Positions 1 to 64,000 of a stretch of DNA of 64,000 bases are shown here, in pieces (position 1 is the first letter of the stretch; every line of letters starts with the position of its first letter). The notes beneath the pieces are model-generated. The model was not told the DNA's origin and did no database searches. It worked only from the letters and a program-made list of their open reading frames with translations. The position numbers and the translations under genes are program-made. Source of the stretch: Corallococcus sp. AS-1-6 (GTDB lineage: Bacteria > Myxococcota > Myxococcia > Myxococcales > Myxococcaceae); contig NZ_JAIQDE010000008.1 of NCBI RefSeq assembly GCF_020037015.1, forward strand, positions 186,001-250,000, written 5' to 3'.

Positions 1-575
1 TTCGCGTACACCAGGTACTGGTGGTCCACGGCGGGCAGGGTGAGGCTCACGTGCATGTCCACGTAGCCGTGGCGCGCGTCCGCCTCCTCCGGGTGGTGGT
101 CGTTGTGCGGGCCGGTGTAGTCGCCCGGGCCGTAGCAGAGCACCTGGATGCCCCAGCCCCGCTTGAGCGGCCGGCCGCTCACCGTCGCCGCGAAGGCCGC
201 GAACGTGTCCGAGCGCAAGAGCGCCCTCAGCCCCACGGCCTCCGCCGCGCGCCAGGAGCGCGAGCGCCGGCTCTCCAGCAGCGCGGTGCGCACGCGCACC
301 GTCTTGGGCAGCGCCTCCGTGTAGTTCTCCACCATGCCGGAGATGGAGTCCTCCGGGATGGGGTCCTCCATGGTGACGAGCGTGTCACGCAGCGCGGCGT
401 CCAGGAGGTCGCGGGCCTCGGCCGCCTTCTTCACGTCGATGACGCCCTGCAGCGCGATGAAGGGCCGCGTGGGGTCCAGGAGCGCGCCGCGGGTCTCGGA
501 GTCTCGGCCTTCGAGAATGCGGCGGCCCTTGGGGGTGAGGAGGTCGGCGAACTGGGTGGGCAGGCGCGGGGACAT
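1..575 (-). CDS. 2OG-Fe(II) oxygenase-like protein, 3' end cut by window
   Basis: Reading leftward from ATG at 575 the frame stays open to the window edge (191 codons), so the C-terminus is missing. The segment YGPGDYTGPHND about 160 residues in, followed by a strand-like stretch, resembles the start of the double-stranded beta-helix of 2OG-Fe(II)/prolyl-hydroxylase-like dioxygenases, where H-x-D supplies two iron ligands; the distal His and the Arg that binds 2-oxoglutarate would lie outside the window. An in-frame ATG at 587 adds four residues and cannot be excluded. No signal peptide or membrane segment is seen. The family call rests on one motif and is tentative; the reading frame itself is secure from codon bias. 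Confidence 0.55.
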   Translation of the reverse strand, partial: MSPRLPTQFADLLTPKGRRILEGRDSETRGALLDPTRPFIALQGVIDVKKAAEARDLLDAALRDTLVTMEDPIPEDSISGMVENYTEALPKTVRVRTALLESRRSRSWRAAEAVGLRALLRSDTFAAFAATVSGRPLKRGWGIQVLCYGPGDYTGPHNDHHPEEADARHGYVDMHVSLTLPAVDHQYLVYA

Positions 576-695
576 GGCGCGCACCATACCGGGACGGGGG
601 CGGAACGCACGCGCTGGGGAGGGCATGGGAAGGCAACTCCCCTGCTCTGCCGGCGATAATCCGTTACTCCGACATCCAGGGTAGAAGGTGCCTCC

Positions 696-1403
696 ATGAC
701 GCAGATCCGCAACCGTCCCGCCGCCCCCTCCGTCGCCCCGGCCCGCACGCAGGCGCCGGCCGCCCAGCCCGCCCGGGCCAACCAGGTCACGGAGGCGTCA
801 CGCGCGGACGTGCTCAACCGCGCGGAGCTGGCGCGGGCCCGCGCGACGATGGCGCCGGTGCAGGCGACGCCGGGCTCGTGGCGCGGCGGCCCCAACACGG
901 AGGTGGGGCGCGCCATCCAGACCATGCGTCAGCGCCTGTCCGACGTGAACATCACCATCAAGGGTGACACGCCGCAGAGCCTGTTCGACCGGGCCATCCT
1001 GGACAACAAGCACGTCACCAACGAGCAGATTTTGGAGATGTCCCGGGTGACGCTGCCCCAGTTGGCCACGGATCCGGCGACGCGCGCGAAGGTGCTGGAG
1101 CGCGTGCCCAACGCGCGCGAGCTGCCGGTGCACCACTTCACCGTGGCGATGCTGTCCGCGGTGACGGGCATCGACCGCGCGGCGCTGTCGGAGGCCTGCC
1201 CGGACCTGGGCCTCACGGGCGCGCCGAACACGCCGCTGCTCTACGCCGCCAGCACCGAGCGCATGCAGCGCTCCACCGCCCTGCACGACTTCACGGACTA
1301 CATGCGCGGCGCGGGCGTGAAGGGCATGAACAAGGCCGTCTGGGGCGTGGAGAACCGCGTCCTGTCCGCCATCGTCTCCGCGCTGGGCGGCGGACGGTAC
1401 TGA
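696..1403 (+). CDS. hypothetical protein, 235 aa
   Basis: I do not recognise a family. The first 40 residues are Ala/Pro-rich and look disordered, with no signal peptide. The remainder is soluble and mostly helical in character, and ends in a small aromatic/glycine tail (GGGRY). ATG at 696 is preceded by an AGAAGGTG ribosome-binding sequence about 6 bases upstream, which supports this start. The gene stands alone, transcribed away from the oxygenase-like gene on its left, and is closed by a clear hairpin terminator at 1425-1478. Codon use matches its neighbours, so it is likely a real resident gene. It could be a structural or regulatory protein; nothing in it indicates a catalytic role. Confidence 0.8.
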   Translation: MTQIRNRPAAPSVAPARTQAPAAQPARANQVTEASRADVLNRAELARARATMAPVQATPGSWRGGPNTEVGRAIQTMRQRLSDVNITIKGDTPQSLFDRAILDNKHVTNEQILEMSRVTLPQLATDPATRAKVLERVPNARELPVHHFTVAMLSAVTGIDRAALSEACPDLGLTGAPNTPLLYAASTERMQRSTALHDFTDYMRGAGVKGMNKAVWGVENRVLSAIVSALGGGRY

Positions 1404-1424
1404 CCCCCCAATCCGCCGCACCCC

Positions 1425-1478
1425 AAGCCCGCGCGGTGGAGGAGGCCTCGAGCCCCTCCCCTCGCGGGCTTCGCTTTT
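1425..1478 (+). terminator. intrinsic terminator after the 235-aa gene
   Basis: AAGCCCGCG at 1425-1433 pairs perfectly with CGCGGGCTT at 1463-1471, with an additional inner GGAGG/CCTCC stem, and the hairpin is followed by CGCTTTT. It sits 20 bases after the stop codon at 1403. Confidence 0.7.
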
Positions 1479-1623
1479 CCCAGACCCCGGCCCACGCAAT
1501 CCCTTCCCAGAACCGGGACGGGTCCCGGAATCGGGAATAAGCAGACATGAAATGGATTGAACTGGCTTTCCAACCACAAATCCAGACACACTCCCTCCCC
1601 ACCCCGTGGTGAAGGAGTTCCCG

Positions 1624-2863
1624 TTGAAGCGCGTGTTTGTGAAATCCTTTGGCCTGCTTGCGTTCGCGTTGATTGGCTGCGAGCCCGGGCCGGCCCCGGC
1701 CCTCAAGACCTCGGCGAAGCAATCCCTGTACGTGGCCACGGACGCCCTCTGGCCCGCGCCCCACACGGTCGCCGGTCGTCCATGAACTGGGCCATGCGAT
1801 CGGCTTCTCGCATGAGCAGAACCGGGGTGACACGCCTTCGTCCGCCACCTGCGATCCCCAGGGACACAATGGCGACACGACGGTGGGCCCCTGGGACTGG
1901 GACTCCGTCATGAACTACTGCAACCCGGTCCGCAACGGCGACGGGGAGCTGAGCTACTGGGACCGCGCCGGCGTCCAGCAGTACTACGGCGTGCGCGTGC
2001 TCCCGGGCGCGCGTGAGTCCTTCCAGCGGATGCGCATCAACGGCGATGCCATGGACGACCTCCTCGCCCGGCGCGCGGATGGGACCTTCGATGTCTGGCT
2101 CTCCAATGGCACCGCGCTGGTCTACTCGGGCGCCTTCTCCACCGGGTACACCGACGCCTGGGGCTGGAACGAAGGCAACCGGTTCCTGGTGGCCGACATC
2201 ACGGGCGACGGCATGAGCGACCTGCTGGCGCGCAACGCCTTTGGCGGCTTCGACACCTGGGTGTCCAACGGCACGACGTTCACGTACGCGGGCACCACCA
2301 GCACGGCCCTCACGGACGCCAACGGCTGGAACGAAGGCCACCGCTTCTTCGTCATGGACATCGACGGCGCCATCTCTCCGACCACGGGCCGCCGCTCGAA
2401 GGAGCTGGTGACCCGCGACGGCGGTGGCGCCTTCGAGGTGTGGCGCTCCAATGGCTCGGTGCTCGTCTTCGCCAACGCGTTCTCCACCCTGCTGAACAAC
2501 GCGCGCGGCTGGGACGAGGGCCATCGCTTCATCGTGATGGACGTCAACGGCGACCACCGGGACGACCTGGCCGTGCGCCGCTCGGATGGAGACCTGTCCT
2601 TCTGGCGCTCGAACGGGACGAGCTTCAACGAGGACACGACCCGCATCGAGACGCCCTTCCGGACGGGGGCGGGCTGGAAGTTCGGCCACCGCTACTTCCC
2701 CATGGACCTCAATGGGGACGGCTACGACGACCTGCTGGCGCGTGATCCGTCGGGGAGCTTCACCGTGTGGCGCTCCGGTGGCTGGAGCGTGAGCTCCTAC
2801 TCGGTCTTCACCACGCCGTTCACGGATGCGAGCGGCTGGAACGAAGGCAACCGCTTCTACTAG
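1624..2863 (+). pseudogene. secreted astacin-like (M12-type) zinc metalloprotease with FG-GAP-like repeats, internally deleted and frameshifted
   Basis: A TTG start at 1624 opens a lipoprotein signal peptide with lipobox LIGC, then a short segment reaching ALWPAPHTV, the point where the protease domain of such enzymes normally begins. That frame stops at TGA 1783-1785. The zinc motif HELGHAIGFSHE (HExxHxxGxxHE, from 1781) lies in a different frame, which then continues to 2863. The roughly 100 or more residues normally between the prodomain and the zinc helix are missing, so a deletion joined the two parts out of frame near 1765-1780. The C-terminal 270 residues hold about five FG-GAP/VCBS-like repeats (DxNGDxxDDLLAR followed by WxSNG). 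As it stands no active protease can be made. An assembly error would look the same. Confidence 0.75.
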
Positions 2864-2896
2864 GCACCCCGTTGCATGAGGGCTGGACGGGGGTGC
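2864..2896. terminator. hairpin between convergent genes
   Basis: GCACCCCGT at 2864-2872 pairs with ACGGGGGTGC at 2887-2896 (one bulged G). It overlaps the end of the metalloprotease remnant and lies 17 bases from the convergent acyl-CoA dehydrogenase-like gene, so it could serve both strands. No long T run follows. Confidence 0.45.
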
Positions 2897-2913
2897 GCTC
2901 CTGGCGCCCCGGC

Positions 2914-3849
2914 TCAGTCCTCGCCCGCGCCGCCGGCCAGCCGCTGCCGCGCGACCTCCAGCCGCTTCGCGCGCACCTTGGACGCCAGGTCGAGCAGGCG
3001 CCGGTCGCGCTGCCAGCGCTCGCGCGTCTCCACGTCCACGCCCTCCCAGGCCACCTCGCAGCGCTCCAGCGCCCGGTGCATCTGCGCGAGCGCGCCGCCC
3101 AGCGCCACGTGCACGGCCGGGTCGCTGGGGTCCTCCAGCGCGAGGGCCCGGATCATCACCGCGATGGCGACCAGCTCCTCGCGCAGCGCCACCGGCCAGC
3201 CGCACCGGCGGGCCACCTTCAGCAGCCAGCCCAGCACGGCCAGGTTGACGTGGCAGTCCTCCACCGTGCGGAACGGCTTGAGATAGCGGGTGTAGCCGTC
3301 CCCGGGCAGCACGTCCTCCGGCCCCACCTCCACGCCATCCAGCCGCAGCGCCGCGTGCGGCACCTCCGGCACGAAGCCCAGGGGCGGCAGCGGCTCCACG
3401 GTCACCCCGGGCGCGCGCGCGTCCAGCCGCACCATGCGCAGGCGGTTGCGCTCCTGGGCGTCCCGGCCCTCGGAGGCGACCACCAGCAGCACCTCCGCGT
3501 GCGTGCCCAGCGTGACGTAGGTCTTCACGCCGTCGAGCGTCCAGCCCGCGCCCTTCGGCGTGAGCTTCGCCTCGATGGCGCCCGGGTGCCCGCCGCCCAT
3601 CTCCGTGGCGCAGAGCGCGGCGCGCTTGTCCTTCGGCAACTGGGGGAAGAGCGAGCGCAGCGCGGCCTGATAACCGGAGGAGAACGCGAACCCCATCCGG
3701 TCCATCCGGAAGCCGCTGGCGAGCGCCAGGTCCGCGGGCACCTGGAAGCGTGGCAGCACCGCGAGGTGCCGGCGCCACCAGGCTTCCACGGAGTCGAGCG
3801 AAGGGGAGTCAGGGGCCTCGGTGAGCAGGAAGCGCAGGACGTCTTTCAC
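2914..3849 (-). CDS. acyl-CoA dehydrogenase-family protein, short form
   Basis: A 311-aa protein with the middle-domain signature of acyl-CoA dehydrogenases: CATEMGGGHPGAI (the segment contacting flavin and substrate) followed by a beta-domain with GWTLDGVKTYVTLG. A helical C-terminal domain follows. It is shorter than typical enzymes of about 380 residues, mainly because the N-terminal helical domain is reduced and the C-terminal domain is compact, and I could not locate the usual catalytic Glu with confidence. It may oxidise an acyl-CoA or act on another acyl thioester. ATG at 3849 gives MKDVLRFLL. The gene is monocistronic, next to the SET-domain gene on the same strand with a 53-base gap. 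The family is fairly sure; substrate and activity are not. Confidence 0.72.
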   Translation of the reverse strand: MKDVLRFLLTEAPDSPSLDSVEAWWRRHLAVLPRFQVPADLALASGFRMDRMGFAFSSGYQAALRSLFPQLPKDKRAALCATEMGGGHPGAIEAKLTPKGAGWTLDGVKTYVTLGTHAEVLLVVASEGRDAQERNRLRMVRLDARAPGVTVEPLPPLGFVPEVPHAALRLDGVEVGPEDVLPGDGYTRYLKPFRTVEDCHVNLAVLGWLLKVARRCGWPVALREELVAIAVMIRALALEDPSDPAVHVALGGALAQMHRALERCEVAWEGVDVETRERWQRDRRLLDLASKVRAKRLEVARQRLAGGAGED

Positions 3850-3902
3850 GCCCCCAGTCTAATGCTCCGCCCTGGAGCGTGCGCGCTTCCGGTGCGGGGC
3901 CG

Positions 3903-4568
3903 TCAGCTCGCGGCGCGGCGGCCCGGGGACTTCGCGCGGCGGGTGCCCCGCTTCTTCTTCGCGGCGGCCGGCGGCGCGGCCTTCGACTTCTTGGCGGACT
4001 TCGCCTTGGAGGTCGACTTGGCCTTCGACGCGGCCTTGGACTTGGAGCCCGACTTGGCCTTCGACGCGGCCTTCTTGCGCCGCGCGGGGGCCTTCTTCTC
4101 CGGCGCGAGGATGGTGCCCCGGCAGGAGGGCGTGCCACAGCGGCAGACGTAGAGCGCCTCGGCCTCGGCGTCCATCTCCGGGGTGCGCTCGTACGCGTAG
4201 TCGTACGTCAGCTCCTCCCCCGGTTCGATGGCGCGCAGCGCGTAGATGTGGATGTGGCCCTTGTCGATGAGCGACTGGCAGTTGGGCTCGCACGAGTGGT
4301 TGATGTAGCGCGACTCGTTGTGGAGGGTCCCCGCGTCCAGCACCGTGTCGTCGTCCAGGTTGAAGAGGAACGTGTGGTGGCGCTCCATCGACTCGTCGTC
4401 GTAGCGGACGTCCGCCTCGGCCTGGGTGATGCGCTCACCGATGTACTCGATGATGCGCGCGCCCTTGCGGATGCGGCGGGTGGCGAAGGCGCCCGTGCCC
4501 TGGATGGGGGACTGGCGCAGCTCGAAGGGGATCGACGGGGTCGGCTGGAAGGAAGGGGAAGTCGTCAT
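3903..4568 (-). CDS. SET-domain lysine methyltransferase-like protein with histone-H1-like Lys/Ala tail
   Basis: Residues about 15-135 form a complete SET domain: GTGAFATRRIRKGARI near the start, the pseudoknot motif RYINHSCEPNC, and EELTYDYAYE with the catalytic Tyr. A post-SET cysteine motif CRCGTPSCRG follows, which together with the Cys of NHSC binds zinc in eukaryotic enzymes. The last 70 residues are a repetitive Lys/Ala/Ser tail (repeats of the type SKAKSxSKAK, then KKKRGTRRAK) resembling linker histone H1 or bacterial H1-like DNA-binding tails. ATG at 4568 (MTTSPSFQP) begins just before the domain; a longer in-frame extension to 4817 reads as non-coding and overlaps the divergent gene. 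Probable role: SAM-dependent protein lysine methylation on or near DNA; the target is unknown. Confidence 0.85.
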   Translation of the reverse strand: MTTSPSFQPTPSIPFELRQSPIQGTGAFATRRIRKGARIIEYIGERITQAEADVRYDDESMERHHTFLFNLDDDTVLDAGTLHNESRYINHSCEPNCQSLIDKGHIHIYALRAIEPGEELTYDYAYERTPEMDAEAEALYVCRCGTPSCRGTILAPEKKAPARRKKAASKAKSGSKSKAASKAKSTSKAKSAKKSKAAPPAAAKKKRGTRRAKSPGRRAAS

Positions 4569-4670
4569 CGCGGATAGGGGCGCGGCTGGGGCGGGTGCGT
4601 GTTCAACCAGGACGCTGCCGTGGAGCGCGGTGTAGCGTGCCGCAGTCAAGCGCGCGAAGAAAGGCACTCG

Positions 4671-5045
4671 ATGATGCGGTGGTGGATCGTGGTGGGCGCG
4701 GTGAACGCTTTCCTGTCCGTGGCGGCGGGCGCCTTCGGGGCGCATGCGCTGAGGGCCCGGCTCGCCCAGGACCTGCAGGTCATCTTCGAAACCGGGGCGC
4801 GCTACCACATGTACCACGCGCTCGCGCTGGTGGCGGTGGGGCTCCTGGGCACGGTGCGCCCCTCCGCGCTCCTGGAGTCCGCGGGCTGGGCGATGCTCGC
4901 GGGCATCGTCCTGTTCTCCGGCAGCCTGTACGCGCTGGCCCTGTCCGGCGTGCGCGTGCTGGGCGCCATCACGCCGCTGGGCGGCCTGGGCTTCCTCGCG
5001 GGCTGGGCGCTCCTCGCCGTGGCCGCGTGGCGCGCCTCGCCGTGA
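4671..5045 (+). CDS. DUF423 (YgdD-type) small membrane protein
   Basis: A 124-aa integral membrane protein with four predicted hydrophobic helices and the family pattern GAVNAFLSVAAGAFGAHAL in helix 1, then YHMYHALAL and GILFSGSLY-like segments (here GIVLFSGSLYAL). This is the standard length and layout of DUF423, whose molecular function is not established. The start is set by AAGAAAGG 5-8 bases before the tandem ATGATG at 4671. The gene is divergent from the SET-domain gene, with 102 bases between the two start codons, so both promoters must lie in that interval. It converges with the small coiled-coil gene that follows. Confidence 0.85.
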   Translation: MMRWWIVVGAVNAFLSVAAGAFGAHALRARLAQDLQVIFETGARYHMYHALALVAVGLLGTVRPSALLESAGWAMLAGIVLFSGSLYALALSGVRVLGAITPLGGLGFLAGWALLAVAAWRASP

Positions 5046-5064
5046 AGCGGCGGACCGCCGGCCG

Positions 5065-5373
5065 TCACTCCCGCAGCAGGGGCGGCAGCGGGTAGATGAG
5101 GTCCAGGTCGCGGTGGTTGCGCAGGCCGCAGGCCTCGCGCTGCACGGTGAGGTTCCAGCGCAGCCGCTCCGCTTCCTTCCAGAGCGCGCGGTACGCCGCG
5201 TAGCGCTCCACCCGCGCCAGGCCGTGCAGGGCGCGCAGCTCCTTCTCCGCTTGAGCCACCAGGGCGAGGGCGTCCTCCAGCTTGTCCCCGGAGCGGCGCA
5301 ACCCGGAGGCGCGCTCGCGCTGGAAGTCCACCTCCACGGGCAGCAGGGCGTTGACGTTCACCGGACGGGCCAT
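5065..5373 (-). CDS. hypothetical 102-aa helical protein
   Basis: No family recognised. The protein is short, soluble and almost entirely helical: a central stretch with heptad-like Leu/Ala spacing (KLEDALALVAQAEKELRAL) suggests a coiled coil, followed by a Trp/Arg/Glu-rich helix and a hydrophobic tail ending PLPPLLRE. ATG at 5373 (MARPVNVNALLPV) is chosen because the frame upstream loses normal codon bias. It lies immediately downstream of the GT87 gene on the same strand (71-base gap), so the two may be co-transcribed, and converges on the DUF423 gene. Its role could be structural or adaptor-like; nothing shows catalysis. Confidence 0.65.
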   Translation of the reverse strand: MARPVNVNALLPVEVDFQRERASGLRRSGDKLEDALALVAQAEKELRALHGLARVERYAAYRALWKEAERLRWNLTVQREACGLRNHRDLDLIYPLPPLLRE

Positions 5374-5444
5374 GCCTTCCCTGTAACCACGAGCCCCGGG
5401 CTTCGCAGCGGTGCCCCGGTCCACGCCGGGCAGGCGGCCGGGCT

Positions 5445-6704
5445 TCAGGCGGGCGGTGTCGGCGCGGGTGCGTCCTTCGCCTCCGCGAGCACCGTGGCGC
5501 CCGGGTATCCCCACCGCCACGCCTCGCGGGCCCAGGCGAGCCCCGCGAAGAGCACCATCGCGTTGCGCGCGATGAGGAGCAGCGTGAACGACGGCTGCCA
5601 GCCCGTGTTGTAGGTGCTGCCCGCGAAGAGCCCGCGCGTGATGGCGGCGGCCACCAGCAGCACGGCGGACGGGGCCACCGTTCCGGAGAGCAGCGCGAGC
5701 GCGGCGGCCCCGGTGAGCCAGATGAGGTACTGCGGGCTCAGCACCGGGTTGAGGATGACGAAGGCCACCAGCGGCACCAGCGTCAGCCGGGCCAGGTCCT
5801 CCAGGTGCGCCGGGGGCCTGCGCCAGGCGGCGCGCGCGGAGACGGCCACGGCCAGCAGCAGGCCCGCGACCCACACCTGGCGGGTGACGGCGCGGACCCA
5901 CTCCGCGTCCGCGCCGTGCAGCTCATAGGCGGCGGGGGCGTGGACCCACTGGACGTGGGCGAACCCCAGCAGGTGCGCGGCCCAGAGCAGGCCCGCGCTC
6001 AAGGACTCCACCTGGAGGCCCCGCTCGACGTGGAAGGCCGCGAACCGCCACCACGGCCACACGAAGCTCAGCGGAACCAGCGGCAGCAGGCCCGCGACCA
6101 GGCCGGTGAGCAGGGCCCGCGCCGGCTTCGCGCCCCGGCGCCAGCACACGGCCAGGGCCAGCGGCACGAGCACCGCCGGGTACAGCTTGGTGACGGTGCC
6201 CACCGCGAGCGCCGCGCCCGCCCAGCCTTCACGCCCGCGCATCAGCGCCACCAACGCCGCCAGCGCGAGCGCCGCGGGGATGAGGTCGTAGCGCTTGAGG
6301 TAGTGCACGCTCTGGAGCCAACTGACGACGGAGTACGCCGCGAACGGCGCCCACGCGCGCCAGGCCGTGCCCCACCGGCGCACGCCCTCGGAGAGCAACA
6401 GCCCCTTGATGACGGCGTCGACGAGCGTGAGTTGGAGTCCGAACGCGAGGATGAAGCCGCGCACGCCACCGCCCACCCACGCCGCGGGCACGAACCACAG
6501 GAGCGCGTAGGGCGGGTATTCGAAGCGGAAGTCGCGGTTGGGGACCGCGCCGTCCAGGAACGCGCGGGCCGTGCGGAAGTACAGCGGCAGGTCGCCCTCG
6601 CGCGGGGAGAAGGCGTAGAGCGCCAGCGGCGACACGGCCACCGCGAGCGCGAGCCAGTGCCTGGGCGTCAGTCGCGAGGGCGCGGACGATGTCGGTGCGG
6701 ACAC
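5445..6704 (-). CDS. GT87-family (DUF2029) polyprenol-phosphate mannosyltransferase-like membrane protein
   Basis: About 419 residues with 10-12 hydrophobic helices and the hallmarks of GT-C glycosyltransferases of family GT87: an acidic/aromatic first loop (REGDLPLYFRTARAFLDG, then FRFEYPPYALLWF) followed by TVTKLYPAVLVPLAL and NPVLSPQYLIWL. Enzymes of this family move a mannosyl residue from polyprenyl-phosphate-mannose onto lipid or glycan acceptors at the periplasmic face of the inner membrane. GTG at 6704 is the best start, since further upstream the frame reads through Arg/His-rich non-coding sequence; there is no clear ribosome-binding site, so the start is uncertain by a few codons. 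The acceptor is unknown. The small helical gene downstream may share its transcript. Confidence 0.78.
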   Translation of the reverse strand: MSAPTSSAPSRLTPRHWLALAVAVSPLALYAFSPREGDLPLYFRTARAFLDGAVPNRDFRFEYPPYALLWFVPAAWVGGGVRGFILAFGLQLTLVDAVIKGLLLSEGVRRWGTAWRAWAPFAAYSVVSWLQSVHYLKRYDLIPAALALAALVALMRGREGWAGAALAVGTVTKLYPAVLVPLALAVCWRRGAKPARALLTGLVAGLLPLVPLSFVWPWWRFAAFHVERGLQVESLSAGLLWAAHLLGFAHVQWVHAPAAYELHGADAEWVRAVTRQVWVAGLLLAVAVSARAAWRRPPAHLEDLARLTLVPLVAFVILNPVLSPQYLIWLTGAAALALLSGTVAPSAVLLVAAAITRGLFAGSTYNTGWQPSFTLLLIARNAMVLFAGLAWAREAWRWGYPGATVLAEAKDAPAPTPPA

Positions 6705-6845
6705 GAGGTGCCACTCTGCCCTTGAGGGCCGGGCGCTGTCGCCGGGAAAGGCGTCCGTCCCCTTCCCTGCCCGGGCCGCGTCCAGGCGCAGGGACGTGCG
6801 AGGCGGCACCCGACCCGCTAGGTTCCGCCCTGGGTTGCCCACGCC

Positions 6846-7400
6846 ATGAAGCTCCACCGCCCCACGAAGGACGAGCTGTCCGCCGCCACCGGCCGCACCA
6901 TGCCGGACCTGCTGGCCCCGGGCCTGCGCGTGCTCTTCTGCGGCATCAACCCCAGCCTCTATTCGGCGGTGGTGGGCGTGCACTTCGCGAGGCCGGGCAA
7001 CCGCTTCTGGCCGTCCCTGCACGCGTCGGGCTTCACCCCGCGCCTCCTGAAGCCGGCGGAACAGCAGGAGCTGCTCGCGCTGGGCCTGGGCATCACCAAC
7101 GTGGTGGACCGGGCCACGGCGAGCGCGGACCAACTGGGCGCGGAGGAGTACGCGGAGGGCGCGAAGTCGCTGGCGCGCAAGGTGAAGCGCTACCGTCCGG
7201 CGTACCTCGCGGTGCTGGGGCTGGGCGCGTACCGCACCGCCTTCTCGCGGCCGAAAGCCAGGTTCGGGCCGCAGCAGGAGACGCTGGGCGACACGCGGCT
7301 GTGGGTGCTGCCCAACCCGAGCGGGCTCAACGCCAGCTACCAGCTCCCGGACCTCGCGCGGCTCTACGGCGAGCTGCGCCGCGCGGCCGGGACGCGCTGA
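6846..7400 (+). CDS. mug: G/U mismatch-specific DNA glycosylase
   Basis: A 184-aa Mug-type uracil-DNA glycosylase. The active-site motif GINPSLYSA is at residues 38-46, and the second motif NPSGLNASYQ that inserts into the helix lies near residue 160; GNRFWPSLHASGF between them is also typical. The enzyme removes uracil or alkylated cytosines opposite G by hydrolysing the glycosidic bond, in base-excision repair. Length and layout match the family closely. ATG at 6846 is four residues before the conserved PTKDEL start. The stop codon ends at 7400 and the convergent cysQ stop begins at 7401, so the two genes abut with no spacer and no room for a separate terminator. Confidence 0.92.
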   Translation: MKLHRPTKDELSAATGRTMPDLLAPGLRVLFCGINPSLYSAVVGVHFARPGNRFWPSLHASGFTPRLLKPAEQQELLALGLGITNVVDRATASADQLGAEEYAEGAKSLARKVKRYRPAYLAVLGLGAYRTAFSRPKARFGPQQETLGDTRLWVLPNPSGLNASYQLPDLARLYGELRRAAGTR

Positions 7401-8234
7401 CTACTTGAGCAGGCCGGACTCGCGGGCCACCTGCGAGGCCACGGGCAGCACCTTGTCGAAGGCGGCGGCGTTGCACGCGAGCAGGCCCCGGCGGTTCTGG
7501 AGCTCGGAGCCGTCGTAGAGGTACGCGTTGCCCGCCAGGTCCGTGAGCACGCCACCCGCGGAGCGGATGACGGCCTCCGGCGCGCAGTTGTCCCAGCGGT
7601 AGCTCTTGTCGCTCACGTGCACGTAGAGGTCGCAGCGGGCCTCCGCCAGCAGGCCGCACTTGAGCCCCACCGAACCGGACTCCGTCTCCTTCGTGATGCC
7701 CAGCCGCTGCACCACCGCGTCCGTCGTCTTCGAGCGGTGCGAGCGCGACACCACGAGCCGCAGGTGTGCCGGGTCCGCCACGTCCGACACGCGCAGCGCG
7801 CGGCGGCCCTGGGGGTCCTCCACGTAGCCCTGCTCGCCCACGATGCCGGAGTACAGGACGTCCCCCACCGCGCGGTAGACGACGCCCAGCGCCGCCCGGC
7901 CCTCCACGGCCAGGCCGATGTGGATGGCGAACTCGCCGTTGCGGTTCACGAACTCCTGCGTGCCGTCGAGCGGATCCACGAACCAGCAGCGGCTGAAGCG
8001 CTTCGCGTCGGAGACGTCCTCCTTCTCCTCCGCCACCACGCCGTCCGCCGGGAAGGCCTTGCGCAGCTCGCCCACGATGAACGCGTTGGCGCGCTCGTCC
8101 GCCACCGTGACGGGCCCGGCGCCTCCGGCCTTGTCCGTGACCGAGAAGTCCGTGGCGTAGACCTGCAGGAGGATGTCACCGGCCTGGCGGGCGATGCGCC
8201 GGGCCACTTCGAGCTCTTGGGCGAGTGCGGGCAT
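7401..8234 (-). CDS. cysQ: CysQ-like 3'(2'),5'-bisphosphate nucleotidase / inositol monophosphatase family
   Basis: A 277-aa member of the Mg-dependent, Li-sensitive phosphatase superfamily. Metal-binding motifs are in place: EEKED around residue 70, WFVDPLDGTQEF around residue 90, and a C-terminal WDNCAPEAVIRSAGG. The insertion between them and the spacing favour the CysQ branch, which hydrolyses 3'-phosphoadenosine 5'-phosphate produced by sulfate assimilation, over inositol monophosphatase, but the substrate cannot be decided by eye. ATG at 8234 (MPALAQELEVARRIA) is the natural start; upstream the frame reads as non-coding. It converges directly on mug with zero intergenic bases. Confidence 0.82.
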   Translation of the reverse strand: MPALAQELEVARRIARQAGDILLQVYATDFSVTDKAGGAGPVTVADERANAFIVGELRKAFPADGVVAEEKEDVSDAKRFSRCWFVDPLDGTQEFVNRNGEFAIHIGLAVEGRAALGVVYRAVGDVLYSGIVGEQGYVEDPQGRRALRVSDVADPAHLRLVVSRSHRSKTTDAVVQRLGITKETESGSVGLKCGLLAEARCDLYVHVSDKSYRWDNCAPEAVIRSAGGVLTDLAGNAYLYDGSELQNRRGLLACNAAAFDKVLPVASQVARESGLLK

Positions 8235-8402
8235 GGAGGCCGGTGAGTCTACTGGGGCGATTTGCCCCCCGTGGGGAAATCTGCCCCGCCGCGCGGCCCC
8301 CTCCCTCCAGGGCGGAGCCCCTGGCCCGGTGGCTGCACTTCCCAGGGGGATTCGCCTCCCCCACCCCGGGCAGCGCGCGGGAGGCATGCAAGGACTGGAA
8401 CG

Positions 8403-8906
8403 ATGATGAAGTGGCTGATGGGGCTGGCCCTGCTGGGCATCGGCGTGGCGCTGGCGTTCGCGGGCGGCCGGATGGTGTACCGCTCGAAGGTGAGCAAGGA
8501 CTGGCCCACCGTGCAGGGCACCGTGGTGAGCTCCCGCGTGGAGACGCTGCGCAGCAAGCGCGCGGTGAGCTTCCGCCCGGAGGTGAGCTACCGCTACGAG
8601 GTGAACGGCGTCCCCTACACCTCCGACACGGTGGCCTTCGACGGCCACGGCGCCGGCGCGCTCGCGGACGCGCAGGCGGTGTCGCGCCACTACGTGACCG
8701 GTGCCCCGGTGACGCTCCACTACGAGCCGGGCGACCCGTCCGTGGCGTGCCTCCAGTGCGGCGACACGGGCCTCGCCAACTACATCGTCACGGCGGTCGG
8801 CGCGGTGTTCGCCCTGGTGGCCGGCTGGGGCCTGCTGGAGCTGGCCCGCTCCGGCCTGGGCGAGGGCAGGCGCGCGGCGCCGCAGATGCGCGCGAAGGCC
8901 CGTTAG
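8403..8906 (+). CDS. DUF3592-type membrane protein
   Basis: A 167-aa protein with an N-terminal membrane helix (residues 5-25), an extramembrane beta-rich segment (VQGTVVSSRVE, then EVSYRYEVNGVPYTSDTV and HYEPGDPSVACL) and a second helix near residue 125-147. This layout matches DUF3592, a widespread family of unknown function found in membranes. Tandem ATGATG at 8403 starts the protein; an in-frame extension to 8262 is not supported by codon bias. It is divergent from cysQ. There is no operon partner within 100 bases. The family call rests on the TPVxLHYxPxDP-like pattern and the two-helix layout. Confidence 0.72.
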   Translation: MMKWLMGLALLGIGVALAFAGGRMVYRSKVSKDWPTVQGTVVSSRVETLRSKRAVSFRPEVSYRYEVNGVPYTSDTVAFDGHGAGALADAQAVSRHYVTGAPVTLHYEPGDPSVACLQCGDTGLANYIVTAVGAVFALVAGWGLLELARSGLGEGRRAAPQMRAKAR

Positions 8907-9020
8907 CCAACGCCGGGCCGCCCCTCCGCGTGGCCGGCTGAGCACTTTCCTCCGGAAGGCTTCGACAGACGCGGCCCACGATGCGCAACCTGGAGCGGAC
9001 ACCCGCTTCCTGGAGACCGC

Positions 9021-9503
9021 ATGCCCGTCACCATCCGCCCCGCGAAGGACTCGGACGCGCCCGCGCTGGGCCGCATGGGCGCGGCGCTCGCGCGCCAGCA
9101 CCACGGCTTCGATTCACGGCGCTTCATGGTCCCGGACGACGTGGAGTCCGGCTACCGCTGGTGGCTGGGCAAGGAGGCGCGCCGTCCGCAGGAGGCCGTG
9201 GTGCTCGTGGCCGAGCTGGACGGCGAAGTGGTCGGCTACTGCTACGGCCGGATGGAGGGCGTGGACTGGAACATGCTCCTCGACAAGCACGGCGCCCTGC
9301 ACGACATCTGGGTGGAGGAAGCGGCGCGCGGCACCGGCACCGGCAGGCTGCTCGCGGAGGCCATGGTGCGGCGGCTCACCGAGCTGGGGGCCCCGCGTGT
9401 CGTGCTCAGCACCGCCGCGAAGAACGAAGCCGCCCAGCGGCTGTTCACGCGGCTGGGCTGGCGTCCCACCATGGTGGAGATGACCCGCGAAGCGCCCCCG
9501 TGA
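9021..9503 (+). CDS. GNAT-family N-acetyltransferase
   Basis: A 160-aa GNAT protein. IRPAKDSDAPALGRM at the start and the acetyl-CoA pyrophosphate loop in ARGTGTGRLLAEAMV (R/Q-x-x-G-x-G/A, residues about 108-115) are clear, followed by STAAKNEAAQRLFTRLGW, the usual last motif. The probable reaction is transfer of acetyl from acetyl-CoA to an amine; the acceptor is unknown. ATG at 9021 fits the conserved N-terminal strand. The gene ends at a strong hairpin (9514-9539) shared with convergent glnS. Confidence 0.88.
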   Translation: MPVTIRPAKDSDAPALGRMGAALARQHHGFDSRRFMVPDDVESGYRWWLGKEARRPQEAVVLVAELDGEVVGYCYGRMEGVDWNMLLDKHGALHDIWVEEAARGTGTGRLLAEAMVRRLTELGAPRVVLSTAAKNEAAQRLFTRLGWRPTMVEMTREAPP

Positions 9504-9513
9504 GAGACGACGA

Positions 9514-9539
9514 AGCCCCGGGTGCTTCCACCCGGGGCT
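9514..9539. terminator. bidirectional hairpin between acetyltransferase gene and glnS
   Basis: AGCCCCGGGTG (9514-9524) and CACCCGGGGCT (9529-9539) form a perfect 11-bp stem closed by the stable CTTC tetraloop, between two convergent stop codons (9503 and 9570). There is no T run on either side, which is common in high-GC genomes. Confidence 0.75.
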
Positions 9540-9569
9540 CCCTGAAGCATCAGCGAGGGGCGGAGCGCC

Positions 9570-11252
<1,683 letters not shown>

Positions 11253-11345
11253 GATGGTGCGAATCCTCTTGGAAGCGGGACAAGGGGAGCAAGGTTTTCC
11301 TGACCTGCCCCCCCGCCCGGCCTCATCCTTCGGGAGCCAGCCCGC

Positions 11346-12482
11346 TCAGACCCCGGCCAGCAACGACTCCCAGGCCTTGAGCGCCCGTTCGGCGGACAAC
11401 TCGTCCGCCCGGTCCAGGGCCCGCTGGCGGAGCCCGTCACGCCACTTCGCGTCCGTCACCACCCGCCCCAGCGCCTGGGCCATGGCGGCGTCGTCCCCCA
11501 TGGGCACCAGCACCCCCGCCCGCCCCCCGTCCAGGGCCTCCGCGGGGCCGGAGGGGCAGTCCGTGCTGACGATGGGGCAGCCCAGCGCGAGCGCCTCCAG
11601 CATCACCATGGGCAGCCCCTCGAAGCGCGAGGACAGGGCGAACGCCGTGGCCCGCCGCATCAGCGCGTGCGGGTTGTCCGCGTAGCCCGGCATGAACACG
11701 GAGGACGCCACGCCCAGTTCCGCGGCCAGCGCCCGGAGCTCCGCCTCCAGCGAGCCCACTCCCAGGATGAGCAGGTGCGTGTCCGCCCCGGCCGCCCGCA
11801 TCCGGGCGTGCGCGCGGATGAGCATGTCGAAGGACTTCTGCGGCTCCAGCCTCCCCACCGCGATGACCACCGGCTTCTTGAACACCGGCACCGCCCACGC
11901 GGGCAGGGGAGCGTCCGCCGCGGCGCGGATCCGCTCCGCGTCCACGAAGTTGGGGATGACCTCCAGCCGCTCGCGGTCCACGTTCACCAGCTCCGCGAAC
12001 GCCTTCGCGGAGTCGTAGCCGCACGCCACGATGCGGTCCATGCCCGGGTAGAGCACCTTCAATCCCCAGAGCTGGCGCTTCGGCTGCTCGCGGTGGAAGG
12101 CCCCCCAGTCGAAGTGCACCATCCCCAGCACCGGCTTGCCCAGCAGGGCCCCCGCCAGCCGCGCCAGCAGGGCCGCCCTGCCCTCCTGCCCGGAGACGAT
12201 GATGTCCGCTTTGCGCGCTTCATGGAAAAGCCGCCAGAGCATCCGGGGCAGCTCCCAGCGCCGGTACGCCTCCACGCCCACGCCCCAGGAGATGGGCACG
12301 TCCGCGGGGATGCGCCCGCGCGTGTCCGGCGGCGGCGGCCCATGGTGGAAGAACAGCGAGGGATCGAACCGCTCCCGGTCCAGGCCCGCCAACACGTTGC
12401 ACACGGAGCGCTCGATGCCCCCCGTCCCCATGAAGACGAGCGTGAACAACACGCGCCGCCGCCCGGGGGCCGGAACCGCCAT
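11346..12482 (-). CDS. GT4-type glycosyltransferase (GT-B fold)
   Basis: A 378-aa glycosyltransferase with MGTGGIERSVCNVLAGL near the N-terminus, the acceptor-side domain, and a C-terminal nucleotide-sugar domain with VVIAVGRLEPQKSFDMLI, then LILGVGSLEAELR and SSRFEGLPMVMLEAL, the EX7E-type donor motif of family GT4. It probably acts at the cytoplasmic face of the inner membrane in polysaccharide or lipid-linked glycan assembly. ATG at 12482 is preceded by AAGAG. The longer in-frame extension to 12914 crosses a region of relaxed composition and is rejected. The gene is followed after 93 bases by glnS on the same strand. Donor and acceptor cannot be told. Confidence 0.87.
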   Translation of the reverse strand: MAVPAPGRRRVLFTLVFMGTGGIERSVCNVLAGLDRERFDPSLFFHHGPPPPDTRGRIPADVPISWGVGVEAYRRWELPRMLWRLFHEARKADIIVSGQEGRAALLARLAGALLGKPVLGMVHFDWGAFHREQPKRQLWGLKVLYPGMDRIVACGYDSAKAFAELVNVDRERLEVIPNFVDAERIRAAADAPLPAWAVPVFKKPVVIAVGRLEPQKSFDMLIRAHARMRAAGADTHLLILGVGSLEAELRALAAELGVASSVFMPGYADNPHALMRRATAFALSSRFEGLPMVMLEALALGCPIVSTDCPSGPAEALDGGRAGVLVPMGDDAAMAQALGRVVTDAKWRDGLRQRALDRADELSAERALKAWESLLAGV

Positions 12483-12904
12483 CTCTTGCCGCGCCTGCGG
12501 TTCCAATGTCTGGGATTCCCGGTAAGAAACGATTTTTTGACCTCCCGCCCGGCGTCCGAGTGTCCGGCGAGCCCTCCCCTGGAGTGACGGAGTGATCAAT
12601 AGCCCACGCACCTTGCGATAGGTAGCGAAGGTCACCCGGCGCCGCCACCCAGGAGACAATTGCACGCCGCCCTTTCCGTGGATCTCCCGGATGCACCAAC
12701 GCCACGCCGAAGCCGCGGCCTTCACCGGCGCGCTGATACATCGTTGAAACACCCGCAGGGCTTGCTGCCGGGCGAGTCCCCGCATTGACGCGTCAACGGA
12801 CGCCGGGCGCGTCAGGAGGCGGGGTCCACTGCTTGGGGACTCAACGAGCCCGGGGGCCACCTGCCAGGAACTGGATTCCGGGTATAGGCTCACAATCCAT
12901 CCTC
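12483..12904. other. 422-base divergent intergenic region
   Basis: The interval lies between the GT4 gene (left) and the hydrolase gene (right), which are transcribed away from each other, so it must hold both promoters. GC is lower than in flanking genes (for example the A/T-rich GATTTTTTGACC near 12531-12542). I found no convincing -35/-10 pair; the one clear element is the 12-bp palindrome at 12785-12796. No gene is supported here. Confidence 0.5.
12785..12796. promoter_or_regulatory. perfect 12-bp palindrome, possible operator
   Basis: TTGACGCGTCAA equals its own reverse complement. It lies 109 bases upstream of the hydrolase start and about 300 upstream of the GT4 start. The form suits a dimeric repressor site, but only one copy is seen. 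Confidence 0.35.
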
Positions 12905-13804
12905 GTGAAGACACCCATCCGCCTCCGTCCCGCCCGTTTCATCGCGCTCGCCCTGCTGGGCGTGCTCGCGGTGGCGGCCGTCATCGCGTACCGCAACGTC
13001 CGCACCGCGCGCGCGGTACTGCACCCCGCGCGCCAACCGCTGAAGCCGGTGGCGCAAGGCGCGCTCACGGAGCGCACGGACGTGGTGCTGCGCACGCGGG
13101 ACGGCCTGTCGCTGCGCGGCTGGTACCTGCCTTCGCGCAACCGCGCGGCGGTGGTGGTGATGCATGGCTTCGCGGAGAACCGCACGCAGATGCTCTTCGA
13201 GGCGGAGGTGCTCTCACGCGCGGGCTACGGCGTGCTGCTCTTCGACTCGCGCGGCCACGGCGAGAGCGACGGTGACCTGGTGACGTGGGGCGACCGCGAG
13301 CGCGAGGACCTGCGCGCGGCGGTGGACTTCGTCTCGCACCGCGACGACGTGGATCCGTCCCGCCTGGGCGTGCTGGGCTTCTCCATGGGCGGCACCACCG
13401 CGATGCTGGGCGCGCTCGAGGACGAGCGCCTCAAGGCGGTGGCCGCCGCGGGCGCGTACCCGTCGCTGGAGGCGGACACGCGCTACAGCTACGGCAGGTG
13501 GGGGCCGCTGAGTGTCCAGCCGGTGCTCTGGACCCTGCGCCTGTCCGGCGTGGACGTGGACGCGGTGGACCCCATGAAGCGCCTGTGCGGGCTCAAGGGC
13601 CGGCCGCTCCTGTTGATCAACGGCGACGTGGACCCGTACGCGCCCGCGTTCCTCCAGGACGCGCTCTTCCAGGCCGCGTGCGAACCCAAGTCCTACTGGG
13701 TGGTGCCCGGCGCGCACCACGGCGAGTACGCGAAGAAGGCCCCGGAGGCGTACGCGCGCCACCTGCGCGACTTCTTCGACGCGGCGCTGCTCAGCGGCTC
13801 CTGA
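12905..13804 (+). CDS. membrane-anchored alpha/beta hydrolase
   Basis: A 299-aa protein with an N-terminal membrane anchor (residues 12-30, FIALALLGVLAVAAVIAY) and an alpha/beta-hydrolase domain. The oxyanion region VVMHGFAENRTQ, nucleophile elbow GFSMGG (Ser near residue 161), acid NGDVDPYAP and catalytic His in GAHHGEY are all visible, so the triad is complete. It resembles the YqkD/FrsA-like serine hydrolases that act on small esters or amides; the substrate is unknown. GTG at 12905 sits just before the basic N-terminus of the anchor. Its last 14 bases overlap the end of bpt on the other strand. Confidence 0.87.
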   Translation: MKTPIRLRPARFIALALLGVLAVAAVIAYRNVRTARAVLHPARQPLKPVAQGALTERTDVVLRTRDGLSLRGWYLPSRNRAAVVVMHGFAENRTQMLFEAEVLSRAGYGVLLFDSRGHGESDGDLVTWGDREREDLRAAVDFVSHRDDVDPSRLGVLGFSMGGTTAMLGALEDERLKAVAAAGAYPSLEADTRYSYGRWGPLSVQPVLWTLRLSGVDVDAVDPMKRLCGLKGRPLLLINGDVDPYAPAFLQDALFQAACEPKSYWVVPGAHHGEYAKKAPEAYARHLRDFFDAALLSGS

Positions 13805-14600
13805 CGGCCTCCGGGCCCACCCGCTCCGGCGCTGGCGCGTCCGCCGCGGCTTCCGCCGTGTCAGCCGAGGCGCTCCACACCGGCGCCGCGTCCAGCGCGG
13901 GGCGGCCCTCCAGCAGCTCATGGGGGCGGAAGCCGGCCTTGTAGCGCAGCGAATCGCACGCCAGCACGCGGTAGCCCAGGTACACGTAGGGGATGCCCCG
14001 CTCGCGCGCCAGCTCCACCTGGAACAACACGCTCGCCTTGCCCAGGGACAGCCGCGCGTAGGCCGGGTCGTAGAAGAAGTACACCGCGCTCCACGCGCGC
14101 GGCGTCTCGTCGCACAGGCCCAGCCCCACCAGCTTCGGGCCGGAGGGGTCGCTGTCGTCGTACCAGGCCACCTCGCGCGCGGACGGGTGCGGGAAGGCGA
14201 ACTGGAGCGAGTACTCGCGCGCCCCCAGTTCCGAGGACTCCCAGTCGCGGGACGACTCGCGCTCCGCGTGCCACGCGCGGTAGAGCGCCAGGCGCTCCTC
14301 GTCCACGCGCGGCGGGCCCACCTCCACGCGCAGGTGCGCGCACGCGGCGCGGGCCCGGCGCTGGCTGCGGTTGGGCGTGAAGCCCGCCACGGGCACGCGC
14401 AGGGACACGCACTCCTGGCACGACGCGCAGGCGGGCCGGAAGTACTGCGGGCCGAAGCGGCGCCACCCGCGCACGAGCAGGTGCTCGTACTCCTGCGCCG
14501 TCACGTTGCGCATCAGCAGCGTCTCCAGGGACGCCTCCCGCTCCGGCAGGTAGCTGCACGGACGCGGGGTCTCGATTTCATGTGCCAGCAGGACGGCCAT
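13791..14600 (-). CDS. bpt: aspartate/glutamate leucyl-tRNA-protein transferase
   Basis: A 269-aa Bpt/Ate1-family enzyme that adds leucine from Leu-tRNA to N-terminal Asp or Glu of proteins, marking them for ClpAP through ClpS (N-degron pathway). The N-terminal cysteines (CSYLP, then RRFGPQYFRPACASCQEC) and the C-terminal acyltransferase block (VYLGYRVLACDSLRYKAGF) match the family closely. The C-terminal 30 residues, Ala/Pro/Glu-rich, are an extra tail. ATG at 14600 gives MAVLLAHEIETPRPC. The 3' end overlaps the convergent hydrolase gene by 14 bases. Confidence 0.9.
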   Translation of the reverse strand: MAVLLAHEIETPRPCSYLPEREASLETLLMRNVTAQEYEHLLVRGWRRFGPQYFRPACASCQECVSLRVPVAGFTPNRSQRRARAACAHLRVEVGPPRVDEERLALYRAWHAERESSRDWESSELGAREYSLQFAFPHPSAREVAWYDDSDPSGPKLVGLGLCDETPRAWSAVYFFYDPAYARLSLGKASVLFQVELARERGIPYVYLGYRVLACDSLRYKAGFRPHELLEGRPALDAAPVWSASADTAEAAADAPAPERVGPEAVRSR

Positions 14601-14715
14601 CGGTGTTCCCTTCCTGTCGGCCCCGGGCTCCCGCGTCAAGCCATGCCTGCCCGTCCGCCGACCCACCCTTCGTCGGAAACGACCCGTCCACGTGGGCCGT
14701 ACCGTATCCACAAGG

Positions 14716-14731
14716 TGGCACAACGGCTGCA
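14716..14731 (+). promoter_or_regulatory. candidate sigma-54 promoter for the acidic microprotein gene
   Basis: TGGCACAACGGCTGCA matches the -24/-12 form TGGCAC-N5-TTGCA with exact GG-N10-GC spacing (GG 14717-14718, GC 14729-14730); only the first T of TTGC is replaced by C. Transcription would start near 14742, about 37 bases before the ATG at 14779. One site by eye is suggestive, not proof. Confidence 0.45.
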
Positions 14732-14778
14732 AGTCCAGGCTGGAGAGCCGTACCACTTGCGGCAGGGGAGGAACGCAC

Positions 14779-14949
14779 ATGGCCCGCGAGGAACTGCATC
14801 CCGGATGGCTGCCGATGGACCCCGACGAGGCGGACGGCCCCCTCTGGGGCGACGCGTTCCTCGAGGAGGACGACGCCCTCCACTCCGCCGCCGTGGAGGA
14901 CGCCGTGGAAGACCTGGACGCGTTCGACTTCGCCGTCGCCAGCTACTGA
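14779..14949 (+). CDS. acidic 56-aa microprotein
   Basis: ATG at 14779 follows a strong ribosome-binding sequence, GGGGAGGAA about 6 bases upstream. The product is very acidic (roughly a third Asp/Glu, no Lys), with PMDPDEADGPLWGDAF and paired EEDD/VEDAVEDLD segments that could form one amphipathic helix. No signal peptide, cysteine or membrane segment is present. I do not recognise a family. An acidic, Trp-containing microprotein could be a DNA mimic or an adaptor, but that is speculation. It is divergent from bpt, and a sigma-54-like promoter lies about 50 bases upstream. The stop codon lies within a 20-bp tandem duplication (14941-14980). Confidence 0.65.
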   Translation: MAREELHPGWLPMDPDEADGPLWGDAFLEEDDALHSAAVEDAVEDLDAFDFAVASY

Positions 14950-14980
14950 AAATCCTGCGGAGCTGGCGAAAATCCTGCGG
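14941..14980 (+). repeat. imperfect 20-bp tandem duplication over the microprotein stop codon
   Basis: 14941-14960 and 14961-14980 differ at three positions (AGCTACTG... versus AGCTGGCG...), both ending in GAAAATCCTGCGG. The first copy contains the TGA stop of the microprotein gene; the second copy lacks a stop because TGA became CGA. It looks like a recent slip duplication. The rest of 14981-15196 shows no gene. Confidence 0.7.
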
Positions 14981-15196
14981 TCGGGGAGCCACGGTGTGGC
15001 ACCCCTGTCGCGATCGGACCGTGATTCTTTCCGGTCCGCCCCCTCAAGGGGCCGTAGAAACTTCCGAGAAACCGCGAGACCGACGCCCCCGTTCGTTTCC
15101 CCGGACAGCGGGCGGGTAACCCCGGACACAGGGCCCGGGTTGCGGGAGGCCCCACGTGCGCGGGGGCCCGGCTGGCTTCTCAGTCGTGGGGCGCCA

Positions 15197-15210
15197 CCGG
15201 TATAAACCGG
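15197..15210 (+). promoter_or_regulatory. inverted repeat with TATAAA, probable -10 region of the GT2 gene
   Basis: CCGGTATAAACCGG is an inverted repeat (CCGGT/ACCGG) centred on TATAAA, the only A/T-rich hexamer in this stretch. It ends six bases before the ATG at 15216, so if it is a -10 box the transcript would be nearly leaderless. No good -35 hexamer is seen at 17 bases, so an activator or alternative sigma may be needed. Confidence 0.4.
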
Positions 15211-15215
15211 GGCCT

Positions 15216-16067
15216 ATGTCATCAATCGACGTCTCGGTCGTGATGCCCACGTACAAGCGCGAGAAGGACGTGGTGGAGGCCATCCACTCCGCGCTGCGTC
15301 AGGAAGGCGTCCAGGTGGAGGTGATCGTCCTGGATGACTCCGCGGAGGGCACGGCCCGTGACGCGGTGCAGGGCATTGGCGATGCCCGCGTGCGCTACTT
15401 CCAGCAGGAGGTGCCGTCCAAGGGGCGCCCCGCGCTGGTGCGCAACCACGGCGCCACGCTGGCCCAGGGCCGCTACCTGCACTTCCTGGACGACGACGAC
15501 CTGCTCGCGGAAGGCGCGCTCAAGGCCATGGTGTCGGCGCTGGACGCGCGGCCGGACGCGGGCGTCGCGGTGGGCTGGGTGGTGCCCTTCAGCGAGGATC
15601 CGGAGTGGCTGGAGGACAAGAGCACCTACTTCGAGCGGGTGGCGAAGGTGGGGGCCATGACGCCCAACAGCGCGTGGACGGTGGCGCACATCCTGTTCCT
15701 GGGCACGCTGTACGTGAACTCCGCGTGCATGGTGCGCCGCGAATACTTCCAGCCCCTGGGCGGGTTCGACCCGAACATCCCCGTCTACGAGGACGTGGAC
15801 TTCTACATGCGCGGCATCCGGCGCTACGGCCACGTCTACGTGAACCGGCCCATCCTCAACTACCGGGTGGGCAAGCCGTCGCTGATGAACGACCTGGGCA
15901 AGACGGGCGCGAAGGTGGAGAAGTCCGTGGCGGAGTCCAACGCCATCATCCACAACAAGTACCGGCGCGAGCACGGCGAGCTGGAGTACCGGCTCCTGCA
16001 GGTGGCCACGCGCGCGCTGAAGGGCCGCTTCGGCCTCACGCGCTATCTCCCCCTCAAGCTGCCTTGA
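15216..16067 (+). CDS. GT2-family glycosyltransferase (GT-A fold)
   Basis: A 283-aa inverting glycosyltransferase. VSVVMPTYKREKDVV opens the nucleotide-binding domain, VIVLDDSAEG carries the first aspartates, and LHFLDDDDLL at about residue 90 is the DxD metal site; VYEDVDFYMR near residue 190 is the catalytic ED-like motif. It moves a sugar from a nucleotide donor, probably onto a lipid-linked or small-molecule acceptor. ATG at 15216 is used because it immediately precedes the core strand. It is followed after 25 bases by a PLP decarboxylase gene on the same strand, and so likely forms a two-gene operon with it. Confidence 0.88.
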   Translation: MSSIDVSVVMPTYKREKDVVEAIHSALRQEGVQVEVIVLDDSAEGTARDAVQGIGDARVRYFQQEVPSKGRPALVRNHGATLAQGRYLHFLDDDDLLAEGALKAMVSALDARPDAGVAVGWVVPFSEDPEWLEDKSTYFERVAKVGAMTPNSAWTVAHILFLGTLYVNSACMVRREYFQPLGGFDPNIPVYEDVDFYMRGIRRYGHVYVNRPILNYRVGKPSLMNDLGKTGAKVEKSVAESNAIIHNKYRREHGELEYRLLQVATRALKGRFGLTRYLPLKLP

Positions 16068-16092
16068 GCGTCTCCTGAAAGGGCCTCTCCCC

Positions 16093-17538
16093 GTGAGCCT
16101 GCGTCATCGTCTCGTTGGAACCGCCAAGCGCCAGTTGAAGCAGACCCTGGGGCCCGTCGTGCAGCGCGCGATGGCCCCCGCCAGGGCCTTCCTCCCCCCG
16201 GAGACGTGGGGCCTGGAGTCGCGCCCCGGCCAGGGCCTCTTCCTGGAGGGCGTGTCGCTGTCCCGGTTGGCGGAGGAGTACGGCTCGCCGCTGCACGTGG
16301 TGCACATGGCGGCGCTGCACCGCAACGCGGACGCGTTCCAGGCGGTGCCTCCGGGCGCGGCGGGCGGCTGCGAGGTCTACTACTCGTACAAGACCAACCC
16401 GGTGCCCGGCGTGCTGTCCGCGCTGCACGCGCGCGGCGTGGGCGCGGAGGTGATCTCCGCCTACGAGCTGTGGCTCGCGCTCAAGCTGGGCGTGGCGCCG
16501 GAGCGCATCGTCTACAACGGCCCGGTGAAGTCGGACGCGTCCATCCGCGAGTCCATCACCCGGGGCATCGGCCTGCTGGCCGCGAACCACCGCGAGGAGC
16601 TGGACGTCTTCTCACGCCACGCGGCGGAAATCGGCAAGCGCCCGCGCGTGGCGGTGCGGGTGACGACGATGTCGGGCTGGACGTCGCAGTTCGGCACGCC
16701 CATCGCGGGAGGCCAGGCGATGGCCGCGTACCGGCAGGCGCTGGCCTCCGGCCACCTGGACGTGGTGGGCCTGCACGCGCACCGGGGCGAGCTCATCCGC
16801 ACGGAGGCGGAGCTGGAGGGCTTCGTCGGCGCGGTGCTGGACTTCGCGGACGCGCTGCACCGCGAGCTGGGGCTGGACCTGGAGGTGCTGGACCTGGGCG
16901 GCAGCCTCTGCACGCCGACGGTGGAGCACATCGAGCAGCGGGACTGGCGGCTCAACCTCACCTTCCAGCGCGACCTGCCCGCGCCGGACTTCGCGGCGGC
17001 GCTCTCCATCGAGCGGTACGTGGCGAAGGTGGTGTCCCAGGTGGAGGCGCACTACGCGAAGCACGGCCGCAAGCGCCCGCGCATCTTCCTGGAGCCGGGC
17101 CGCGCGATGACGGGCAACACACAGCTCCTGCTGGGCCGCGTGCACGCGCTCAAGGAGGGCGGCGAGCGGACGTGGGCGGTGCTCGACATGGGCATCAACC
17201 ACGCCGAATGCGTGCGCAACGAGTACCACCAGCTCTTCCACGTCGAGCGGCCGGCCGCGCCGTCACACAAGGCGTACACGGTGGTGGGCCCCATCTGCAC
17301 CCCGGCGGACACGCTGTACCACGCGGTGCGGCTGCCGGAGCTGAAGGTGGGCGACACGCTGGCCATCATGGACGCGGGCGCGTACTTCGTGCCCTTCGGC
17401 ACGTCCTTCTCCTTCCCGCAGCCGGCCATCGTGGGCGTGGAGGGCGGGAAGGTGCGGCGGCTGCGCCGGGCGGAGACGAACGAGGACCTCATCACCTTCG
17501 ATGATCCGGTGCCTTCGGCGTCCCGCGCCGCGGGGTGA
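16093..17538 (+). CDS. PLP-dependent decarboxylase, fold-type III (DAP/ornithine decarboxylase-like)
   Basis: A 481-aa protein with an alanine-racemase-type barrel and a C-terminal beta domain. YYSYKTNPVPGVL carries the lysine that forms the Schiff base with PLP; HRGELI and LDLGGSLC are barrel motifs; EPGRAMTGN binds the cofactor phosphate region; and CTPADTLYH is the C-terminal Cys/Asp motif contributed across the dimer. This pattern fits diaminopimelate, lysine or ornithine decarboxylases and their biosynthetic-cluster relatives. It is about 50 residues longer than typical LysA at the N-terminus. GTG at 16093 starts the gene. Its neighbours (GT2 upstream, ATP-grasp ligase convergent) suggest a role in a small natural product or modified glycan rather than lysine biosynthesis. 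Confidence 0.85.
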   Translation: MSLRHRLVGTAKRQLKQTLGPVVQRAMAPARAFLPPETWGLESRPGQGLFLEGVSLSRLAEEYGSPLHVVHMAALHRNADAFQAVPPGAAGGCEVYYSYKTNPVPGVLSALHARGVGAEVISAYELWLALKLGVAPERIVYNGPVKSDASIRESITRGIGLLAANHREELDVFSRHAAEIGKRPRVAVRVTTMSGWTSQFGTPIAGGQAMAAYRQALASGHLDVVGLHAHRGELIRTEAELEGFVGAVLDFADALHRELGLDLEVLDLGGSLCTPTVEHIEQRDWRLNLTFQRDLPAPDFAAALSIERYVAKVVSQVEAHYAKHGRKRPRIFLEPGRAMTGNTQLLLGRVHALKEGGERTWAVLDMGINHAECVRNEYHQLFHVERPAAPSHKAYTVVGPICTPADTLYHAVRLPELKVGDTLAIMDAGAYFVPFGTSFSFPQPAIVGVEGGKVRRLRRAETNEDLITFDDPVPSASRAAG

Positions 17539-17547
17539 GGGCCCCCT

Positions 17548-18867
17548 TCAGCGGTTGAAGACCATCATCCGCAGGAAGGCGCGGGGGTGGCGCGCGGCCC
17601 CATAGGAGATGGTGGCCAGCTCCACCGCCGCGGGCATCATGTCGTCCCGGTCGATGAGCGGATCCACCGCCGTCTCCTTGTGGGTGTTGAACCACTGCCG
17701 CCACTGCCGGGCCTCGTCCGCCGGCAGCGCGCCGGACAGCCGCTGGAGGTTGAGCAGCATCTCCAGCGCGATGCGGTTGCAGAACACCGCGTCCTCGTGC
17801 GCGGCGCTGGCGTCGCGCGCGTCCTCCACCGCGCGGGTGAGCGCGTCCCGGTCCCCGGTGGCCGCGTGGTACGCGAGCAGCGGCAGGGGCAGCCCCCGCG
17901 CGATGTCGAAGCCCATCTGCCCGTAGAAGCGCGGGTTGAAGTCGATGAGGAGGTACGAGTCCTTCGTCTGGATGAACTCCACCTCGAAGACGCCGTGGTA
18001 GCCCAGCTTCTTGCACAGCCGGGTGAGGCCCGCGACCAGGTCCGCGCGCAGCGGCGCGGACTCGAAGCAGACGCCCACGCCCAGGCGGCGCGGACGCTGG
18101 AGGACCTTCATCGCGGCGCGCGCCTCGAAGAGCTCGCCGGACTCGTCCACGAAGCCGGAGAGGCTGTAGATGCCCTCGGCGGCCTCCGGGTGGAACTCCT
18201 GCACCATGGGGTTGACCACCGCCGGGTCGAACTTCACGAGCATGGGCGCGTAGGTGTCCCGCGCGAACTCGCGGTACTCGCGCGCCAGGTCGTCCGGCGA
18301 GGACACCGGCTGCCCCTTGCGGTGCGTGGCGTGGAGGATCTGCGTGGTGGGCTTGAGCAGCACCGGGAAGTTCGCCTCGCGGCGCACCTGCTCCAGGTCC
18401 TCCTCGGACTGGGGGAACCAGGTGCGCGGCAGGTGCAGGCCCACCTCCGTGCCCACTTCATAGAGCCGGCGCTTGTTGAGCAGCCCGTACACCGCGTCCA
18501 CGCCCGGGTCGTAGAGGTGGAAGAGGTCCTCCAGCTTGGAGCGGTGCGCGGAGATGAGCCACGCCAGCTCATCGCTCGTCGGGTAGAGCACGTGCTTGAC
18601 GGGCTCGCGCAGGCCGAAGTCCACCAGCCACTGGAGGAAGGCCTCCGGCTGGGACTCCGGCGGGCACTGCACGCGGCGGCTGACGAAGCGCGAGTAGCTG
18701 GCCGGCCCCAACCGGCCGGTGTCCGCCACCGTCACGTCCACGCCGTGGCGGCCCAGACAGCGGGCGGCGGCCAGGGTGCCGTAGAAGTTGGCGGAGAACA
18801 GCAACGCGGGGGGCCGGGCCGCGATGACGGCCGCGGGGGCCTCATCGGAGTAGGCGGCCTCTTCCAT
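17548..18867 (-). CDS. ATP-grasp ligase-like protein
   Basis: A roughly 440-residue ATP-grasp protein: an N-terminal Rossmann-like part (PPALLFSANFYGTLAAARCLG), the ATP-binding half (EANFPVLLKPTT, then PMVQEFHP) and the metal-binding end VEFIQTKDSYLLIDFNPRFYGQ. Such enzymes join a carboxylate to an amine or thiol through an acylphosphate. I place the start at ATG 18867, preceded by GGAG at 6-9 bases. An in-frame ATG at 19047 would add 60 residues that begin like a secretion signal (MNRHLLTLLAAGLMASTSSA) and then a basic low-complexity linker; secretion would be odd for an ATP-dependent enzyme, but the longer form is possible. The gene converges on the PLP decarboxylase gene, 9 bases away. Confidence 0.83.
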   Translation of the reverse strand: MEEAAYSDEAPAAVIAARPPALLFSANFYGTLAAARCLGRHGVDVTVADTGRLGPASYSRFVSRRVQCPPESQPEAFLQWLVDFGLREPVKHVLYPTSDELAWLISAHRSKLEDLFHLYDPGVDAVYGLLNKRRLYEVGTEVGLHLPRTWFPQSEEDLEQVRREANFPVLLKPTTQILHATHRKGQPVSSPDDLAREYREFARDTYAPMLVKFDPAVVNPMVQEFHPEAAEGIYSLSGFVDESGELFEARAAMKVLQRPRRLGVGVCFESAPLRADLVAGLTRLCKKLGYHGVFEVEFIQTKDSYLLIDFNPRFYGQMGFDIARGLPLPLLAYHAATGDRDALTRAVEDARDASAAHEDAVFCNRIALEMLLNLQRLSGALPADEARQWRQWFNTHKETAVDPLIDRDDMMPAAVELATISYGAARHPRAFLRMMVFNR

Positions 18868-19170
18868 CTCTTGCTCCAGTTTCGCGGGGTCGGCCTCGCG
18901 GCGAGGGCGCGCCGAGGAACGACGGGATTGGCGGTGGGGGCGCTGTGACAGACGCCCTCCCCCGAAGTCGGGACTCGACGGGCCGGCGGCGGACGAGGTG
19001 CTTGCCATCAGCCCCGCGGCGAGAAGCGTCAGAAGGTGCCTGTTCATGTCGAGCCGTCTGCCTCTGGCGAATCGGGGGGCCGCCGGAAGCTCAATTCCCG
19101 ACAGAATACCTTTTCCGGGGGCACTTGGGACCGGCCCCTGAACGATTGCACCCCCAAGGGGTGACCGGGC

Positions 19171-19989
19171 TCACGCCGGAGTGCCGCCCGGCGGGCTCCA
19201 GCGCAGACAGCCCCGGGTCAGCAGCCACGCGTCGGTGGAGACCCCTGGGGTCGTTTGCGCGAGGCGCACGGCCGACTCGGCGAAGGCCTCCGGGGGCGCG
19301 GTGTGCCCCTCCGCGCGCGCGGCCCTCCATGCCGCCTCCCACGCCTGGAAGAAGGCGTGCATGGGGTCGCCCGGGCGGACGCGGCGGCGCAGGTCGCGAG
19401 GCAGCCAGTCGCGCAGGAGCAGCGGCGCGAAGCCCCGGGAGAAGTCGGTGTGGAAGAGGAGGCCCTCGCGCGTGGGGGCTTCCGCTTCGTGCGTCCGGCG
19501 CAGCAGGTGCGCCACCAGCACCGCGCCGTCCGTGTCGGAAGAGCCCTCCACGAGCAGCCCGCCGGGCAGCAGGTGCCGCGACATCGCTCGGTGGGCCTCC
19601 GGGATGCGCTCCGGCGGGCCCTGGCGCAGGAGGTTCATGGCGCGCACCAGGCGGGCGGGTTCGTCCGGTGACAGCGGGAGCGCGAAGCCGCCCTCGCGGA
19701 AGTGCGTGCGCGCGTCCGCGTGGTTTCGCGCGGCGGCCGAGGCGCGCTCGGGGTCCAGCTCCACGCCCACCACGGACAGCCCCGGGTTCAGCGCGCGGAA
19801 GGCGGTGGCGCTCTCCAGCGTGGTCCACGGCTGCTCACCGAAGCCCACGTCCACGAAGACAGCGCGGGCCCAGGGGCCGTCGTCGCGCGTGAGCAACGGG
19901 GCCTCGAAGTGGCAAAGGTACGCGTCCAGTGCGCGCAGGCGCCCTCGCGCGGTCCTCCCCCGGGTGTGGGCATCCAGCTCCTGAGCCAT
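19171..19989 (-). CDS. class I SAM-dependent methyltransferase-like protein
   Basis: A 272-aa protein with a Rossmann methyltransferase core: AVFVDVGFGEQPWTTLE as motif I, VVGVELDPERA as the acidic loop that holds the ribose of SAM, and LLPGGLLVEGSSD as the later core strand. A C-terminal region rich in Arg/Trp/Phe follows. The methyl acceptor is unknown. ATG at 19989 gives MAQELDAHTRG, with GGAGCG upstream; an in-frame extension to 20172 is less well supported. The 181-304 bases between this gene and the ATP-grasp gene (same strand, depending on the start chosen) hold nothing I can identify. The divergent secreted-protein gene starts at 20250. Confidence 0.72.
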   Translation of the reverse strand: MAQELDAHTRGRTARGRLRALDAYLCHFEAPLLTRDDGPWARAVFVDVGFGEQPWTTLESATAFRALNPGLSVVGVELDPERASAAARNHADARTHFREGGFALPLSPDEPARLVRAMNLLRQGPPERIPEAHRAMSRHLLPGGLLVEGSSDTDGAVLVAHLLRRTHEAEAPTREGLLFHTDFSRGFAPLLLRDWLPRDLRRRVRPGDPMHAFFQAWEAAWRAARAEGHTAPPEAFAESAVRLAQTTPGVSTDAWLLTRGCLRWSPPGGTPA

Positions 19990-20154
19990 GGGCACGACTT
20001 CGGCGCTCCGGGCCGGGGACGTCAAGCGTTCCCCTCGGATTGTAGCGCGGGACGTCATTGCCCGGCCCGCGCCGTAACACCGCAGGTCACACCCGCTGGC
20101 GCGGGCCCGGCGGGCTCGCCTCTGGAGCCAGGGGGAACACGGCCCGGAGAGGGA

Positions 20155-20171
20155 TTGGCATCTTCGCTGCA
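20155..20171 (+). promoter_or_regulatory. candidate sigma-54 promoter for the secreted-protein gene
   Basis: TTGGCATCTTCGCTGCA matches the -24/-12 pattern with exact GG-N10-GC spacing (GG 20157-20158, GC 20169-20170). Transcription would start near 20182, leaving a leader of about 68 bases before the ATG at 20250. It is the second such match in the window (see 14716). Confidence 0.45.
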
Positions 20172-20249
20172 CAGGGGGAGCCGCCGGTGTCGACGTCCCG
20201 TGACATCCGTGACCGCAGTCCCCTCCTAGAGATTGGTTCCCCGTCCCCC

Positions 20250-20876
20250 ATGAGCACTTCCCGTTTCGTGCGTTCCTCCCTCGTCGCCGCCCTCCTCCTC
20301 TCCGGCTCCGCCTTCGCGGGCGAGTCCCCGTACGCGTCGGCCGCCGCGGCCGCCTGCACCGAGCTCAAGGGCGAGCTGGTGCGGGGCGCGAAGGAGCAGG
20401 GCCTCTCGCTCAACGAGGCGGAGATCGGCACCCTCACCTCGGAGCAGGCCACCGTCGTGGCGACGAGCATCGCGGGCTACGAGAAGGTCCCCGCCGCGGA
20501 GTACGCGAAGGGCGTGGACGCGGCCTTCGTCTACATCGACTCGCCCGAGGCGGGCATCCCGGCGGGCCACTACCGCGTGAACGTCCGCGCCCGGCCGGAA
20601 GACATCCAGGTGGGCAAGTACAAGGCCATCGCCAGCCTCATCGACAAGGACGGCAAGGAGGTCGCGCAGCGCGCGACGGTCATCGAGACCTTCCCCTCCG
20701 CGATGAAGCCCGCGGGCTACGGCTCGCCGATGACGGTGGGCATCCAGCAGCACACCATCAACGACTGGAACCTCACGCGCTTCCGCAAGACCATCATCGT
20801 CATCATCGTGCACTCGTGGGGCGTCACGGTCATCGACCTGTTCGGCACGGACTACAGCAGCTACTACGGCTTCTAG
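20250..20876 (+). CDS. secreted protein of unknown function, 208 aa
   Basis: The protein has a standard signal peptide (MSTSRFVRSSLVAALLLSGS, cleavage after AFA near residue 23). The mature part has a helical Ala-rich start with one Cys, then beta-rich segments (HYRVNVRARPED) and an odd hydrophobic segment TIIVIIVHSWGVTVIDLF followed by a Tyr/Ser tail DYSSYYGF. I do not recognise a family. ATG at 20250 is placed directly before the signal peptide although no strong ribosome-binding site is seen. A sigma-54-like promoter lies 80-95 bases upstream, and a strong terminator follows at 20889, so it appears to be a single-gene unit. The late hydrophobic segment could anchor it or pack in a beta structure. 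Confidence 0.75.
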   Translation: MSTSRFVRSSLVAALLLSGSAFAGESPYASAAAAACTELKGELVRGAKEQGLSLNEAEIGTLTSEQATVVATSIAGYEKVPAAEYAKGVDAAFVYIDSPEAGIPAGHYRVNVRARPEDIQVGKYKAIASLIDKDGKEVAQRATVIETFPSAMKPAGYGSPMTVGIQQHTINDWNLTRFRKTIIVIIVHSWGVTVIDLFGTDYSSYYGF

Positions 20877-20888
20877 TTCCGCGCTCCG

Positions 20889-20925
20889 CCGCCGGGAGCC
20901 CCACGGGTTCCCGGCGGTGCGATTT
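20889..20925 (+). terminator. intrinsic terminator after the secreted-protein gene
   Basis: CCGCCGGGAGCC (20889-20900) pairs with GGTTCCCGGCGG (20906-20917) over 12 bp with one G-U pair and a CCACG loop, then TGCGATTTT. It begins 12 bases after the stop codon. Confidence 0.75.
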
Positions 20926-20961
20926 TCGTCCCATCCGCGGCGCACCTAGAGTGTGGGGTTC

Positions 20962-21999
20962 GTGAGCCCTCCGTCCGCGACCTGTCCCCGCTGTGGCGCC
21001 CCCCGCGTGGCGGGGCCCGAGTGCCCGGCGTGCGGCGTCATCTACCTGCGCGCGGAAGCACGCGCCGCCACCCGTCAGGCCGAGGCCCGCGACCGCGAGG
21101 CCCGTGAAGCCGCGCAGCGGGAGTCCGAGGACCAGCGGGCCGCCCTGCGCGAGGCGCTGGAGGCGCACACCGTCCCCACGTTCGCGTCGCCCCTGGCCGC
21201 GGCCCGACCCGCGACAGAGCCCTCCACGGAGGGCATCACCTTCCACCCGGGCGGTGAGCTGAGCGATGGCGCCCTGGAGGCGCGGCTGCGGCTGGCGGTG
21301 CTCCCCGTGGCGCTCGTCGGCGCGTGGTTCGCGGTCCAGTCGCCCTTCTTCCACTTCCTGATTCGCACCTTCCTCACCATGCCGGTGCATGAGCTGGGGC
21401 ACGCCGTCACCGCCTGGTTCTGCGGCTACAGCGCCACGCCCACGCTCTGGGTGACCCACGTGTCGCCGGAGCGCTCGACGTTCGTGGTCCTCCTGCTGTC
21501 GGGCCTGCTGGGCGCGCTCGTGTGGCAGGGCTGGAAGCGCCGCCGGTGGGCGTGGATGGGCGTGGGCGCGGTGCTGCTCGCGGCGCTGGGGGCGGGCCGG
21601 TTCGGCCTCACCGCCGTCCAGGCCCGCGCCCTCATCTACTTCGGCGGCGACGCGGGCCGGATGGTGCTGGGCACCCTGCTGATGGCCACGTTCTTCGTGC
21701 CGCCGGGCCACTACCTCCACCGGCACCAACTGCGCTGGGGGTTCGTCGTCATCGGCGCGGCGGCGCTCATGGACAGCTTCGAGATGTGGTGGGCGGCCCG
21801 CACCCACGTGGACCGCATCCCCTTCGGCCGCGTCGAGGGCGCGGGCCTCAGCGACCCCAGCGCCCTGGTGGACGTGTACGGCTGGAACATCAGCCGCGTC
21901 ATCCACTGGAACGTGAACGTGGGCCTCGCGTGCCTCGCCGCGCTGGCCGCGCTCTACCTCGTCTCCCTCTGGCGTGCCCGCGACGTGCTGCGCGGCTGA
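20962..21999 (+). CDS. zinc-ribbon membrane metallopeptidase-like protein (M50-like HExxH)
   Basis: About 345 residues. A zinc ribbon opens the protein (CPRCGAP, then CPACGVIYL), followed by a charged coiled-coil-like segment (RQAEARDREAREAAQ) and five or six membrane helices. The motif MPVHELGHAVTAWFCG within the second helix has the HExxH of intramembrane M50-type peptidases; a distal membrane Asp is plausible (LMDSFEMWW) but not certain. If active, it would cleave membrane proteins in regulated proteolysis. GTG at 20962 is chosen; GTG at 20953 would add three residues. The last 46 bases overlap the 3' end of the convergent MBL-fold gene. Confidence 0.72.
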   Translation: MSPPSATCPRCGAPRVAGPECPACGVIYLRAEARAATRQAEARDREAREAAQRESEDQRAALREALEAHTVPTFASPLAAARPATEPSTEGITFHPGGELSDGALEARLRLAVLPVALVGAWFAVQSPFFHFLIRTFLTMPVHELGHAVTAWFCGYSATPTLWVTHVSPERSTFVVLLLSGLLGALVWQGWKRRRWAWMGVGAVLLAALGAGRFGLTAVQARALIYFGGDAGRMVLGTLLMATFFVPPGHYLHRHQLRWGFVVIGAAALMDSFEMWWAARTHVDRIPFGRVEGAGLSDPSALVDVYGWNISRVIHWNVNVGLACLAALAALYLVSLWRARDVLRG

Positions 22000-23546
22000 G
22001 GCGCGGCGTCGCGCCAGTTCCCGAAGGGCCACTCGAAGCCCGGCGTGCTCAGCACCTCCGGCTTGCGCGCGCCCCGCCAGCGCAGGGCCTCGCCGGGCCG
22101 CAGCAGGAGCGCCTCGGGCCCCTCGCCCCGGGCCTTGCGCACCTCGGCCAGCCGCTCCGGATAGGGGTCCGCGTCCGGGTTCTCGTCCATGTTGCTCGCG
22201 CCCTCGACGGGCTCGCCTGGATAGCCGGCGTAGCGCGGGCCCATGCCCTCGCGCCAGTACCAGGGGGCGCCGCCGTCCGCGCAGGGCACCACGTAGCGCG
22301 CGCCCAGCAGCTCGCCGTAGCGCAGCGCCTCCTCCGGGCCCGCCATCAGGCGCTGCGGCGTGGTGAGCGCGTCGCGCGGCACGTTGACGAGGAAGGCATC
22401 CAGCGTGGTGAAGCCGAAGAAGATGGGCGGCAGCCGGAAGCCGCGCACGCCGCAGAAGAGCACGTCCACCGGCCCCTGCTGCTTGCGCACGCGGCGGCAC
22501 ACCGCGGCCATGTCCCCGCGCACGTCATGGCCCGCGTCCGCGAAGAAGGCGGCGGAGAAGTCCTGCGAGCGCACGAGCCACGTGTTCCCCTCGTTGTAGA
22601 GGTCCGGGTGCGGCCCCTCGCCGTCGGTGGGCTGCTCGCCGTGGAAGGGCAGCGCGTGCACCGTCACGTCGCCCACCTGCCGCGTCTCGCCCCAGCGGAG
22701 GGGCTCCACGCGCGTGAAGCCCAACTGCTTCAGCCGCAGCGCGCAGTCCGTGGAGAAGAGGCTCTCGCGCGCCACCGCCGGCACGAAGATGCGCGTGTCG
22801 CGAGGCAGGGGCAGCAGCGAGCCCAGGTGGAAGTGGTCCCCGTGGGAATGGGTGATGACCACGGCGTCCACCCGGCCCAGGTCCGACGCCTGCAACGCCC
22901 CGTAGCCGGGCAGGTCCGCCTCGCCCGTGGGGCGGAAGTACGGGTCCACCAGCACGCGCCCTTCCCTGCCCGACACCAGCACCGTGTTGTGCCCCACGAA
23001 GAGGGCGCCCGGCCCCGGCACGTCCACCGGCCCCGCGTGGCGCACGAGCCAGCCGGCCTGCGACAGGTCGCCGAGCAGCTCGCCCACGACGGGCGCGGTG
23101 GCCAGCGCGCGCAGCTCCTCCCGGGTCGCGCCGCGGGCGAGCGCCGCGAACAGGTCCGCCACCCCGGGCCAGTCCTTCGCGCGCACCGGCACGTCCAGCC
23201 CCAGCGAGCCCTGGCGCAGGTGCAGCACGCGCGGGCGGTGGCGCAGCGGATCCGGGAAGAGGACGTCCTCGCGCAGCACGCGCCGGCCCATGCGCCGCTT
23301 CGTGCCCTGGCAGAGCGCGGCGTAGCGGGGCGTGTCCTCCAGCCAGCGGATGAGCGCGTCCGCTTCGCGCAGCGCGCCCTCGCGGCCCAGCGCGGCGATG
23401 TGGCGCTTCAGCGGCACCTGCGCGCGGCGCACGGGGCGCGCGGTGGGCCCCTGGATGCTGCACCCCAGGTCCTCGTGGTGGTCGGCCTCCGTGCGGGCGG
23501 AGGCGAGGACGGCCAGGCTGACGCCGCGGTGCAGGGTGAATCGCAT
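21954..23546 (-). CDS. metallo-beta-lactamase-fold hydrolase with N-terminal extension
   Basis: A 530-aa protein. Residues about 1-175 are an Arg/Leu-rich helical extension of unknown role; then a metallo-beta-lactamase domain follows: GHNTVLVSGREGRVLVDP, the metal motif VVITHSHGDHFHLG (HxHxDH), ALPFHGEQP and FFADAGHDV. The layout is closer to the UlaG/RomA type of MBL hydrolases, which act on phosphodiesters, lactones or N-acyl lipids, than to beta-lactamases. ATG at 23546 (MRFTLHRGVSLAV) is the clear start; upstream in frame the sequence reads as non-coding. Its end overlaps the zinc-ribbon peptidase gene by 46 bases, so the C-terminal 14 residues are coded opposite that gene. Confidence 0.82.
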   Translation of the reverse strand: MRFTLHRGVSLAVLASARTEADHHEDLGCSIQGPTARPVRRAQVPLKRHIAALGREGALREADALIRWLEDTPRYAALCQGTKRRMGRRVLREDVLFPDPLRHRPRVLHLRQGSLGLDVPVRAKDWPGVADLFAALARGATREELRALATAPVVGELLGDLSQAGWLVRHAGPVDVPGPGALFVGHNTVLVSGREGRVLVDPYFRPTGEADLPGYGALQASDLGRVDAVVITHSHGDHFHLGSLLPLPRDTRIFVPAVARESLFSTDCALRLKQLGFTRVEPLRWGETRQVGDVTVHALPFHGEQPTDGEGPHPDLYNEGNTWLVRSQDFSAAFFADAGHDVRGDMAAVCRRVRKQQGPVDVLFCGVRGFRLPPIFFGFTTLDAFLVNVPRDALTTPQRLMAGPEEALRYGELLGARYVVPCADGGAPWYWREGMGPRYAGYPGEPVEGASNMDENPDADPYPERLAEVRKARGEGPEALLLRPGEALRWRGARKPEVLSTPGFEWPFGNWRDAAPQPRSTSRARQRETR

Positions 23547-23673
23547 GGCGTGCGACGTCGCATGGCGCCCGGGCCTTCGCAAGGGGTTGCGCTTCTTGCG
23601 ACCGGCCGCCGGGCCGCCCGCGCCCGTGCGGGTTGTGGGCGGCCCAGGGAGGCCGGTACCCTCCCCCGCACCC

Positions 23674-25521
23674 ATGGCCCACCCCGCCGAGCCGCTCCCG
23701 CCGGAGCCTTCCGTCCCCCTGTCCTCCGTGCCCGACGCCGTCGCGCCGCGCTTCCGCTTCCTCCCCGCGGTCGGCACGTGGAAGTACCACCTGCTGCTCG
23801 CGTCGGTGGCCATCTTCTTCCTGGGCCCCCTGGGCGGCGTGGCCGCGTCGTACATGAACTTCAGCCTGGGCTTCTTCGTCGCCAGCCAGGTGCTGTCCGG
23901 CATCCTGGGCAGCGTCGTCACCTACGGCTACGGCGCGGAGGGCAAGCACGGCGCCAACTACATGCAGACGATGGCCGCGTCCGTGGCCTCGCTGTGCGCC
24001 ATGTCCGTGCTCATCCAGTCCATGGTGTGGCTGGGCATGCCCCAGCCGCCCGCGTGGCAGTTGATGCTCTTCGTGGGGTGCGTGGGCATGTTCGGCGTGG
24101 GCGTGGGCATGCTCTACACGCCGCTGCTCGTGGACCGGCTCCAGTTGGACTACCCGTCCGGCTACGCGGTGGCCAACATCCTGCGGGCGCTCACGGACAA
24201 GCGCCTGCTCAAGGCCTCCATCGCGAAGCTGGGCGGCGGCACCGGCCTGGGCATCCTGGCCGCGTGGCTCACGGAGAAGGTGGCCGCGGTCGCCGCGCTG
24301 GGCGTGAGCAGCTCCACTGTGGGCGCCGGCATGGTGGTGGGCAGCCGCATCACCGTGCCCGCCATGCTCATGGGCCTCATCGGCTACGCCATCACGCCCT
24401 TCCTGACGAGCATCGGGTGGCTGGGGCCGGGGGATCCGTACCGGAAGATCGGCTTCCTCATCTCGCTGGCGATGATCTGCGGCGCGGCGCTGGTGGACCT
24501 GTCGCTGCTCGCGGTGCAGGCGGTGGACCGCATCCGGGGGCGCGCGCAGGCCCCCGCGGACACCGAGCCCGCGTGGAAGAAGGTCAACGTGCCCCGGCTC
24601 ATCGCCTGGGTGGTGGGCTGGGGCGCGGCCGTCGTCGTGGTGGCCACGCAGGTGCTGCACCAGCCCCCGGGCTTCATCCTCTTCGGGCTCGTGCTGTCGC
24701 TCTTGTTCGTGCTCATCAACGGCATCGCCTACGGCATCAGCGACAACAACCCCATCTCCAGCGCCTTCGTGGTGTCGGTGCTGCTGATGTCGCTGCTGGG
24801 CCTGAAGGATCCGCTGGTGGGGCTGATGGCGTCCTCCATCCTGCTCATCTCCACGTCGGTGGGCTGCGACATGCAGCAGGACCGCTCCACCGGGTGGCGC
24901 CTGGGCACCAACCGCGTGGTGCAGTTCCGCTACCAGGTGCTGGGCATCTTCATGGGCGCGGTGCTGTGCGTGGTGCTGGCGCGCGTCTTCATGGGCGCGT
25001 ACCCGGTGCTGTCCGTCAACCAGTTGGACCACCCGGACGTGAAGGTGGCCCAGTGGAGCTCCGCGATGACGTACAAGTTCGTGGGCGCCATCCGCGACCT
25101 GGGCACGCTGTCCGCGCACAAGGTGACGGCGCTGCTCGTGGGCCTGTGCATCGGCTTCACGCTGGAGGTCATCCGCAAGGTGGTGCGCCGCCGCCCCGCG
25201 TACCTGCGCTACGTGCAGGGCTCGCGCACGGGGTTCGGCGTGGGATGGACCCTGGACTCGCTGGTGCTGGCCAGCCCCTACGCGCTCGCGTTCGGCGGCT
25301 TCATCGCGCTGCCCGCGGCCATCTGGTTCGGCGTGGGCGGCGTCCTCACGTCCGTCTTCAACACCGTGTCCAAGCGCTTCCGCAAGGAGCCCGCGCCCGG
25401 TGAGGCGGTGCTGCCGGAGGACATGAGCACCATGTCGCTGGTGGGCGGCGGCCTCATCGCGGGCGAGTCGCTCTTCTACCTCTTCGTGGGGCTCGCCGGC
25501 CTGCTGTCCCTGTTGGGCTGA
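23674..25521 (+). CDS. OPT-family oligopeptide/metal-complex transporter
   Basis: A 615-aa inner-membrane protein with about 14-15 hydrophobic helices, the size and topology of the oligopeptide transporter (OPT) superfamily. Family-like segments include ASYMNFSLGFFVASQVLSG, LDYPSGYAVANILRAL (the conserved P-S/T-G-x-A-xA-N motif), TVPAMLMGLIGYAI and ISDNNPISSAFVVSVLLMS. Members import small peptides or metal-chelator complexes, driven by protons. The cytoplasmic N-terminus (residues 1-28) is Pro-rich. ATG at 23674 is 127 bases from the divergent MBL gene start. The substrate cannot be told; no peptidase or siderophore gene lies beside it. Confidence 0.87.
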   Translation: MAHPAEPLPPEPSVPLSSVPDAVAPRFRFLPAVGTWKYHLLLASVAIFFLGPLGGVAASYMNFSLGFFVASQVLSGILGSVVTYGYGAEGKHGANYMQTMAASVASLCAMSVLIQSMVWLGMPQPPAWQLMLFVGCVGMFGVGVGMLYTPLLVDRLQLDYPSGYAVANILRALTDKRLLKASIAKLGGGTGLGILAAWLTEKVAAVAALGVSSSTVGAGMVVGSRITVPAMLMGLIGYAITPFLTSIGWLGPGDPYRKIGFLISLAMICGAALVDLSLLAVQAVDRIRGRAQAPADTEPAWKKVNVPRLIAWVVGWGAAVVVVATQVLHQPPGFILFGLVLSLLFVLINGIAYGISDNNPISSAFVVSVLLMSLLGLKDPLVGLMASSILLISTSVGCDMQQDRSTGWRLGTNRVVQFRYQVLGIFMGAVLCVVLARVFMGAYPVLSVNQLDHPDVKVAQWSSAMTYKFVGAIRDLGTLSAHKVTALLVGLCIGFTLEVIRKVVRRRPAYLRYVQGSRTGFGVGWTLDSLVLASPYALAFGGFIALPAAIWFGVGGVLTSVFNTVSKRFRKEPAPGEAVLPEDMSTMSLVGGGLIAGESLFYLFVGLAGLLSLLG

Positions 25522-25581
25522 AGGCGTCCTGTCCCGGAGCACGGCTTGACTTTCCGTGCCTCCGGGAGCACTTGTTGTCGC

Positions 25582-25665
25582 GTGAGCCTCGTCATCCACA
25601 CCACCGCGACCACGACCACCACCGCTTCGGCGGGCGTGGGTGCGGTGCGCGTGTCGGTGGACTGA
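25582..25665 (+). CDS. threonine-rich leader peptide (27 aa)
   Basis: GTG at 25582 opens a 27-codon frame ending TGA 25663-25665. Its core is HTTATTTTTAS: seven Thr codons among eight consecutive codons (25600-25623). It lies upstream of a threonyl-tRNA synthetase-like gene and is followed by mutually exclusive hairpins (25645-25714). This is the arrangement of amino-acid attenuators such as the E. coli thr leader, where ribosome stalling at Thr codons signals low charged tRNA-Thr. A GGGAG at 25564-25568 is rather far (13 bases) to be its ribosome-binding site. A competing His-rich frame over the same bases runs through without a stop into the synthetase gene and looks like a shadow. Confidence 0.6.
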   Translation: MSLVIHTTATTTTTASAGVGAVRVSVD

Positions 25666-25714
25666 CGAGCGCACGGTTTTCCGCCCCGCCGAGTTCCGGC
25701 CGGGGCGACCGTGC
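25645..25714 (+). promoter_or_regulatory. attenuator-like alternative hairpins before the ThrRS-like gene
   Basis: Terminator-like form: GCACGGT (25671-25677) pairs with ACCGTGC (25708-25714), continuing inward as CGCCCCG (25682-25688) with CGGGGCG (25701-25707), 14 bp in all with a 4-base bulge. Competing form: GTGCGC (25645-25650) can pair with GCGCAC (25669-25674), which uses the same bases as the left arm of the first stem. A ribosome stalled on the Thr codons would leave 25645-25650 free and favour the second form. No T run follows, so termination may need Rho, or control may act on translation. A TTGACT at 25546-25551 could be the -35 box. Confidence 0.55.
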
Positions 25715-25776
25715 AACCTCACACGCCCCGTGTCCGGCCCCGGCTGCTTCATCCCGACCGACACACGGAGACGACC

Positions 25777-26979
25777 ATGCTTGATGAACACGACCACCGC
25801 GCGCTGGGCCAGCGCCTGGACCTCTTCCACCTGCAGGAGGAGGCGCCGGGCATGGTGTTCTGGCACCCGCGCGGACTGATGCTGTACCGGCTCCTGGAGG
25901 ACCACGTCCGCCAGCGCATGCGCGAGGAGGGCTACCGCGAAGTCCGTACGCCGCAGTTGTGCGCCCAGCCGCTGTGGGAGCAGAGCGGCCACTGGGACAA
26001 CTTCCGCCAGAACATGTTCTGCCTGCCGGAGGGCGACCGGCACCTGGCGCTGAAGCCGGTGAGCTGCCCCGGCCACATCCAGCTCGTGCAGCGCATGGCG
26101 CCCAGCCACCGCGACCTGCCCCTGCGGCTGGGGGAGTTCGGGCTGGTGCACCGCAGCGAGCCCAGCGGCGCGTTGCACGGGCTGTTCCGCCTGCGCCAGT
26201 TCACGCAGGACGACGGCCACATCTTCTGCGCGGCGGAGCAGGTGGAGGCGGAGGTCGTCCGCTTCGTGCGCTCGCTCAAGGCGTTCTACGCGGGCTTCGG
26301 CTTCGACGACGTGCAGGTGGCCTTCTCCAGCCGCCCGGCGATGCGCGCCGGCGCTGACGCGCTGTGGGACCAGGCGGAGGCGTGGCTCCAGTCCGCGGCG
26401 AGGCAGGCGGGCCTCCAGTACGAGGACCAGCCCGGCGAGGGCGCCTTCTACGGGCCCAAGCTGGAGTTCGTGCTGAAGGACCGGCTGGGCCGCGCGTGGC
26501 AGTGCGGGACGATCCAACTGGACCTGGTGCTGCCGGAGCGCTTCGACCTGCACTACGTCGGCGCGTCCGGAGAGCGCCTGCGCCCGGTGATGCTTCACCG
26601 CGCGCTGTTCGGCAGCCTGGAGCGCTTCATCGGCGTGCTGCTGGAGCACCACGGGGGCGCGCTCCCAGCGTGGCTCGCGCCAGAGCAGGTGGTGGTGGCC
26701 TCCGTGGGAGCGGGGGCCGCCGCGTACGCGGAAAGCCTGGCGGCGCGGCTGCGGCTGGCCGGCTGCCGCGCGCGGGCGGACGTGCGGGACGAGTCCCTGT
26801 CGAAGAAGGTCCTGGGCTCGCACGAGGACGGGGTGCCGTTCCTCGCGGTGGTGGGTGGCCGCGAGGTGGAGTCCCAGGGCGTCCGCCTGCGCCAGCGCGA
26901 CGGCTCCCAGCGCGACCTGCCCTGGGATGAGGCCGTGGCGTGGCTGTCCGCCGCGTGCCAGCCGGCCGTGGCGGGCTGA
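25777..26979 (+). CDS. threonyl-tRNA synthetase-like protein lacking TGS and editing domains
   Basis: A 400-aa class II synthetase consisting of only the ThrRS catalytic core and the C-terminal anticodon-binding domain; normal bacterial ThrRS is about 640 residues with N-terminal TGS and editing domains. Motif 2 (HRSEPSGALHGLFRLRQFTQ) and the motif 3 region (EHHGGALPAWLAPEQ) are intact, and the zinc ligands are conserved: Cys in VSCPGHI, His in DDGHIF and His in MLHRALFGSLERF. ATG at 25777 follows CGGAGACGACC. It could be a stress-induced or inhibitor-resistant second ThrRS, or a synthetase-like enzyme that activates Thr for another pathway. The Thr-codon leader upstream argues that it responds to threonine or Thr-tRNA supply. 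Without the editing domain, Ser mischarging would not be corrected in cis. Confidence 0.85.
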   Translation: MLDEHDHRALGQRLDLFHLQEEAPGMVFWHPRGLMLYRLLEDHVRQRMREEGYREVRTPQLCAQPLWEQSGHWDNFRQNMFCLPEGDRHLALKPVSCPGHIQLVQRMAPSHRDLPLRLGEFGLVHRSEPSGALHGLFRLRQFTQDDGHIFCAAEQVEAEVVRFVRSLKAFYAGFGFDDVQVAFSSRPAMRAGADALWDQAEAWLQSAARQAGLQYEDQPGEGAFYGPKLEFVLKDRLGRAWQCGTIQLDLVLPERFDLHYVGASGERLRPVMLHRALFGSLERFIGVLLEHHGGALPAWLAPEQVVVASVGAGAAAYAESLAARLRLAGCRARADVRDESLSKKVLGSHEDGVPFLAVVGGREVESQGVRLRQRDGSQRDLPWDEAVAWLSAACQPAVAG

Positions 26980-27000
26980 GCGCCCACACCGGAGGCACCG

Positions 27001-27040
27001 GCCCGGTGCGCCCTTCCCGCATGCGAAGGGGGCGCCGGGC
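27001..27040. terminator. bidirectional hairpin between ThrRS-like and CBS genes
   Basis: The 40 bases form a stem of 16 positions with two mismatches (GCCCGGTGCGCCCTTC against GAAGGGGGCGCCGGGC) around an 8-base loop CCGCATGC. It lies between convergent stops at 26979 and 27053. Confidence 0.7.
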
Positions 27041-27052
27041 CTCTTCGTGCGC

Positions 27053-27472
27053 TCAGGAGTAGAGGCTCAGGTGCTCCAGCGGCTCGCCGGGCCGCAGCAG
27101 CGTGAGGGACTCGGAGGCGACGTCGTCCAGGCGGAGCAGCCCCACCGCGTGGTGTTCCGCGTCCACGACCACCAGGCGGTTGAGGTGGTGCTGCTCCATC
27201 AGGCGCTCACCGGCCTCCAGCGGCGCGTCCTCCGGACAGGTGACGAGCGGGGCCGTCATCGCCTCGCGCACGGTGGTGACGTCCGGGTCATGGCCGTGGA
27301 CGGTGGAGCAGAGGAAGAGCTCGGAGTCGGTGAGCAGGCCCACCACCCGGCCGTGCTCCGTGACGGGCAGCGCGCCCAGGCTGGCGGTGTCCAGCCGCTC
27401 GGCGGCGGAGCGCAGGCACTCATCCGCGTCGATGGTCTTCACGTCCCTCTGCATCAGCTCCGAGATCCGCAT
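27053..27472 (-). CDS. two-CBS-domain protein
   Basis: A 139-aa protein made of one CBS pair. The first CBS begins [25 protein letters not shown] and continues [20 protein letters not shown]; the second has [25 protein letters not shown] and [24 protein letters not shown] pairs bind adenine nucleotides and act as energy or ligand sensors, often for a partner enzyme. No fused catalytic domain is present. ATG at 27472 is directly before the first CBS strand. The gene is divergent from msrB (215 bases between starts, including the 14-bp palindrome GGCGGCCGGCCGCC at 27580-27593), and no partner can be named. Confidence 0.88.
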
Positions 27473-27687
27473 CGGCAGGCCTCCTCGTGGCGCGCACCGC
27501 GTCCAGGAGGAGTACAACCGACGGACGGCGCTCCAAGCCCTGGCCCGCAAGGCCCGCCATGCCGTGCGGTACAGGACAAGGCGGCCGGCCGCCCGGCGGC
27601 CTGCCTGGTATAGGGTGCGACCCAATGGCCCCCGGTGCATCCAAGGCCGTGCTCCGGGCCCGAGGCCCGAAACGTGGAGGAGGACCC

Positions 27688-28110
27688 ATGGCGGACAAGC
27701 TCATTCTTTCCAACGACGAGTGGCGCAAGCGCCTCACCCCCGAGGAGTTCCAGGTGCTGCGTCAGCACGGCACCGAGTACCCGGGGACGGGCTGCTTCCT
27801 CGGCACCAAGACGCCGGGCACGTACGTGTGCGCGGGCTGCAACAACCCGCTGTTCAAGTCCGGAATGAAGTTCGAGTCCGGCACCGGCTGGCCGTCCTTC
27901 ACCCAGACGCTGTCGGAGGACTCCGTCACGGAGATCCGCGACGTGTCGCACGGGATGATCCGCACCGAGGTCCGCTGCGCGCGCTGCGACGGTCACCTGG
28001 GCCACGTGTTCCCGGACGGCCCGCCGCCCACGGGGCTGCGCTACTGCATGAACTCCGTGGCGATGAAGCACGTCCCCGAAGGCAGCCCCATCGAGCTGGT
28101 CCGGGCCTGA
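27688..28110 (+). CDS. msrB: peptide-methionine (R)-S-oxide reductase
   Basis: A 140-aa MsrB that reduces the R-epimer of methionine sulfoxide in oxidised proteins. Zinc-binding CxxC pairs are present (CAGC near residue 49, CARC near residue 98), with the catalytic Cys in RYCMNSVAM near residue 120 and the substrate motif GTGWPSF. The first part carries the resolving-Cys region ([11 protein letters not shown]). ATG at 27688 follows GGAGGAGG at 6-13 bases, a strong ribosome-binding sequence. It is cytoplasmic, with no signal peptide. A TATAGGGT sequence about 75 bases upstream could be its -10 box. Confidence 0.96.
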
Positions 28111-28159
28111 GCGCCTGGGGCAGGACGGGCCTCCCCTCCCTCTGCGAGGATGGGCGGCC

Positions 28160-29806
28160 ATGCGACGACCTCCCGCCGGACTCCGGGTGCTGCTGACCGC
28201 GCTCTTGCTGGGAGGGGCTGCCCGGGGGGCGCCCCCTCCGAAAGCAGCGCCGCCCCAGGTGGCGTGGCTCTATCAGGACCGGCTGGCCCCGCCCTGGGAG
28301 GACCTGACGTGGGCCGGGGCGCACGCGATGAGCGCCGCCGTGGCGGGGGCCTCGGGCCGCCACGCCATCTCCGTGACGCTGGGGCCCTGGGAGGCGCTGT
28401 ACTTCGGCCACCCGGGCTTCGACGTGTCACCGGAGGACACGCTGGTGCTGAAGGTGAACGGCGGGAAGGACGGCGCGAACGCGGCGGTTCGCGCGCGCGT
28501 CGTCCTCGGCTCCGAGCAACCCGTGGGCGTGCCCCTGGGCCCCACCTGCGAGGGCGGCGCCATCCCCGCCAGGAAGTGGACGACCTGCCGCGTGCCCCTG
28601 GCGAAGCTGCTGCCCGAGGGCCGGACGCGCATCACCGGCCTGTGGCTCCAGGAGGACAGCGGCAAGACGCTGCCGCCGCTCTTCTTCGACGACGTCGGCA
28701 TCGAGCAGGGCCTCCGGCCGGTGACCGTCACGCGGGAGCCGCCCGCCGTCCCGCGACAGGGCGGCAAGTGGGTGTCCGGCTATTACACGGGCTGGAACGC
28801 GGATGACTATCCGCCGGAGAAGGTGGACTTCAGCGCGCTCACGCACATCCTCGTGGGCCGCGTCACGCCGAAGGCGGACGGCACGCTGAGCACGAAGTTC
28901 GACAACGACCGGGGGCCGGAGATCGCCCGCACGCTGTCGAAGCGCGCGCATGCGGCGGGCCGCAAGGCGCTCATCATGGTGGGCGGCTCCGGTGAGCACG
29001 ACGGCTGGGTGGGCGCCGCGTCCGACGCGAACCGCGCGAGGTTCGTCCGCGCGCTGCTGAAGGCCGTGGACGACTTCGGCTACGACGGGCTCGACCTGGA
29101 CTGGGAGCCCGTGGAGAAGGAGGACCGGCCGAAGCTGCTGGCCCTGGTGAAGGCGCTGCGCGAGGCGCGGCCGAAGCTGCTCCTCACCTTCCCCCTCCAC
29201 TGGATCAACACCAACTTCCCCACCGACGCCGACCCCTGGTTCGCGGAGCTGGCCACGTACTTCGATCAGATGAACCTGATGTCCTACGAGATGATTGGCG
29301 CGTGGGACGGCTGGAAGTCCTGGCACACGTCCGCGCTGAAGGGCGAACAGGGGCTGCACCCCACGTCCGTCGAGTCCAGCCTGGCGCTGTGGGTGAAGGC
29401 CGGCATCCCCAAGGCGAAGCTGGGCATCGGCATCCCCTTCTACGGCCTCGCGTGGCGCCACATCACCGGACCCTACCAGCCGTTCACGAACTGGTCCGAC
29501 TACGTGGGCGGGGACAACTCGTTCACCTACAAGAAGATCCTCCGCTATTCGAAGCAGGGGAAGTACCAGTGGGACGAGAAGGCCCAGGCCAGCTACGTGA
29601 CGTTCGCTCCGGACAAGCTCGTGGAGGACGGCACGGTGACGTGGATCTCCTACGACAGCCCGCAGGCCATCGCCGCCAAGGGCGCCTTCGTGAAGCAGGA
29701 GGGCTACGGCGGCACCATCCTCTGGACACTCAACCAGGGATGCGTCGACCCGGTGACGGGCGCCAACCCGTTGCTGGACGCGGTGAAGGCCGCGTTCCTC
29801 CCGTAG
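28160..29806 (+). CDS. secreted GH18 chitinase-like enzyme
   Basis: A 548-aa secreted protein: signal peptide (residues 1-23), an N-terminal beta-sandwich of about 170 residues that resembles a carbohydrate-binding module (VAWLYQDRLAPPW, then ALYFGHPGFDV), and a GH18 barrel from KWVSGYYTGWN. The catalytic signature DGLDLDWE is complete at residues 309-316, with Glu316 as the acid; MNLMSYEM and the final W in TILWTLNQG also fit the family. The enzyme should cleave beta-1,4-GlcNAc chains such as chitin or related glycans by substrate-assisted retention, fitting a predatory or saprophytic life. It starts 49 bases after msrB. A paralogue follows in tandem. Confidence 0.88.
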   Translation: MRRPPAGLRVLLTALLLGGAARGAPPPKAAPPQVAWLYQDRLAPPWEDLTWAGAHAMSAAVAGASGRHAISVTLGPWEALYFGHPGFDVSPEDTLVLKVNGGKDGANAAVRARVVLGSEQPVGVPLGPTCEGGAIPARKWTTCRVPLAKLLPEGRTRITGLWLQEDSGKTLPPLFFDDVGIEQGLRPVTVTREPPAVPRQGGKWVSGYYTGWNADDYPPEKVDFSALTHILVGRVTPKADGTLSTKFDNDRGPEIARTLSKRAHAAGRKALIMVGGSGEHDGWVGAASDANRARFVRALLKAVDDFGYDGLDLDWEPVEKEDRPKLLALVKALREARPKLLLTFPLHWINTNFPTDADPWFAELATYFDQMNLMSYEMIGAWDGWKSWHTSALKGEQGLHPTSVESSLALWVKAGIPKAKLGIGIPFYGLAWRHITGPYQPFTNWSDYVGGDNSFTYKKILRYSKQGKYQWDEKAQASYVTFAPDKLVEDGTVTWISYDSPQAIAAKGAFVKQEGYGGTILWTLNQGCVDPVTGANPLLDAVKAAFLP

Positions 29807-29939
29807 ACGTCCTGCACTCCACCTCCAGGTAGTACCGGTGGCGGATGCGAGCGACGCCGCTCTTTTCTATGTCCTGGCACCGCCCCCACGGCGCGGTGTG
29901 CGAGCACTGTCTGCTCACGCTCCTCATGAAGAGAGTGAC

Positions 29940-31829
29940 ATGCAAAGAGAAGCAAGGACGTGGTTCCTTGTCGCGCTGACGCTCATCCTGCTCACCCGCT
30001 CGGAAGCGGGTGCCCAACCGCTCGAGGAGCAGGCCCGCCCCAGGACCCCCAACGCCGTCGCATGGATCTACCAGGACCGGTTGACGGCGCCGTGGAAGGA
30101 CACCTCCACGGCGAAGCACTCGCTGAGCGCGACCGCGCCGGTGTTCTCCGGCAGCTTCGCCATCTCGGTGACGATGGAGCCCTCCGAGGCGCTCTCGTTC
30201 TCCCACCCGGGCCTGGACGTGACGGCGTCCGACACCTTCACGCTGAAGGTCCATGGCGGTGAGTTTGGCGAAGGCGCGACCGTGCGCGTGCGTGCTGTCG
30301 CGAACGCAACGCAACACGCGGGCCTGCTGCTCGGCGACTACTGCGAAGGCGGGCGCATCCAGGCCCGGAAGTGGGTGACCTGCCATGTGCCGCTGGCGAA
30401 GCTGCTGCCCGCGGGAACGTCCCGCATCAAGGGCCTCTGGCTCCAGGAGACCCTCGGCAAGCCGCTGCCGACGCTCTACTTCGATGACCTCCGCGTGGAG
30501 TCCTCGGGGACCACCCCCCCGCAGGTGGTCGTCACGGTGAGCCCGACGCAGGTGGAGCTGGCTCCCGGCGCTGCGTACACCTTCCAGGCCACGGTGACGG
30601 GCAGCACGGACACGTCGGTGACGTGGGAGCTGGATCCCCAGACGGGCTCGGGCACCATCACCTCCGGGGGCGTCTATACCGCCCCCACCACGCAGGGCAC
30701 CTACGGCGTGGTGGCGCGCAGCCGGGCGGACCCCACGAAGTTCGCGCGGGCGACCGCGTGGGTGCATGCCATTGGAGGCGGCTCCGGCAAGTGGGTGTCC
30801 GGCTATTACACGGGCTGGAACGCGGATGAGTACCCGCCGGAGAAGGTGGACTTCAGCGCGCTCACGCACATCCTCGTGGGCCGCGCCACGCCCCGGCCTG
30901 ACGGCACGCTCAACACCCAGTTCGACAATGACAACGGCCCGGCCATCGCACGGCTGCTGGCGCAGCGCGCCCACGCGGCGGGCCGCAAGGCGCTCATCAT
31001 GGTGGGCGGCTCCGGTGAGCACGAGGGGTGGGTGGGCGCCGCGTCGGACGCGAACCGCGCGAAGTTCGTCCAGGCGCTGCTGAAGGCCGTGGACGACTTC
31101 GGCTACGACGGCCTGGACCTGAACTGGGAGCCCGTGGAGTTGGAGGACCGGCTCCACCTGCTGGCCCTGGTGCAGACCCTGCGCGCCGCGCGGCCGGGCC
31201 TGCTCCTCACCTTCCCCATCCACTGGATCAACACCAACTTCCCCGAGGACGCCGCCCCCTGGTACGCGGAGCTCGCGCTGTACCTGGACCAGGTGAACGT
31301 CATGTCCTACTCCATGGTGGGCCCCTGGGACGGCTGGGTGTCCTGGTACACGTCCGCGCTCCGGGGCGAGTCGGGACAGCACCCCACCTCCATCGAGTCC
31401 AGCCTGGCGCTGTGGGCGGCGGCCGGCATCCCCAAGGCGAAGCTGGGCATCGGCATCCCCTTCTACGGCATGGGCTGGCGCAACATCACCGGGCCCTACC
31501 AGCCCTTCACGGACTGGTCCGACTACGTGGGCGGGGACAACTCGTTCACGTACAAGAACATCCTCGCGTGGTCGGTGTTGGGGACCCACCACTGGGATGA
31601 CGCGGCGCAGGCCGAGTACCTCACCTTCCCGCCGAACACGCCCATCGAGGACGGCACGGTGCGGTGGATCTCCTATGACGGCCCGCAGGCCATCGCCGCC
31701 AAGGGCGCCTTCGTGAAGCAGCAGGGCTACGGCGGCACCATCATCTGGACCATCAACCAGGGCTGCACCGATCCGGAGACCGGCGCCAACCCGTTGCTGG
31801 ACGCGGTGAAGGGCGCCCTCCTGCAATGA
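29940..31829 (+). CDS. secreted GH18 paralogue with Ig-like insert and altered catalytic motif
   Basis: A 629-aa protein: signal peptide (residues 1-27, ending EAGAQ), the same N-terminal beta-sandwich as the upstream gene, an added Big-type Ig-like domain of about 90 residues (VVVTVSPTQVELAPGAAYTF to the start of the barrel), and a GH18 barrel. The catalytic motif reads DGLDLNWE at residues 390-397: the Asp two before the catalytic Glu is Asn395, while the upstream paralogue has Asp. In GH18 enzymes that Asp positions the substrate N-acetyl group, and its amide form usually lowers activity strongly. ATG at 29940 directly precedes the signal peptide, with GAAGAGAG upstream. The two genes share long stretches at the DNA level, indicating a tandem duplication. 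Confidence 0.86.
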   Translation: MQREARTWFLVALTLILLTRSEAGAQPLEEQARPRTPNAVAWIYQDRLTAPWKDTSTAKHSLSATAPVFSGSFAISVTMEPSEALSFSHPGLDVTASDTFTLKVHGGEFGEGATVRVRAVANATQHAGLLLGDYCEGGRIQARKWVTCHVPLAKLLPAGTSRIKGLWLQETLGKPLPTLYFDDLRVESSGTTPPQVVVTVSPTQVELAPGAAYTFQATVTGSTDTSVTWELDPQTGSGTITSGGVYTAPTTQGTYGVVARSRADPTKFARATAWVHAIGGGSGKWVSGYYTGWNADEYPPEKVDFSALTHILVGRATPRPDGTLNTQFDNDNGPAIARLLAQRAHAAGRKALIMVGGSGEHEGWVGAASDANRAKFVQALLKAVDDFGYDGLDLNWEPVELEDRLHLLALVQTLRAARPGLLLTFPIHWINTNFPEDAAPWYAELALYLDQVNVMSYSMVGPWDGWVSWYTSALRGESGQHPTSIESSLALWAAAGIPKAKLGIGIPFYGMGWRNITGPYQPFTDWSDYVGGDNSFTYKNILAWSVLGTHHWDDAAQAEYLTFPPNTPIEDGTVRWISYDGPQAIAAKGAFVKQQGYGGTIIWTINQGCTDPETGANPLLDAVKGALLQ

Positions 31830-31844
31830 CGCGCGGCGCCCGCG

Positions 31845-34800
31845 TCAGCCCAGGGTGACGCGGGCGTTGCGGAACATGCGCATCCAGGGGCCGTCCTCGC
31901 CCCACTCCGCCGGGTGCCAGGAGTGCTGCACGGTGCGGTGCACGCGCTCCGGGTGCGGCATGGTGATGGTGAAGCGCCCGTCCTTGGTGGTGACGCCGGC
32001 GATGCCGTGCGGCGAGCCGTTGGGGTTGGCCGGGTACTTCGCCGCCACCTGGCCCCGGTTGTCCACCCAGCGCGTCGTCACCAGCCCGGAGGCGTCGAAG
32101 CGCGCGGCGGCCTCCGCGTGGGCGAACTCCGCCCGGCCCTCGCCGTGCGACACGACGATGAGCATCCGGCTGCCCTCCATGCCCTTGTAGAAGAGCGACG
32201 GCGACGGCGCGATTTCAACGGTGCCCAGGCGGGCCTCGAACTGCTCGGACGCGTTGCGCACGAAGCGCGGCCAGCCGTCCGCGCCGGGGATGAGCTCGCG
32301 AAGCTGCGCGAACATCTGGCAGCCGTTGCACGCGCCCAGGCCGAAGCTGTCCGGCCGCGCGAAGAACTCCGAGAAGGCGTCGCGCGTGCGCGGGTTGAAG
32401 AGGATGGACTTCGCCCACCCGCCGCCCGCGCCCAGCACGTCGCCGTAGCTGAAGCCGCCGCACGCCATCACGCCGTGGAAGTCCTTCAGCGACACGCGGC
32501 CCGACACCAGGTCGCTCATGTGCACGTCCACCGCGGTGAAGCCCGCGCGGGTGAACGCCGCCGCCATCTCCTGCTGGCTGTTGACGCCCTGCTCGCGCAG
32601 CACCGCCACGCGAGGCCGCGCCCCCTTCGCGATGTACGGCGCCGCCACGTCCACGGCGGGGTCGAACGTGAGCCGGGGCGACAGGCCCGGGTCGTGCGCG
32701 TCGCACTTCGCGGCGTACTCCTCCTCCGCGCAGGTGGGGTTGTCACGCAGCTTCTGGATTTCGTAGCTCACGCGGGACCAGGTGCGCTTGAGCGCCACGG
32801 TCTCCTCCGCGAGCAGCTCCCGCGCGCCGTGCCGCACGCGCACCACCTGCTGGGCCGTGGGGCGCCCCAGCTCGTGGACGTGCGCGCCCAGGCCGTGGCG
32901 GGCGAGGACCTCCCGCACGCGCGCCACGTCGGCGGCGCGCACCTGCACCACCGCGCCAAGTTCCTCGTTGAAGAGGGCCGCCACCGCGTCGCCGCCCAGG
33001 CTCGCCAGGTCCACGTCCAGCCCGCAGCGGCCCGCGAAGGCCATCTCCGCGAGCGTGGCCCAGAGGCCGCCGTCGGAGCGGTCGTGGTACGCGAGCAGCA
33101 CGCCCGCCGCGTGCAGCTCCTGCACCGCCGCGAAGAAGCCCTTCAGCGCCGCCGCGTCATCCACGTCCGGGCACTCCGGCCCCACCTGCTGGTGCACCTG
33201 CGCCAGCACGGACGCGCCCAGCCGCTGCCGGCCCTGCGCCACGTCCAGCAGCAGCAGGCGGGTGTCCCCCGCCACGTCCACCGGCTGCGGCGTCAGCGTG
33301 ACGCGCGCATCCAGCACCGGCGCGAACGCGGTGATGATGAGGGACAGGGGCGCCGTCACGGCCTTCTTCTGGCCGTCCTCCTGCCACTGCGTGCGCATGG
33401 ACATGGAGTCCTTGCCCACCGGGATGGCGATGCCCAGCGCGGGGCACAGCTCCATGCCCACCGCGTGCACGGCCGCGTAGAGGTTCGCGTCCTCGCCGGG
33501 GCTGCCCGCCGCCGCCATCCAGTTCGCGGACAGCTTCACGTCCGACAGCTTCTGGATGCGCGCCGCCGCCAGGTTGGTGAGCGCCTCGCCCACCGCCATG
33601 CGCGCGGAGGCCGCCGCGTCCACCAGCGCCACCGGCGTGCGCTCGCCGAGCGCCATGGCCTCGCCCGTGTTCGACATCAGCGAGGACAGCGTCACCGCGC
33701 AGTCCGCCACCGGCACCTGCCACGGCCCCACCATCTGGTCGCGCGCGGTGTGGCCGCCCACGGAGCGGTCGCCAATGGTGATGAGGAACGACTTGTCCGC
33801 CACCGTGGGGTGAGACAGCACCGCGTGCGCCACGGCCTTCAGGTCGGACGGGAGGCTCAGCGGCGCGTGCTTCAGGGGGCGCGACGTGCCCTCGCGGTGC
33901 ATGCGCGGCGCCTTGCCGAAGAGGACGTCCATGGGCAGCGCGATGGGCGTGTCCCCCAGCTCGCGGTCCGTGAGCGTGAGCACCTGCTCCGCCGTGGCCT
34001 CGCCCAGCACGGCGAAGGGGGCGCGCTCGCGCTCGCACAGCGCGGCGAAGCGCGGCAGGTCCTCCGGCGCCACGCCCAGCACGTAGCGCTCCTGCGCCTC
34101 GTTGCACCAGATTTCCACCGGGGACATGCCCGGCTCGTCGTTGGGCACCTCGCGCAGCTCCAGCCGGCCGCCCAGGTCGTTGTCGTGCGCCAGCTCCGGC
34201 AGCGCGTTGGACAGGCCGCCCGCGCCCACGTCGTGGATGGAGCGCACGGGGTTCTTCTCGCCCAGCATCCAGCACTGGTCGATGACCTCCTGGCAGCGGC
34301 GCTCCATCTCCGCGTTGTCCCGCTGCACGGAGGCGAAATCCAGGTCCGCCGCGCTCGCGCCCTGCGCCATGGACGACGCCGCGCCGCCGCCCAGGCCGAT
34401 GAGCATCGCCGGGCCGCCCAGCACGATGAGCTTGTCGCCCGCGCGCAGCGGGGCCTTCTTCGCGTGGTCCGCGCGGATGTTGCCCAGGCCGCCCGCCAGC
34501 ATGATGGGCTTGTGGTAGCCGCGCACCTCCACGCCCTCCGGCGTGGGCACCTGCTGCTCGAAGCTGCGGAAGTAGCCGGTGAGGTTGGGCCGGCCGAACT
34601 CGTTGTTGAACGCGGCGCCGCCCAGCGGGCCGTCCACCATGATGTCCAGCGCGGACACGATGCGGTCCGGCTTGCCGTAGGGCGCCTCCCACGGCCGCGC
34701 GAAGTCCGGCAGGCGCAGGTGGCTGACGGAGAAGCCGGTGAGCCCCGCCTTGGGCTTCGCGCCGCGCCCGGTGGCGCCCTCGTCGCGGATCTCACCGCCC

Positions 34801-35741
34801 GCGCCCGTGGCCGCGCCCGGGTACGGCGAGATGGCGGTGGGATGGTTGTGCGTCTCCACCTTCATCATGATGTGGGCCGGCTCGCGCACGGTGCCCCACT
34901 CGCGCCCCTCGCCCTGCGGGAAGAAGCGCTCCACCTCGAAGCCCTCGATGACGGCGGCGTTGTCCTTGTACGCGGACAGCACGCCGCCCGGGCTCTGGGC
35001 GTAGGTGTTCTTGATGGCCTGGAACAGCGAGCGCTCGCGCGGCTGTCCATCCACCGTCCAGGACGCGTTGAAGATTTTATGGCGGCAGTGCTCGCTGTTC
35101 GCCTGCGCGAACATCATCAACTCCACGTCGGTGGGGTTGCGCTTGAGCTCCGTGAAGCGCGCCACCAGGTAGTCGATCTCGTCCTCCGCCAGCGCCAGGC
35201 CCAGCTCGCCGTTGGCCCTCGCCAGCGCCGCGCGGCCTCCGCCCAGCACGTCCACCCGCGTGAGCGGCCGGGGCGAGTCCGCGCGGAACAGCACCTCCGC
35301 GTCCTCCAGCCGGGGCAGCACCGCCTGCGTCATCCGGTCGTGCAGCACCGCCTGCACGCCCTCCGCCTCGTTCGCGTCCAGCTCCCGGCCGCCGGGGCCG
35401 GTGAGGAAGAACGCGATGCCGCGCTCCATGCGGCGCACCTGGGTGAGGCCGCAGTGGTGCGCGATGTCCGTCGCCTTGGAGGCCCAGGGCGACACCGTGC
35501 CCGGACGCGGCACCACCAGCAGCAGCGTGCCCGTGCGCTCGCGCTTCGCCGCATGCGGGCCGTACTCCAGCAGGCGCCCCAGCCGCTCCGACTCGTCCTG
35601 CGTCAGCGGCGCGGACGCGTCCACGAAGTGCACGAACTCCGAGTAGAGGGTGGCCACCGTAGGCACCCGCTCCCGGCAACGGGCGAGCAGCTTGGCGAGC
35701 CTGAATTCGGAGAGGGCCGGAGCCCCGCGCAGCGTGAGCAT
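31845..35741 (-). CDS. purL: phosphoribosylformylglycinamidine synthase, large single-chain form
   Basis: A 1298-aa PurL of the proteobacterial/eukaryotic single-chain type: N-terminal PurS-like domain ([20 protein letters not shown]), linker, two ATP-binding FGAM synthase halves ([18 protein letters not shown]; later [13 protein letters not shown]), and a C-terminal class I glutamine amidotransferase with the Cys in GACNGCQMF and His in MPHPERVHR. It converts FGAR, Gln and ATP to FGAM in purine synthesis. ATG at 35741 is preceded by AAGGA. It converges on the second GH18 gene with 15 bases between stops. No pur operon partner is nearby. Confidence 0.97.
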
Positions 35742-35994
35742 GAAGGTCCTTGCGAACGGGTGACGGGAGGTAACAGCGGGGCCGTCCTTATCACCGCGCC
35801 TCGCGTCACAACGTCCGGAGTTCGTGCCAGGACGCCCGCACAGCACCCAGGTGGGTGAACCACCGCCGACGTGGGCGCCCCTCCGTCCTCGACCTCCTTC
35901 CCAGCACTCCCAGTCATTCCAGGATTCACCTCCCAGTCAGCGCTCCATGCTTTGCTCGCCAGGCTTTGAAGCTGGGTCTCGTCACACTGGGGGC
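35742..35994. other. 253-base divergent intergenic region
   Basis: The region lies between purL (left) and the M4 protease gene (right). I see no convincing promoter hexamers, purine-box palindrome or small gene. Composition is slightly lower in GC than the flanking genes. Confidence 0.4.
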
Positions 35995-37890
35995 ATGTCC
36001 ATGAAGCGCAACACCCGCTGGTTCCTTGCCGGCCTGACGTTCACGTTGTCCGCGTGTGGTGCGGGGGGGCCCGACGCGGAGGCACCCTCTCCCGCGACCG
36101 GGGCCCGTCTGGGCGACCTTCAGTCCGCGCTGTCCGCGCTGCCCGGCGCGGAGGTGCGCGGGGTCCACGCGGACGGCGTGCCCCAGTTCATCCAGGGTGC
36201 GCTGGGCGCGACGGGCCGGCCCATCCCGGGAGCCAGCGCCTGGCAGGCGCACGCGCTCCTGGAGCCCACCCTGCTGCGCGTGCTGCCCGCCTTCCGGCTG
36301 ACGGCGAAGGACGTGGTGCCCCAGCGCATCCAGCGGGACGGGCTGGGCCACACGCACCTGCGCTACGCGCAGACCAAGGGCGGCCTGCCCGTGGTGAACG
36401 AGGAGCTCCTCGTCCACCTGGACGCGCGGGGCGACGTGTACGCGGTGAACGGCACCGCGCGCGACGGGGAGCCCCTGCCGGCCCCGGCCCGCATCAGCGC
36501 GGAGGCCGCGAGTGAGGCGGCGCTGGCGGCGACCTCGGGCGGCCTCGCGGAGTCCGTGCGGGAGGTGTTCGTGCGCCCGGCGCCGGAGGCGGCCCTGGTC
36601 CGCGCCTTCGAGGTGGTGGTGTCCGGCCAGCACGAGGACGGCATGCCGCTGCGCGACCGCGTCTACGTGAGCGCGGAGGACGGCCGGGAGGTGCTGCGCG
36701 CGCCGGAAATCCACGCCGCGCGCAACCGCAAGGTGTGCTCCGTGGGGGGCGCCACCAACGGCTGGTGCCGGATGGAGGGCCAGTTGGCCACCGGCGACGC
36801 GGGCATCGACACGACGTACGACAACCTGGGCCTCTTCTACGACTGCTTCCAGCAGAACTTCGGGCGCGACTCGTACAACGGCACGGGCGGCCAGTTGCTG
36901 GCGCAGGTGCACTACGGCACCAACTACGCGAACGCGTACTTCGACGGCGCGAAGCTGGTGTGCGGAGACGGCAGCCTGCCCCAGGTCGGACCGCCGTGCG
37001 CGGACCCGGACATCGTCGTGCACGAGTTCACGCACGCCGTCACGCAGATGACGTCCAACCTCGTCTACAGCGGCCAGTCCGGCGCGTTGAACGAGTCCCT
37101 GTCGGACATCTTCGCCGCCACCTGCACCAGTTGGGCCCTGGGCACGTGGAGCACCGCCGCGTCCGTCTGGCAACTGGGCGAGACGGCCTGGACTCCGAGC
37201 ACGCCCGGGGACGCGCTGCGCTACATGAACGACCCCGCGGCGGACGGCGTTTCGCTGGACTATGCGCCGGATGTGACGAGCACCACGGTCGTCCACTACG
37301 GCTCCGGCGTGCCCAACCTGGCCTTCAAGCTGCTGGCCACCGGCGGCACGCACCCGCGCGGCAAGACGACGGTGAACGTGACGGGCATTGGCGTGCAGGC
37401 CGCGGCCCGCATCTTCTATTACGCCAACGCCAACCTCTTCACCGCCACCACCACGCTGGCCGCGGCCAAGACGGCGACGCGGCAGGCGGCGCAGACCCTG
37501 GGCTACTCCACCGCCACCCAGGACGCGGTGGACGCGGCGTGGGAAGCGGTGGGCGTGGGCGCGGTGACGCCTCCGCCCACGTGCACCCTGCTGCCCAACA
37601 ACACCACGGTGTCGCTGCTGTCCGGCGCGGCCAACTCGCAGCAGTACTTCTGCTTCGACGTGCCGGCGAACACGGCCTCCACGGTGAGCACCTCCAGCGG
37701 CACCGGGGACGTGGACCTCTACACGCGCTTTGGCGCCGCGCCCACCACGACGGCCTACAACTGCCGCCCCTACCTGGGAGGCAACAACGAGACGTGCAAC
37801 CTGGCGGCGCAGACCACGGCCGGCCGGCAGTGGATATTGCTCCGGGGCTACTCGGCCTACAGCGGCGTGAGCCTGTCGGTGCACTACTGA
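35995..37890 (+). CDS. M4 (thermolysin-like) metalloprotease, lipoprotein with PPC domain
   Basis: A 631-aa exported protease: lipoprotein signal (FLAGLTFTLSACGA, lipobox LSAC), an FTP/PepSY-type propeptide to about residue 235, an M4 catalytic domain with zinc motif VVHEFTHAVTQM and third ligand in ALNESLSDIFA, and a C-terminal pre-peptidase C-terminal (PPC) beta-domain (from CTLLPNNTTVSLLSG). M4 enzymes are made as zymogens, and the propeptide and usually the PPC domain are removed on maturation. Whether the lipid anchor stays with the mature enzyme is unclear. Start at ATG 35995 (MSMKRN), with GGGGG just upstream; ATG 36001 is an alternative. Probable role: extracellular digestion of prey or nutrient protein. 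Confidence 0.9.
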   Translation: MSMKRNTRWFLAGLTFTLSACGAGGPDAEAPSPATGARLGDLQSALSALPGAEVRGVHADGVPQFIQGALGATGRPIPGASAWQAHALLEPTLLRVLPAFRLTAKDVVPQRIQRDGLGHTHLRYAQTKGGLPVVNEELLVHLDARGDVYAVNGTARDGEPLPAPARISAEAASEAALAATSGGLAESVREVFVRPAPEAALVRAFEVVVSGQHEDGMPLRDRVYVSAEDGREVLRAPEIHAARNRKVCSVGGATNGWCRMEGQLATGDAGIDTTYDNLGLFYDCFQQNFGRDSYNGTGGQLLAQVHYGTNYANAYFDGAKLVCGDGSLPQVGPPCADPDIVVHEFTHAVTQMTSNLVYSGQSGALNESLSDIFAATCTSWALGTWSTAASVWQLGETAWTPSTPGDALRYMNDPAADGVSLDYAPDVTSTTVVHYGSGVPNLAFKLLATGGTHPRGKTTVNVTGIGVQAAARIFYYANANLFTATTTLAAAKTATRQAAQTLGYSTATQDAVDAAWEAVGVGAVTPPPTCTLLPNNTTVSLLSGAANSQQYFCFDVPANTASTVSTSSGTGDVDLYTRFGAAPTTTAYNCRPYLGGNNETCNLAAQTTAGRQWILLRGYSAYSGVSLSVHY

Positions 37891-38019
37891 CGCACCCGGC
37901 GCTTCCCCTCGCCGCGCACCCGGTGTGAGGGTGGACACATGGGGGCTGGCCTCCTCCCGGGCCCTGGGCGAAGAATGCGCGCCCGGGGCCGCTGGGGGTC
38001 CCGGCGAGGGCAGAGGGCC

Positions 38020-38577
38020 ATGAGGGACGAGCGCGTCATCTTCAGCAGCAGCGTGGACAGCCTGTACCGCAAGGTGCTCGCCCCCTCCCTGACGCCCGAG
38101 CTGGTGGACCGGCTGCGCGCGCGGGGGCTGAACCTCCACGCCCCGCTGCTCGCCGCCTACCCCCTGGCCGTCTGGGTGGACTGCCTGGAGGACACGGCGC
38201 GCACGCTCCACCCGGACCAGCCCGTGGAGCAGGGCCGGCGCCTGATGGGCCGGCGGATGGTGGAGGGCTACGCGCAGACGCTGGTGGGCGGCGCTGTCCT
38301 CACGCTGGCGCGCGTGGTGGGCCCCATGCGCTCGCTGGAGCGGATGCAGCACAACTTCCGCAGCGGCAACAACTACACGGAGACGCGGCTCACCGTGCTG
38401 GGCCCCACCCAGGCGGACCTCTGGTTCAACGAACCGGAGCCCCTGGAGGGCTTCGTGGACGGCGTGCTGGAGGAAGGGATGTTGCGCGTGGGAGTCCAGG
38501 GCTTCACCCTGCACCGCACCCGCCACTCGCCCGAATCCGCCACCTATCACCTGGAGTGGGCCGACCGGTCCGCCTGA
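38020..38577 (+). CDS. DUF2378 family protein (myxobacterial type)
   Basis: A 185-aa soluble protein with the pattern of the DUF2378 family, which is expanded in myxobacteria: VIFSSSVDSLYRKVLAPSLT at the start, DCLEDTARTLHPD, GRRMVEGYAQTLVG and a beta-rich end (NYTETRLTVLGP). Function is not known; many copies occur per genome. ATG at 38020 precedes the conserved start; the longer in-frame extension to 37939 is Gly/Arg-rich and unconvincing. It is followed after 11 bases by the Cys-rich gene, with which it probably forms an operon. Confidence 0.78.
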   Translation: MRDERVIFSSSVDSLYRKVLAPSLTPELVDRLRARGLNLHAPLLAAYPLAVWVDCLEDTARTLHPDQPVEQGRRLMGRRMVEGYAQTLVGGAVLTLARVVGPMRSLERMQHNFRSGNNYTETRLTVLGPTQADLWFNEPEPLEGFVDGVLEEGMLRVGVQGFTLHRTRHSPESATYHLEWADRSA

Positions 38578-38588
38578 CCCCCGCCTTC

Positions 38589-39683
38589 ATGTCTTCCATC
38601 CTCTCGACGCTGCCCGCCCTCTACCAGGACCTCCTGCCGGCCTTCTTCCGCAAGGACGCGCCAACGGAAGAGAAGGCCACCTGCTCCAACTGCGCCATGA
38701 GCCGCGCCTCCGCGCAGGCCACGGTGGAGTCCGTGGACGGGGCGGAGCACCTGTTCCGGCCGGACACCAAGTGCTGCACGTACCAGCCGCGGCTGCCCAA
38801 CTACCTCGTGGGCGCGCTCCTGTCGGATGACTCGCCCCAGATGGCGGAGGGGCGCCGGCGCATCGAGGCGAAGATCGACAGCCGCATCGGCGTGAGCCCG
38901 CAGTGGGTGAAGCCGCCGGCGAAGTTCAACCACCTGTACAAGAACGCGCACCAGTTCTTCGGCCGCGCGTCGTCGCTGCGCTGCCCGTACTACGCGCTGG
39001 AGACCGGCGGCTGCACCATCTGGGCGTACCGCGAGTCCGTCTGCTCCACGTTCTTCTGCAAGTACGTGGCGGGCCGGGACGGTCAGCGCTTCTGGATGTC
39101 GCTGAAGACGTACCTGACGCTGGCGGAGTTCCAGTTGTCGCGCCACGCGCTGCTCCAGTTGATGCCGGAGTTCCTCCTGGACGGCCGCGACAAGGCGGAG
39201 GTGGCCACCGCCCCGCTGTCCGTGGAGGACCTGGACGACGCGGCGCCCCCGGCGAAGGTGTACGCCGCGCTCTGGAAGGGCTACGCCGGGATGGAGAAGG
39301 ACTTCTACCGCGCCTGCTTCGACGCCGTGCGCGCCGTGTCCCGGGACGACCTGGAGCGGATGCTGGGCCTGGACGGCACCATCGAGTTGAAGGTGCTGGA
39401 GAAGCTGCACACCCAGGCCACCGCGCCCACGCTGCCGCGCGTGCTGCGCTTCAACCCGGACGCGACGGTGAAGTGGCTGCCGGACGGCAGCGTGGCGCTG
39501 GGCTCGTACAGCGAATACGACGCGGTGGCGCTGCCGGGTGAGGCCTACGCGCTGCTGGTGGAGTTCACCGGCCAGAAGCCCGTGGAGGCCGTGCGCCAGC
39601 ACCTGCGCGACCACAAGCAGGCGGACCTGGATCCGGACATCCTCCTGGAGCTGCACCGGCACCGCATCCTCATCGAGCCCTGA
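38589..39683 (+). CDS. cysteine-cluster protein, 364 aa
   Basis: I do not recognise a named family with certainty. The first 160 residues hold an ordered set of cysteines: CSNC, then CC about 35 residues on, CPYY, GGC and SVCSTFFCKYV. The pattern GGCTIWAYRESVCSTFFC resembles the metal-binding end of YkgJ-type cysteine-cluster proteins, so an Fe/Zn or Fe-S site is plausible. The C-terminal 130 residues are cysteine-free with a beta-rich end (ATVKWLPDGSVALGSYSEYDAV) that recalls a winged-helix-like recognition domain. There is no signal peptide. ATG at 38589 follows the DUF2378 stop by 11 bases. The gene is transcribed toward the convergent gene at 39696. Confidence 0.7.
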   Translation: MSSILSTLPALYQDLLPAFFRKDAPTEEKATCSNCAMSRASAQATVESVDGAEHLFRPDTKCCTYQPRLPNYLVGALLSDDSPQMAEGRRRIEAKIDSRIGVSPQWVKPPAKFNHLYKNAHQFFGRASSLRCPYYALETGGCTIWAYRESVCSTFFCKYVAGRDGQRFWMSLKTYLTLAEFQLSRHALLQLMPEFLLDGRDKAEVATAPLSVEDLDDAAPPAKVYAALWKGYAGMEKDFYRACFDAVRAVSRDDLERMLGLDGTIELKVLEKLHTQATAPTLPRVLRFNPDATVKWLPDGSVALGSYSEYDAVALPGEAYALLVEFTGQKPVEAVRQHLRDHKQADLDPDILLELHRHRILIEP

Positions 39684-39695
39684 GAGGGCCGGGCT

Positions 39696-40535
39696 TCAGG
39701 GCTGGCCCGCGAAGGCGCCCACGTCGCGCAGCCAGCGGGCGATCTTCTGGGTGCGCTCCCACGCGGGCTCGGCGGCGACCAGGTGCTCCGCCAGCCACGC
39801 GCTGAAGGCCGGGTCGCCCGCGCGCAGCCACGCGGCGGACTCGGCCAGCTCGTGGGCGGCGGCCTCCCACGCGCGGCGCATGGCGCTGGCCACGGCCATC
39901 AGCTCCGCGATGCAGCGGGTGAACACCTCCATGCCCACGGTGACCTCATTGGCGCTGTCGCCGCAGGACAGGGCCAGCGCGCGCAGGTGGCCCAGGTCCT
40001 TGAGCAGCCCCTGCTCCAGGGCCGCGGCGGTGCCCAGCCGGGCCTGGGCGGCGCGCTGGAGCAGCTCCACGTCCTCGCAGAGCTGGCGCCAGGCGGTGTC
40101 GTCCCCCGCGGGGAAGCCGCCCCGGCGGCGCAGGCGCACGCCCACGGCCTGCCACAGGTTGCAGAAGACGAGCACCTCCTCGACGCTGCGGCGCACGTGC
40201 GGCGGGATGTGGTCCAGGAAGTCCACCACGGACGCGCGGGCCTCGCGGATGAACGCGTCACCCCGGGGCGTGGCCTCCACCACGCCGCGCGCGAGCTGGA
40301 GCACGCGCCAGGCCCACTGCAGGGCGCGCTCGGAGGTGGTGAAGAGCACCTCCACGCCGGTGCCCAGGGCACCCGCGGCGTAGCTGGTGTCGGCGGTCGT
40401 CGGGGACGGAATGGAGGGTGCCGCCTCGGCATCGGCGCGCACGTCGGGCGGGCGGGGAGCCGGTGTCCCCGTGTCCTCGCTGTCGGTGACGGCCCCGGGC
40501 CCGTGCGGCCCCGGCACCGTGTGCTCGCGCCCCAT
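39696..40535 (-). CDS. hypothetical helical protein, 279 aa
   Basis: No family recognised. After a 50-residue Pro/Asp-rich disordered start, the protein is almost all helical with many Ala, Leu and Arg, including RRSVEEVLVFCNLWQAVGVRLRRR and several Ala-rich amphipathic helices (ALEQGLLKDLGHLRALAL). There is no membrane segment or signal. ATG at 40535 (MGREHTVPG) is used; a TTG at 40580 with a strong GGAAGGAGG context nearby would give 15 more residues, so the start is uncertain. It converges on the Cys-cluster gene with 12 bases between stops. It could be a scaffold or coiled-coil partner. Confidence 0.65.
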   Translation of the reverse strand: MGREHTVPGPHGPGAVTDSEDTGTPAPRPPDVRADAEAAPSIPSPTTADTSYAAGALGTGVEVLFTTSERALQWAWRVLQLARGVVEATPRGDAFIREARASVVDFLDHIPPHVRRSVEEVLVFCNLWQAVGVRLRRRGGFPAGDDTAWRQLCEDVELLQRAAQARLGTAAALEQGLLKDLGHLRALALSCGDSANEVTVGMEVFTRCIAELMAVASAMRRAWEAAAHELAESAAWLRAGDPAFSAWLAEHLVAAEPAWERTQKIARWLRDVGAFAGQP

Positions 40536-40703
40536 GTGCTTCTTCGCCCTCGCTCGCCGGTGGAAGTCCCCTCCTTCCAACTATCGCACGCCCCTTGAAA
40601 GCCTCCAGGCCTGGATGCGGGGACGTGTGATGCACCACAAGGCGCCCCTCCCCACATCCTGGATGGGCACCTTGGGATGTCCGGCAATGCGCAACCCCGA
40701 CCC

Positions 40704-41147
40704 TCAGTGCAGGGTGGGATTCTTCTTCAGGGCGCTGAGCCGCGCGTGCGTCTGCTTCTGCGAGGGCAGCAACTGCTGGCGCACGAAGGTGCGCGCCTCG
40801 CCGTGCAGCTTGTCCACGTCCCGGTTGTAGTCCTTCAGGCCGTGGTCCTCGCCCTCCTCCAGCGCGTCGATGGCGCGCTTCTCGCCCAGCAGGTCCGCGC
40901 CGGCCTGGACGACCTTGGCGAAGACGCCCCAGGGACCGGAGCCCTCCGCGGGCTTCCCGCCCAGCTTCTCGATGCGTTCCTTGAGGGCCTCCACGCGCTT
41001 CTCATGGTCGTGGAGGCAGGCCTCCACCTCCGTCTTGGCGACCTCGGTCTCGATGTGCTTCGAGGCGAGCCGGTAGGTCTCCACGGCGGAGATCTCACCC
41101 CGCAGGAAGGAGTTCAGCGTCTCGAGTTCAGCGGCGGCATTGGCCAT
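40704..41147 (-). CDS. DUF2383/ferritin-like four-helix protein
   Basis: A 147-aa soluble helical protein. AAELETLNSFLRGEISAVETY and ACLHDHEKRVEALKERI are consistent with the first two helices of the ferritin-like DUF2383 family, carrying Glu and His residues in positions that could bind a metal; later helices contain EEGEDHGLKDYNRDVDKL. The function is not established; related proteins are linked to stress or spore formation in other bacteria. ATG at 41147 follows AGGAGATGACGTC, an excellent ribosome-binding site, which settles the start. It lies 168 bases downstream of nothing on the same strand and appears monocistronic. Confidence 0.75.
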   Translation of the reverse strand: MANAAAELETLNSFLRGEISAVETYRLASKHIETEVAKTEVEACLHDHEKRVEALKERIEKLGGKPAEGSGPWGVFAKVVQAGADLLGEKRAIDALEEGEDHGLKDYNRDVDKLHGEARTFVRQQLLPSQKQTHARLSALKKNPTLH

Positions 41148-41376
41148 GACGTCATCTCCTTGATTCGGATGGGTTGAAAACGTCTGGCGCAAAAGGTGGT
41201 GTGCCTCACCGGCCCGGCAACAGGCGCTGGCCTCCTCGACCGCTTGGCGGACAGCCAGGGAAGGGCTCCGCTCACGCCCTTCGCGCGTGCGCCGCCTGAT
41301 GAGCCCGTTACCGAGGTGCGCTGGACAACAAGCCTCAGCGCTCCCTCACTTCAAACCTCAGACCCGCAGCGCGGAA

Positions 41377-41646
41377 CTACCCACCGGAAGAGGCGCAAGC
41401 CCATTCGCCATTCACGCAGGCGGACGCGCAGTCATCCGGGCTCTCACAAGGCTGGCCATTGCAGGCCGCTTGAGATCCCGTGGTGCCAAAGCAGGTTCCT
41501 GACCGACACATGCCATGCAGCGCCGCGCCATCGCAAACGGCCGCTTCATTTGAGCCAATCTCCTGACTCCCCGTGTCCTCCTGAACGCCCGCACCGCACC
41601 CGGCCATCGACAGCAGCACCGCACCCAGCATCACAATCTTCCGCAT
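41377..41646 (-). CDS. small Cys-rich lipoprotein, 89 aa
   Basis: ATG at 41646 follows GGAGG by 4 bases. The product has a lipoprotein signal (MRKIVMLGAVLLSMAGCGAG, lipobox MAGC) and a mature part of about 70 residues with nine further cysteines in close spacing (CDGAALHGMCRSGTCF, CNGQPCESPDDCASAC), suggesting a small disulfide-knotted domain at the cell surface or in the periplasm. Such short Cys-knot lipoproteins are frequent in myxobacteria; I do not recognise a specific family. Codons are less GC-biased than in the neighbours, and the upstream region is A/T-rich, which may mean recent acquisition. Confidence 0.75.
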   Translation of the reverse strand: MRKIVMLGAVLLSMAGCGAGVQEDTGSQEIGSNEAAVCDGAALHGMCRSGTCFGTTGSQAACNGQPCESPDDCASACVNGEWACASSGG

Positions 41647-41877
41647 GCAACCTCCCGTTGGTGGTCCACAGCAACGACAGACAAACCTATATAACAATGC
41701 CTCTCAACCCCCTACCACATTCACCTGCAAATAACTTTCCACACAACCCAGCACCGACAATCCAAACACGTCTGCCTATTCCAGCAGATAGGCATTGAGT
41801 CCACTGGGGCTGGACTGCGCCCCAACTCTGGGTAAGCGGAGACGTGTGCCTGCGGTCGTGGCAGACTCCCCTGCGGC
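41647..41877. other. A/T-rich divergent intergenic region with an inverted repeat
   Basis: Bases 41680-41800 are unusually poor in G on the plus strand and low in GC for this genome. It includes TATATAA near 41687, a possible -10 for the lipoprotein gene on the minus strand, and an inverted repeat TGCCTAT (41773-41779)/ATAGGCA (41788-41794). No gene is supported; a short frame from 41692 has the wrong composition. Confidence 0.45.
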
Positions 41878-42696
41878 ATGTGGAACTGGGTTCACCAACT
41901 CGCGGAGTGGGCACGGGAGGACACGCCGTTCGCCGTCGTCACGGTGACGGAGTGCAAGGGCAGCACGCCCGCGCCCCCTGGCGCGAAGCTGCTGGTGCGC
42001 GCGGACGGTACCTTCCACGGCACCATCGGCGGCGGCCACCTGGAGCAGTTGGTGCTACAGGACGCCCGCGCGTGTCTGGCCCGGGGCGAGGCGCGCACGC
42101 TCCGCTATCCGCTGGGCGCGAAGCTGGGGCAGTGCTGTGGAGGTGTCGTGGACGTCTTCGTCGAGCCCGTCAACCACGGGCCCCAGCTCTACCTCTTCGG
42201 CGCCGGCCACGTGGGCCAGGCGCTGTGCCGCATCCTGGAGGGCACCCCCTTTCGCGTGCACCTGGTGGACGAGCGCCCGGAGTGGGTCCAGTCCCCGCTG
42301 GTGCCCTCGGGCGTGGTGCGTCACGAGGAGGCGTGGGACGACTTCGCCTCTCGCGCGGTCTGGGACGCGCAGCGCACCTACGTGGCGGTGATGACGCACC
42401 GCCACGACGTGGATCAGGACATCATCGCCTTCGCCGTCCAGAAGCCCGCCCGCTACATCGGGCTCATCGGCAGTGACACCAAGTGGGCCCGCTTCCGGCA
42501 GCGGCTGGAAGCGAAAGGCATGCCCGCCGGGCAGGTGGGCCGCGTCCAGTGCCCCATGGGGCTGCCTACCGGGGGAAAGTCACCGCAGGAGGTGGCCGTG
42601 AGCATCGCGGCCGGGCTGCTCCAGCTCCACCATGGGCTGGCCCAGGAAGCAGGCGCTCAGCCAGCGCCCGCGCCCCTGCTATCCTCGGGGGAATGA
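41878..42696 (+). CDS. xdhC: xanthine dehydrogenase accessory protein XdhC
   Basis: A 272-aa XdhC/CoxF-family chaperone, which binds molybdenum cofactor, promotes its sulfuration and delivers it to xanthine dehydrogenase. The N-terminal motif TECKGSTPAPPGAKLLV, the GTIGGGHLE segment, a Rossmann part (LYLFGAGHVGQALC) and the late YIGLIGSDTKWARFRQRL block all match the family. ATG at 41878 begins the conserved MWNWVHQLAEW. The stop codon overlaps the start of the dehydrogenase gene by four bases (ATGA, 42693-42696), which indicates translational coupling. Confidence 0.93.
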   Translation: MWNWVHQLAEWAREDTPFAVVTVTECKGSTPAPPGAKLLVRADGTFHGTIGGGHLEQLVLQDARACLARGEARTLRYPLGAKLGQCCGGVVDVFVEPVNHGPQLYLFGAGHVGQALCRILEGTPFRVHLVDERPEWVQSPLVPSGVVRHEEAWDDFASRAVWDAQRTYVAVMTHRHDVDQDIIAFAVQKPARYIGLIGSDTKWARFRQRLEAKGMPAGQVGRVQCPMGLPTGGKSPQEVAVSIAAGLLQLHHGLAQEAGAQPAPAPLLSSGE

Positions 42697-45600
42697 GCAC
42701 CCCCTTCGAGTTCCGGCTCAACGGCCAGACGGTCCAGGTCGACGACGCGTCGCCCAACACCACCCTGCTGGATTACCTGCGCGCGCGCGGCCTGACGGGC
42801 ACCAAGCAAGGCTGCGCCGAGGGCGACTGCGGCGCGTGCACCGTGGCCATGGTGGACCGGGACGTGAGCGGCCAGAAGACGCTGCGCGCGTTCAATAGCT
42901 GCATCGCGCTGCTGCCCATGGTGGCCGGGCGCGAGCTCGTCACCGTGGAGGGCGTGGGCAGCCGCGCCGCGCCCCACCCCGTGCAGCAGGCGATGGTGAA
43001 GCACTACGGCTCGCAGTGCGGCTTCTGCACGCCGGGCTTCGTCGTCTCCATGGTGGAGGCGTACTGTCGCAAGGACGCGGGCTCGCCGGAGGCCATCGCG
43101 GATCAGCTCTGCGGCAACATCTGCCGCTGTACCGGCTACCGCCCCATCCGCGACGCGATGGTGGACGCGCTCGCCACCCGCGACGCGAAGGGCGCGGGCT
43201 CCGGCCTCCCCGGTGTCTCGCTGGAGGGGCCGCCCTCCCCCACCCCGCCCCTGCGCTACGAGGCGCGCGACGGCCTGTTCCTGCGCCCCACCACCTGGGA
43301 GGACCTGCTCGCGCTGCGCGCCCTGCACCCGGAGGCGATGCTCGTGGCGGGCGCCACCGAGCTGGGCGTGGACATCACCAAGAAGTCGCGCCGCTACCCG
43401 TTCCTCATCTCCACCGAGGGCGTGGAGGCCCTGCGCGCCATCCGCCGCGAGGAGGACGGCTGGTACGTGGGCGGCGCCGCGTCGCTGGTGGACGTGGAGG
43501 ACGCGCTGGGCCACGAGGTGCCGGAGCTGGCGAAGATGCTCAACGTCTTCGCCTCGCGGCAGATCCGCCACCGCGCCACGCTCGCGGGCAACCTGGTGAC
43601 GGCCTCGCCCATTGGCGACACCGCGCCGGTGCTGCTCGCGCTGGACGCCCGGCTGGTGCTCGCGTCCGTGCGCGGCGAGCGGACGGTGGCGCTGTCGGAC
43701 TTCTTCCTCGCCTACCGCAAGACGGCGCTCCAGCCGGACGAGGTGGTCCGCTTCGTCGTCATCCCCCACGCCCCGGCGAAGGACAGCGGGCTCACCCGGC
43801 ACTCGGACAGCTTCAAGGTGTCCAAGCGCCGCGAGCTGGACATCAGCATCGTGGCGGCGGGCTTCTGCATCGAGACGGACGCGCGGGGCCTCGTGCGCAC
43901 CGCGCGGCTGGGCTACGGCGGCGTCGCGGCCACGCCCGCGCGGGCGAAGCAGACGGAAGGACTGCTCGTGGGCCACCCGTGGAACGCGGAGGCCGTGGCC
44001 CGCGTGCGCGCCACGCTGGAGCGCGAGTTCACGCCCCTCACGGACCTGCGCGGCAGCGCGGAGTACCGGCGCGGGCTGGTGGTGTCGCTCCTGGAGAAGT
44101 TCGCGTCCGGCGAGCGCAGCCCCGCGCTGGACGGACGCCCCCGCTTCACCGTGGGCGCTCCCTCCGCCACCGCGGACGCGGGCCGCGAGCTGCGCCATGA
44201 GAGCGCGCTGGGCCACGTGACGGGCAGCGCGCAGTACGTGGACGACCTCGCGCAGCGCAGGCCCATGCTGACGGTGTGGCCGGTGCTGTCGCCGCACGCG
44301 CACGCGCGCATCCTCCGCCGCGACGCCAGCGCCGCGCTGAAGGTGCCCGGCGTGGTGAAGGTGCTGCTCGCGGAGGACATCCCGGGCATGAACGACACGG
44401 GCCCCATCCGCCATGACGAGCCGCTGCTCGCGAAGGACGAGGTGCTCTTCCACGCGCAGGTGGTGGCGCTCGTCGTCGGCGAGACGCCCGAGGCCTGCCG
44501 CGAGGGCGCCCGCCAGGTGGTGGTGGACTACGAGCCCCTGCCCGCGGTGCTCACGCTGGCCGAGGCCCTGAAGCAGCAGAGCTTCCACACCGACCCGCAC
44601 GTCATCCGCCGGGGCGACGTGGACAGCGCGCTCGCCTCCAGTCCGAACCGGCTGGCCGGCGAGCTGACGATGGGCGGCCAGGAGCACTTCTACCTGGAGA
44701 CGCACGCGGCCTTCGCGGAGGTGGGCGAGGACGGCGACGTCACGGTGACGTCCTCCACGCAGCACCCGTCGGAGGTGCAGGCCATCATCTCGCACGTGCT
44801 GCACGTGCCGCGCAGCCGCGTGGTGGTGAAGGCGCCGCGCATGGGCGGCGGCTTCGGCGGCAAGGAGACGCAAGGCAACGCGCCCGCGGCGCTGGTGGCG
44901 CTGGCGGCGGTGCACACGGGCCGGCCGGTGAAGTGGATGCTGGACCGGGACGTGGACATGGTCGTCACCGGCAAGCGCCACCCGTTCCACGCGGCGTGGG
45001 AGGTGGGCTTCGACGCCACGGGCCGGCTGCTCGCGCTCAAGGCGGACCTCACGTCCAACGGCGGCTGGTCCCTGGACCTGTCCGAGTCCATCACCGACCG
45101 CGCCCTCTTCCACCTGGACAACGGCTACTACGTGCCGGCGGTGCGCTACACCGGCCGCGTGGCGAAGACGCACCTGGTCTCCAACACGGCCTTCCGCGGC
45201 TTCGGAGGGCCGCAGGGCATGCTGGTGATGGAGGACATCCTGGCGCGCATCGCGAGCACCCTGGGCCTGGCCCCGGAGGCCGTGCGCCAGCGCAACCTCT
45301 ACGACGGCGTGGGCGACACCAACACCACGCACTACGGCCAGGAGCTGGAGGACAACCGGCTGCCGAAGCTGTGGAACGACCTGCTGGAGTCGTCCGACTT
45401 CGCGAAGCGCCGCGCGCAGGTGGAGGCCTTCAACGCGTCCAGCCCCCGCATCAAGCGCGGCCTGGCCATCACGCCGATGAAGTTCGGCATCTCCTTCACC
45501 GCCACCTTCCTCAACCAGGCGGGCGCGCTGGTGCACGTGTACCGCGACGGCTCCGTGCTGCTGTCGCACGGCGGCACGGAGATGGGCCAGGGGCTGCACA

Positions 45601-46526
45601 CCAAGATTCAAGGCGTGGCCATGCGCGAGCTGGGCCTGCCCGCGGACCTGGTGCGCGTGGCGCAGACGGCCACGGACAAGGTGCCCAACACGTCCGCGAC
45701 GGCGGCCTCCAGCGGCTCGGACCTCAACGGCGCGGCGGTGCGCGAGGCCTGCATCCAGGTGCGCGAGCGGCTGGCCCCGGTGGCCGCGCGCATGCTGGTG
45801 CAGTTGCACGGGCAGGCAGTGTCGCCGGACGCGCTGGTGTTCGAGGACGGGCGCATCGCGGCGGCGTCGCGGCCGGACCAGGGGCTGCCCTTCGCGGCGG
45901 TGGTGGAGGAGGCGTACCGCGACCGCGTGGGCCTGTCCGTCACGGGCTACTACCGCACGCCGGGCATCGGCTACGACCGGAGCGTGGGCCGGGGCAAGCC
46001 GTTCCTCTACTTCGCCTATGGCGCGGCGGTGAGCGAGGTGGAGGTGGACGGCGACACGGGCATGAAGCGCGTGCTGCGCTCGGACCTGCTGGAGGACGTG
46101 GGGGATTCGCTCAACCCCGGCGTGGACCGGGGACAGGTGGAGGGCGGCTTCGTGCAGGGCATGGGGTGGCTCACCGGCGAGGAGCTGAAGTGGGACGCCA
46201 ACGGGCGGCTGCTCACGCACTCCGCCAGCACCTACGCGGTGCCCGCGTTCAGCGACGCGCCCATCGACCTGCGCGTGACGCTCATGGAGCGCGCCGGGCA
46301 GCAGGGCACCATCCACGGCAGCAAGGCCGTGGGCGAGCCGCCGCTGATGCTGGCCCTGTCCGTGCGCGAGGCCCTGCGCGACGCGGTGGCCGCCTTCGGA
46401 GCGCCGGGAGGCGACGTGGACCTGCCCTCGCCCGCCACGCACGAGGCCCTCTTCCTGGCCATCCAGCGGCGCAAGGCGAGGGGCGCGGGGCTCCCCGTGC
46501 CGGACGAGGCGCGCGAGGTGGCCTGA
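42693..46526 (+). CDS. xanthine dehydrogenase, single-chain FeS-FAD-Mo fusion
   Basis: A 1277-aa enzyme in which the usual bacterial XdhA and XdhB are one chain, as in eukaryotic XDH. Order: plant-type [2Fe-2S] domain (CAEGDCGACTV), second [2Fe-2S] domain (CGFCTPGFV and CGNICRCTGYR), FAD domain (VAGATELGVD and AGNLVTASPIGD), then the molybdopterin domain (GGFGGKETQGN, FRGFGGPQGM, GGTEMGQGLHTKI). The catalytic Glu is present in KAVGEPPLML near the end. It oxidises hypoxanthine/xanthine to urate, passing electrons through FeS centres to FAD and probably NAD+. It is coupled to xdhC by an ATGA overlap. Later urate-catabolic genes are not in the window. Confidence 0.93.
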   Translation: MSTPFEFRLNGQTVQVDDASPNTTLLDYLRARGLTGTKQGCAEGDCGACTVAMVDRDVSGQKTLRAFNSCIALLPMVAGRELVTVEGVGSRAAPHPVQQAMVKHYGSQCGFCTPGFVVSMVEAYCRKDAGSPEAIADQLCGNICRCTGYRPIRDAMVDALATRDAKGAGSGLPGVSLEGPPSPTPPLRYEARDGLFLRPTTWEDLLALRALHPEAMLVAGATELGVDITKKSRRYPFLISTEGVEALRAIRREEDGWYVGGAASLVDVEDALGHEVPELAKMLNVFASRQIRHRATLAGNLVTASPIGDTAPVLLALDARLVLASVRGERTVALSDFFLAYRKTALQPDEVVRFVVIPHAPAKDSGLTRHSDSFKVSKRRELDISIVAAGFCIETDARGLVRTARLGYGGVAATPARAKQTEGLLVGHPWNAEAVARVRATLEREFTPLTDLRGSAEYRRGLVVSLLEKFASGERSPALDGRPRFTVGAPSATADAGRELRHESALGHVTGSAQYVDDLAQRRPMLTVWPVLSPHAHARILRRDASAALKVPGVVKVLLAEDIPGMNDTGPIRHDEPLLAKDEVLFHAQVVALVVGETPEACREGARQVVVDYEPLPAVLTLAEALKQQSFHTDPHVIRRGDVDSALASSPNRLAGELTMGGQEHFYLETHAAFAEVGEDGDVTVTSSTQHPSEVQAIISHVLHVPRSRVVVKAPRMGGGFGGKETQGNAPAALVALAAVHTGRPVKWMLDRDVDMVVTGKRHPFHAAWEVGFDATGRLLALKADLTSNGGWSLDLSESITDRALFHLDNGYYVPAVRYTGRVAKTHLVSNTAFRGFGGPQGMLVMEDILARIASTLGLAPEAVRQRNLYDGVGDTNTTHYGQELEDNRLPKLWNDLLESSDFAKRRAQVEAFNASSPRIKRGLAITPMKFGISFTATFLNQAGALVHVYRDGSVLLSHGGTEMGQGLHTKIQGVAMRELGLPADLVRVAQTATDKVPNTSATAASSGSDLNGAAVREACIQVRERLAPVAARMLVQLHGQAVSPDALVFEDGRIAAASRPDQGLPFAAVVEEAYRDRVGLSVTGYYRTPGIGYDRSVGRGKPFLYFAYGAAVSEVEVDGDTGMKRVLRSDLLEDVGDSLNPGVDRGQVEGGFVQGMGWLTGEELKWDANGRLLTHSASTYAVPAFSDAPIDLRVTLMERAGQQGTIHGSKAVGEPPLMLALSVREALRDAVAAFGAPGGDVDLPSPATHEALFLAIQRRKARGAGLPVPDEAREVA

Positions 46527-46556
46527 GGCGGGCGGCGCGGGTGCGGCAACATGCCA

Positions 46557-46572
46557 CGGCAAGCTTTTGCCG
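46557..46572. repeat. short inverted repeat after the xanthine dehydrogenase gene
   Basis: CGGCAA (46557-46562) and TTGCCG (46567-46572) flank GCTT. It lies 31 bases past the dehydrogenase stop and 41 before the MbnP start. It could be a weak terminator or an operator. Confidence 0.35.
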
Positions 46573-46612
46573 CCAGTGCGTTAGACGGGGGCACCTTCCA
46601 AGGATGACCCTC

Positions 46613-47470
46613 ATGCGCTCCGTGCTCCGCTCCCGCCTCCTCCTGCCGCTGGCCCTGATGGGCGCGCTCGGCTGTGGAGAGGATGAACCCGAGGTCCTGA
46701 CGGTGGACCTCCCCGTCGTCGCCCGCGTGGGCACGGAGGCCTTCGCGTGCGGAAAGACGTACACGAACGTCGGCACGACGGGGACGACGTACGAGCCCAT
46801 GGACTTCCGCGTGTACATCCACGGCGTGCGGCTGGTGACGCGGGACGGGCAGGAGGTGCCCGTGACGCTGACCGAGGACGGGACGTGGCAGCACTCGGGC
46901 GTGGCGCTGCTGGACTTCGCGAACAACGACGGGCTGTGCAAGCAGTACACGGAGGGCATGAACACGTCCCTCCGCGGCACGGTGCCCCAGGGTGACTACA
47001 CGGGCCTGCGCTTCACGGTGGGCGTGCCGGAGGAGCTGAACCACGGCGACCCCACGACGCTCGGCGCGCCCATGGGCGACACGAGCCTGCACTGGAACTG
47101 GCAGGGCGGCTTCGTCTTCGCGCGCATCGAGGGCCGCACGCGGGGCATCCCCCAGCACGTCCTGCACGTGGGCAGCACGGCCTGCGCGCCGCCGCCCGAA
47201 GGCCAGACGCAGGGCACCGCCGGGTGCGCGAACAACAACCGGCCGGAGTTCCACCTGGACGGCTTCGACGTGACGAAGAACAAGGTGGTGATGGACCTGG
47301 GCACGCTCTTCGCGGACTCCAACCTGGACGCGAACGCGCCCAGCACGTCCCCGGGCTGCATGTCGTCCCCCAACGACGCGGACTGCGGTCCCCTGTTCCA
47401 GCGCATGGGGCTGGCGTTCGGCGGCCAGTCGGCGGACCCGGCCGTGCAGACCTTCATCCGGGCCGAGTAG
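46613..47470 (+). CDS. mbnP: MbnP-family copper-binding lipoprotein
   Basis: A 285-aa exported protein: lipoprotein signal (LLLPLALMGALGCGE, lipobox LGC) and an MbnP domain with FRVYIHGVRLVTRDG, TLGAPMGDTSLHWNWQGGF and EFHLDGFDV. In characterised MbnP proteins a Trp in this type of HWxWQ segment is oxidised to kynurenine by the partner MbnH and helps form a tight Cu(I) site; I infer the same pairing here because the MbnH-type gene follows after 16 bases. Six cysteines in the mature part suggest disulfides. ATG at 46613 has AAGGA 8 bases upstream; ATG 46604 would add three residues. Neighbouring methanobactin genes are absent, so the role is general copper handling. Confidence 0.83.
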   Translation: MRSVLRSRLLLPLALMGALGCGEDEPEVLTVDLPVVARVGTEAFACGKTYTNVGTTGTTYEPMDFRVYIHGVRLVTRDGQEVPVTLTEDGTWQHSGVALLDFANNDGLCKQYTEGMNTSLRGTVPQGDYTGLRFTVGVPEELNHGDPTTLGAPMGDTSLHWNWQGGFVFARIEGRTRGIPQHVLHVGSTACAPPPEGQTQGTAGCANNNRPEFHLDGFDVTKNKVVMDLGTLFADSNLDANAPSTSPGCMSSPNDADCGPLFQRMGLAFGGQSADPAVQTFIRAE

Positions 47471-47486
47471 CAGGAGGACGTCCGAC

Positions 47487-48635
47487 GTGGCACGACGACA
47501 AGCACAGGCGTTGAAGGCACTGGCGGCGGCGGCGTTGCTGGCCGCGGGCTGCGGCGAATCCCCCGGACCGGCCGAGGAGCCCGCGCCCTACGATTGGAAG
47601 CTGCCCGCGGGCTTCCCCAAGCCGCGCGTGCCGGAGGACAACCCCATGTCGGAGGCGAAGGTCCAGTTGGGCCGGCGCCTCTTCTACGACAAGCGCCTGT
47701 CGTTGAACGGCACGCAGTCCTGCGGCTCGTGCCACGAGCAGGCCCGGGCCTTCACGGACGGGCGCGTGCACGCGGTGGGCAGCACGGGCCAGGCGCACCG
47801 CCGCAACGGGCAGGGGCTGGCGAACGTGGCGTACGCGACCAGCCTCACCTGGGCCAACTCCGCGCTCACCACGCTGGAGGCCCAGGCGCTGGTGCCGCTG
47901 TTCGGCCGGGAGCCGGTGGAGCTGGGCTTCGCGGATCAACAGGAGGTCCTGCTGGAGCGGCTGCGCGCGGACCCGGACCTGACGGCCCGCTTCGCGGAGG
48001 CCTTCCCCCAGGAGGCCACGCCGGTGTCGCTGGCCACGCTGACGCGGGCGCTGTCCGCGTTCGAGCGGTCGCTCATCTCCGGCACGTCGGCGTATGACCG
48101 CTATGTGTACGGCAAGGAGGTGGACGCGCTGAGTCCCGCGGCGAAGCGGGGCCTGCAGTTGTTCCTGTCCGAGCGAATGGAGTGCGACCACTGCCACTCC
48201 GGCTTCAACTTCCAGGACGCGACCGTGCACGAGTCGACGCCCCAGCCGGCGCTGCCGTACCACAACACGGGGCTCTACAACGAGGACGGCCGGGGCGCGT
48301 ATCCCGCCGGGGACACCGGCCTCTACGAAATCACGCTCCGGCCGGAGGACATGGGGCGCTTCCGCGCGCCCTCCCTGCGCAACGTGGCCGTCACCGGGCC
48401 GTACATGCACGACGGCAGCCTGGAGACGCTCTCCGACGTGCTGGACCACTACGCGGCGGGAGGCCGGGCCCGGGCGGCGAACGGCGGACAGCCGAGCCCC
48501 CTGCAGAGCGCCTTCGTGCGCGGCTTCGAGCTGACGCCCGAGGAGAAGGCGGACGTCATCGCGTTCCTGGAGTCGCTCACGGACACGGCGTTCCTGACCG
48601 ACCCGCGCTTCGCGGACCCCGCCACCGAGCCGTGA
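47487..48635 (+). CDS. mbnH: MbnH-family di-haem enzyme (bacterial cytochrome c peroxidase/MauG type)
   Basis: A 382-aa exported di-haem protein with two c-type haem motifs, CGSCH (about residue 75) and CDHCH (about residue 233), in the layout of the bCcP/MauG superfamily; RLFYDKRLSLNGTQSCGSCH and ALSAFERSLISG are typical. The signal ends in a lipobox-like LLAAGCGE. In known systems MbnH forms a high-valent di-haem state and oxidises a Trp of MbnP. GTG at 47487 follows CAGGAGGACG. The gene lies 16 bases after the MbnP gene, strongly suggesting one operon. A peroxidase role cannot be excluded by sequence alone. Confidence 0.86.
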   Translation: MARRQAQALKALAAAALLAAGCGESPGPAEEPAPYDWKLPAGFPKPRVPEDNPMSEAKVQLGRRLFYDKRLSLNGTQSCGSCHEQARAFTDGRVHAVGSTGQAHRRNGQGLANVAYATSLTWANSALTTLEAQALVPLFGREPVELGFADQQEVLLERLRADPDLTARFAEAFPQEATPVSLATLTRALSAFERSLISGTSAYDRYVYGKEVDALSPAAKRGLQLFLSERMECDHCHSGFNFQDATVHESTPQPALPYHNTGLYNEDGRGAYPAGDTGLYEITLRPEDMGRFRAPSLRNVAVTGPYMHDGSLETLSDVLDHYAAGGRARAANGGQPSPLQSAFVRGFELTPEEKADVIAFLESLTDTAFLTDPRFADPATEP

Positions 48636-48654
48636 GCCGGTATCGTCATCGGCC

Positions 48655-49326
48655 GTGACCCGGCCATGGCGATTCCCCGTGCGGCGGTGGGCGGTGCTGG
48701 CCTGCATGGCCCTGCTCATCGCGGGCTGTGCATCCACGCCGTCCCATGGCGGGACCTGGAGCTACGGCACCCCGGCGGCACGGTCCTCCGCATGGCGGCC
48801 GTGGGCAGGAGAGGCCCGGAAGGTTTCCGCTGAGTCGGGTGACGGCAGGAAATGGACCTGTGGCGGTCGGCCCCTTCCGCGGGGCTGGCCCGACCTGGAC
48901 CGAAGCGAGCAGCGCCTCGCGCCCTTCATGGCCTGTGCCTCGCCCGCGGCCTTCGTGGCCATGCAGCGCGGCGTGGACATGGCCTGGCTGGTGGAGTCCC
49001 TGGAGGATTGGGATGCCGTCCGGCTGGGGGCGCTAGGTCCGTTGGACGCGAAGACCTCCGGAGTCCTCCAGCGCAAGCGCGCGGCCTTCTTGCTCACCGC
49101 GGTCGAGAAGTATGGCCTGCCGCGCGCGGAGGTGTTCGCGCTCTTCGTCCTGCACACCAGCTTCGACGACGAACTGCGCGAGCTGGTCCAGCAACTGGCC
49201 CGCGACAAGCAGCTTGGGGTGCTGGCGGAGTCATCGAAACAAGGCCGCCTTCAGGGCAACCGCCACGCATGGAGACCATCAGCTTCAAGAGCCGCGACCT
49301 GCGCTTGCTCAATGAGGATTCAGTGA
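48655..49326 (+). CDS. N-terminal remnant of a SitA-like lipoprotein toxin
   Basis: GTG at 48655 opens a lipoprotein signal (VLACMALLIAGCAST, lipobox IAGC). The segment from about residue 110 (LGPLDAKTSGVLQRKRAAFL, then EVFALFVLHTSFDDEL) looks like the N-terminal delivery part of large myxobacterial lipoproteins that carry C-terminal toxins; this comparison is from memory of the family and needs a search. Here the frame goes out of phase after ARDKQLG and ends in an Arg/Ser/Cys-rich tail typical of a wrong frame. The toxin tip is found in another frame just downstream (49269-49541). I infer an internal deletion around 49215-49245 that removed the central part and shifted the frame, so this is probably a decayed gene that could still make a short lipoprotein. 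Confidence 0.6.
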   Translation: MTRPWRFPVRRWAVLACMALLIAGCASTPSHGGTWSYGTPAARSSAWRPWAGEARKVSAESGDGRKWTCGGRPLPRGWPDLDRSEQRLAPFMACASPAAFVAMQRGVDMAWLVESLEDWDAVRLGALGPLDAKTSGVLQRKRAAFLLTAVEKYGLPRAEVFALFVLHTSFDDELRELVQQLARDKQLGVLAESSKQGRLQGNRHAWRPSASRAATCACSMRIQ

Positions 49327-49541
49327 CGGCCCAGATGAGAGCGGACGCGCGTGCGGCTCTTCGGTGTTACGGCGAGACCGTGAACATCCGCAGACCTGGG
49401 CTGGAAGGGCCGGCACGAATTCGCAGGGTGCACCTCATCTACGAAGGGGGCGACCTCAAGCCTGGGGGCAGGGTCAACCTGGAAAGAACCTTTGCGACCC
49501 TGCTGGAAGAGAGCCCGGGGGTGGAGGTCCAAATCCAATGA
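49269..49541 (+). CDS. detached C-terminal toxin-tip-like fragment, 90 aa
   Basis: The frame reads METISFKSRDLRLLNEDSVT at ATG 49269, then CYGETVNIRRP and RRVHLIYEGGDLKPGGRVNL. The upstream frame is also open and the text SGQPPR before METISF looks like normal coding sequence of a larger protein, so ATG 49269 may be an internal Met of a longer ancestor rather than a true start. I take it as the C-terminal tip of the lipoprotein toxin whose N-terminus starts at 48655. Its first 58 bases overlap the end of that frame. FSFKSRD-type strands recall restriction-endonuclease-fold nucleases, but I cannot confirm a catalytic set. The stop overlaps the start of the next gene (ATGA, 49538-49541), the usual toxin-immunity coupling. 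Confidence 0.55.
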   Translation: METISFKSRDLRLLNEDSVTAQMRADARAALRCYGETVNIRRPGLEGPARIRRVHLIYEGGDLKPGGRVNLERTFATLLEESPGVEVQIQ

Positions 49542-50881
49542 CGATGGATGGCATCCCCAGGCAGATGACGGACGACTTCCTGCGCCTTTCGTTTGATGGA
49601 GCCTGTAACACCACCGGCGCCCTCGAACAGGAACTCGCGCCGTTTCTTGAAGCACTTGAATCAGGCGCTGGCGAGTGGATGCCAGACATCGTCAAGGGAG
49701 TACGACGCCGCAAGTACACACGCGAGGCAGTGGCCAAGGGATTGACTGAATCGCGCCAGGAAAGAAGTACGTCCGTGGGCCTCTACCGCACGAGGGGGGC
49801 CGACCTGGACATGTCGCTCCGGCTTCGACTCCCGCCGCTACGACCCAGCCTGAATCTTTCTCTCACGGTCGCGCCGGTTGAACTCTTCGCACAGGAATCG
49901 AGTTGCAAGGGACTCGTGGAGATGGTCCGGACCTGGGCCATCCACTACCCCGTCACCCACGCGTCGGCACATAGCGTGGCGGACAGGGAACTGGCGGACT
50001 TCCCTCTCTTCGGCCGAGACCGGGAAACGGCCTATCAGGACGGCTTCGACAAGGTCTATGAAGTCTGCTGGCTCAACGTCTTCAGCGCGAAGCTCGTGGA
50101 CACCGTCGGCCGCGAGCGCATGCGCTCCACGCCCGCCCACCGCGTCGAAGAACTCCCCGACGGCTCCGTCCTCCTCGTCACCTGGCCCACGGCAGCGGAC
50201 TTCGCCAGCGAAGCGGCGCGCGTCGCCCAGGCCCGCGCGTGGGTCCACCTCCGGCCCGACCTGGACTTCGACACGGCGATGGCCACCCTCCGTGAACGGA
50301 GCGCGATCCTCGCCCCCGTCGAACCCCGCTTCGCGCCAGACGTCGCCGCACTCCTCGCGCGCCTGCCCGAATACAGCTCCCTGGCCCAGCGGCAGCGGCG
50401 CATCGCCGAACTCAACGCGTACGTCCCTCCAGAGCCGGACGAGTGGCTCCCTCCAGACGCCGCCCTGCCTCCGGACGTGGCCGATCCGAAGGCCGCCCTC
50501 GACCAGTACGCGTACTTCGCGGAGCGCCTCGTGGCGCTGCTCCACACGCCGGTGCCCTCCGTCTTCAAGATGTCCCCCGAATCCCTGACGGACATCGACT
50601 TCCACTTCTGGAAGCAGACCTTCCCGGACATCTTCGAGCGCCACAACATCGACGCCACCGCGGTCCCCGCCGTGGGCGCCTACCTGGGCGAAGTGCTGGT
50701 CAAACACCTGGGCGGCCAGTGGCTCCCCCGCAAGCAGTGGATGGAAGCCCAGGTCCGCGTCGGTGACCGCGTGTGGCTGCCCTTCGTCCGCGCCCACCGC
50801 TGCATGCGCTCCACCCAGGCGTTGCTGGACCACTCCCTCACCCAGCTCTACCGCGTCGCGGAGCGCCACCGGTCCCGCTGA
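49538..50881 (+). CDS. putative immunity protein for the adjacent toxin remnant, 447 aa
   Basis: ATG at 49538 overlaps the preceding stop by four bases. The first 185 residues have lower GC and less biased codons than the rest; the change near 50090 is visible in third positions. No signal peptide or membrane segment is seen, so it is cytoplasmic. The N-terminal part (LRLSFDGACNTTGALEQEL, then NLSLTVAPVELFA) and YEVCWLNVFSAKLVD look like large immunity proteins found beside polymorphic toxins; the C-terminal part (VGAYLGEVLVKHLGGQWLPR) looks like a separate small domain. Position and overlap suggest that it once neutralised the toxin encoded upstream. The family name is not certain. The gene appears intact although its toxin is broken. 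Confidence 0.62.
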   Translation: MTMDGIPRQMTDDFLRLSFDGACNTTGALEQELAPFLEALESGAGEWMPDIVKGVRRRKYTREAVAKGLTESRQERSTSVGLYRTRGADLDMSLRLRLPPLRPSLNLSLTVAPVELFAQESSCKGLVEMVRTWAIHYPVTHASAHSVADRELADFPLFGRDRETAYQDGFDKVYEVCWLNVFSAKLVDTVGRERMRSTPAHRVEELPDGSVLLVTWPTAADFASEAARVAQARAWVHLRPDLDFDTAMATLRERSAILAPVEPRFAPDVAALLARLPEYSSLAQRQRRIAELNAYVPPEPDEWLPPDAALPPDVADPKAALDQYAYFAERLVALLHTPVPSVFKMSPESLTDIDFHFWKQTFPDIFERHNIDATAVPAVGAYLGEVLVKHLGGQWLPRKQWMEAQVRVGDRVWLPFVRAHRCMRSTQALLDHSLTQLYRVAERHRSR

Positions 50882-50887
50882 CCGCCA

Positions 50888-51067
50888 CTACCGGGCCGGC
50901 GGCTTGAGGTCGTCCGGCAACCGCTCCAGCGGCGGACGCTCCAACGCCCCGGGCCGCTCCACACCGGAGGGCGTGCCCGCGTCCCCCTGCCCCGCGGGCG
51001 GCGGCGAAGGCTTGTCCGAACAGCCGGCGAGAACGCCGACGCACAACACGAAGAGCCAATGGCGCAT
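50888..51067 (-). CDS. small Pro-rich lipoprotein, 59 aa
   Basis: ATG at 51067 opens a lipoprotein signal (MRHWLFVLCVGVLAGCSD, lipobox LAGC), followed by only about 43 residues, rich in Pro, Gly and charged residues (PSPPPAGQGDAGTPSG, RPPLERLPDDLKPPAR), without cysteines after the lipid anchor. No family recognised. It is the last gene of an apparent three-gene minus-strand operon with the YcnI-like (23-base gap) and two-haem (further upstream) genes, so it may be a surface-tethered accessory to copper or haem handling. It converges on the immunity-like gene, 6 bases from its stop. Confidence 0.65.
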   Translation of the reverse strand: MRHWLFVLCVGVLAGCSDKPSPPPAGQGDAGTPSGVERPGALERPPLERLPDDLKPPAR

Positions 51068-51090
51068 GGTCGCTGTCCCCCAGTGCGGGC

Positions 51091-51810
51091 CTAGTACTTC
51101 ACCCAGATGACCGTGCCCGGATGGATCTCCGTGAGCGCGGTGACGCCGGGCTCCTTCTCGATGAGCGCCTGCGTAACGGGGTTGAAGCTGTACGCCTTCG
51201 TGTCGGACCACACGATGAGCGCGTCCTTGAACACGGTCAGGTCATGCACGTGCTCCTCCACCGTGTACTGGTTCCAGCCCGGCAGCCGGGAGGGCAGCAG
51301 GTAGAGCGACGGCGCCGGGTTCTCCGAAGCCCCCGTGCCCGCGTCCCCGTCGTGGCCGTGCGCGCCTCCCGCCGTGCTCGTCCACTCCACCACCGTCTGC
51401 GCGCCGCCCTGCGTGCTGCACGTCTGCGTCGTGGGGAAGAACAGCGTGGTGAACGGCTTCGAGGGCAGCTTCATGCGCAGCCCCAGGTGGAAGAAGTGCG
51501 TGTCCGCCGCCTTCACGTTGCCCGGGGGCTTCGTCCACGTCACCGCCGTCACGTTGCCGCTGGCGTCCTTCTCCACCTCGGCCGTGCCGAACACGGAGTC
51601 CAACGGGCGCACGTTCGTGACGCCCTCCGGAATCTGGACCCGCATTTTGGACGTGTCCGCGCCATCACAGCCGTGGCTCACCGTGATGTCCGCCTCGAAG
51701 GTCCCCCCGGCATACGGAGGCGTGGCCCCCGACACCGCCGCGTGCGCGAAGGCGGACGAGGACACCAGCGAACCCGCGACAACACACAACGGCCCCAGCC
51801 AAGACTTCAT
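51091..51810 (-). CDS. YcnI-like (DUF1775) exported copper-binding protein
   Basis: A 239-aa exported protein. The signal peptide ends SSAFA, so the mature chain begins HAAVSGATPPYAGG; an N-terminal His after cleavage is the hallmark of YcnI/DUF1775 proteins, where it binds Cu(II) together with a Trp and Glu. EADITVSHGCDGADTSKMRVQIPEGV and VTAVTWTKPPG match the domain. Unlike many members there is no C-terminal membrane helix; instead the last 60 residues form an extra segment (VEEHVHDLTVFKDALIVW). ATG at 51810. It is the middle gene of a minus-strand operon after the two-haem lipoprotein (94-base gap). Its place in a region with MbnP/MbnH supports periplasmic copper handling. Confidence 0.8.
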   Translation of the reverse strand: MKSWLGPLCVVAGSLVSSSAFAHAAVSGATPPYAGGTFEADITVSHGCDGADTSKMRVQIPEGVTNVRPLDSVFGTAEVEKDASGNVTAVTWTKPPGNVKAADTHFFHLGLRMKLPSKPFTTLFFPTTQTCSTQGGAQTVVEWTSTAGGAHGHDGDAGTGASENPAPSLYLLPSRLPGWNQYTVEEHVHDLTVFKDALIVWSDTKAYSFNPVTQALIEKEPGVTALTEIHPGTVIWVKY

Positions 51811-51904
51811 CGGGTGACTCCGGGAAGAAAGGAGCATCCCGGATATCAGCCCACCGCGACACGGCCGCTGCGGTCATTTGTCGCAGCGCCCGCGCGGGGC
51901 CTCC

Positions 51905-52477
51905 TCACGGCAGCGCGATGCGCCCCGGTGCGCTCTGGGTGCCCTGCTCGGTGTGACAGCCATTGCAGTCTCCGCTGCTCTGCGGCGTGGCCATCATCCG
52001 CGACGTGCCATCCGGCCCCACCAGCCGCGCCCGGTACGGCAGCGGGAAGGACGGCTGGCGCGTCGTGGACATGAAGTTGCCCGCGGAGTTCGGCACCAGC
52101 GTGAGCCGCACCTGGCCGTCCGCATCCAATATCTCCACCCTCACCTTCGACGGCTCCGCCAGCCGGGCATCACACCCGTCCGCTTCGTGGAGCGACGGGA
52201 ACACCGTGCCCATGAAGTAGTACGCCACGGAGGGCGCGTCCCGCAGGTGACAGCTCCGGCAGGCGTAGCCCGGCGCCATGGTGGCCCCGGTGCCGCCCGT
52301 CGCCTCGGTCCAGACGCTTCCGCTCGCGCACGTCGTCGGCGCGGGCCCCGGCTCCCCGCCCGCGTCCACGTCCACCACCGCCGCCAGCTCCGGCTCCGCG
52401 GAACAGCCCAGCGCGCCGCACAGGACCAGCGCCTTCCACGTCCACCGCGTCACGTCACGCACCGCCGGTCCCGGCAT
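51905..52477 (-). CDS. lipoprotein with two c-type haem motifs, 190 aa
   Basis: ATG at 52477 leads to a signal with lipobox LGC (VLCGALGCSAEP). The mature protein has two CxxCH motifs, CRSCH near residue 75 and CNGCH near residue 170, with a beta-rich domain between them (KVRVEILDADGQVRLTLV), so it should carry two covalent haems in the periplasm or at the cell surface. I do not recognise a named family. It is the first gene of the minus-strand operon with the YcnI-like protein, and probably an electron-transfer partner in copper or respiratory chemistry. The N-terminal eight residues before VRDVTRWTWK may not be real; GTG start there is an alternative. Confidence 0.72.
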   Translation of the reverse strand: MPGPAVRDVTRWTWKALVLCGALGCSAEPELAAVVDVDAGGEPGPAPTTCASGSVWTEATGGTGATMAPGYACRSCHLRDAPSVAYYFMGTVFPSLHEADGCDARLAEPSKVRVEILDADGQVRLTLVPNSAGNFMSTTRQPSFPLPYRARLVGPDGTSRMMATPQSSGDCNGCHTEQGTQSAPGRIALP

Positions 52478-53119
52478 GTCTCACGCTCCCGGGCCGCCTC
52501 TACCACGCGCGCCACCGGCGCCCCCTGCGGCACAAGCGCGCAGGCGCCGTGTCGGACCCGCCCCGTATCCTCCGGAAACACTCTCCAGACGAATCCAAGG
52601 AATCCTATTTTCACTGGCAATTCACAGACACACACAGGGCCGCGGCGGTGGAGCCGCTCGCGCGGAGGCGGACCCGTACACTCCGCGTGTTCCCGTCGCA
52701 TGATCCGATGTGTCACGTTTACACGGACACCTCGCGCACTATCCCGCGAACAGGGGAGGTCCCCGGGTTTCCGACCTTGGGGGTCGTTTGAATGTTCCCC
52801 CATTCGCGAGATGAAGTGAGTCGCGGCCCAGACGCTCTCCGAATTCCGTCCTCATGAAATTCGCACCCAGCCCCGCCCCTGCTTCACGCGCTCCCCGCGG
52901 TGCCCGATTTCCAGCATGGCGCCAATGTGGGTGGGGGGGATTGCTCGCGCGCGCGTCAGACGATACATGCGCGAGACAACGCCCCTTCACGGCGGGTGCT
53001 GATTGCGACTGACCTCTTGAAACCCTGTCTCGCCGGGAGACAGCACCCCCCCGGCCCCTGAATCCGCGTCTCCGTGCCCCCCGCGCACGGAACACCCCCG
53101 CCTCCCAGGAGTCGCGTCA
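52478..53119. other. 642-base intergenic control region before the NRPS-PKS locus
   Basis: It separates the minus-strand haem-lipoprotein operon from the NRPS gene and must hold both promoters. Bases 52570-52640 are relatively A/T-rich (CAAGGAATCCTATTTTCACT near 52597-52616). TTGAAA at 53017-53022 could be a -35 box, but no good -10 is found at 17 bases. CAGGAG at 53106-53111 is the NRPS ribosome-binding site. No gene or strong hairpin is supported. Confidence 0.45.
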
Positions 53120-56100
53120 ATGCCCACTGGAACCCCGCCCGGTTCTTCCCCGGTCCCCGACCTTGCGTTTTCCACCCTGGTTGAATTGCTGCGCGTCCGC
53201 GCGACCACCCAGGGTGACCGGCGCGGCTTTACGTTCCTGCTGGACGGGGAGACGGACGAAGCGCACCTGACGTACGCGGAGCTGGATCAGAAGGCCCGGG
53301 CCATCGCGGCGGCGCTCCAGGCGCGCGGCGCCCAGGGCCAGCGGGCGCTGCTGCTGTACCCGCCCGGCCTGGACTACATCGCCGGGTTCTTCGGCTGTCT
53401 GTACGCGGGCGTGATCGCGGTCCCCATCTATCCGCCGGACCCCATGCGCCTGGCGCGCACGCTGCCGCGCCTGCTGGCCATCAGCCAGGACGCGCAGGCC
53501 ACCATCGCCCTCACCACCGACTTCATCTACGGCATGGGGGAGATGCTCTTCGAGCAGGCGCCGGAGCTGCGGGAGCTGCACTGGATCGCCACGGACACGC
53601 TGGACGCGGAGGTCGCCGAAGGGTGGAAGGACCCCGGCGTGGCCACGGACACGCGGGTGTTCCTCCAGTACACGTCCGGCTCCACGTCGTCGCCCAAGGG
53701 CGTGGTGCTGACGCACGGCAACCTGCTGCACAACTCGAAGCTGATCCACGAGTGCTTCGGTCACTCCACGCACAGCCAGGGCGTCATCTGGCTGCCGCCG
53801 TACCACGACATGGGCCTCATCGGCGGCATCCTGCAGCCCCTGTACGGCGGCTTCCCGGTGACGCTGTTCTCGCCGGTGGACTTCCTCAAGCGCCCCATGC
53901 GCTGGCTGGAGGCCATCTCCCGCTACAAGGCCACCACCAGCGGCGGGCCCAACTTCGCCTTCGACCTGTGCGTGCGCAAGAGCACGCCGGAGGAGCGCGC
54001 GAAGCTGGACCTGAGCCACTGGGACCTGGCCTTCAACGGCGCGGAGCCCATCATGCCGGACACGCTCCGGCGCTTCGCGGAGGCGTTCGGTCCGCAGGGG
54101 TTCCGCTCGGAGGCCATCTACCCGTGCTACGGCCTCGCGGAAGGGACGCTCATCGCCTCCGGCGGTGACAAGCGCGAGCTGCCGGTGCAGCGCACCGTGG
54201 ACGCGGGCGCGCTGAAGGACAACCGCGTGGTGGCGAAGGAGGCCGCGAGCCCCGGCGCCCAGACGCTGGTGGGCTCCGGCCGCAACCTCACGGATCAGCG
54301 CCTGGTCATCGCGCATCCGGAGACGGGCGCGCCGCTGCCGGCGGGCCAGGTGGGGGAGATCCGCGTCGCCGGGCCCAGCATCGCGCAGGGCTACTGGGGC
54401 CGCGAGGAGCAGACGCGGACGACCTTCCAGCAGCCGCTGGCCGGCACGGGGGACCCGACGCCGTTCCTGCGCACGGGCGACCTGGGCTTCCTCGCGGACG
54501 GCGAGCTGTTCGTCACCGGCCGCCTGAAGGACCTGATCATCATCCGCGGGCGCAACCACTACCCGCAGGACATCGAGCGCACGGTGGAGTCCGCCCACCC
54601 CGCCATCCGCCCCGGCTGCACGGCGGCGTTCTCCATCGAGCAGGACGACGAGGAGCGCCTGGTCGTCGTGACGGAGGTGGACCGCCGCGCGGTGGAGCGC
54701 GACGGCGTGGACCTGGACGCGCTGGCGCAGAGCATCCGGCAGGCCGTCGCGGCCGGGCACGACCTGCAGGCCCAGGGCGTGGTGCTGCTGGGGCCGGGCG
54801 CCATCCCGAAGACGTCCAGCGGCAAGATCCAGCGCTTCGCCACCCGCGCGGAGTACGTCGCGGACACGCTGGAGGCGCTGCACAAGAGCATCCTCGCCGC
54901 CGCGCCCGCCCCGGCGCCCGAGGCCGTGAAGACCGCCGCCCCGGAAGCCGCCGCGCCCGCGCCCGTGGGCCCGGACACCAGCATGCTCCAGAAGATGCTG
55001 GCGGTGGTGACGGACACCACCGCGCGCAGGGCCATGGTGGCGGTGTTCCTCCAGGAGCAGGCCGCGCAGGTGCTGCGGCTGCCCACGGCGCAGGTGGACG
55101 CGCAGAAGCCGCTGCACGCCTACGGCGTGGACTCGCTGATGGCGGTGGACTTCAAGAGCGCGGTGGACGCGGGGCTGGGCATCGACCTGCCGCTGTCGGA
55201 CGTACTCCAGGGCGTGTCGCTGGCGAAGCTGGCGGAGGTCGTGGTGACGCTGATGTCGGCGCCGCCGTCCCAGCAGGCCTCGAGCGCGGTGGCCGCCTCG
55301 TCCGCCACCGGTGACGCGCCCCTGTCCGGCGGACAGCAGGCGCTGTGGTTCATGCACCAGCTCGCGCCGGAGAGCGCCGCCTACCACGTGCCCGTCGCGG
55401 TGCGCGTGCGCGCGGGGCTGGACGCGAACGCGCTGAAGGGCGCCTTCGAGGCGCTGGTGGCCCGCCACCCCGCCCTGCGCACCACGTTCGTCATGGCGGC
55501 CACCGGCCCCGTGCAGCGCGTGCACGCGGAGCCGCGGCTGGACTTCGTCGTCACGGACGCGAAGGGCTGGAGCGACGCGCAGGTCGCGGAGGCCCTGTCC
55601 GCCGAGGCCCGCCGCCCGTTCGACCTGGAGAAGGGTCCGCTCCTGCGCGTGCGGCTGGTGTCGCGGTCCGCGGAGGACCACGCGCTGCTCATCTGCATGC
55701 ACCACATCGTCACCGACTTCTGGTCGCTGGCGGTGATGGCGGAGGAGCTGGACGCGCTCTACCCGGCGCTCAAGCTGGGCAAGCGCCCCACGCTGGCCCA
55801 GCCCGCGCGCACCTACGCGGACTACGCGCGCTGGCAGTCGGAGATGCTCACCGGTGCTCGCGGCCAGGCGCTGGAGAAGTACTGGCGCGAGCAGTTGTCC
55901 GGCACGCTGCCGGTGCTGGACCTGCCCACGGACCACCCGCGTCCCCCGGCGCAGACCTTCAACGGCCGCGTCCACACCACCCGGCTGAATGCTGACGTCG
56001 CGAGCGCGGTGAAGACGCTGGCGCGCGACCATGGCGCCACGCCGAACATGGTGCTCCAGACGGCGTTCCAGGTGCTCCTGCACCGCTACACCGGCCAGCA

Positions 56101-58558
56101 GGACTTCACGCTGGGCGTGGTGAGCGCGGGCCGTGGACGCGCGGAGCTGGCGGGCATCACCGGCTACTTCGTCAACCCGCTGGTGGTGCGCACGCGCCCG
56201 TCCCCCACGCTGTCCTTCACGGACTACCTGGCCCAGACGCGCCAGACGATGCTGGGCGCGCTGGAGCACCAGGACTACCCCTTCAGCGCGCTGGTGGACC
56301 GGCTGCAGCCGGTCCGTGACCAGAGCCGCTCGCCGCTGTTCCAGGTGATGTTCGTCTACCAGCGCGCCTCCAAGCTGGACGAGCGCGGCCTCACGCCCTT
56401 CGCCCTGGACATCCCGGGCGCGAAGTCCACCGTGGCGGGCCTGCCCATCGAGTCGCTGCTGCTGTCGCACGGCGGCGCGCAGTTCGACCTCACCCTCACC
56501 ATGGGCGAGGCGGACGGCGAGCTGGTGGCCTCCTTCGAGTACAACACCGACCTCTTCGAGGCGGACACCATCGAGCGCATGGCCGGGCACCTGGCCACGC
56601 TGCTGTCCGGCATCGCCGCGCAGCCGGGCCGCGCGCTCGCGGGGCTGCCGCTGCTCACGCAGGCCGAACAGCAGCAGCTCCTGGAGACCTGGAAGGGTCC
56701 GCGCGTGCCGCTCACGCAGGCGGACATGCTGCCCGCGCTCTTCGCGGCGCAGGTGGCGCGCACGCCGGACAACGTCGCGGTCCTCTTCAAGGACTCGCAG
56801 CTCACCTACCGTGAGCTGGACGCTCGCGCGGGGCAGCTCGCCGCGTGGCTGCGTGGCGCGGGCGTGAAGCCGGGCGACATCGTGGGCATCTGCCTGGAGC
56901 GCTCGGTGGAGACGCTGGTGTCCGTGCTGGCGGTGATGGCCGCGGGCGCGGCGTACGTGCCCATCGACCCGGCGTACCCGTCCGAGCGCGTGGCCTTCAT
57001 CCTGGGCGACACGCAGGCGCCGGTGCTCATCACCCAGTCCTGGCTCCAGCGCACGCTGCCCTCGGGCATGTCCGCGCGCACGCTGTTCGTGGACCAGCCG
57101 CTGGACGGCGCGCTGTCCTCCGCGCCCGCCGCGACGGTGGCGGCCGGGGACCTGGCGTGCCTCGTCTACACCTCCGGCTCCACCGGTCAGCCCAAGGGCG
57201 TGATGCTGGAGCACGGGGGCCTCGCCAACCTCGTCCGCTCCTTCGTGGAGTCCTACGCGCCTGGGGCCACGGACCGGATGCTGCCGCTCACGTCGGTGGC
57301 CTCCGCCAGCTTCGTGGGCGAGATCCTCCCGCTCCTGTGCACGGGCGGCGCGCTGGTGCTGCCCACCGAGGAGGAGATCCTCGACCAGGAGAAGCTGTTC
57401 CAGCTCATCACCCGCCACACCGTCACCATCGTGAGCACGGTGCCCGCGGTCATCGCCGGGCTCAACGCGCGCCTGGAGCAACTGCCGCCGCTCAAGCTGG
57501 TGCTCTCCGGCGGCGAGGCGCTGGTGGCCAGCGACGTGGAGAAGCTGCTCGCCACGGTGCCGGTGGTGAACGGCTACGGCCTCACGGAGACCACCGTGTG
57601 CTCCACCTACCACCGCATGGCGGTGGAGGACCTGCGGGGCCACGCGTGGGTGCCCATCGGCCGGCCCGTCATCAACACGGACGTGTACGTGCTGGACGCG
57701 GAGAAGAACCTGCTGCCCGTGGGCGTCCCCGGTGAGCTGTACGTGGGCGGCCTGGGCGTGGCGCGCGGGTACTGGAAGCGGCCGGAGCTGACCACGGAGC
57801 GCTTCGTGGCCGACCCGTTCCACGCCGGACAGCGCCTGTACCGCACGGGCGACCGCGCGCGCTGGCTGCCGGATGGCGTGCTCACGTTCCTGTCCCGCGC
57901 GGATGATCAGGTGAAGATCCGCGGCTTCCGCATCGAGCTGGGTGAGGTGGAGGCCGCCGTGCGCCGCCACCCGGCCGTGAAGGACGCGTTCCTGATGGCG
58001 CGCGAGGACTCGCCCGGCGACAAGCGCCTGGTGGCGTACGTGGTCCTGGGCGAGCCCGCGCCCACGCACTCGGACCTGAACACGTTCCTCGCGGAGGGGC
58101 TGCCGCCGTACATGCTGCCGTCCGCGTACGTGCCGCTGTCCGCGCTGCCGCTGTCACCCAACGGCAAGGTGGACGCGAAGGCACTGCCCGCGCCGGAAGG
58201 GGCGCGCCTCGCCTCCGGCGTCGCCTACGCCCAGCCGCAGAGCGCCGTGGAGCGCAGCGTGGCGGCCATCTGGGCGGCGGTGCTGAAGGTGGAGCGCGTG
58301 GGCCTCAACGACAACTTCTTCGAGCTGGGTGGCAACTCGCTGCTCATCGCGCAGGCCCACCGGCGGCTGCGGGAAGAGCTGGGCGCGGACCTGGCGCTGG
58401 TGGACATGTTCAAGTTCACCACGGTGAGCGCGCTGGCCCAGCACCTGGCGAACAAGGGCGAGGACTCGGGCGCGGCCTCCCAGAAGATCAAGGACGAGGC
58501 GGAGCGCCGCCGGGCCGCCCAGGCGCGGCGTCAGCAGGCGCGCGGCCGTGGCAAGTAA
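53120..58558 (+). CDS. lipopeptide starter NRPS: FAAL-ACP-C-A-PCP
   Basis: A 1812-aa multidomain enzyme. Residues 15-600: fatty acyl-AMP ligase (FLQYTSGSTSSPKGVVLTHG, then GRLKDLIIIRGRNHYPQD) that activates a fatty acid as acyl-AMP. About 625-710: ACP with Ser671 in YGVDSLMAV. About 735-1190: condensation domain with HHIVTD at 861-866. About 1195-1695: adenylation domain (LVYTSGSTGQPKGVML near 1347, NGYGLTETTVC, DDQVKIRGFRIELGEVE). PCP Ser1740 in LGGNSLL. The tail is a basic coiled stretch (DEAERRRAAQARRQQARGRG), perhaps for docking. It should load a fatty acid and amidate one amino-acid-like unit. The A-domain pocket reads A-S-G-S-L-G-G-V-C-K, without the usual Asp for the alpha-amine. CAGGAG precedes ATG 53120. 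Confidence 0.93.
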   Translation: MPTGTPPGSSPVPDLAFSTLVELLRVRATTQGDRRGFTFLLDGETDEAHLTYAELDQKARAIAAALQARGAQGQRALLLYPPGLDYIAGFFGCLYAGVIAVPIYPPDPMRLARTLPRLLAISQDAQATIALTTDFIYGMGEMLFEQAPELRELHWIATDTLDAEVAEGWKDPGVATDTRVFLQYTSGSTSSPKGVVLTHGNLLHNSKLIHECFGHSTHSQGVIWLPPYHDMGLIGGILQPLYGGFPVTLFSPVDFLKRPMRWLEAISRYKATTSGGPNFAFDLCVRKSTPEERAKLDLSHWDLAFNGAEPIMPDTLRRFAEAFGPQGFRSEAIYPCYGLAEGTLIASGGDKRELPVQRTVDAGALKDNRVVAKEAASPGAQTLVGSGRNLTDQRLVIAHPETGAPLPAGQVGEIRVAGPSIAQGYWGREEQTRTTFQQPLAGTGDPTPFLRTGDLGFLADGELFVTGRLKDLIIIRGRNHYPQDIERTVESAHPAIRPGCTAAFSIEQDDEERLVVVTEVDRRAVERDGVDLDALAQSIRQAVAAGHDLQAQGVVLLGPGAIPKTSSGKIQRFATRAEYVADTLEALHKSILAAAPAPAPEAVKTAAPEAAAPAPVGPDTSMLQKMLAVVTDTTARRAMVAVFLQEQAAQVLRLPTAQVDAQKPLHAYGVDSLMAVDFKSAVDAGLGIDLPLSDVLQGVSLAKLAEVVVTLMSAPPSQQASSAVAASSATGDAPLSGGQQALWFMHQLAPESAAYHVPVAVRVRAGLDANALKGAFEALVARHPALRTTFVMAATGPVQRVHAEPRLDFVVTDAKGWSDAQVAEALSAEARRPFDLEKGPLLRVRLVSRSAEDHALLICMHHIVTDFWSLAVMAEELDALYPALKLGKRPTLAQPARTYADYARWQSEMLTGARGQALEKYWREQLSGTLPVLDLPTDHPRPPAQTFNGRVHTTRLNADVASAVKTLARDHGATPNMVLQTAFQVLLHRYTGQQDFTLGVVSAGRGRAELAGITGYFVNPLVVRTRPSPTLSFTDYLAQTRQTMLGALEHQDYPFSALVDRLQPVRDQSRSPLFQVMFVYQRASKLDERGLTPFALDIPGAKSTVAGLPIESLLLSHGGAQFDLTLTMGEADGELVASFEYNTDLFEADTIERMAGHLATLLSGIAAQPGRALAGLPLLTQAEQQQLLETWKGPRVPLTQADMLPALFAAQVARTPDNVAVLFKDSQLTYRELDARAGQLAAWLRGAGVKPGDIVGICLERSVETLVSVLAVMAAGAAYVPIDPAYPSERVAFILGDTQAPVLITQSWLQRTLPSGMSARTLFVDQPLDGALSSAPAATVAAGDLACLVYTSGSTGQPKGVMLEHGGLANLVRSFVESYAPGATDRMLPLTSVASASFVGEILPLLCTGGALVLPTEEEILDQEKLFQLITRHTVTIVSTVPAVIAGLNARLEQLPPLKLVLSGGEALVASDVEKLLATVPVVNGYGLTETTVCSTYHRMAVEDLRGHAWVPIGRPVINTDVYVLDAEKNLLPVGVPGELYVGGLGVARGYWKRPELTTERFVADPFHAGQRLYRTGDRARWLPDGVLTFLSRADDQVKIRGFRIELGEVEAAVRRHPAVKDAFLMAREDSPGDKRLVAYVVLGEPAPTHSDLNTFLAEGLPPYMLPSAYVPLSALPLSPNGKVDAKALPAPEGARLASGVAYAQPQSAVERSVAAIWAAVLKVERVGLNDNFFELGGNSLLIAQAHRRLREELGADLALVDMFKFTTVSALAQHLANKGEDSGAASQKIKDEAERRRAAQARRQQARGRGK

Positions 58559-58603
58559 CCAACGACTTTCAGGCACACCCCCCAGATTTCGAAGGACGGC
58601 TTC

Positions 58604-61600
58604 ATGAGCACTGAGACTCCCGAAGTGGACGGCATCGCGGTCATCGGCCTGGGCGGCCGCCTGCCCGGTGCGAAGACCATCTCCGAGTTCTGGAAGAACC
58701 TCACCGGCGGCGTGGAGAGCATCACCTTCTTCACCGACGAGGAGCTCATCGCGGAGGGCGCCGACCCCGCGATGGTCCGCGCGCCCAACTACGTGAAGGC
58801 CCGCGGCACGCTGGGCGACACGGACCAGTTCGACGCGGCCTTCTTCGGGATGAACCCCCGCGAGGCCGCGCTGATGGACCCGCAGCACCGCGTCTTCCTG
58901 GAGTGCGCGTGGGAGGCCATGGAGAGCGCCGGCTACAGCCCGGAGCGCCAGCCCGGCCGCGTGGGCGTGTTCGGCGGCATGAGCATGAACACGTACCTGC
59001 TCTCCAACCTGTACTCGCACCTGGCGCACGTCGCGGGCGTGGAGAGCCTCCAGGCGTCCATCGGCAACGACAAGGACAGCCTCACCACGGAGGTGGCGTA
59101 CCGCATGGACCTGAAGGGGCCGGCCGTCACGGTCCAGTCCTCGTCCTCCACGTCGCTCACGTGCATCCACTACGCCTGCCAGAGCCTCTTGTCGTTCGAG
59201 TGCGACATGGCCCTGGCCGGTGGCGTGTCCATCCACTTCCCGGAGAAGGCGGGCTACCTGTACCACGAGGGTGGCACCACGGCGCCGGACGGCCACTGCC
59301 ACACGTTCGACGAGGAGGCCGCGGGCTTCGTCGCGGGCCACGGCGCGGCGGTGGTCGCGCTCAAGCGCCTGTCGGACGCGCTCAAGGACGGCGACACCGT
59401 CTACGCGGTGGTGCGCGGCTCGGCGGTGAACAACGACGGCTCGCAGAAGGTCAGCTACATGGCCCCCGCCGTCGCGGGCCAGACGGAGGTCATCGCGCTG
59501 GCGCAGGCCGTCGCGGGCGTGGAGCCGGACTCCATCGGCTACGTGGAGGCGCACGGCACGGCCACCAAGGTCGGTGATCCGATTGAGGTCGCGGCGCTCA
59601 CGCAGGCCTTCCGCCAGGGCACGGACAAGAAGAACTTCTGCGCGCTGGGTTCGGTGAAGAGCAACATCGGCCACCTGGACTCGGCGGCGGGCGCGGTGGG
59701 CTTCATCAAGGCGGCCCTCACGCTGCACCACAAGGTCATTCCCCCCAGCCTCAACTTCAAGACGCCCAACCCGGCGTGCGACTTCCCCAACAGCCCGTTC
59801 TACGTGAACACGGAGCTGCGCGACTTCCCGCGCGGGGAGACGCCGCGCCGCGCGGGCGTCACGTCGCTGGGCATGGGCGGCACCAACGCGCACGCCATCC
59901 TGGAGGAGGCGCCGGAGCTGCCCGCCACCGACAAGGCCCGCCTGCCCGCGCAGGTGGTGCTGCTGTCCGCGCGCACGGAGAACTCGCTGGAGGTCGCCAC
60001 GGACCGGCTGGCCGCGCACCTGCGCGAGAACCCCGGCGTGGACCTGGCGGACGTGGCGTACACGCTCCAGGTGGGCCGCAAGCGCTTCGGCAAGCGCCGC
60101 GCGGTGGTGGCGCGCACCACGGCGGAGCTGGCCTCCGCGCTGGCGGAGCGCACCCCGGGCCGCGTGTTCAGCGGCACCGCGGAGAACAGCGGCCGTCCGG
60201 TGATGTTCATGTTCTCCGGGCAGGGCTCGCAGTACGTGGACATGGGCCGCGAGCTGTACGAGACGGAAGGCGCCTTCCGCGCCCAGGTGGACACCTGCGC
60301 GGAGAAGCTCAAGCCGCACCTGGGCCTTGACCTGCGCACGGTGCTGTACCCGGCCGCGGAGTCGCGTGAGCTGGCGTCCGAGCGCCTCAAGCAGACGGGC
60401 CTCACCCAGCCCGCGCTGTTCGTCATCGAGTACGCGCTGGCGAAGCTCTGGGAGTCGTGGGGCGTGACGCCGCACGCGATGGTGGGCCACAGCATCGGGG
60501 AGTACGTGGCGGCGTGCCTCGCGGGCGTGTTCAGCCTGGATGACGCGCTGGCGTTGGTGGCCGCGCGCGGCCGGCTGATGCAGTCGCTGCCCTCGGGCTC
60601 CATGCTCGCGGTGTCCCTGCCGGAGGAGCACGTCACGCCCATGCTGCCGGAGGGCCTGTCCGTGGCGGCGGTGAACAGCCCGGCCACGTGCGTGGTCGCC
60701 GGCCCCACGCCGCTCATCGACGCGTTCGTGGAGACGCTGAAGCTCCAGGGCCTGGCGTCCTCGCGGCTGCACACGTCGCACGCGTTCCACTCCGCGATGA
60801 TGGACCCCATCCTGGACGCCTTCCGCGAGGCGGTCCGCAAGGTGGCCCGGAAGGCGCCGACGAAGCCCTACCTGTCCAACGTCACCGGCACCTGGGTGAC
60901 GGCCGAGCAGGCCACGAGCCCCGACTACTGGGCGAAGCACCTGCGCGGCGCGGTGCGCTTCGCGGACGGCGTGGGCGAGCTGCTCAAGGAGTCCGACGCC
61001 ATCCTGATGGAGGTGGGCCCGGGCAACACGCTCGTCACCCTGGCGCGGCAGCACCCGGACAAGGGCGCGAAGCACGCGCTGATCAACTCGCTGCGCCACC
61101 CCAAGGAGCAGGTCGCGGACCTGGACCACGTGCTGGCCACGCTGGGCCGGCTGTGGCTGGAGGGCGTGGAGGCGGACTGGGACGCGTTCCGGGGCGGTGA
61201 GAAGCGCCGCCGCATCGCGCTGCCCACGTCCCCCTTCGAGCGCCAGCGCCACTGGGTGGACCCGCGCAAGGAGACCGCCGCCGACGGCGAGCGCTCCGAG
61301 TGGGCGTCCGCGGACCAGAAGCAGCCCGTGGCGCGCTGGTTCTACCTGCCGTCGTGGCAGCGCGCGCTGCCCTCGCCGCAGGGCGCCTGGAGCGAGAAGA
61401 AGGCCACCTGGTGGCTGCTGCTCCCGGACGACTCCAACGAGGGCCTGGGCGCGCGGCTCGCGCTGAAGCTGGGAGAGGCCGGCCAGGACGTGGTGCGCAT
61501 CACCCCGGCCGCCGTCACCGCGAAGCACGACGAGCACCACTGGTCGCTCGCGCTGGGCGGCGAGGCCACGGTGCTGGAGGCGCTCACCGCGCAGGGCCGC

Positions 61601-63262
61601 GCCCCGGACCACGTGCTGCACCTGGGCACGCTGGGCCTGGGTGACGCGCACGGCGAGGCGGACTTCGAGGCCGCGCTGGGCAAGGGCTTCCTGGGGCTGT
61701 TGTCCCTGGCGCAGGCCCTGGGCCGCCAGCCCGGCACGCGTCCCGTGTCGCTGGTCGCGGTGACGAACCGCATGCAGGCGCTGGGCGACGAGGCGCCCAA
61801 CCCGGAGCTGGCCACGGTGCTGGGCCCGGTGCGCGTGATTCCCCAGGAGTACGGCCACCTGTCCGCGAAGGCCGTGGACGTGCGCCTGCCCCCGTCCGGA
61901 AGCTGGCGGGAGACGGCGCTGGTGGAGGCCCTGCTGTCCGAGGCCGCCACGCCGTCCAGGCTGGAGACCGTCATCGCGTACCGGGGCGGCGCCCGCTGGG
62001 TGCAGCACTTCGAGCATGTGCCCGCGGACGCGCCTCGCACGGCCCAACTGCCGCTGCGCGACGGGGGCGTGTACCTGCTCATCGGCGGCTTCGGCACGCT
62101 GGGCTTCTCCCACGCGAAGTCGCTGGCGAAGCGCGCGAAGGCGAAGCTGGTGCTCGCGGGCCGCACGGCGCTGCCGGAGCGCGCACAGTGGGACGCGCAC
62201 CTGTCCGCCCACGGCGAGGACGACGCCGTCTGCCGCCGCATCCGTCAGGTGCGCGAGCTGGAGGCGCTGGGCGCCCAGGTGCACACCGTGTCCGTGGACG
62301 CCGCCAACAAGGTCCAGGTGAAGGAAGCGGTGGACGCGGCGCTGACCCACTTCGGCGCGCTGCACGGCGTGGTGTTCGCGGCGGGTGACGTGGGGCAGGC
62401 GCTCTTCCGCGCCATCCCGGACACCCGCCCCGAGGACGTGCGCGACACCTTCAACGGCCGCGTGCGCGGGCTGTACGCGCTGGAGGAGGCCGTGCGCGGA
62501 CGCTCGCTGGACTTCTGCGTGCTGTCGTCGTCGCTGGCGGCGGTGCTGGGCGGCCTGGGGCTGGCGTCGTACTCGGCGGCCACGTCGTTCATGGACGCGT
62601 TCGCCACGAAGCAGGCGCAGACGTCGCCGGTGCCGTGGATGAGCGTGGGCTGGGACGCGTGGCAGTACGAGTCCCGCGCGGGCGGCGCGCAGAGCCCGTT
62701 CGGCGCGCTGGCCATCACGGCCTCCGAGGGCGAGGACGCCTTCGAGCAGCTCTTCCAGTTGGGCGCCGTGTCCCACGTGGCCGTGTCCACGAGCAACCTG
62801 CGCGCCCGCGCGCGCAAGTGGGCCCAGCCGGCCGCCGCGCAGGAGAAGGCGGAGGCGAAGCAGGACGTGGGCTCCGCCCTGGGCACCACGCCCCGGCCGG
62901 CGCTCCAGAACGCCTACGTGCCGCCTCGCGACGAGCTGGAGGAGAAGATCGCCCGCCTCTGGCAGACGACGCTGGGCATCGACCAGGTCGGCGTGCACGA
63001 CAACTTCTTCGAGCTGGGTGGCAACTCGCTCGTCGGCGTGAAGCTGATTGCCCGCGTGCGCGAGCAGTTCGGCGTCGCGCTGCCGGCCGTCACCCTCTAC
63101 GAAGGCCCCACCGTGGGGGCGCTGGCGAAGCTGCTCAAGGCCGCCAGCGGCAGCGAGGACACGGAAGCCGCGCCCGAGGAGACCGAGGCGCTCAGCCGCG
63201 GGGAGCGCCGCCGCGCGCGCCGCGCGAACCGCCGGGGCGACAGCGCCTCCGACGAGGAGTAG
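58604..63262 (+). CDS. type I PKS module KS-AT-KR-PCP with altered KS and KR active sites
   Basis: A 1552-aa PKS module, 45 bases after the NRPS gene with AAGGA before ATG 58604. KS: residues 10-435, active-site segment VQSSSSTSLTC, so Ser181 stands where Cys is expected; His317 (EAHGTA) and His357 (KSNIGH) are kept. AT: 530-850, GHSIGEY with Ser630, and HAFH near 726, predicting malonyl-CoA. KR: structural part from about 1000, NADPH loop IGGFGTLGF near 1157; the tetrad positions read Arg1286, Ser1310, Tyr1323, Thr1327 instead of Lys-Ser-Tyr-Asn. Carrier Ser1475 in LGGNSLVG, closer to a PCP-like form. No DH or ER. The C-terminal tail is basic, then acidic. As written the module may load or transfer malonyl but not condense or reduce normally. 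Confidence 0.92.
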   Translation: MSTETPEVDGIAVIGLGGRLPGAKTISEFWKNLTGGVESITFFTDEELIAEGADPAMVRAPNYVKARGTLGDTDQFDAAFFGMNPREAALMDPQHRVFLECAWEAMESAGYSPERQPGRVGVFGGMSMNTYLLSNLYSHLAHVAGVESLQASIGNDKDSLTTEVAYRMDLKGPAVTVQSSSSTSLTCIHYACQSLLSFECDMALAGGVSIHFPEKAGYLYHEGGTTAPDGHCHTFDEEAAGFVAGHGAAVVALKRLSDALKDGDTVYAVVRGSAVNNDGSQKVSYMAPAVAGQTEVIALAQAVAGVEPDSIGYVEAHGTATKVGDPIEVAALTQAFRQGTDKKNFCALGSVKSNIGHLDSAAGAVGFIKAALTLHHKVIPPSLNFKTPNPACDFPNSPFYVNTELRDFPRGETPRRAGVTSLGMGGTNAHAILEEAPELPATDKARLPAQVVLLSARTENSLEVATDRLAAHLRENPGVDLADVAYTLQVGRKRFGKRRAVVARTTAELASALAERTPGRVFSGTAENSGRPVMFMFSGQGSQYVDMGRELYETEGAFRAQVDTCAEKLKPHLGLDLRTVLYPAAESRELASERLKQTGLTQPALFVIEYALAKLWESWGVTPHAMVGHSIGEYVAACLAGVFSLDDALALVAARGRLMQSLPSGSMLAVSLPEEHVTPMLPEGLSVAAVNSPATCVVAGPTPLIDAFVETLKLQGLASSRLHTSHAFHSAMMDPILDAFREAVRKVARKAPTKPYLSNVTGTWVTAEQATSPDYWAKHLRGAVRFADGVGELLKESDAILMEVGPGNTLVTLARQHPDKGAKHALINSLRHPKEQVADLDHVLATLGRLWLEGVEADWDAFRGGEKRRRIALPTSPFERQRHWVDPRKETAADGERSEWASADQKQPVARWFYLPSWQRALPSPQGAWSEKKATWWLLLPDDSNEGLGARLALKLGEAGQDVVRITPAAVTAKHDEHHWSLALGGEATVLEALTAQGRAPDHVLHLGTLGLGDAHGEADFEAALGKGFLGLLSLAQALGRQPGTRPVSLVAVTNRMQALGDEAPNPELATVLGPVRVIPQEYGHLSAKAVDVRLPPSGSWRETALVEALLSEAATPSRLETVIAYRGGARWVQHFEHVPADAPRTAQLPLRDGGVYLLIGGFGTLGFSHAKSLAKRAKAKLVLAGRTALPERAQWDAHLSAHGEDDAVCRRIRQVRELEALGAQVHTVSVDAANKVQVKEAVDAALTHFGALHGVVFAAGDVGQALFRAIPDTRPEDVRDTFNGRVRGLYALEEAVRGRSLDFCVLSSSLAAVLGGLGLASYSAATSFMDAFATKQAQTSPVPWMSVGWDAWQYESRAGGAQSPFGALAITASEGEDAFEQLFQLGAVSHVAVSTSNLRARARKWAQPAAAQEKAEAKQDVGSALGTTPRPALQNAYVPPRDELEEKIARLWQTTLGIDQVGVHDNFFELGGNSLVGVKLIARVREQFGVALPAVTLYEGPTVGALAKLLKAASGSEDTEAAPEETEALSRGERRRARRANRRGDSASDEE

Positions 63263-63301
63263 CCGTCCCCTCCCCCACCTTTCGAAGCCCGAGCACACCC
63301 C

Positions 63302-64000
63302 ATGTCCGCTGAATCGAACATCGACGCGCAGGCCATCGCCATCGTCGGCATGGCCGGACGTTTCCCCGGCGCCCCCGACCTGGACTCCTTCTGGAAGAAC
63401 CTGCGCGACGGCGTGGAGTCCATCCAGCCCGTCCCCGACGCGGAGCTGGAGAAGCTGGGCGTGGACCCCGTCCTGCGCAAGGACCCGCGCCACGTGAAGG
63501 CCAGCGCCGCATTGGCCGGCATGGAGCTGTTCGACGCGGGCTTCTTCGGCTTCACGCCCCGCGAGGCGGAGCTGATGGACCCGCAGCACCGCGTCTTCCT
63601 GGAGTGCGCGTGGGAGGCGCTGGAGAAGGCGGGCCACACGCCGGAGGGCTTCGACGGCTCCATCGGCGTGTTCGCGGGCGCGTCCACCAACACGTACCTG
63701 GTGTTCCACCTGGTCCCCAACTTCGACCAGTTGAGCGGCATGGACCAGGTGCAGGTGGACGTGAACAACGGCGGCGACTTCCTGGCCACCCGCGTCGCGT
63801 ACAAGCTCAACCTGCGCGGCCCCAGCTACTCCATCACCAGCGCGTGCTCCACGTCGCTCGTGGCCACGCACGCGGCCTGCCAGAGCCTCTTGAATGAAGA
63901 GTGCGACCTGGCCCTGGCCGGCGGCGTGTCCGTGCACGTGAAGCACCCGGAGGGCTACCCCTTCGTACCGGGCGGCATCGTGTCCCCGGACGGCCACTGC
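63302..64000 (+). CDS. type I PKS, N-terminal ketosynthase (truncated by window edge)
   Basis: ATG at 63302 begins a KS domain that runs to the right edge (233 codons visible). AIAIVGMAGRFPGAPDLDSF opens it, MDPQHRVFLECAWEAL follows, and the active-site segment SITSACSTSLVATHAACQSL has the normal Cys, unlike the preceding module. There is almost no N-terminal linker before the KS, so no classical coiled-coil docking domain. It lies 39 bases after the upstream PKS and is in the same operon. The next extension step of the assembly line should take place here; the remaining domains lie outside the window. Confidence 0.92.
   Translation, partial: MSAESNIDAQAIAIVGMAGRFPGAPDLDSFWKNLRDGVESIQPVPDAELEKLGVDPVLRKDPRHVKASAALAGMELFDAGFFGFTPREAELMDPQHRVFLECAWEALEKAGHTPEGFDGSIGVFAGASTNTYLVFHLVPNFDQLSGMDQVQVDVNNGGDFLATRVAYKLNLRGPSYSITSACSTSLVATHAACQSLLNEECDLALAGGVSVHVKHPEGYPFVPGGIVSPDGHC

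Follow-up and report, generated by a model that had tools for sequence, protein, structure and literature searches.

A threonine-codon leader and alternative RNA helices upstream of a second, editing-less threonyl-tRNA synthetase gene in myxobacteria

Why does a gene for a threonyl-tRNA synthetase (ThrRS) stand behind a short open reading frame (ORF) that is rich in Thr codons, and at which step might such an ORF control the gene? The question is raised by a locus of Corallococcus sp. AS-1-6 situated in a stretch of 64,000 nucleotides, here termed the window; positions are those of the window and the features of the locus are listed in Table 1.

The thrS2 gene and its threonine-rich leader

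The gene, here named thrS2, had been described preliminarily as ThrRS-like, and its product is a class II ThrRS, with a catalytic core and an anticodon-binding domain that score above the curated cut-off: TIGR00418 is matched with 452.7 bits (cut-off 383.65), covering model positions 170–561 only, and the Pfam families PF00587 and PF03129, and nothing else, were recognised in it. Alignment to solved ThrRS places Cys, His and His at the Zn-ligand positions, and we take these residues to be the Zn ligands. It is, however, not the sole ThrRS of the organism; as the TGS and editing domains are missing from the product and a full-length ThrRS is encoded elsewhere in the same genome (G000:C1), thrS2 is regarded as specifying an auxiliary second synthetase. 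The protein is 97% identical to its C. carmarthensis counterpart (L074). The leader and thrS2 appear to form a separately promoted unit, because the upstream gene for an OPT-type transporter stops at 25521 and the next gene after thrS2, which encodes a CBS-domain protein, lies on the opposite strand. In 21 of the 65 fetched relatives, moreover, the flanking sequence retrieved (some 1.5 kb) contained no OPT gene detectable by tblastn, and thus the unit persists in other neighbourhoods. Elsewhere in the window, two adjacent same-strand genes at 28160–31829, both belonging to PF00704 (glycosyl hydrolase family 18), are likely to represent a tandem duplication, their translations being alike by eye.

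The leader ORF of Corallococcus translates as VSLVIHTTATTTTTASAGVGAVRVSVD, and its 27 codons, its end and its run of seven Thr codons in eight are as the preliminary description had given them. A six-frame scan of the window identified at least five Thr in eight codons at 10 separate places and at least seven in eight only at 25600, a density that occurred at no place in each of 20 first-order Markov windows. Additionally, no Thr-rich ORF was present in the stretches scanned before the full-length thrS and the two best thrC matches of the same genome.

Conservation was assessed in the family Myxococcaceae, where a search of 96 genomes identified a short-type gene scoring above 500 bits in 66, that of the present genome included, and the upstream region of all 66 was examined. 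No short-type ThrRS was matched above 500 bits in 30 of the 96 family genomes, and some assemblies are incomplete. Five more distant short-type genes (L075, in which the extracted gene start lies 3 nt too late, L094, L153, L154 and L193) brought the set to 71; L142 was dropped, having passed the short-type filter at a contig end only, and L073 and L074 were excluded as duplicates of G064 and G017, respectively. Short-type genes below the score cut-offs would escape this search, and G161 was missed at first in that way. An in-frame Thr-rich leader precedes all 71 distinct genes (66 from Myxococcaceae and five from other myxobacteria), each of which therefore carries what defines a ribosome-mediated attenuator at the level of coding, namely a short ORF with a run of codons for the amino acid served by the downstream gene; the comparison of orthologues that had been proposed at the outset thus yielded the Thr run throughout.

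The run holds between five and eight Thr per eight codons in the frame of the ORF (frame 0) and at most two in the other frames in all 71 leaders. Of these leaders, 45 have the RNA motif that follows the run, GGCGGG, in frame 0 and 21 have it in frame 2; the exact motif is missing in five. Because the Thr frame is constant while this motif changes frame, the Thr codons appear to be kept as codons and the remainder as RNA; a one-base shift between lineages would therefore alter nothing but the peptide tail and preserve both Thr codons and RNA motif. These observations bear on the proposal that the ORF is a by-product of an ACC-rich RNA element whose hairpins act alone, through RNA stability or a protein ligand, with no control by ribosome stalling. 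The stems are indeed very stable, and equilibrium folding alone yields a closed Shine-Dalgarno (SD) sequence, but such an element would not be expected to hold the Thr frame fixed relative to both start codon and promoter while the neighbouring motif shifts, nor to employ ACC (332), ACG (134) and ACT (78) alike, ACA never being used (70 leaders); we consider it the least probable of the explanations discussed here.

The distance from TTGAC to the leader start is 35–39 nt in 69 of the 71 leaders and exactly 36 nt in 59; L094 is without an exact TTGAC motif, and in L193 the motif lies 41 nt before the first in-frame ATG. Among the family leaders with exactly 36-nt spacing (59 of 66), C-A at −13/−12 is invariant (59/59), as is C at −1, and T occupies −9 in 97%. 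A generic sigma-70 scan reports no promoter at the leader, and the sole terminator-like site called in 25400–25900 (25551–25568) overlaps the leader promoter and is probably a chance match, the mean in shuffles being 0.3. None of the 71 leader starts has an SD-like 4-mer (GGAG, AGGA, GAGG or AAGG) at −16 to −5, and GGAG or AGGA is found near −10 in all 71 thrS2 genes. The leader, its frame and its promoter spacing are directly legible in the sequences, and the nearly constant TTGAC spacing, together with the lack of an SD before the start codon, suggests that the leader ORF is probably leaderless. Leaderless leader peptides are described for Streptomyces (PMC8079986) and, in the form of trpL, for S. 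meliloti (PMC10117765).

Table 1. Positions of the promoter elements, leader, RNA strands and gene in the window
Feature	Position	Strand	Remarks
−35 element TTGACT of leader promoter	25546–25551	+	TTGAC spacing to leader start
Probable −10 element	25569–25574	+	17-nt spacer; conserved C-A at −13/−12
Thr leader peptide ORF	25582–25665	+	GTG start at 25582, 27 codons, stop 25663–25665; probably leaderless
Strand 1, Thr run, proposed sensor	25600–25623	+	Seven Thr in eight codons
Strand 2	25626–25650	+	Pairs with strand 1 or strand 3; 22-pair 2:3 helix in window fold from 25626
Strand 3	25669–25693	+	5′ arm of hairpin 3:4; can pair with strand 2 instead
Strand 4	25697–25714	+	3′ arm of hairpin 3:4; may pair with strand 5; 17-pair 3:4 helix
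Strand 5, anti-SD	25724–25743	+	Pairs with 25754–25773 in window
Strand 6	25754–25773	+	Holds thrS2 SD GGAG (25767–25770)
thrS2, short ThrRS	25777–26979	+	Catalytic core and anticodon-binding domain; without TGS or editing domain

Alternative helices and tests of their co-evolution

The minimum free energy (MFE) of 25560–25790 lies below that of dinucleotide shuffles (z −3.32, 0/200). The hairpin that the preliminary description had placed at 25671–25714 appears in the folds, although with 17 pairs (seven outer and ten inner, with one bulge) instead of the 14 stated, and the alternative partner suggested for its left arm was found as well, since 25645–25650 (GTGCGC) can pair with 25669–25674 (GCGCAC), thereby sharing 25671–25674 with the hairpin. 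A longer competing pairing, of 25626–25650 with 25669–25693, is possible, and a further hairpin (25724–25773) covers the SD of thrS2. With helices named after their two strands, the window folds into 2:3 and 4:5 when folding begins at 25626 and into 3:4 and 5:6, the hairpins of the proposed OFF form, when it begins at 25653. Both OFF hairpins were seen in most of the MFE structures of 20 relatives, as judged by eye, and in the presence of strand 3 the probability of 5:6 exceeds 0.5 in 70 of 71 sequences (the exception being L072), in which the SD of the target gene is thus predicted to be covered in the OFF form, as in a translational attenuator.

Whether the paired strands change together was assessed in several ways. 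When 65 sequences were scanned for covariation without guidance but with account of the tree, none of 30,876 column pairs reached E < 0.05. Guided tests, for which helices and lineages were picked after inspecting the sequences, consisted of a strand-swap test, in which strands were exchanged between lineages for all 15 strand pairs in 14 lineages, and a tree-based null with window-derived helices (400 simulations, three measures). In the swap test, a home advantage was observed for 1:2 (p 0.0001), 2:3 (p 0.0004), 3:4 and 5:6 (each 0/10,000 permutations), while 4:5 gave p 0.107 and the ten remaining pairs p > 0.25; the non-partners 1:6, 2:4 and 3:6 were worse at home (p 0.979–0.999). Across runs, the values ranged from 0.0004 to 0.004 for 2:3 and remained at or below 0.002 for 3:4 and at or below 0.0001 for 5:6. 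The result for 4:5 varied, being 1518/20,000 in an earlier run on five pairs, p 0.058 with 15 lineages and p 0.003–0.005 with the 10 lineages judged most divergent; the non-partner 4:6 reached p 0.015 with both 15 and 10 lineages.

Under the tree-based null, 5:6 was matched in 2–3 of 400 simulations and 3:4 in 0/400 for paired double changes (15/400 and 75/400 for the other two measures), 2:3 was borderline (14–23/400) and 4:5 was unsupported (27–113/400). Dinucleotide shuffles of 70 sequences gave p ≤ 0.05 for 2:3 in 56, for 4:5 in 48, for 5:6 in 17 and for 1:2 in 13. Additionally, in L094, whose thrS2 SD reads AGGA, and in L193, changes in the anti-SD strand are accompanied by changes in the sequence surrounding the SD; in L072, L154 and L094, 5:6 gains little at home (0 to −0.7 kcal/mol). 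Mutually exclusive helices with compensatory change, as an attenuator would possess, were thus found for 1:2, 2:3, 3:4 and 5:6 in the guided swap tests, with nothing significant in the unguided scan, and it is in this divided form that the covariation anticipated in the preliminary description was encountered. The SD helix with its co-evolution and the alternative pairings can be read from the sequences themselves, and we regard the four helices as having good support as predicted structures and 4:5 as having moderate support, bearing in mind that 4:5 can show little change because strands 4 and 5 are nearly invariant in the family. A pairing of strands 2 and 5 around 3:4, proposed by RNAalifold for 29 leaders, was not adopted, since it showed no co-evolution in the swap test (p 0.82–0.91); it may still occur as a transient form.

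A possible switch at translation initiation

On the basis of these comparisons, we consider it likely that the leader constitutes a ribosome-mediated attenuator which senses the charging of Thr-tRNA and gates the auxiliary ThrRS mainly at translation initiation. As we infer the course of events, transcription would start at or beside the leader start codon and the leader would be translated without an SD. With ample Thr-tRNA, the ribosome would reach the stop codon and mask strand 2, 3:4 would form, and strand 5 would remain free to pair with the SD region (5:6), which represents the OFF form. With scarce Thr-tRNA, the ribosome would stall in the Thr run and strand 2 would pair with strand 3, so that strand 4 would be released and could pair with strand 5, leaving the SD in strand 6 open (the ON form). 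In an untranslated leader, 1:2 would form, followed by 3:4 and 5:6, and the gene would again be OFF.

The alternative pairings would presumably respond to any stall at the right place, and a translated leader that is not Thr-specific, opening whenever translation is slowed, as by antibiotics in erm leaders, would make use of the same helices. We regard this as improbable, given that Thr is by far the commonest leader residue (544 occurrences in 70 leaders when first codons are left out, compared with 238 of Val) and that its run is in frame in every one of the 71 leaders.

Transcription attenuation, with 3:4 as a terminator (intrinsic in some lineages and Rho-aided in others), 2:3 as antiterminator and 5:6 setting a low basal level, deserves more weight, although it too appears rather unlikely to us. 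The swap test indicates co-evolution of 1:2, 2:3 and 3:4, which are the helices of a classic attenuator, and among the five pairs of neighbouring strands the weakest is 4:5, through which 3:4 would be linked to the SD. Furthermore, hairpin 3:4 of L153 (G116:C1070) is followed by a T-rich tail (five T in eight) and may also be an intrinsic terminator, and distant relatives may therefore use both transcriptional and translational control. Conversely, such a tail (at least five T in eight within 25 nt of hairpin 3:4) is absent from the other 70 sequences, the window among them, where the hairpin lacks the U-run of an intrinsic terminator, in agreement with the earlier report of no T run. Folding, moreover, predicts the SD helix for 70 of the 71 sequences, and in the swap test the helix and the SD region change together, also in L094 with its altered SD. 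Since the T-rich tail is so generally absent and the SD helix tracks changes of the SD region, translational attenuation is ranked first and transcription attenuation second. The preliminary description had offered a Rho-dependent or a translational mechanism, and of these two the SD-covering hairpin points to translation initiation.

How translational attenuation could operate was explored by folding the leaders in different ribosome states. At equilibrium, the SD was mostly paired in every state (median unpaired 0.01 in 70 sequences), and upon comparison of the stalled with the stop state it was more open by over 0.2 in one of 70 and less open by over 0.2 in one of 70. From stop to stalled, SD openness changed from 0.32 to 0.52 in the window, from 0.01 to 0.39 in L069 and from 0.30 to 0.07 in L011. 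The stalled fold of the window displays 2:3 and 4:5; in general, equilibrium folding did not reproduce the switch. When strand 3 was removed, 4:5 formed in 52 of 71 sequences, yet 5:6 fell below 0.5 in just seven. Because the SD stays mostly closed under these conditions, the switch would require kinetic trapping, and either 4:5 would have to precede the synthesis of strand 6 or the ribosome would have to do more than block strand 1. Strand 3, too, would be touched by a ribosome terminating on the leader, the stop codon being placed between it and strand 2.

Distribution and relation to known systems

A covariance model, R1, which finds the thrS2 leader in whole genomes, was constructed with 29 leaders, of which 25 belong to the 66 of the family and four are distant. 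Among 189 genomes of the phylum, 68 were matched at E ≤ 0.01, comprising the 66 short-type Myxococcaceae together with G162 and G161; of these, 25 Myxococcaceae and G162 had contributed to the model, whereas G161 had not. G161, the sole new genome, carries eight consecutive Thr codons followed by a short ThrRS gene, and its SD-covering helix is of a sequence unlike the others. A second, weak match in G073 (L194; G073:C1:219105–219212, minus strand; 34.7 bits) resembles strand 2 and its surroundings, no ThrRS was found by tblastn in the 3 kb around it, and this fragment may be a partial duplication of the leader. Weaker matches (E 0.05–0.09) were obtained in G014, G104, G001 and G103.

Among known systems, the thr operon leader of E. 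coli controls biosynthesis genes, contains Ile codons as well and possesses an intrinsic terminator. The present locus resembles it (RF00506) in its Thr-codon leader peptide followed by competing hairpins, and to that extent the likeness drawn in the preliminary description is justified; it departs from it in its synthetase target, its conserved SD-covering hairpin, its probably leaderless ORF and the near-general absence of a T-rich tail (70 of 71). RF00506 itself scored 14.4 bits (E 3.3) relative to a gathering score of 55, no Rfam family matched the window at its gathering threshold, and no T-box was among the three Rfam matches up to E 10 in 25500–25830. In E. coli, the synthetase genes pheST follow a leader that contains codons for the cognate amino acid. 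The erm translational attenuators, which sense antibiotics and are ON when the leader ribosome stalls, resemble the switch proposed here in that a series of alternative helices ends with the SD either exposed or hidden, but here the signal would be codon-specific starvation.

Further synthetase leaders, as presented in the available portions of the papers, precede trpS and leuS of Streptomyces (PMC1262725, PMC8079986) and a hisS paralogue of Bacillus (PMC2965389), in each of which codons for the cognate amino acid precede a synthetase gene, sometimes an additional copy; these serve other amino acids and are described there as transcription attenuators and not as SD-covering switches. In S. lividans, several leaders are leaderless and some, e.g. 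trpL2 before trpS, are without a U-run, according to the same accessible text (PMC8079986), which also reports thrL before thrS. This thrL resembles the present case in that a leaderless leader peptide, with one hairpin that lacks a U-run, lies ahead of a ThrRS gene; it differs in having just two Thr in 18 residues, and is described in that portion without comparative evidence. SD-covering amino-acid control of translation initiation has been proposed for the actinobacterial LEU element before leuA and for ileS T-boxes (PMC1262725). The LEU element likewise combines a leader containing codons for its own amino acid (Leu) with covering of the SD; there, however, it is the run of codons that pairs with the SD. 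The ileS elements belong to the T-boxes, and a six-strand chain is described for neither in the text available.

A second ThrRS also has precedents. The T2 ThrRS of Anabaena is a second, editing-defective enzyme, expressed under stress beside a full ThrRS and induced via Zur on zinc limitation (PMC4787780); its editing domain is degenerate, whereas that of the thrS2 product is absent. ObaO is an obafluorin-resistant second ThrRS beside the housekeeping one (PMC11252418), and unlike in ObaO, the Gly-to-Ser exchange at EcThrRS 463 does not occur in the thrS2 product, which keeps AFYGPK (position matched by motif). As the key Gly is kept, obafluorin or borrelidin resistance by the ObaO route was dropped from consideration. 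Thr leaders and synthetase leaders are already known, and SD-covering amino-acid control has already been proposed (leuA, ileS). Searches of open-access papers returned no case of conserved control by Thr, apparently at translation, of a second ThrRS without editing domain in myxobacteria, and an aimed search of the open-access literature found no leader-peptide attenuator described for this group.

A more far-reaching scenario, which we put forward tentatively and with some doubt, is that of a leaderless, codon-specific six-strand switch of purely translational action that turns on the editing-less ThrRS when Thr-tRNA is short. Such a programmed emergency synthetase would secure survival at the cost of fidelity, through misactivation of Ser that the full-length ThrRS might proofread in trans, and would have been kept across myxobacteria. 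If the leader works as proposed, it would be an attenuator specific for one amino acid that acts chiefly on how translation starts and not on how transcription ends, and since it would tie tRNA charging to an editing-less spare synthetase, the conditional use of a less faithful ThrRS in starvation becomes testable.
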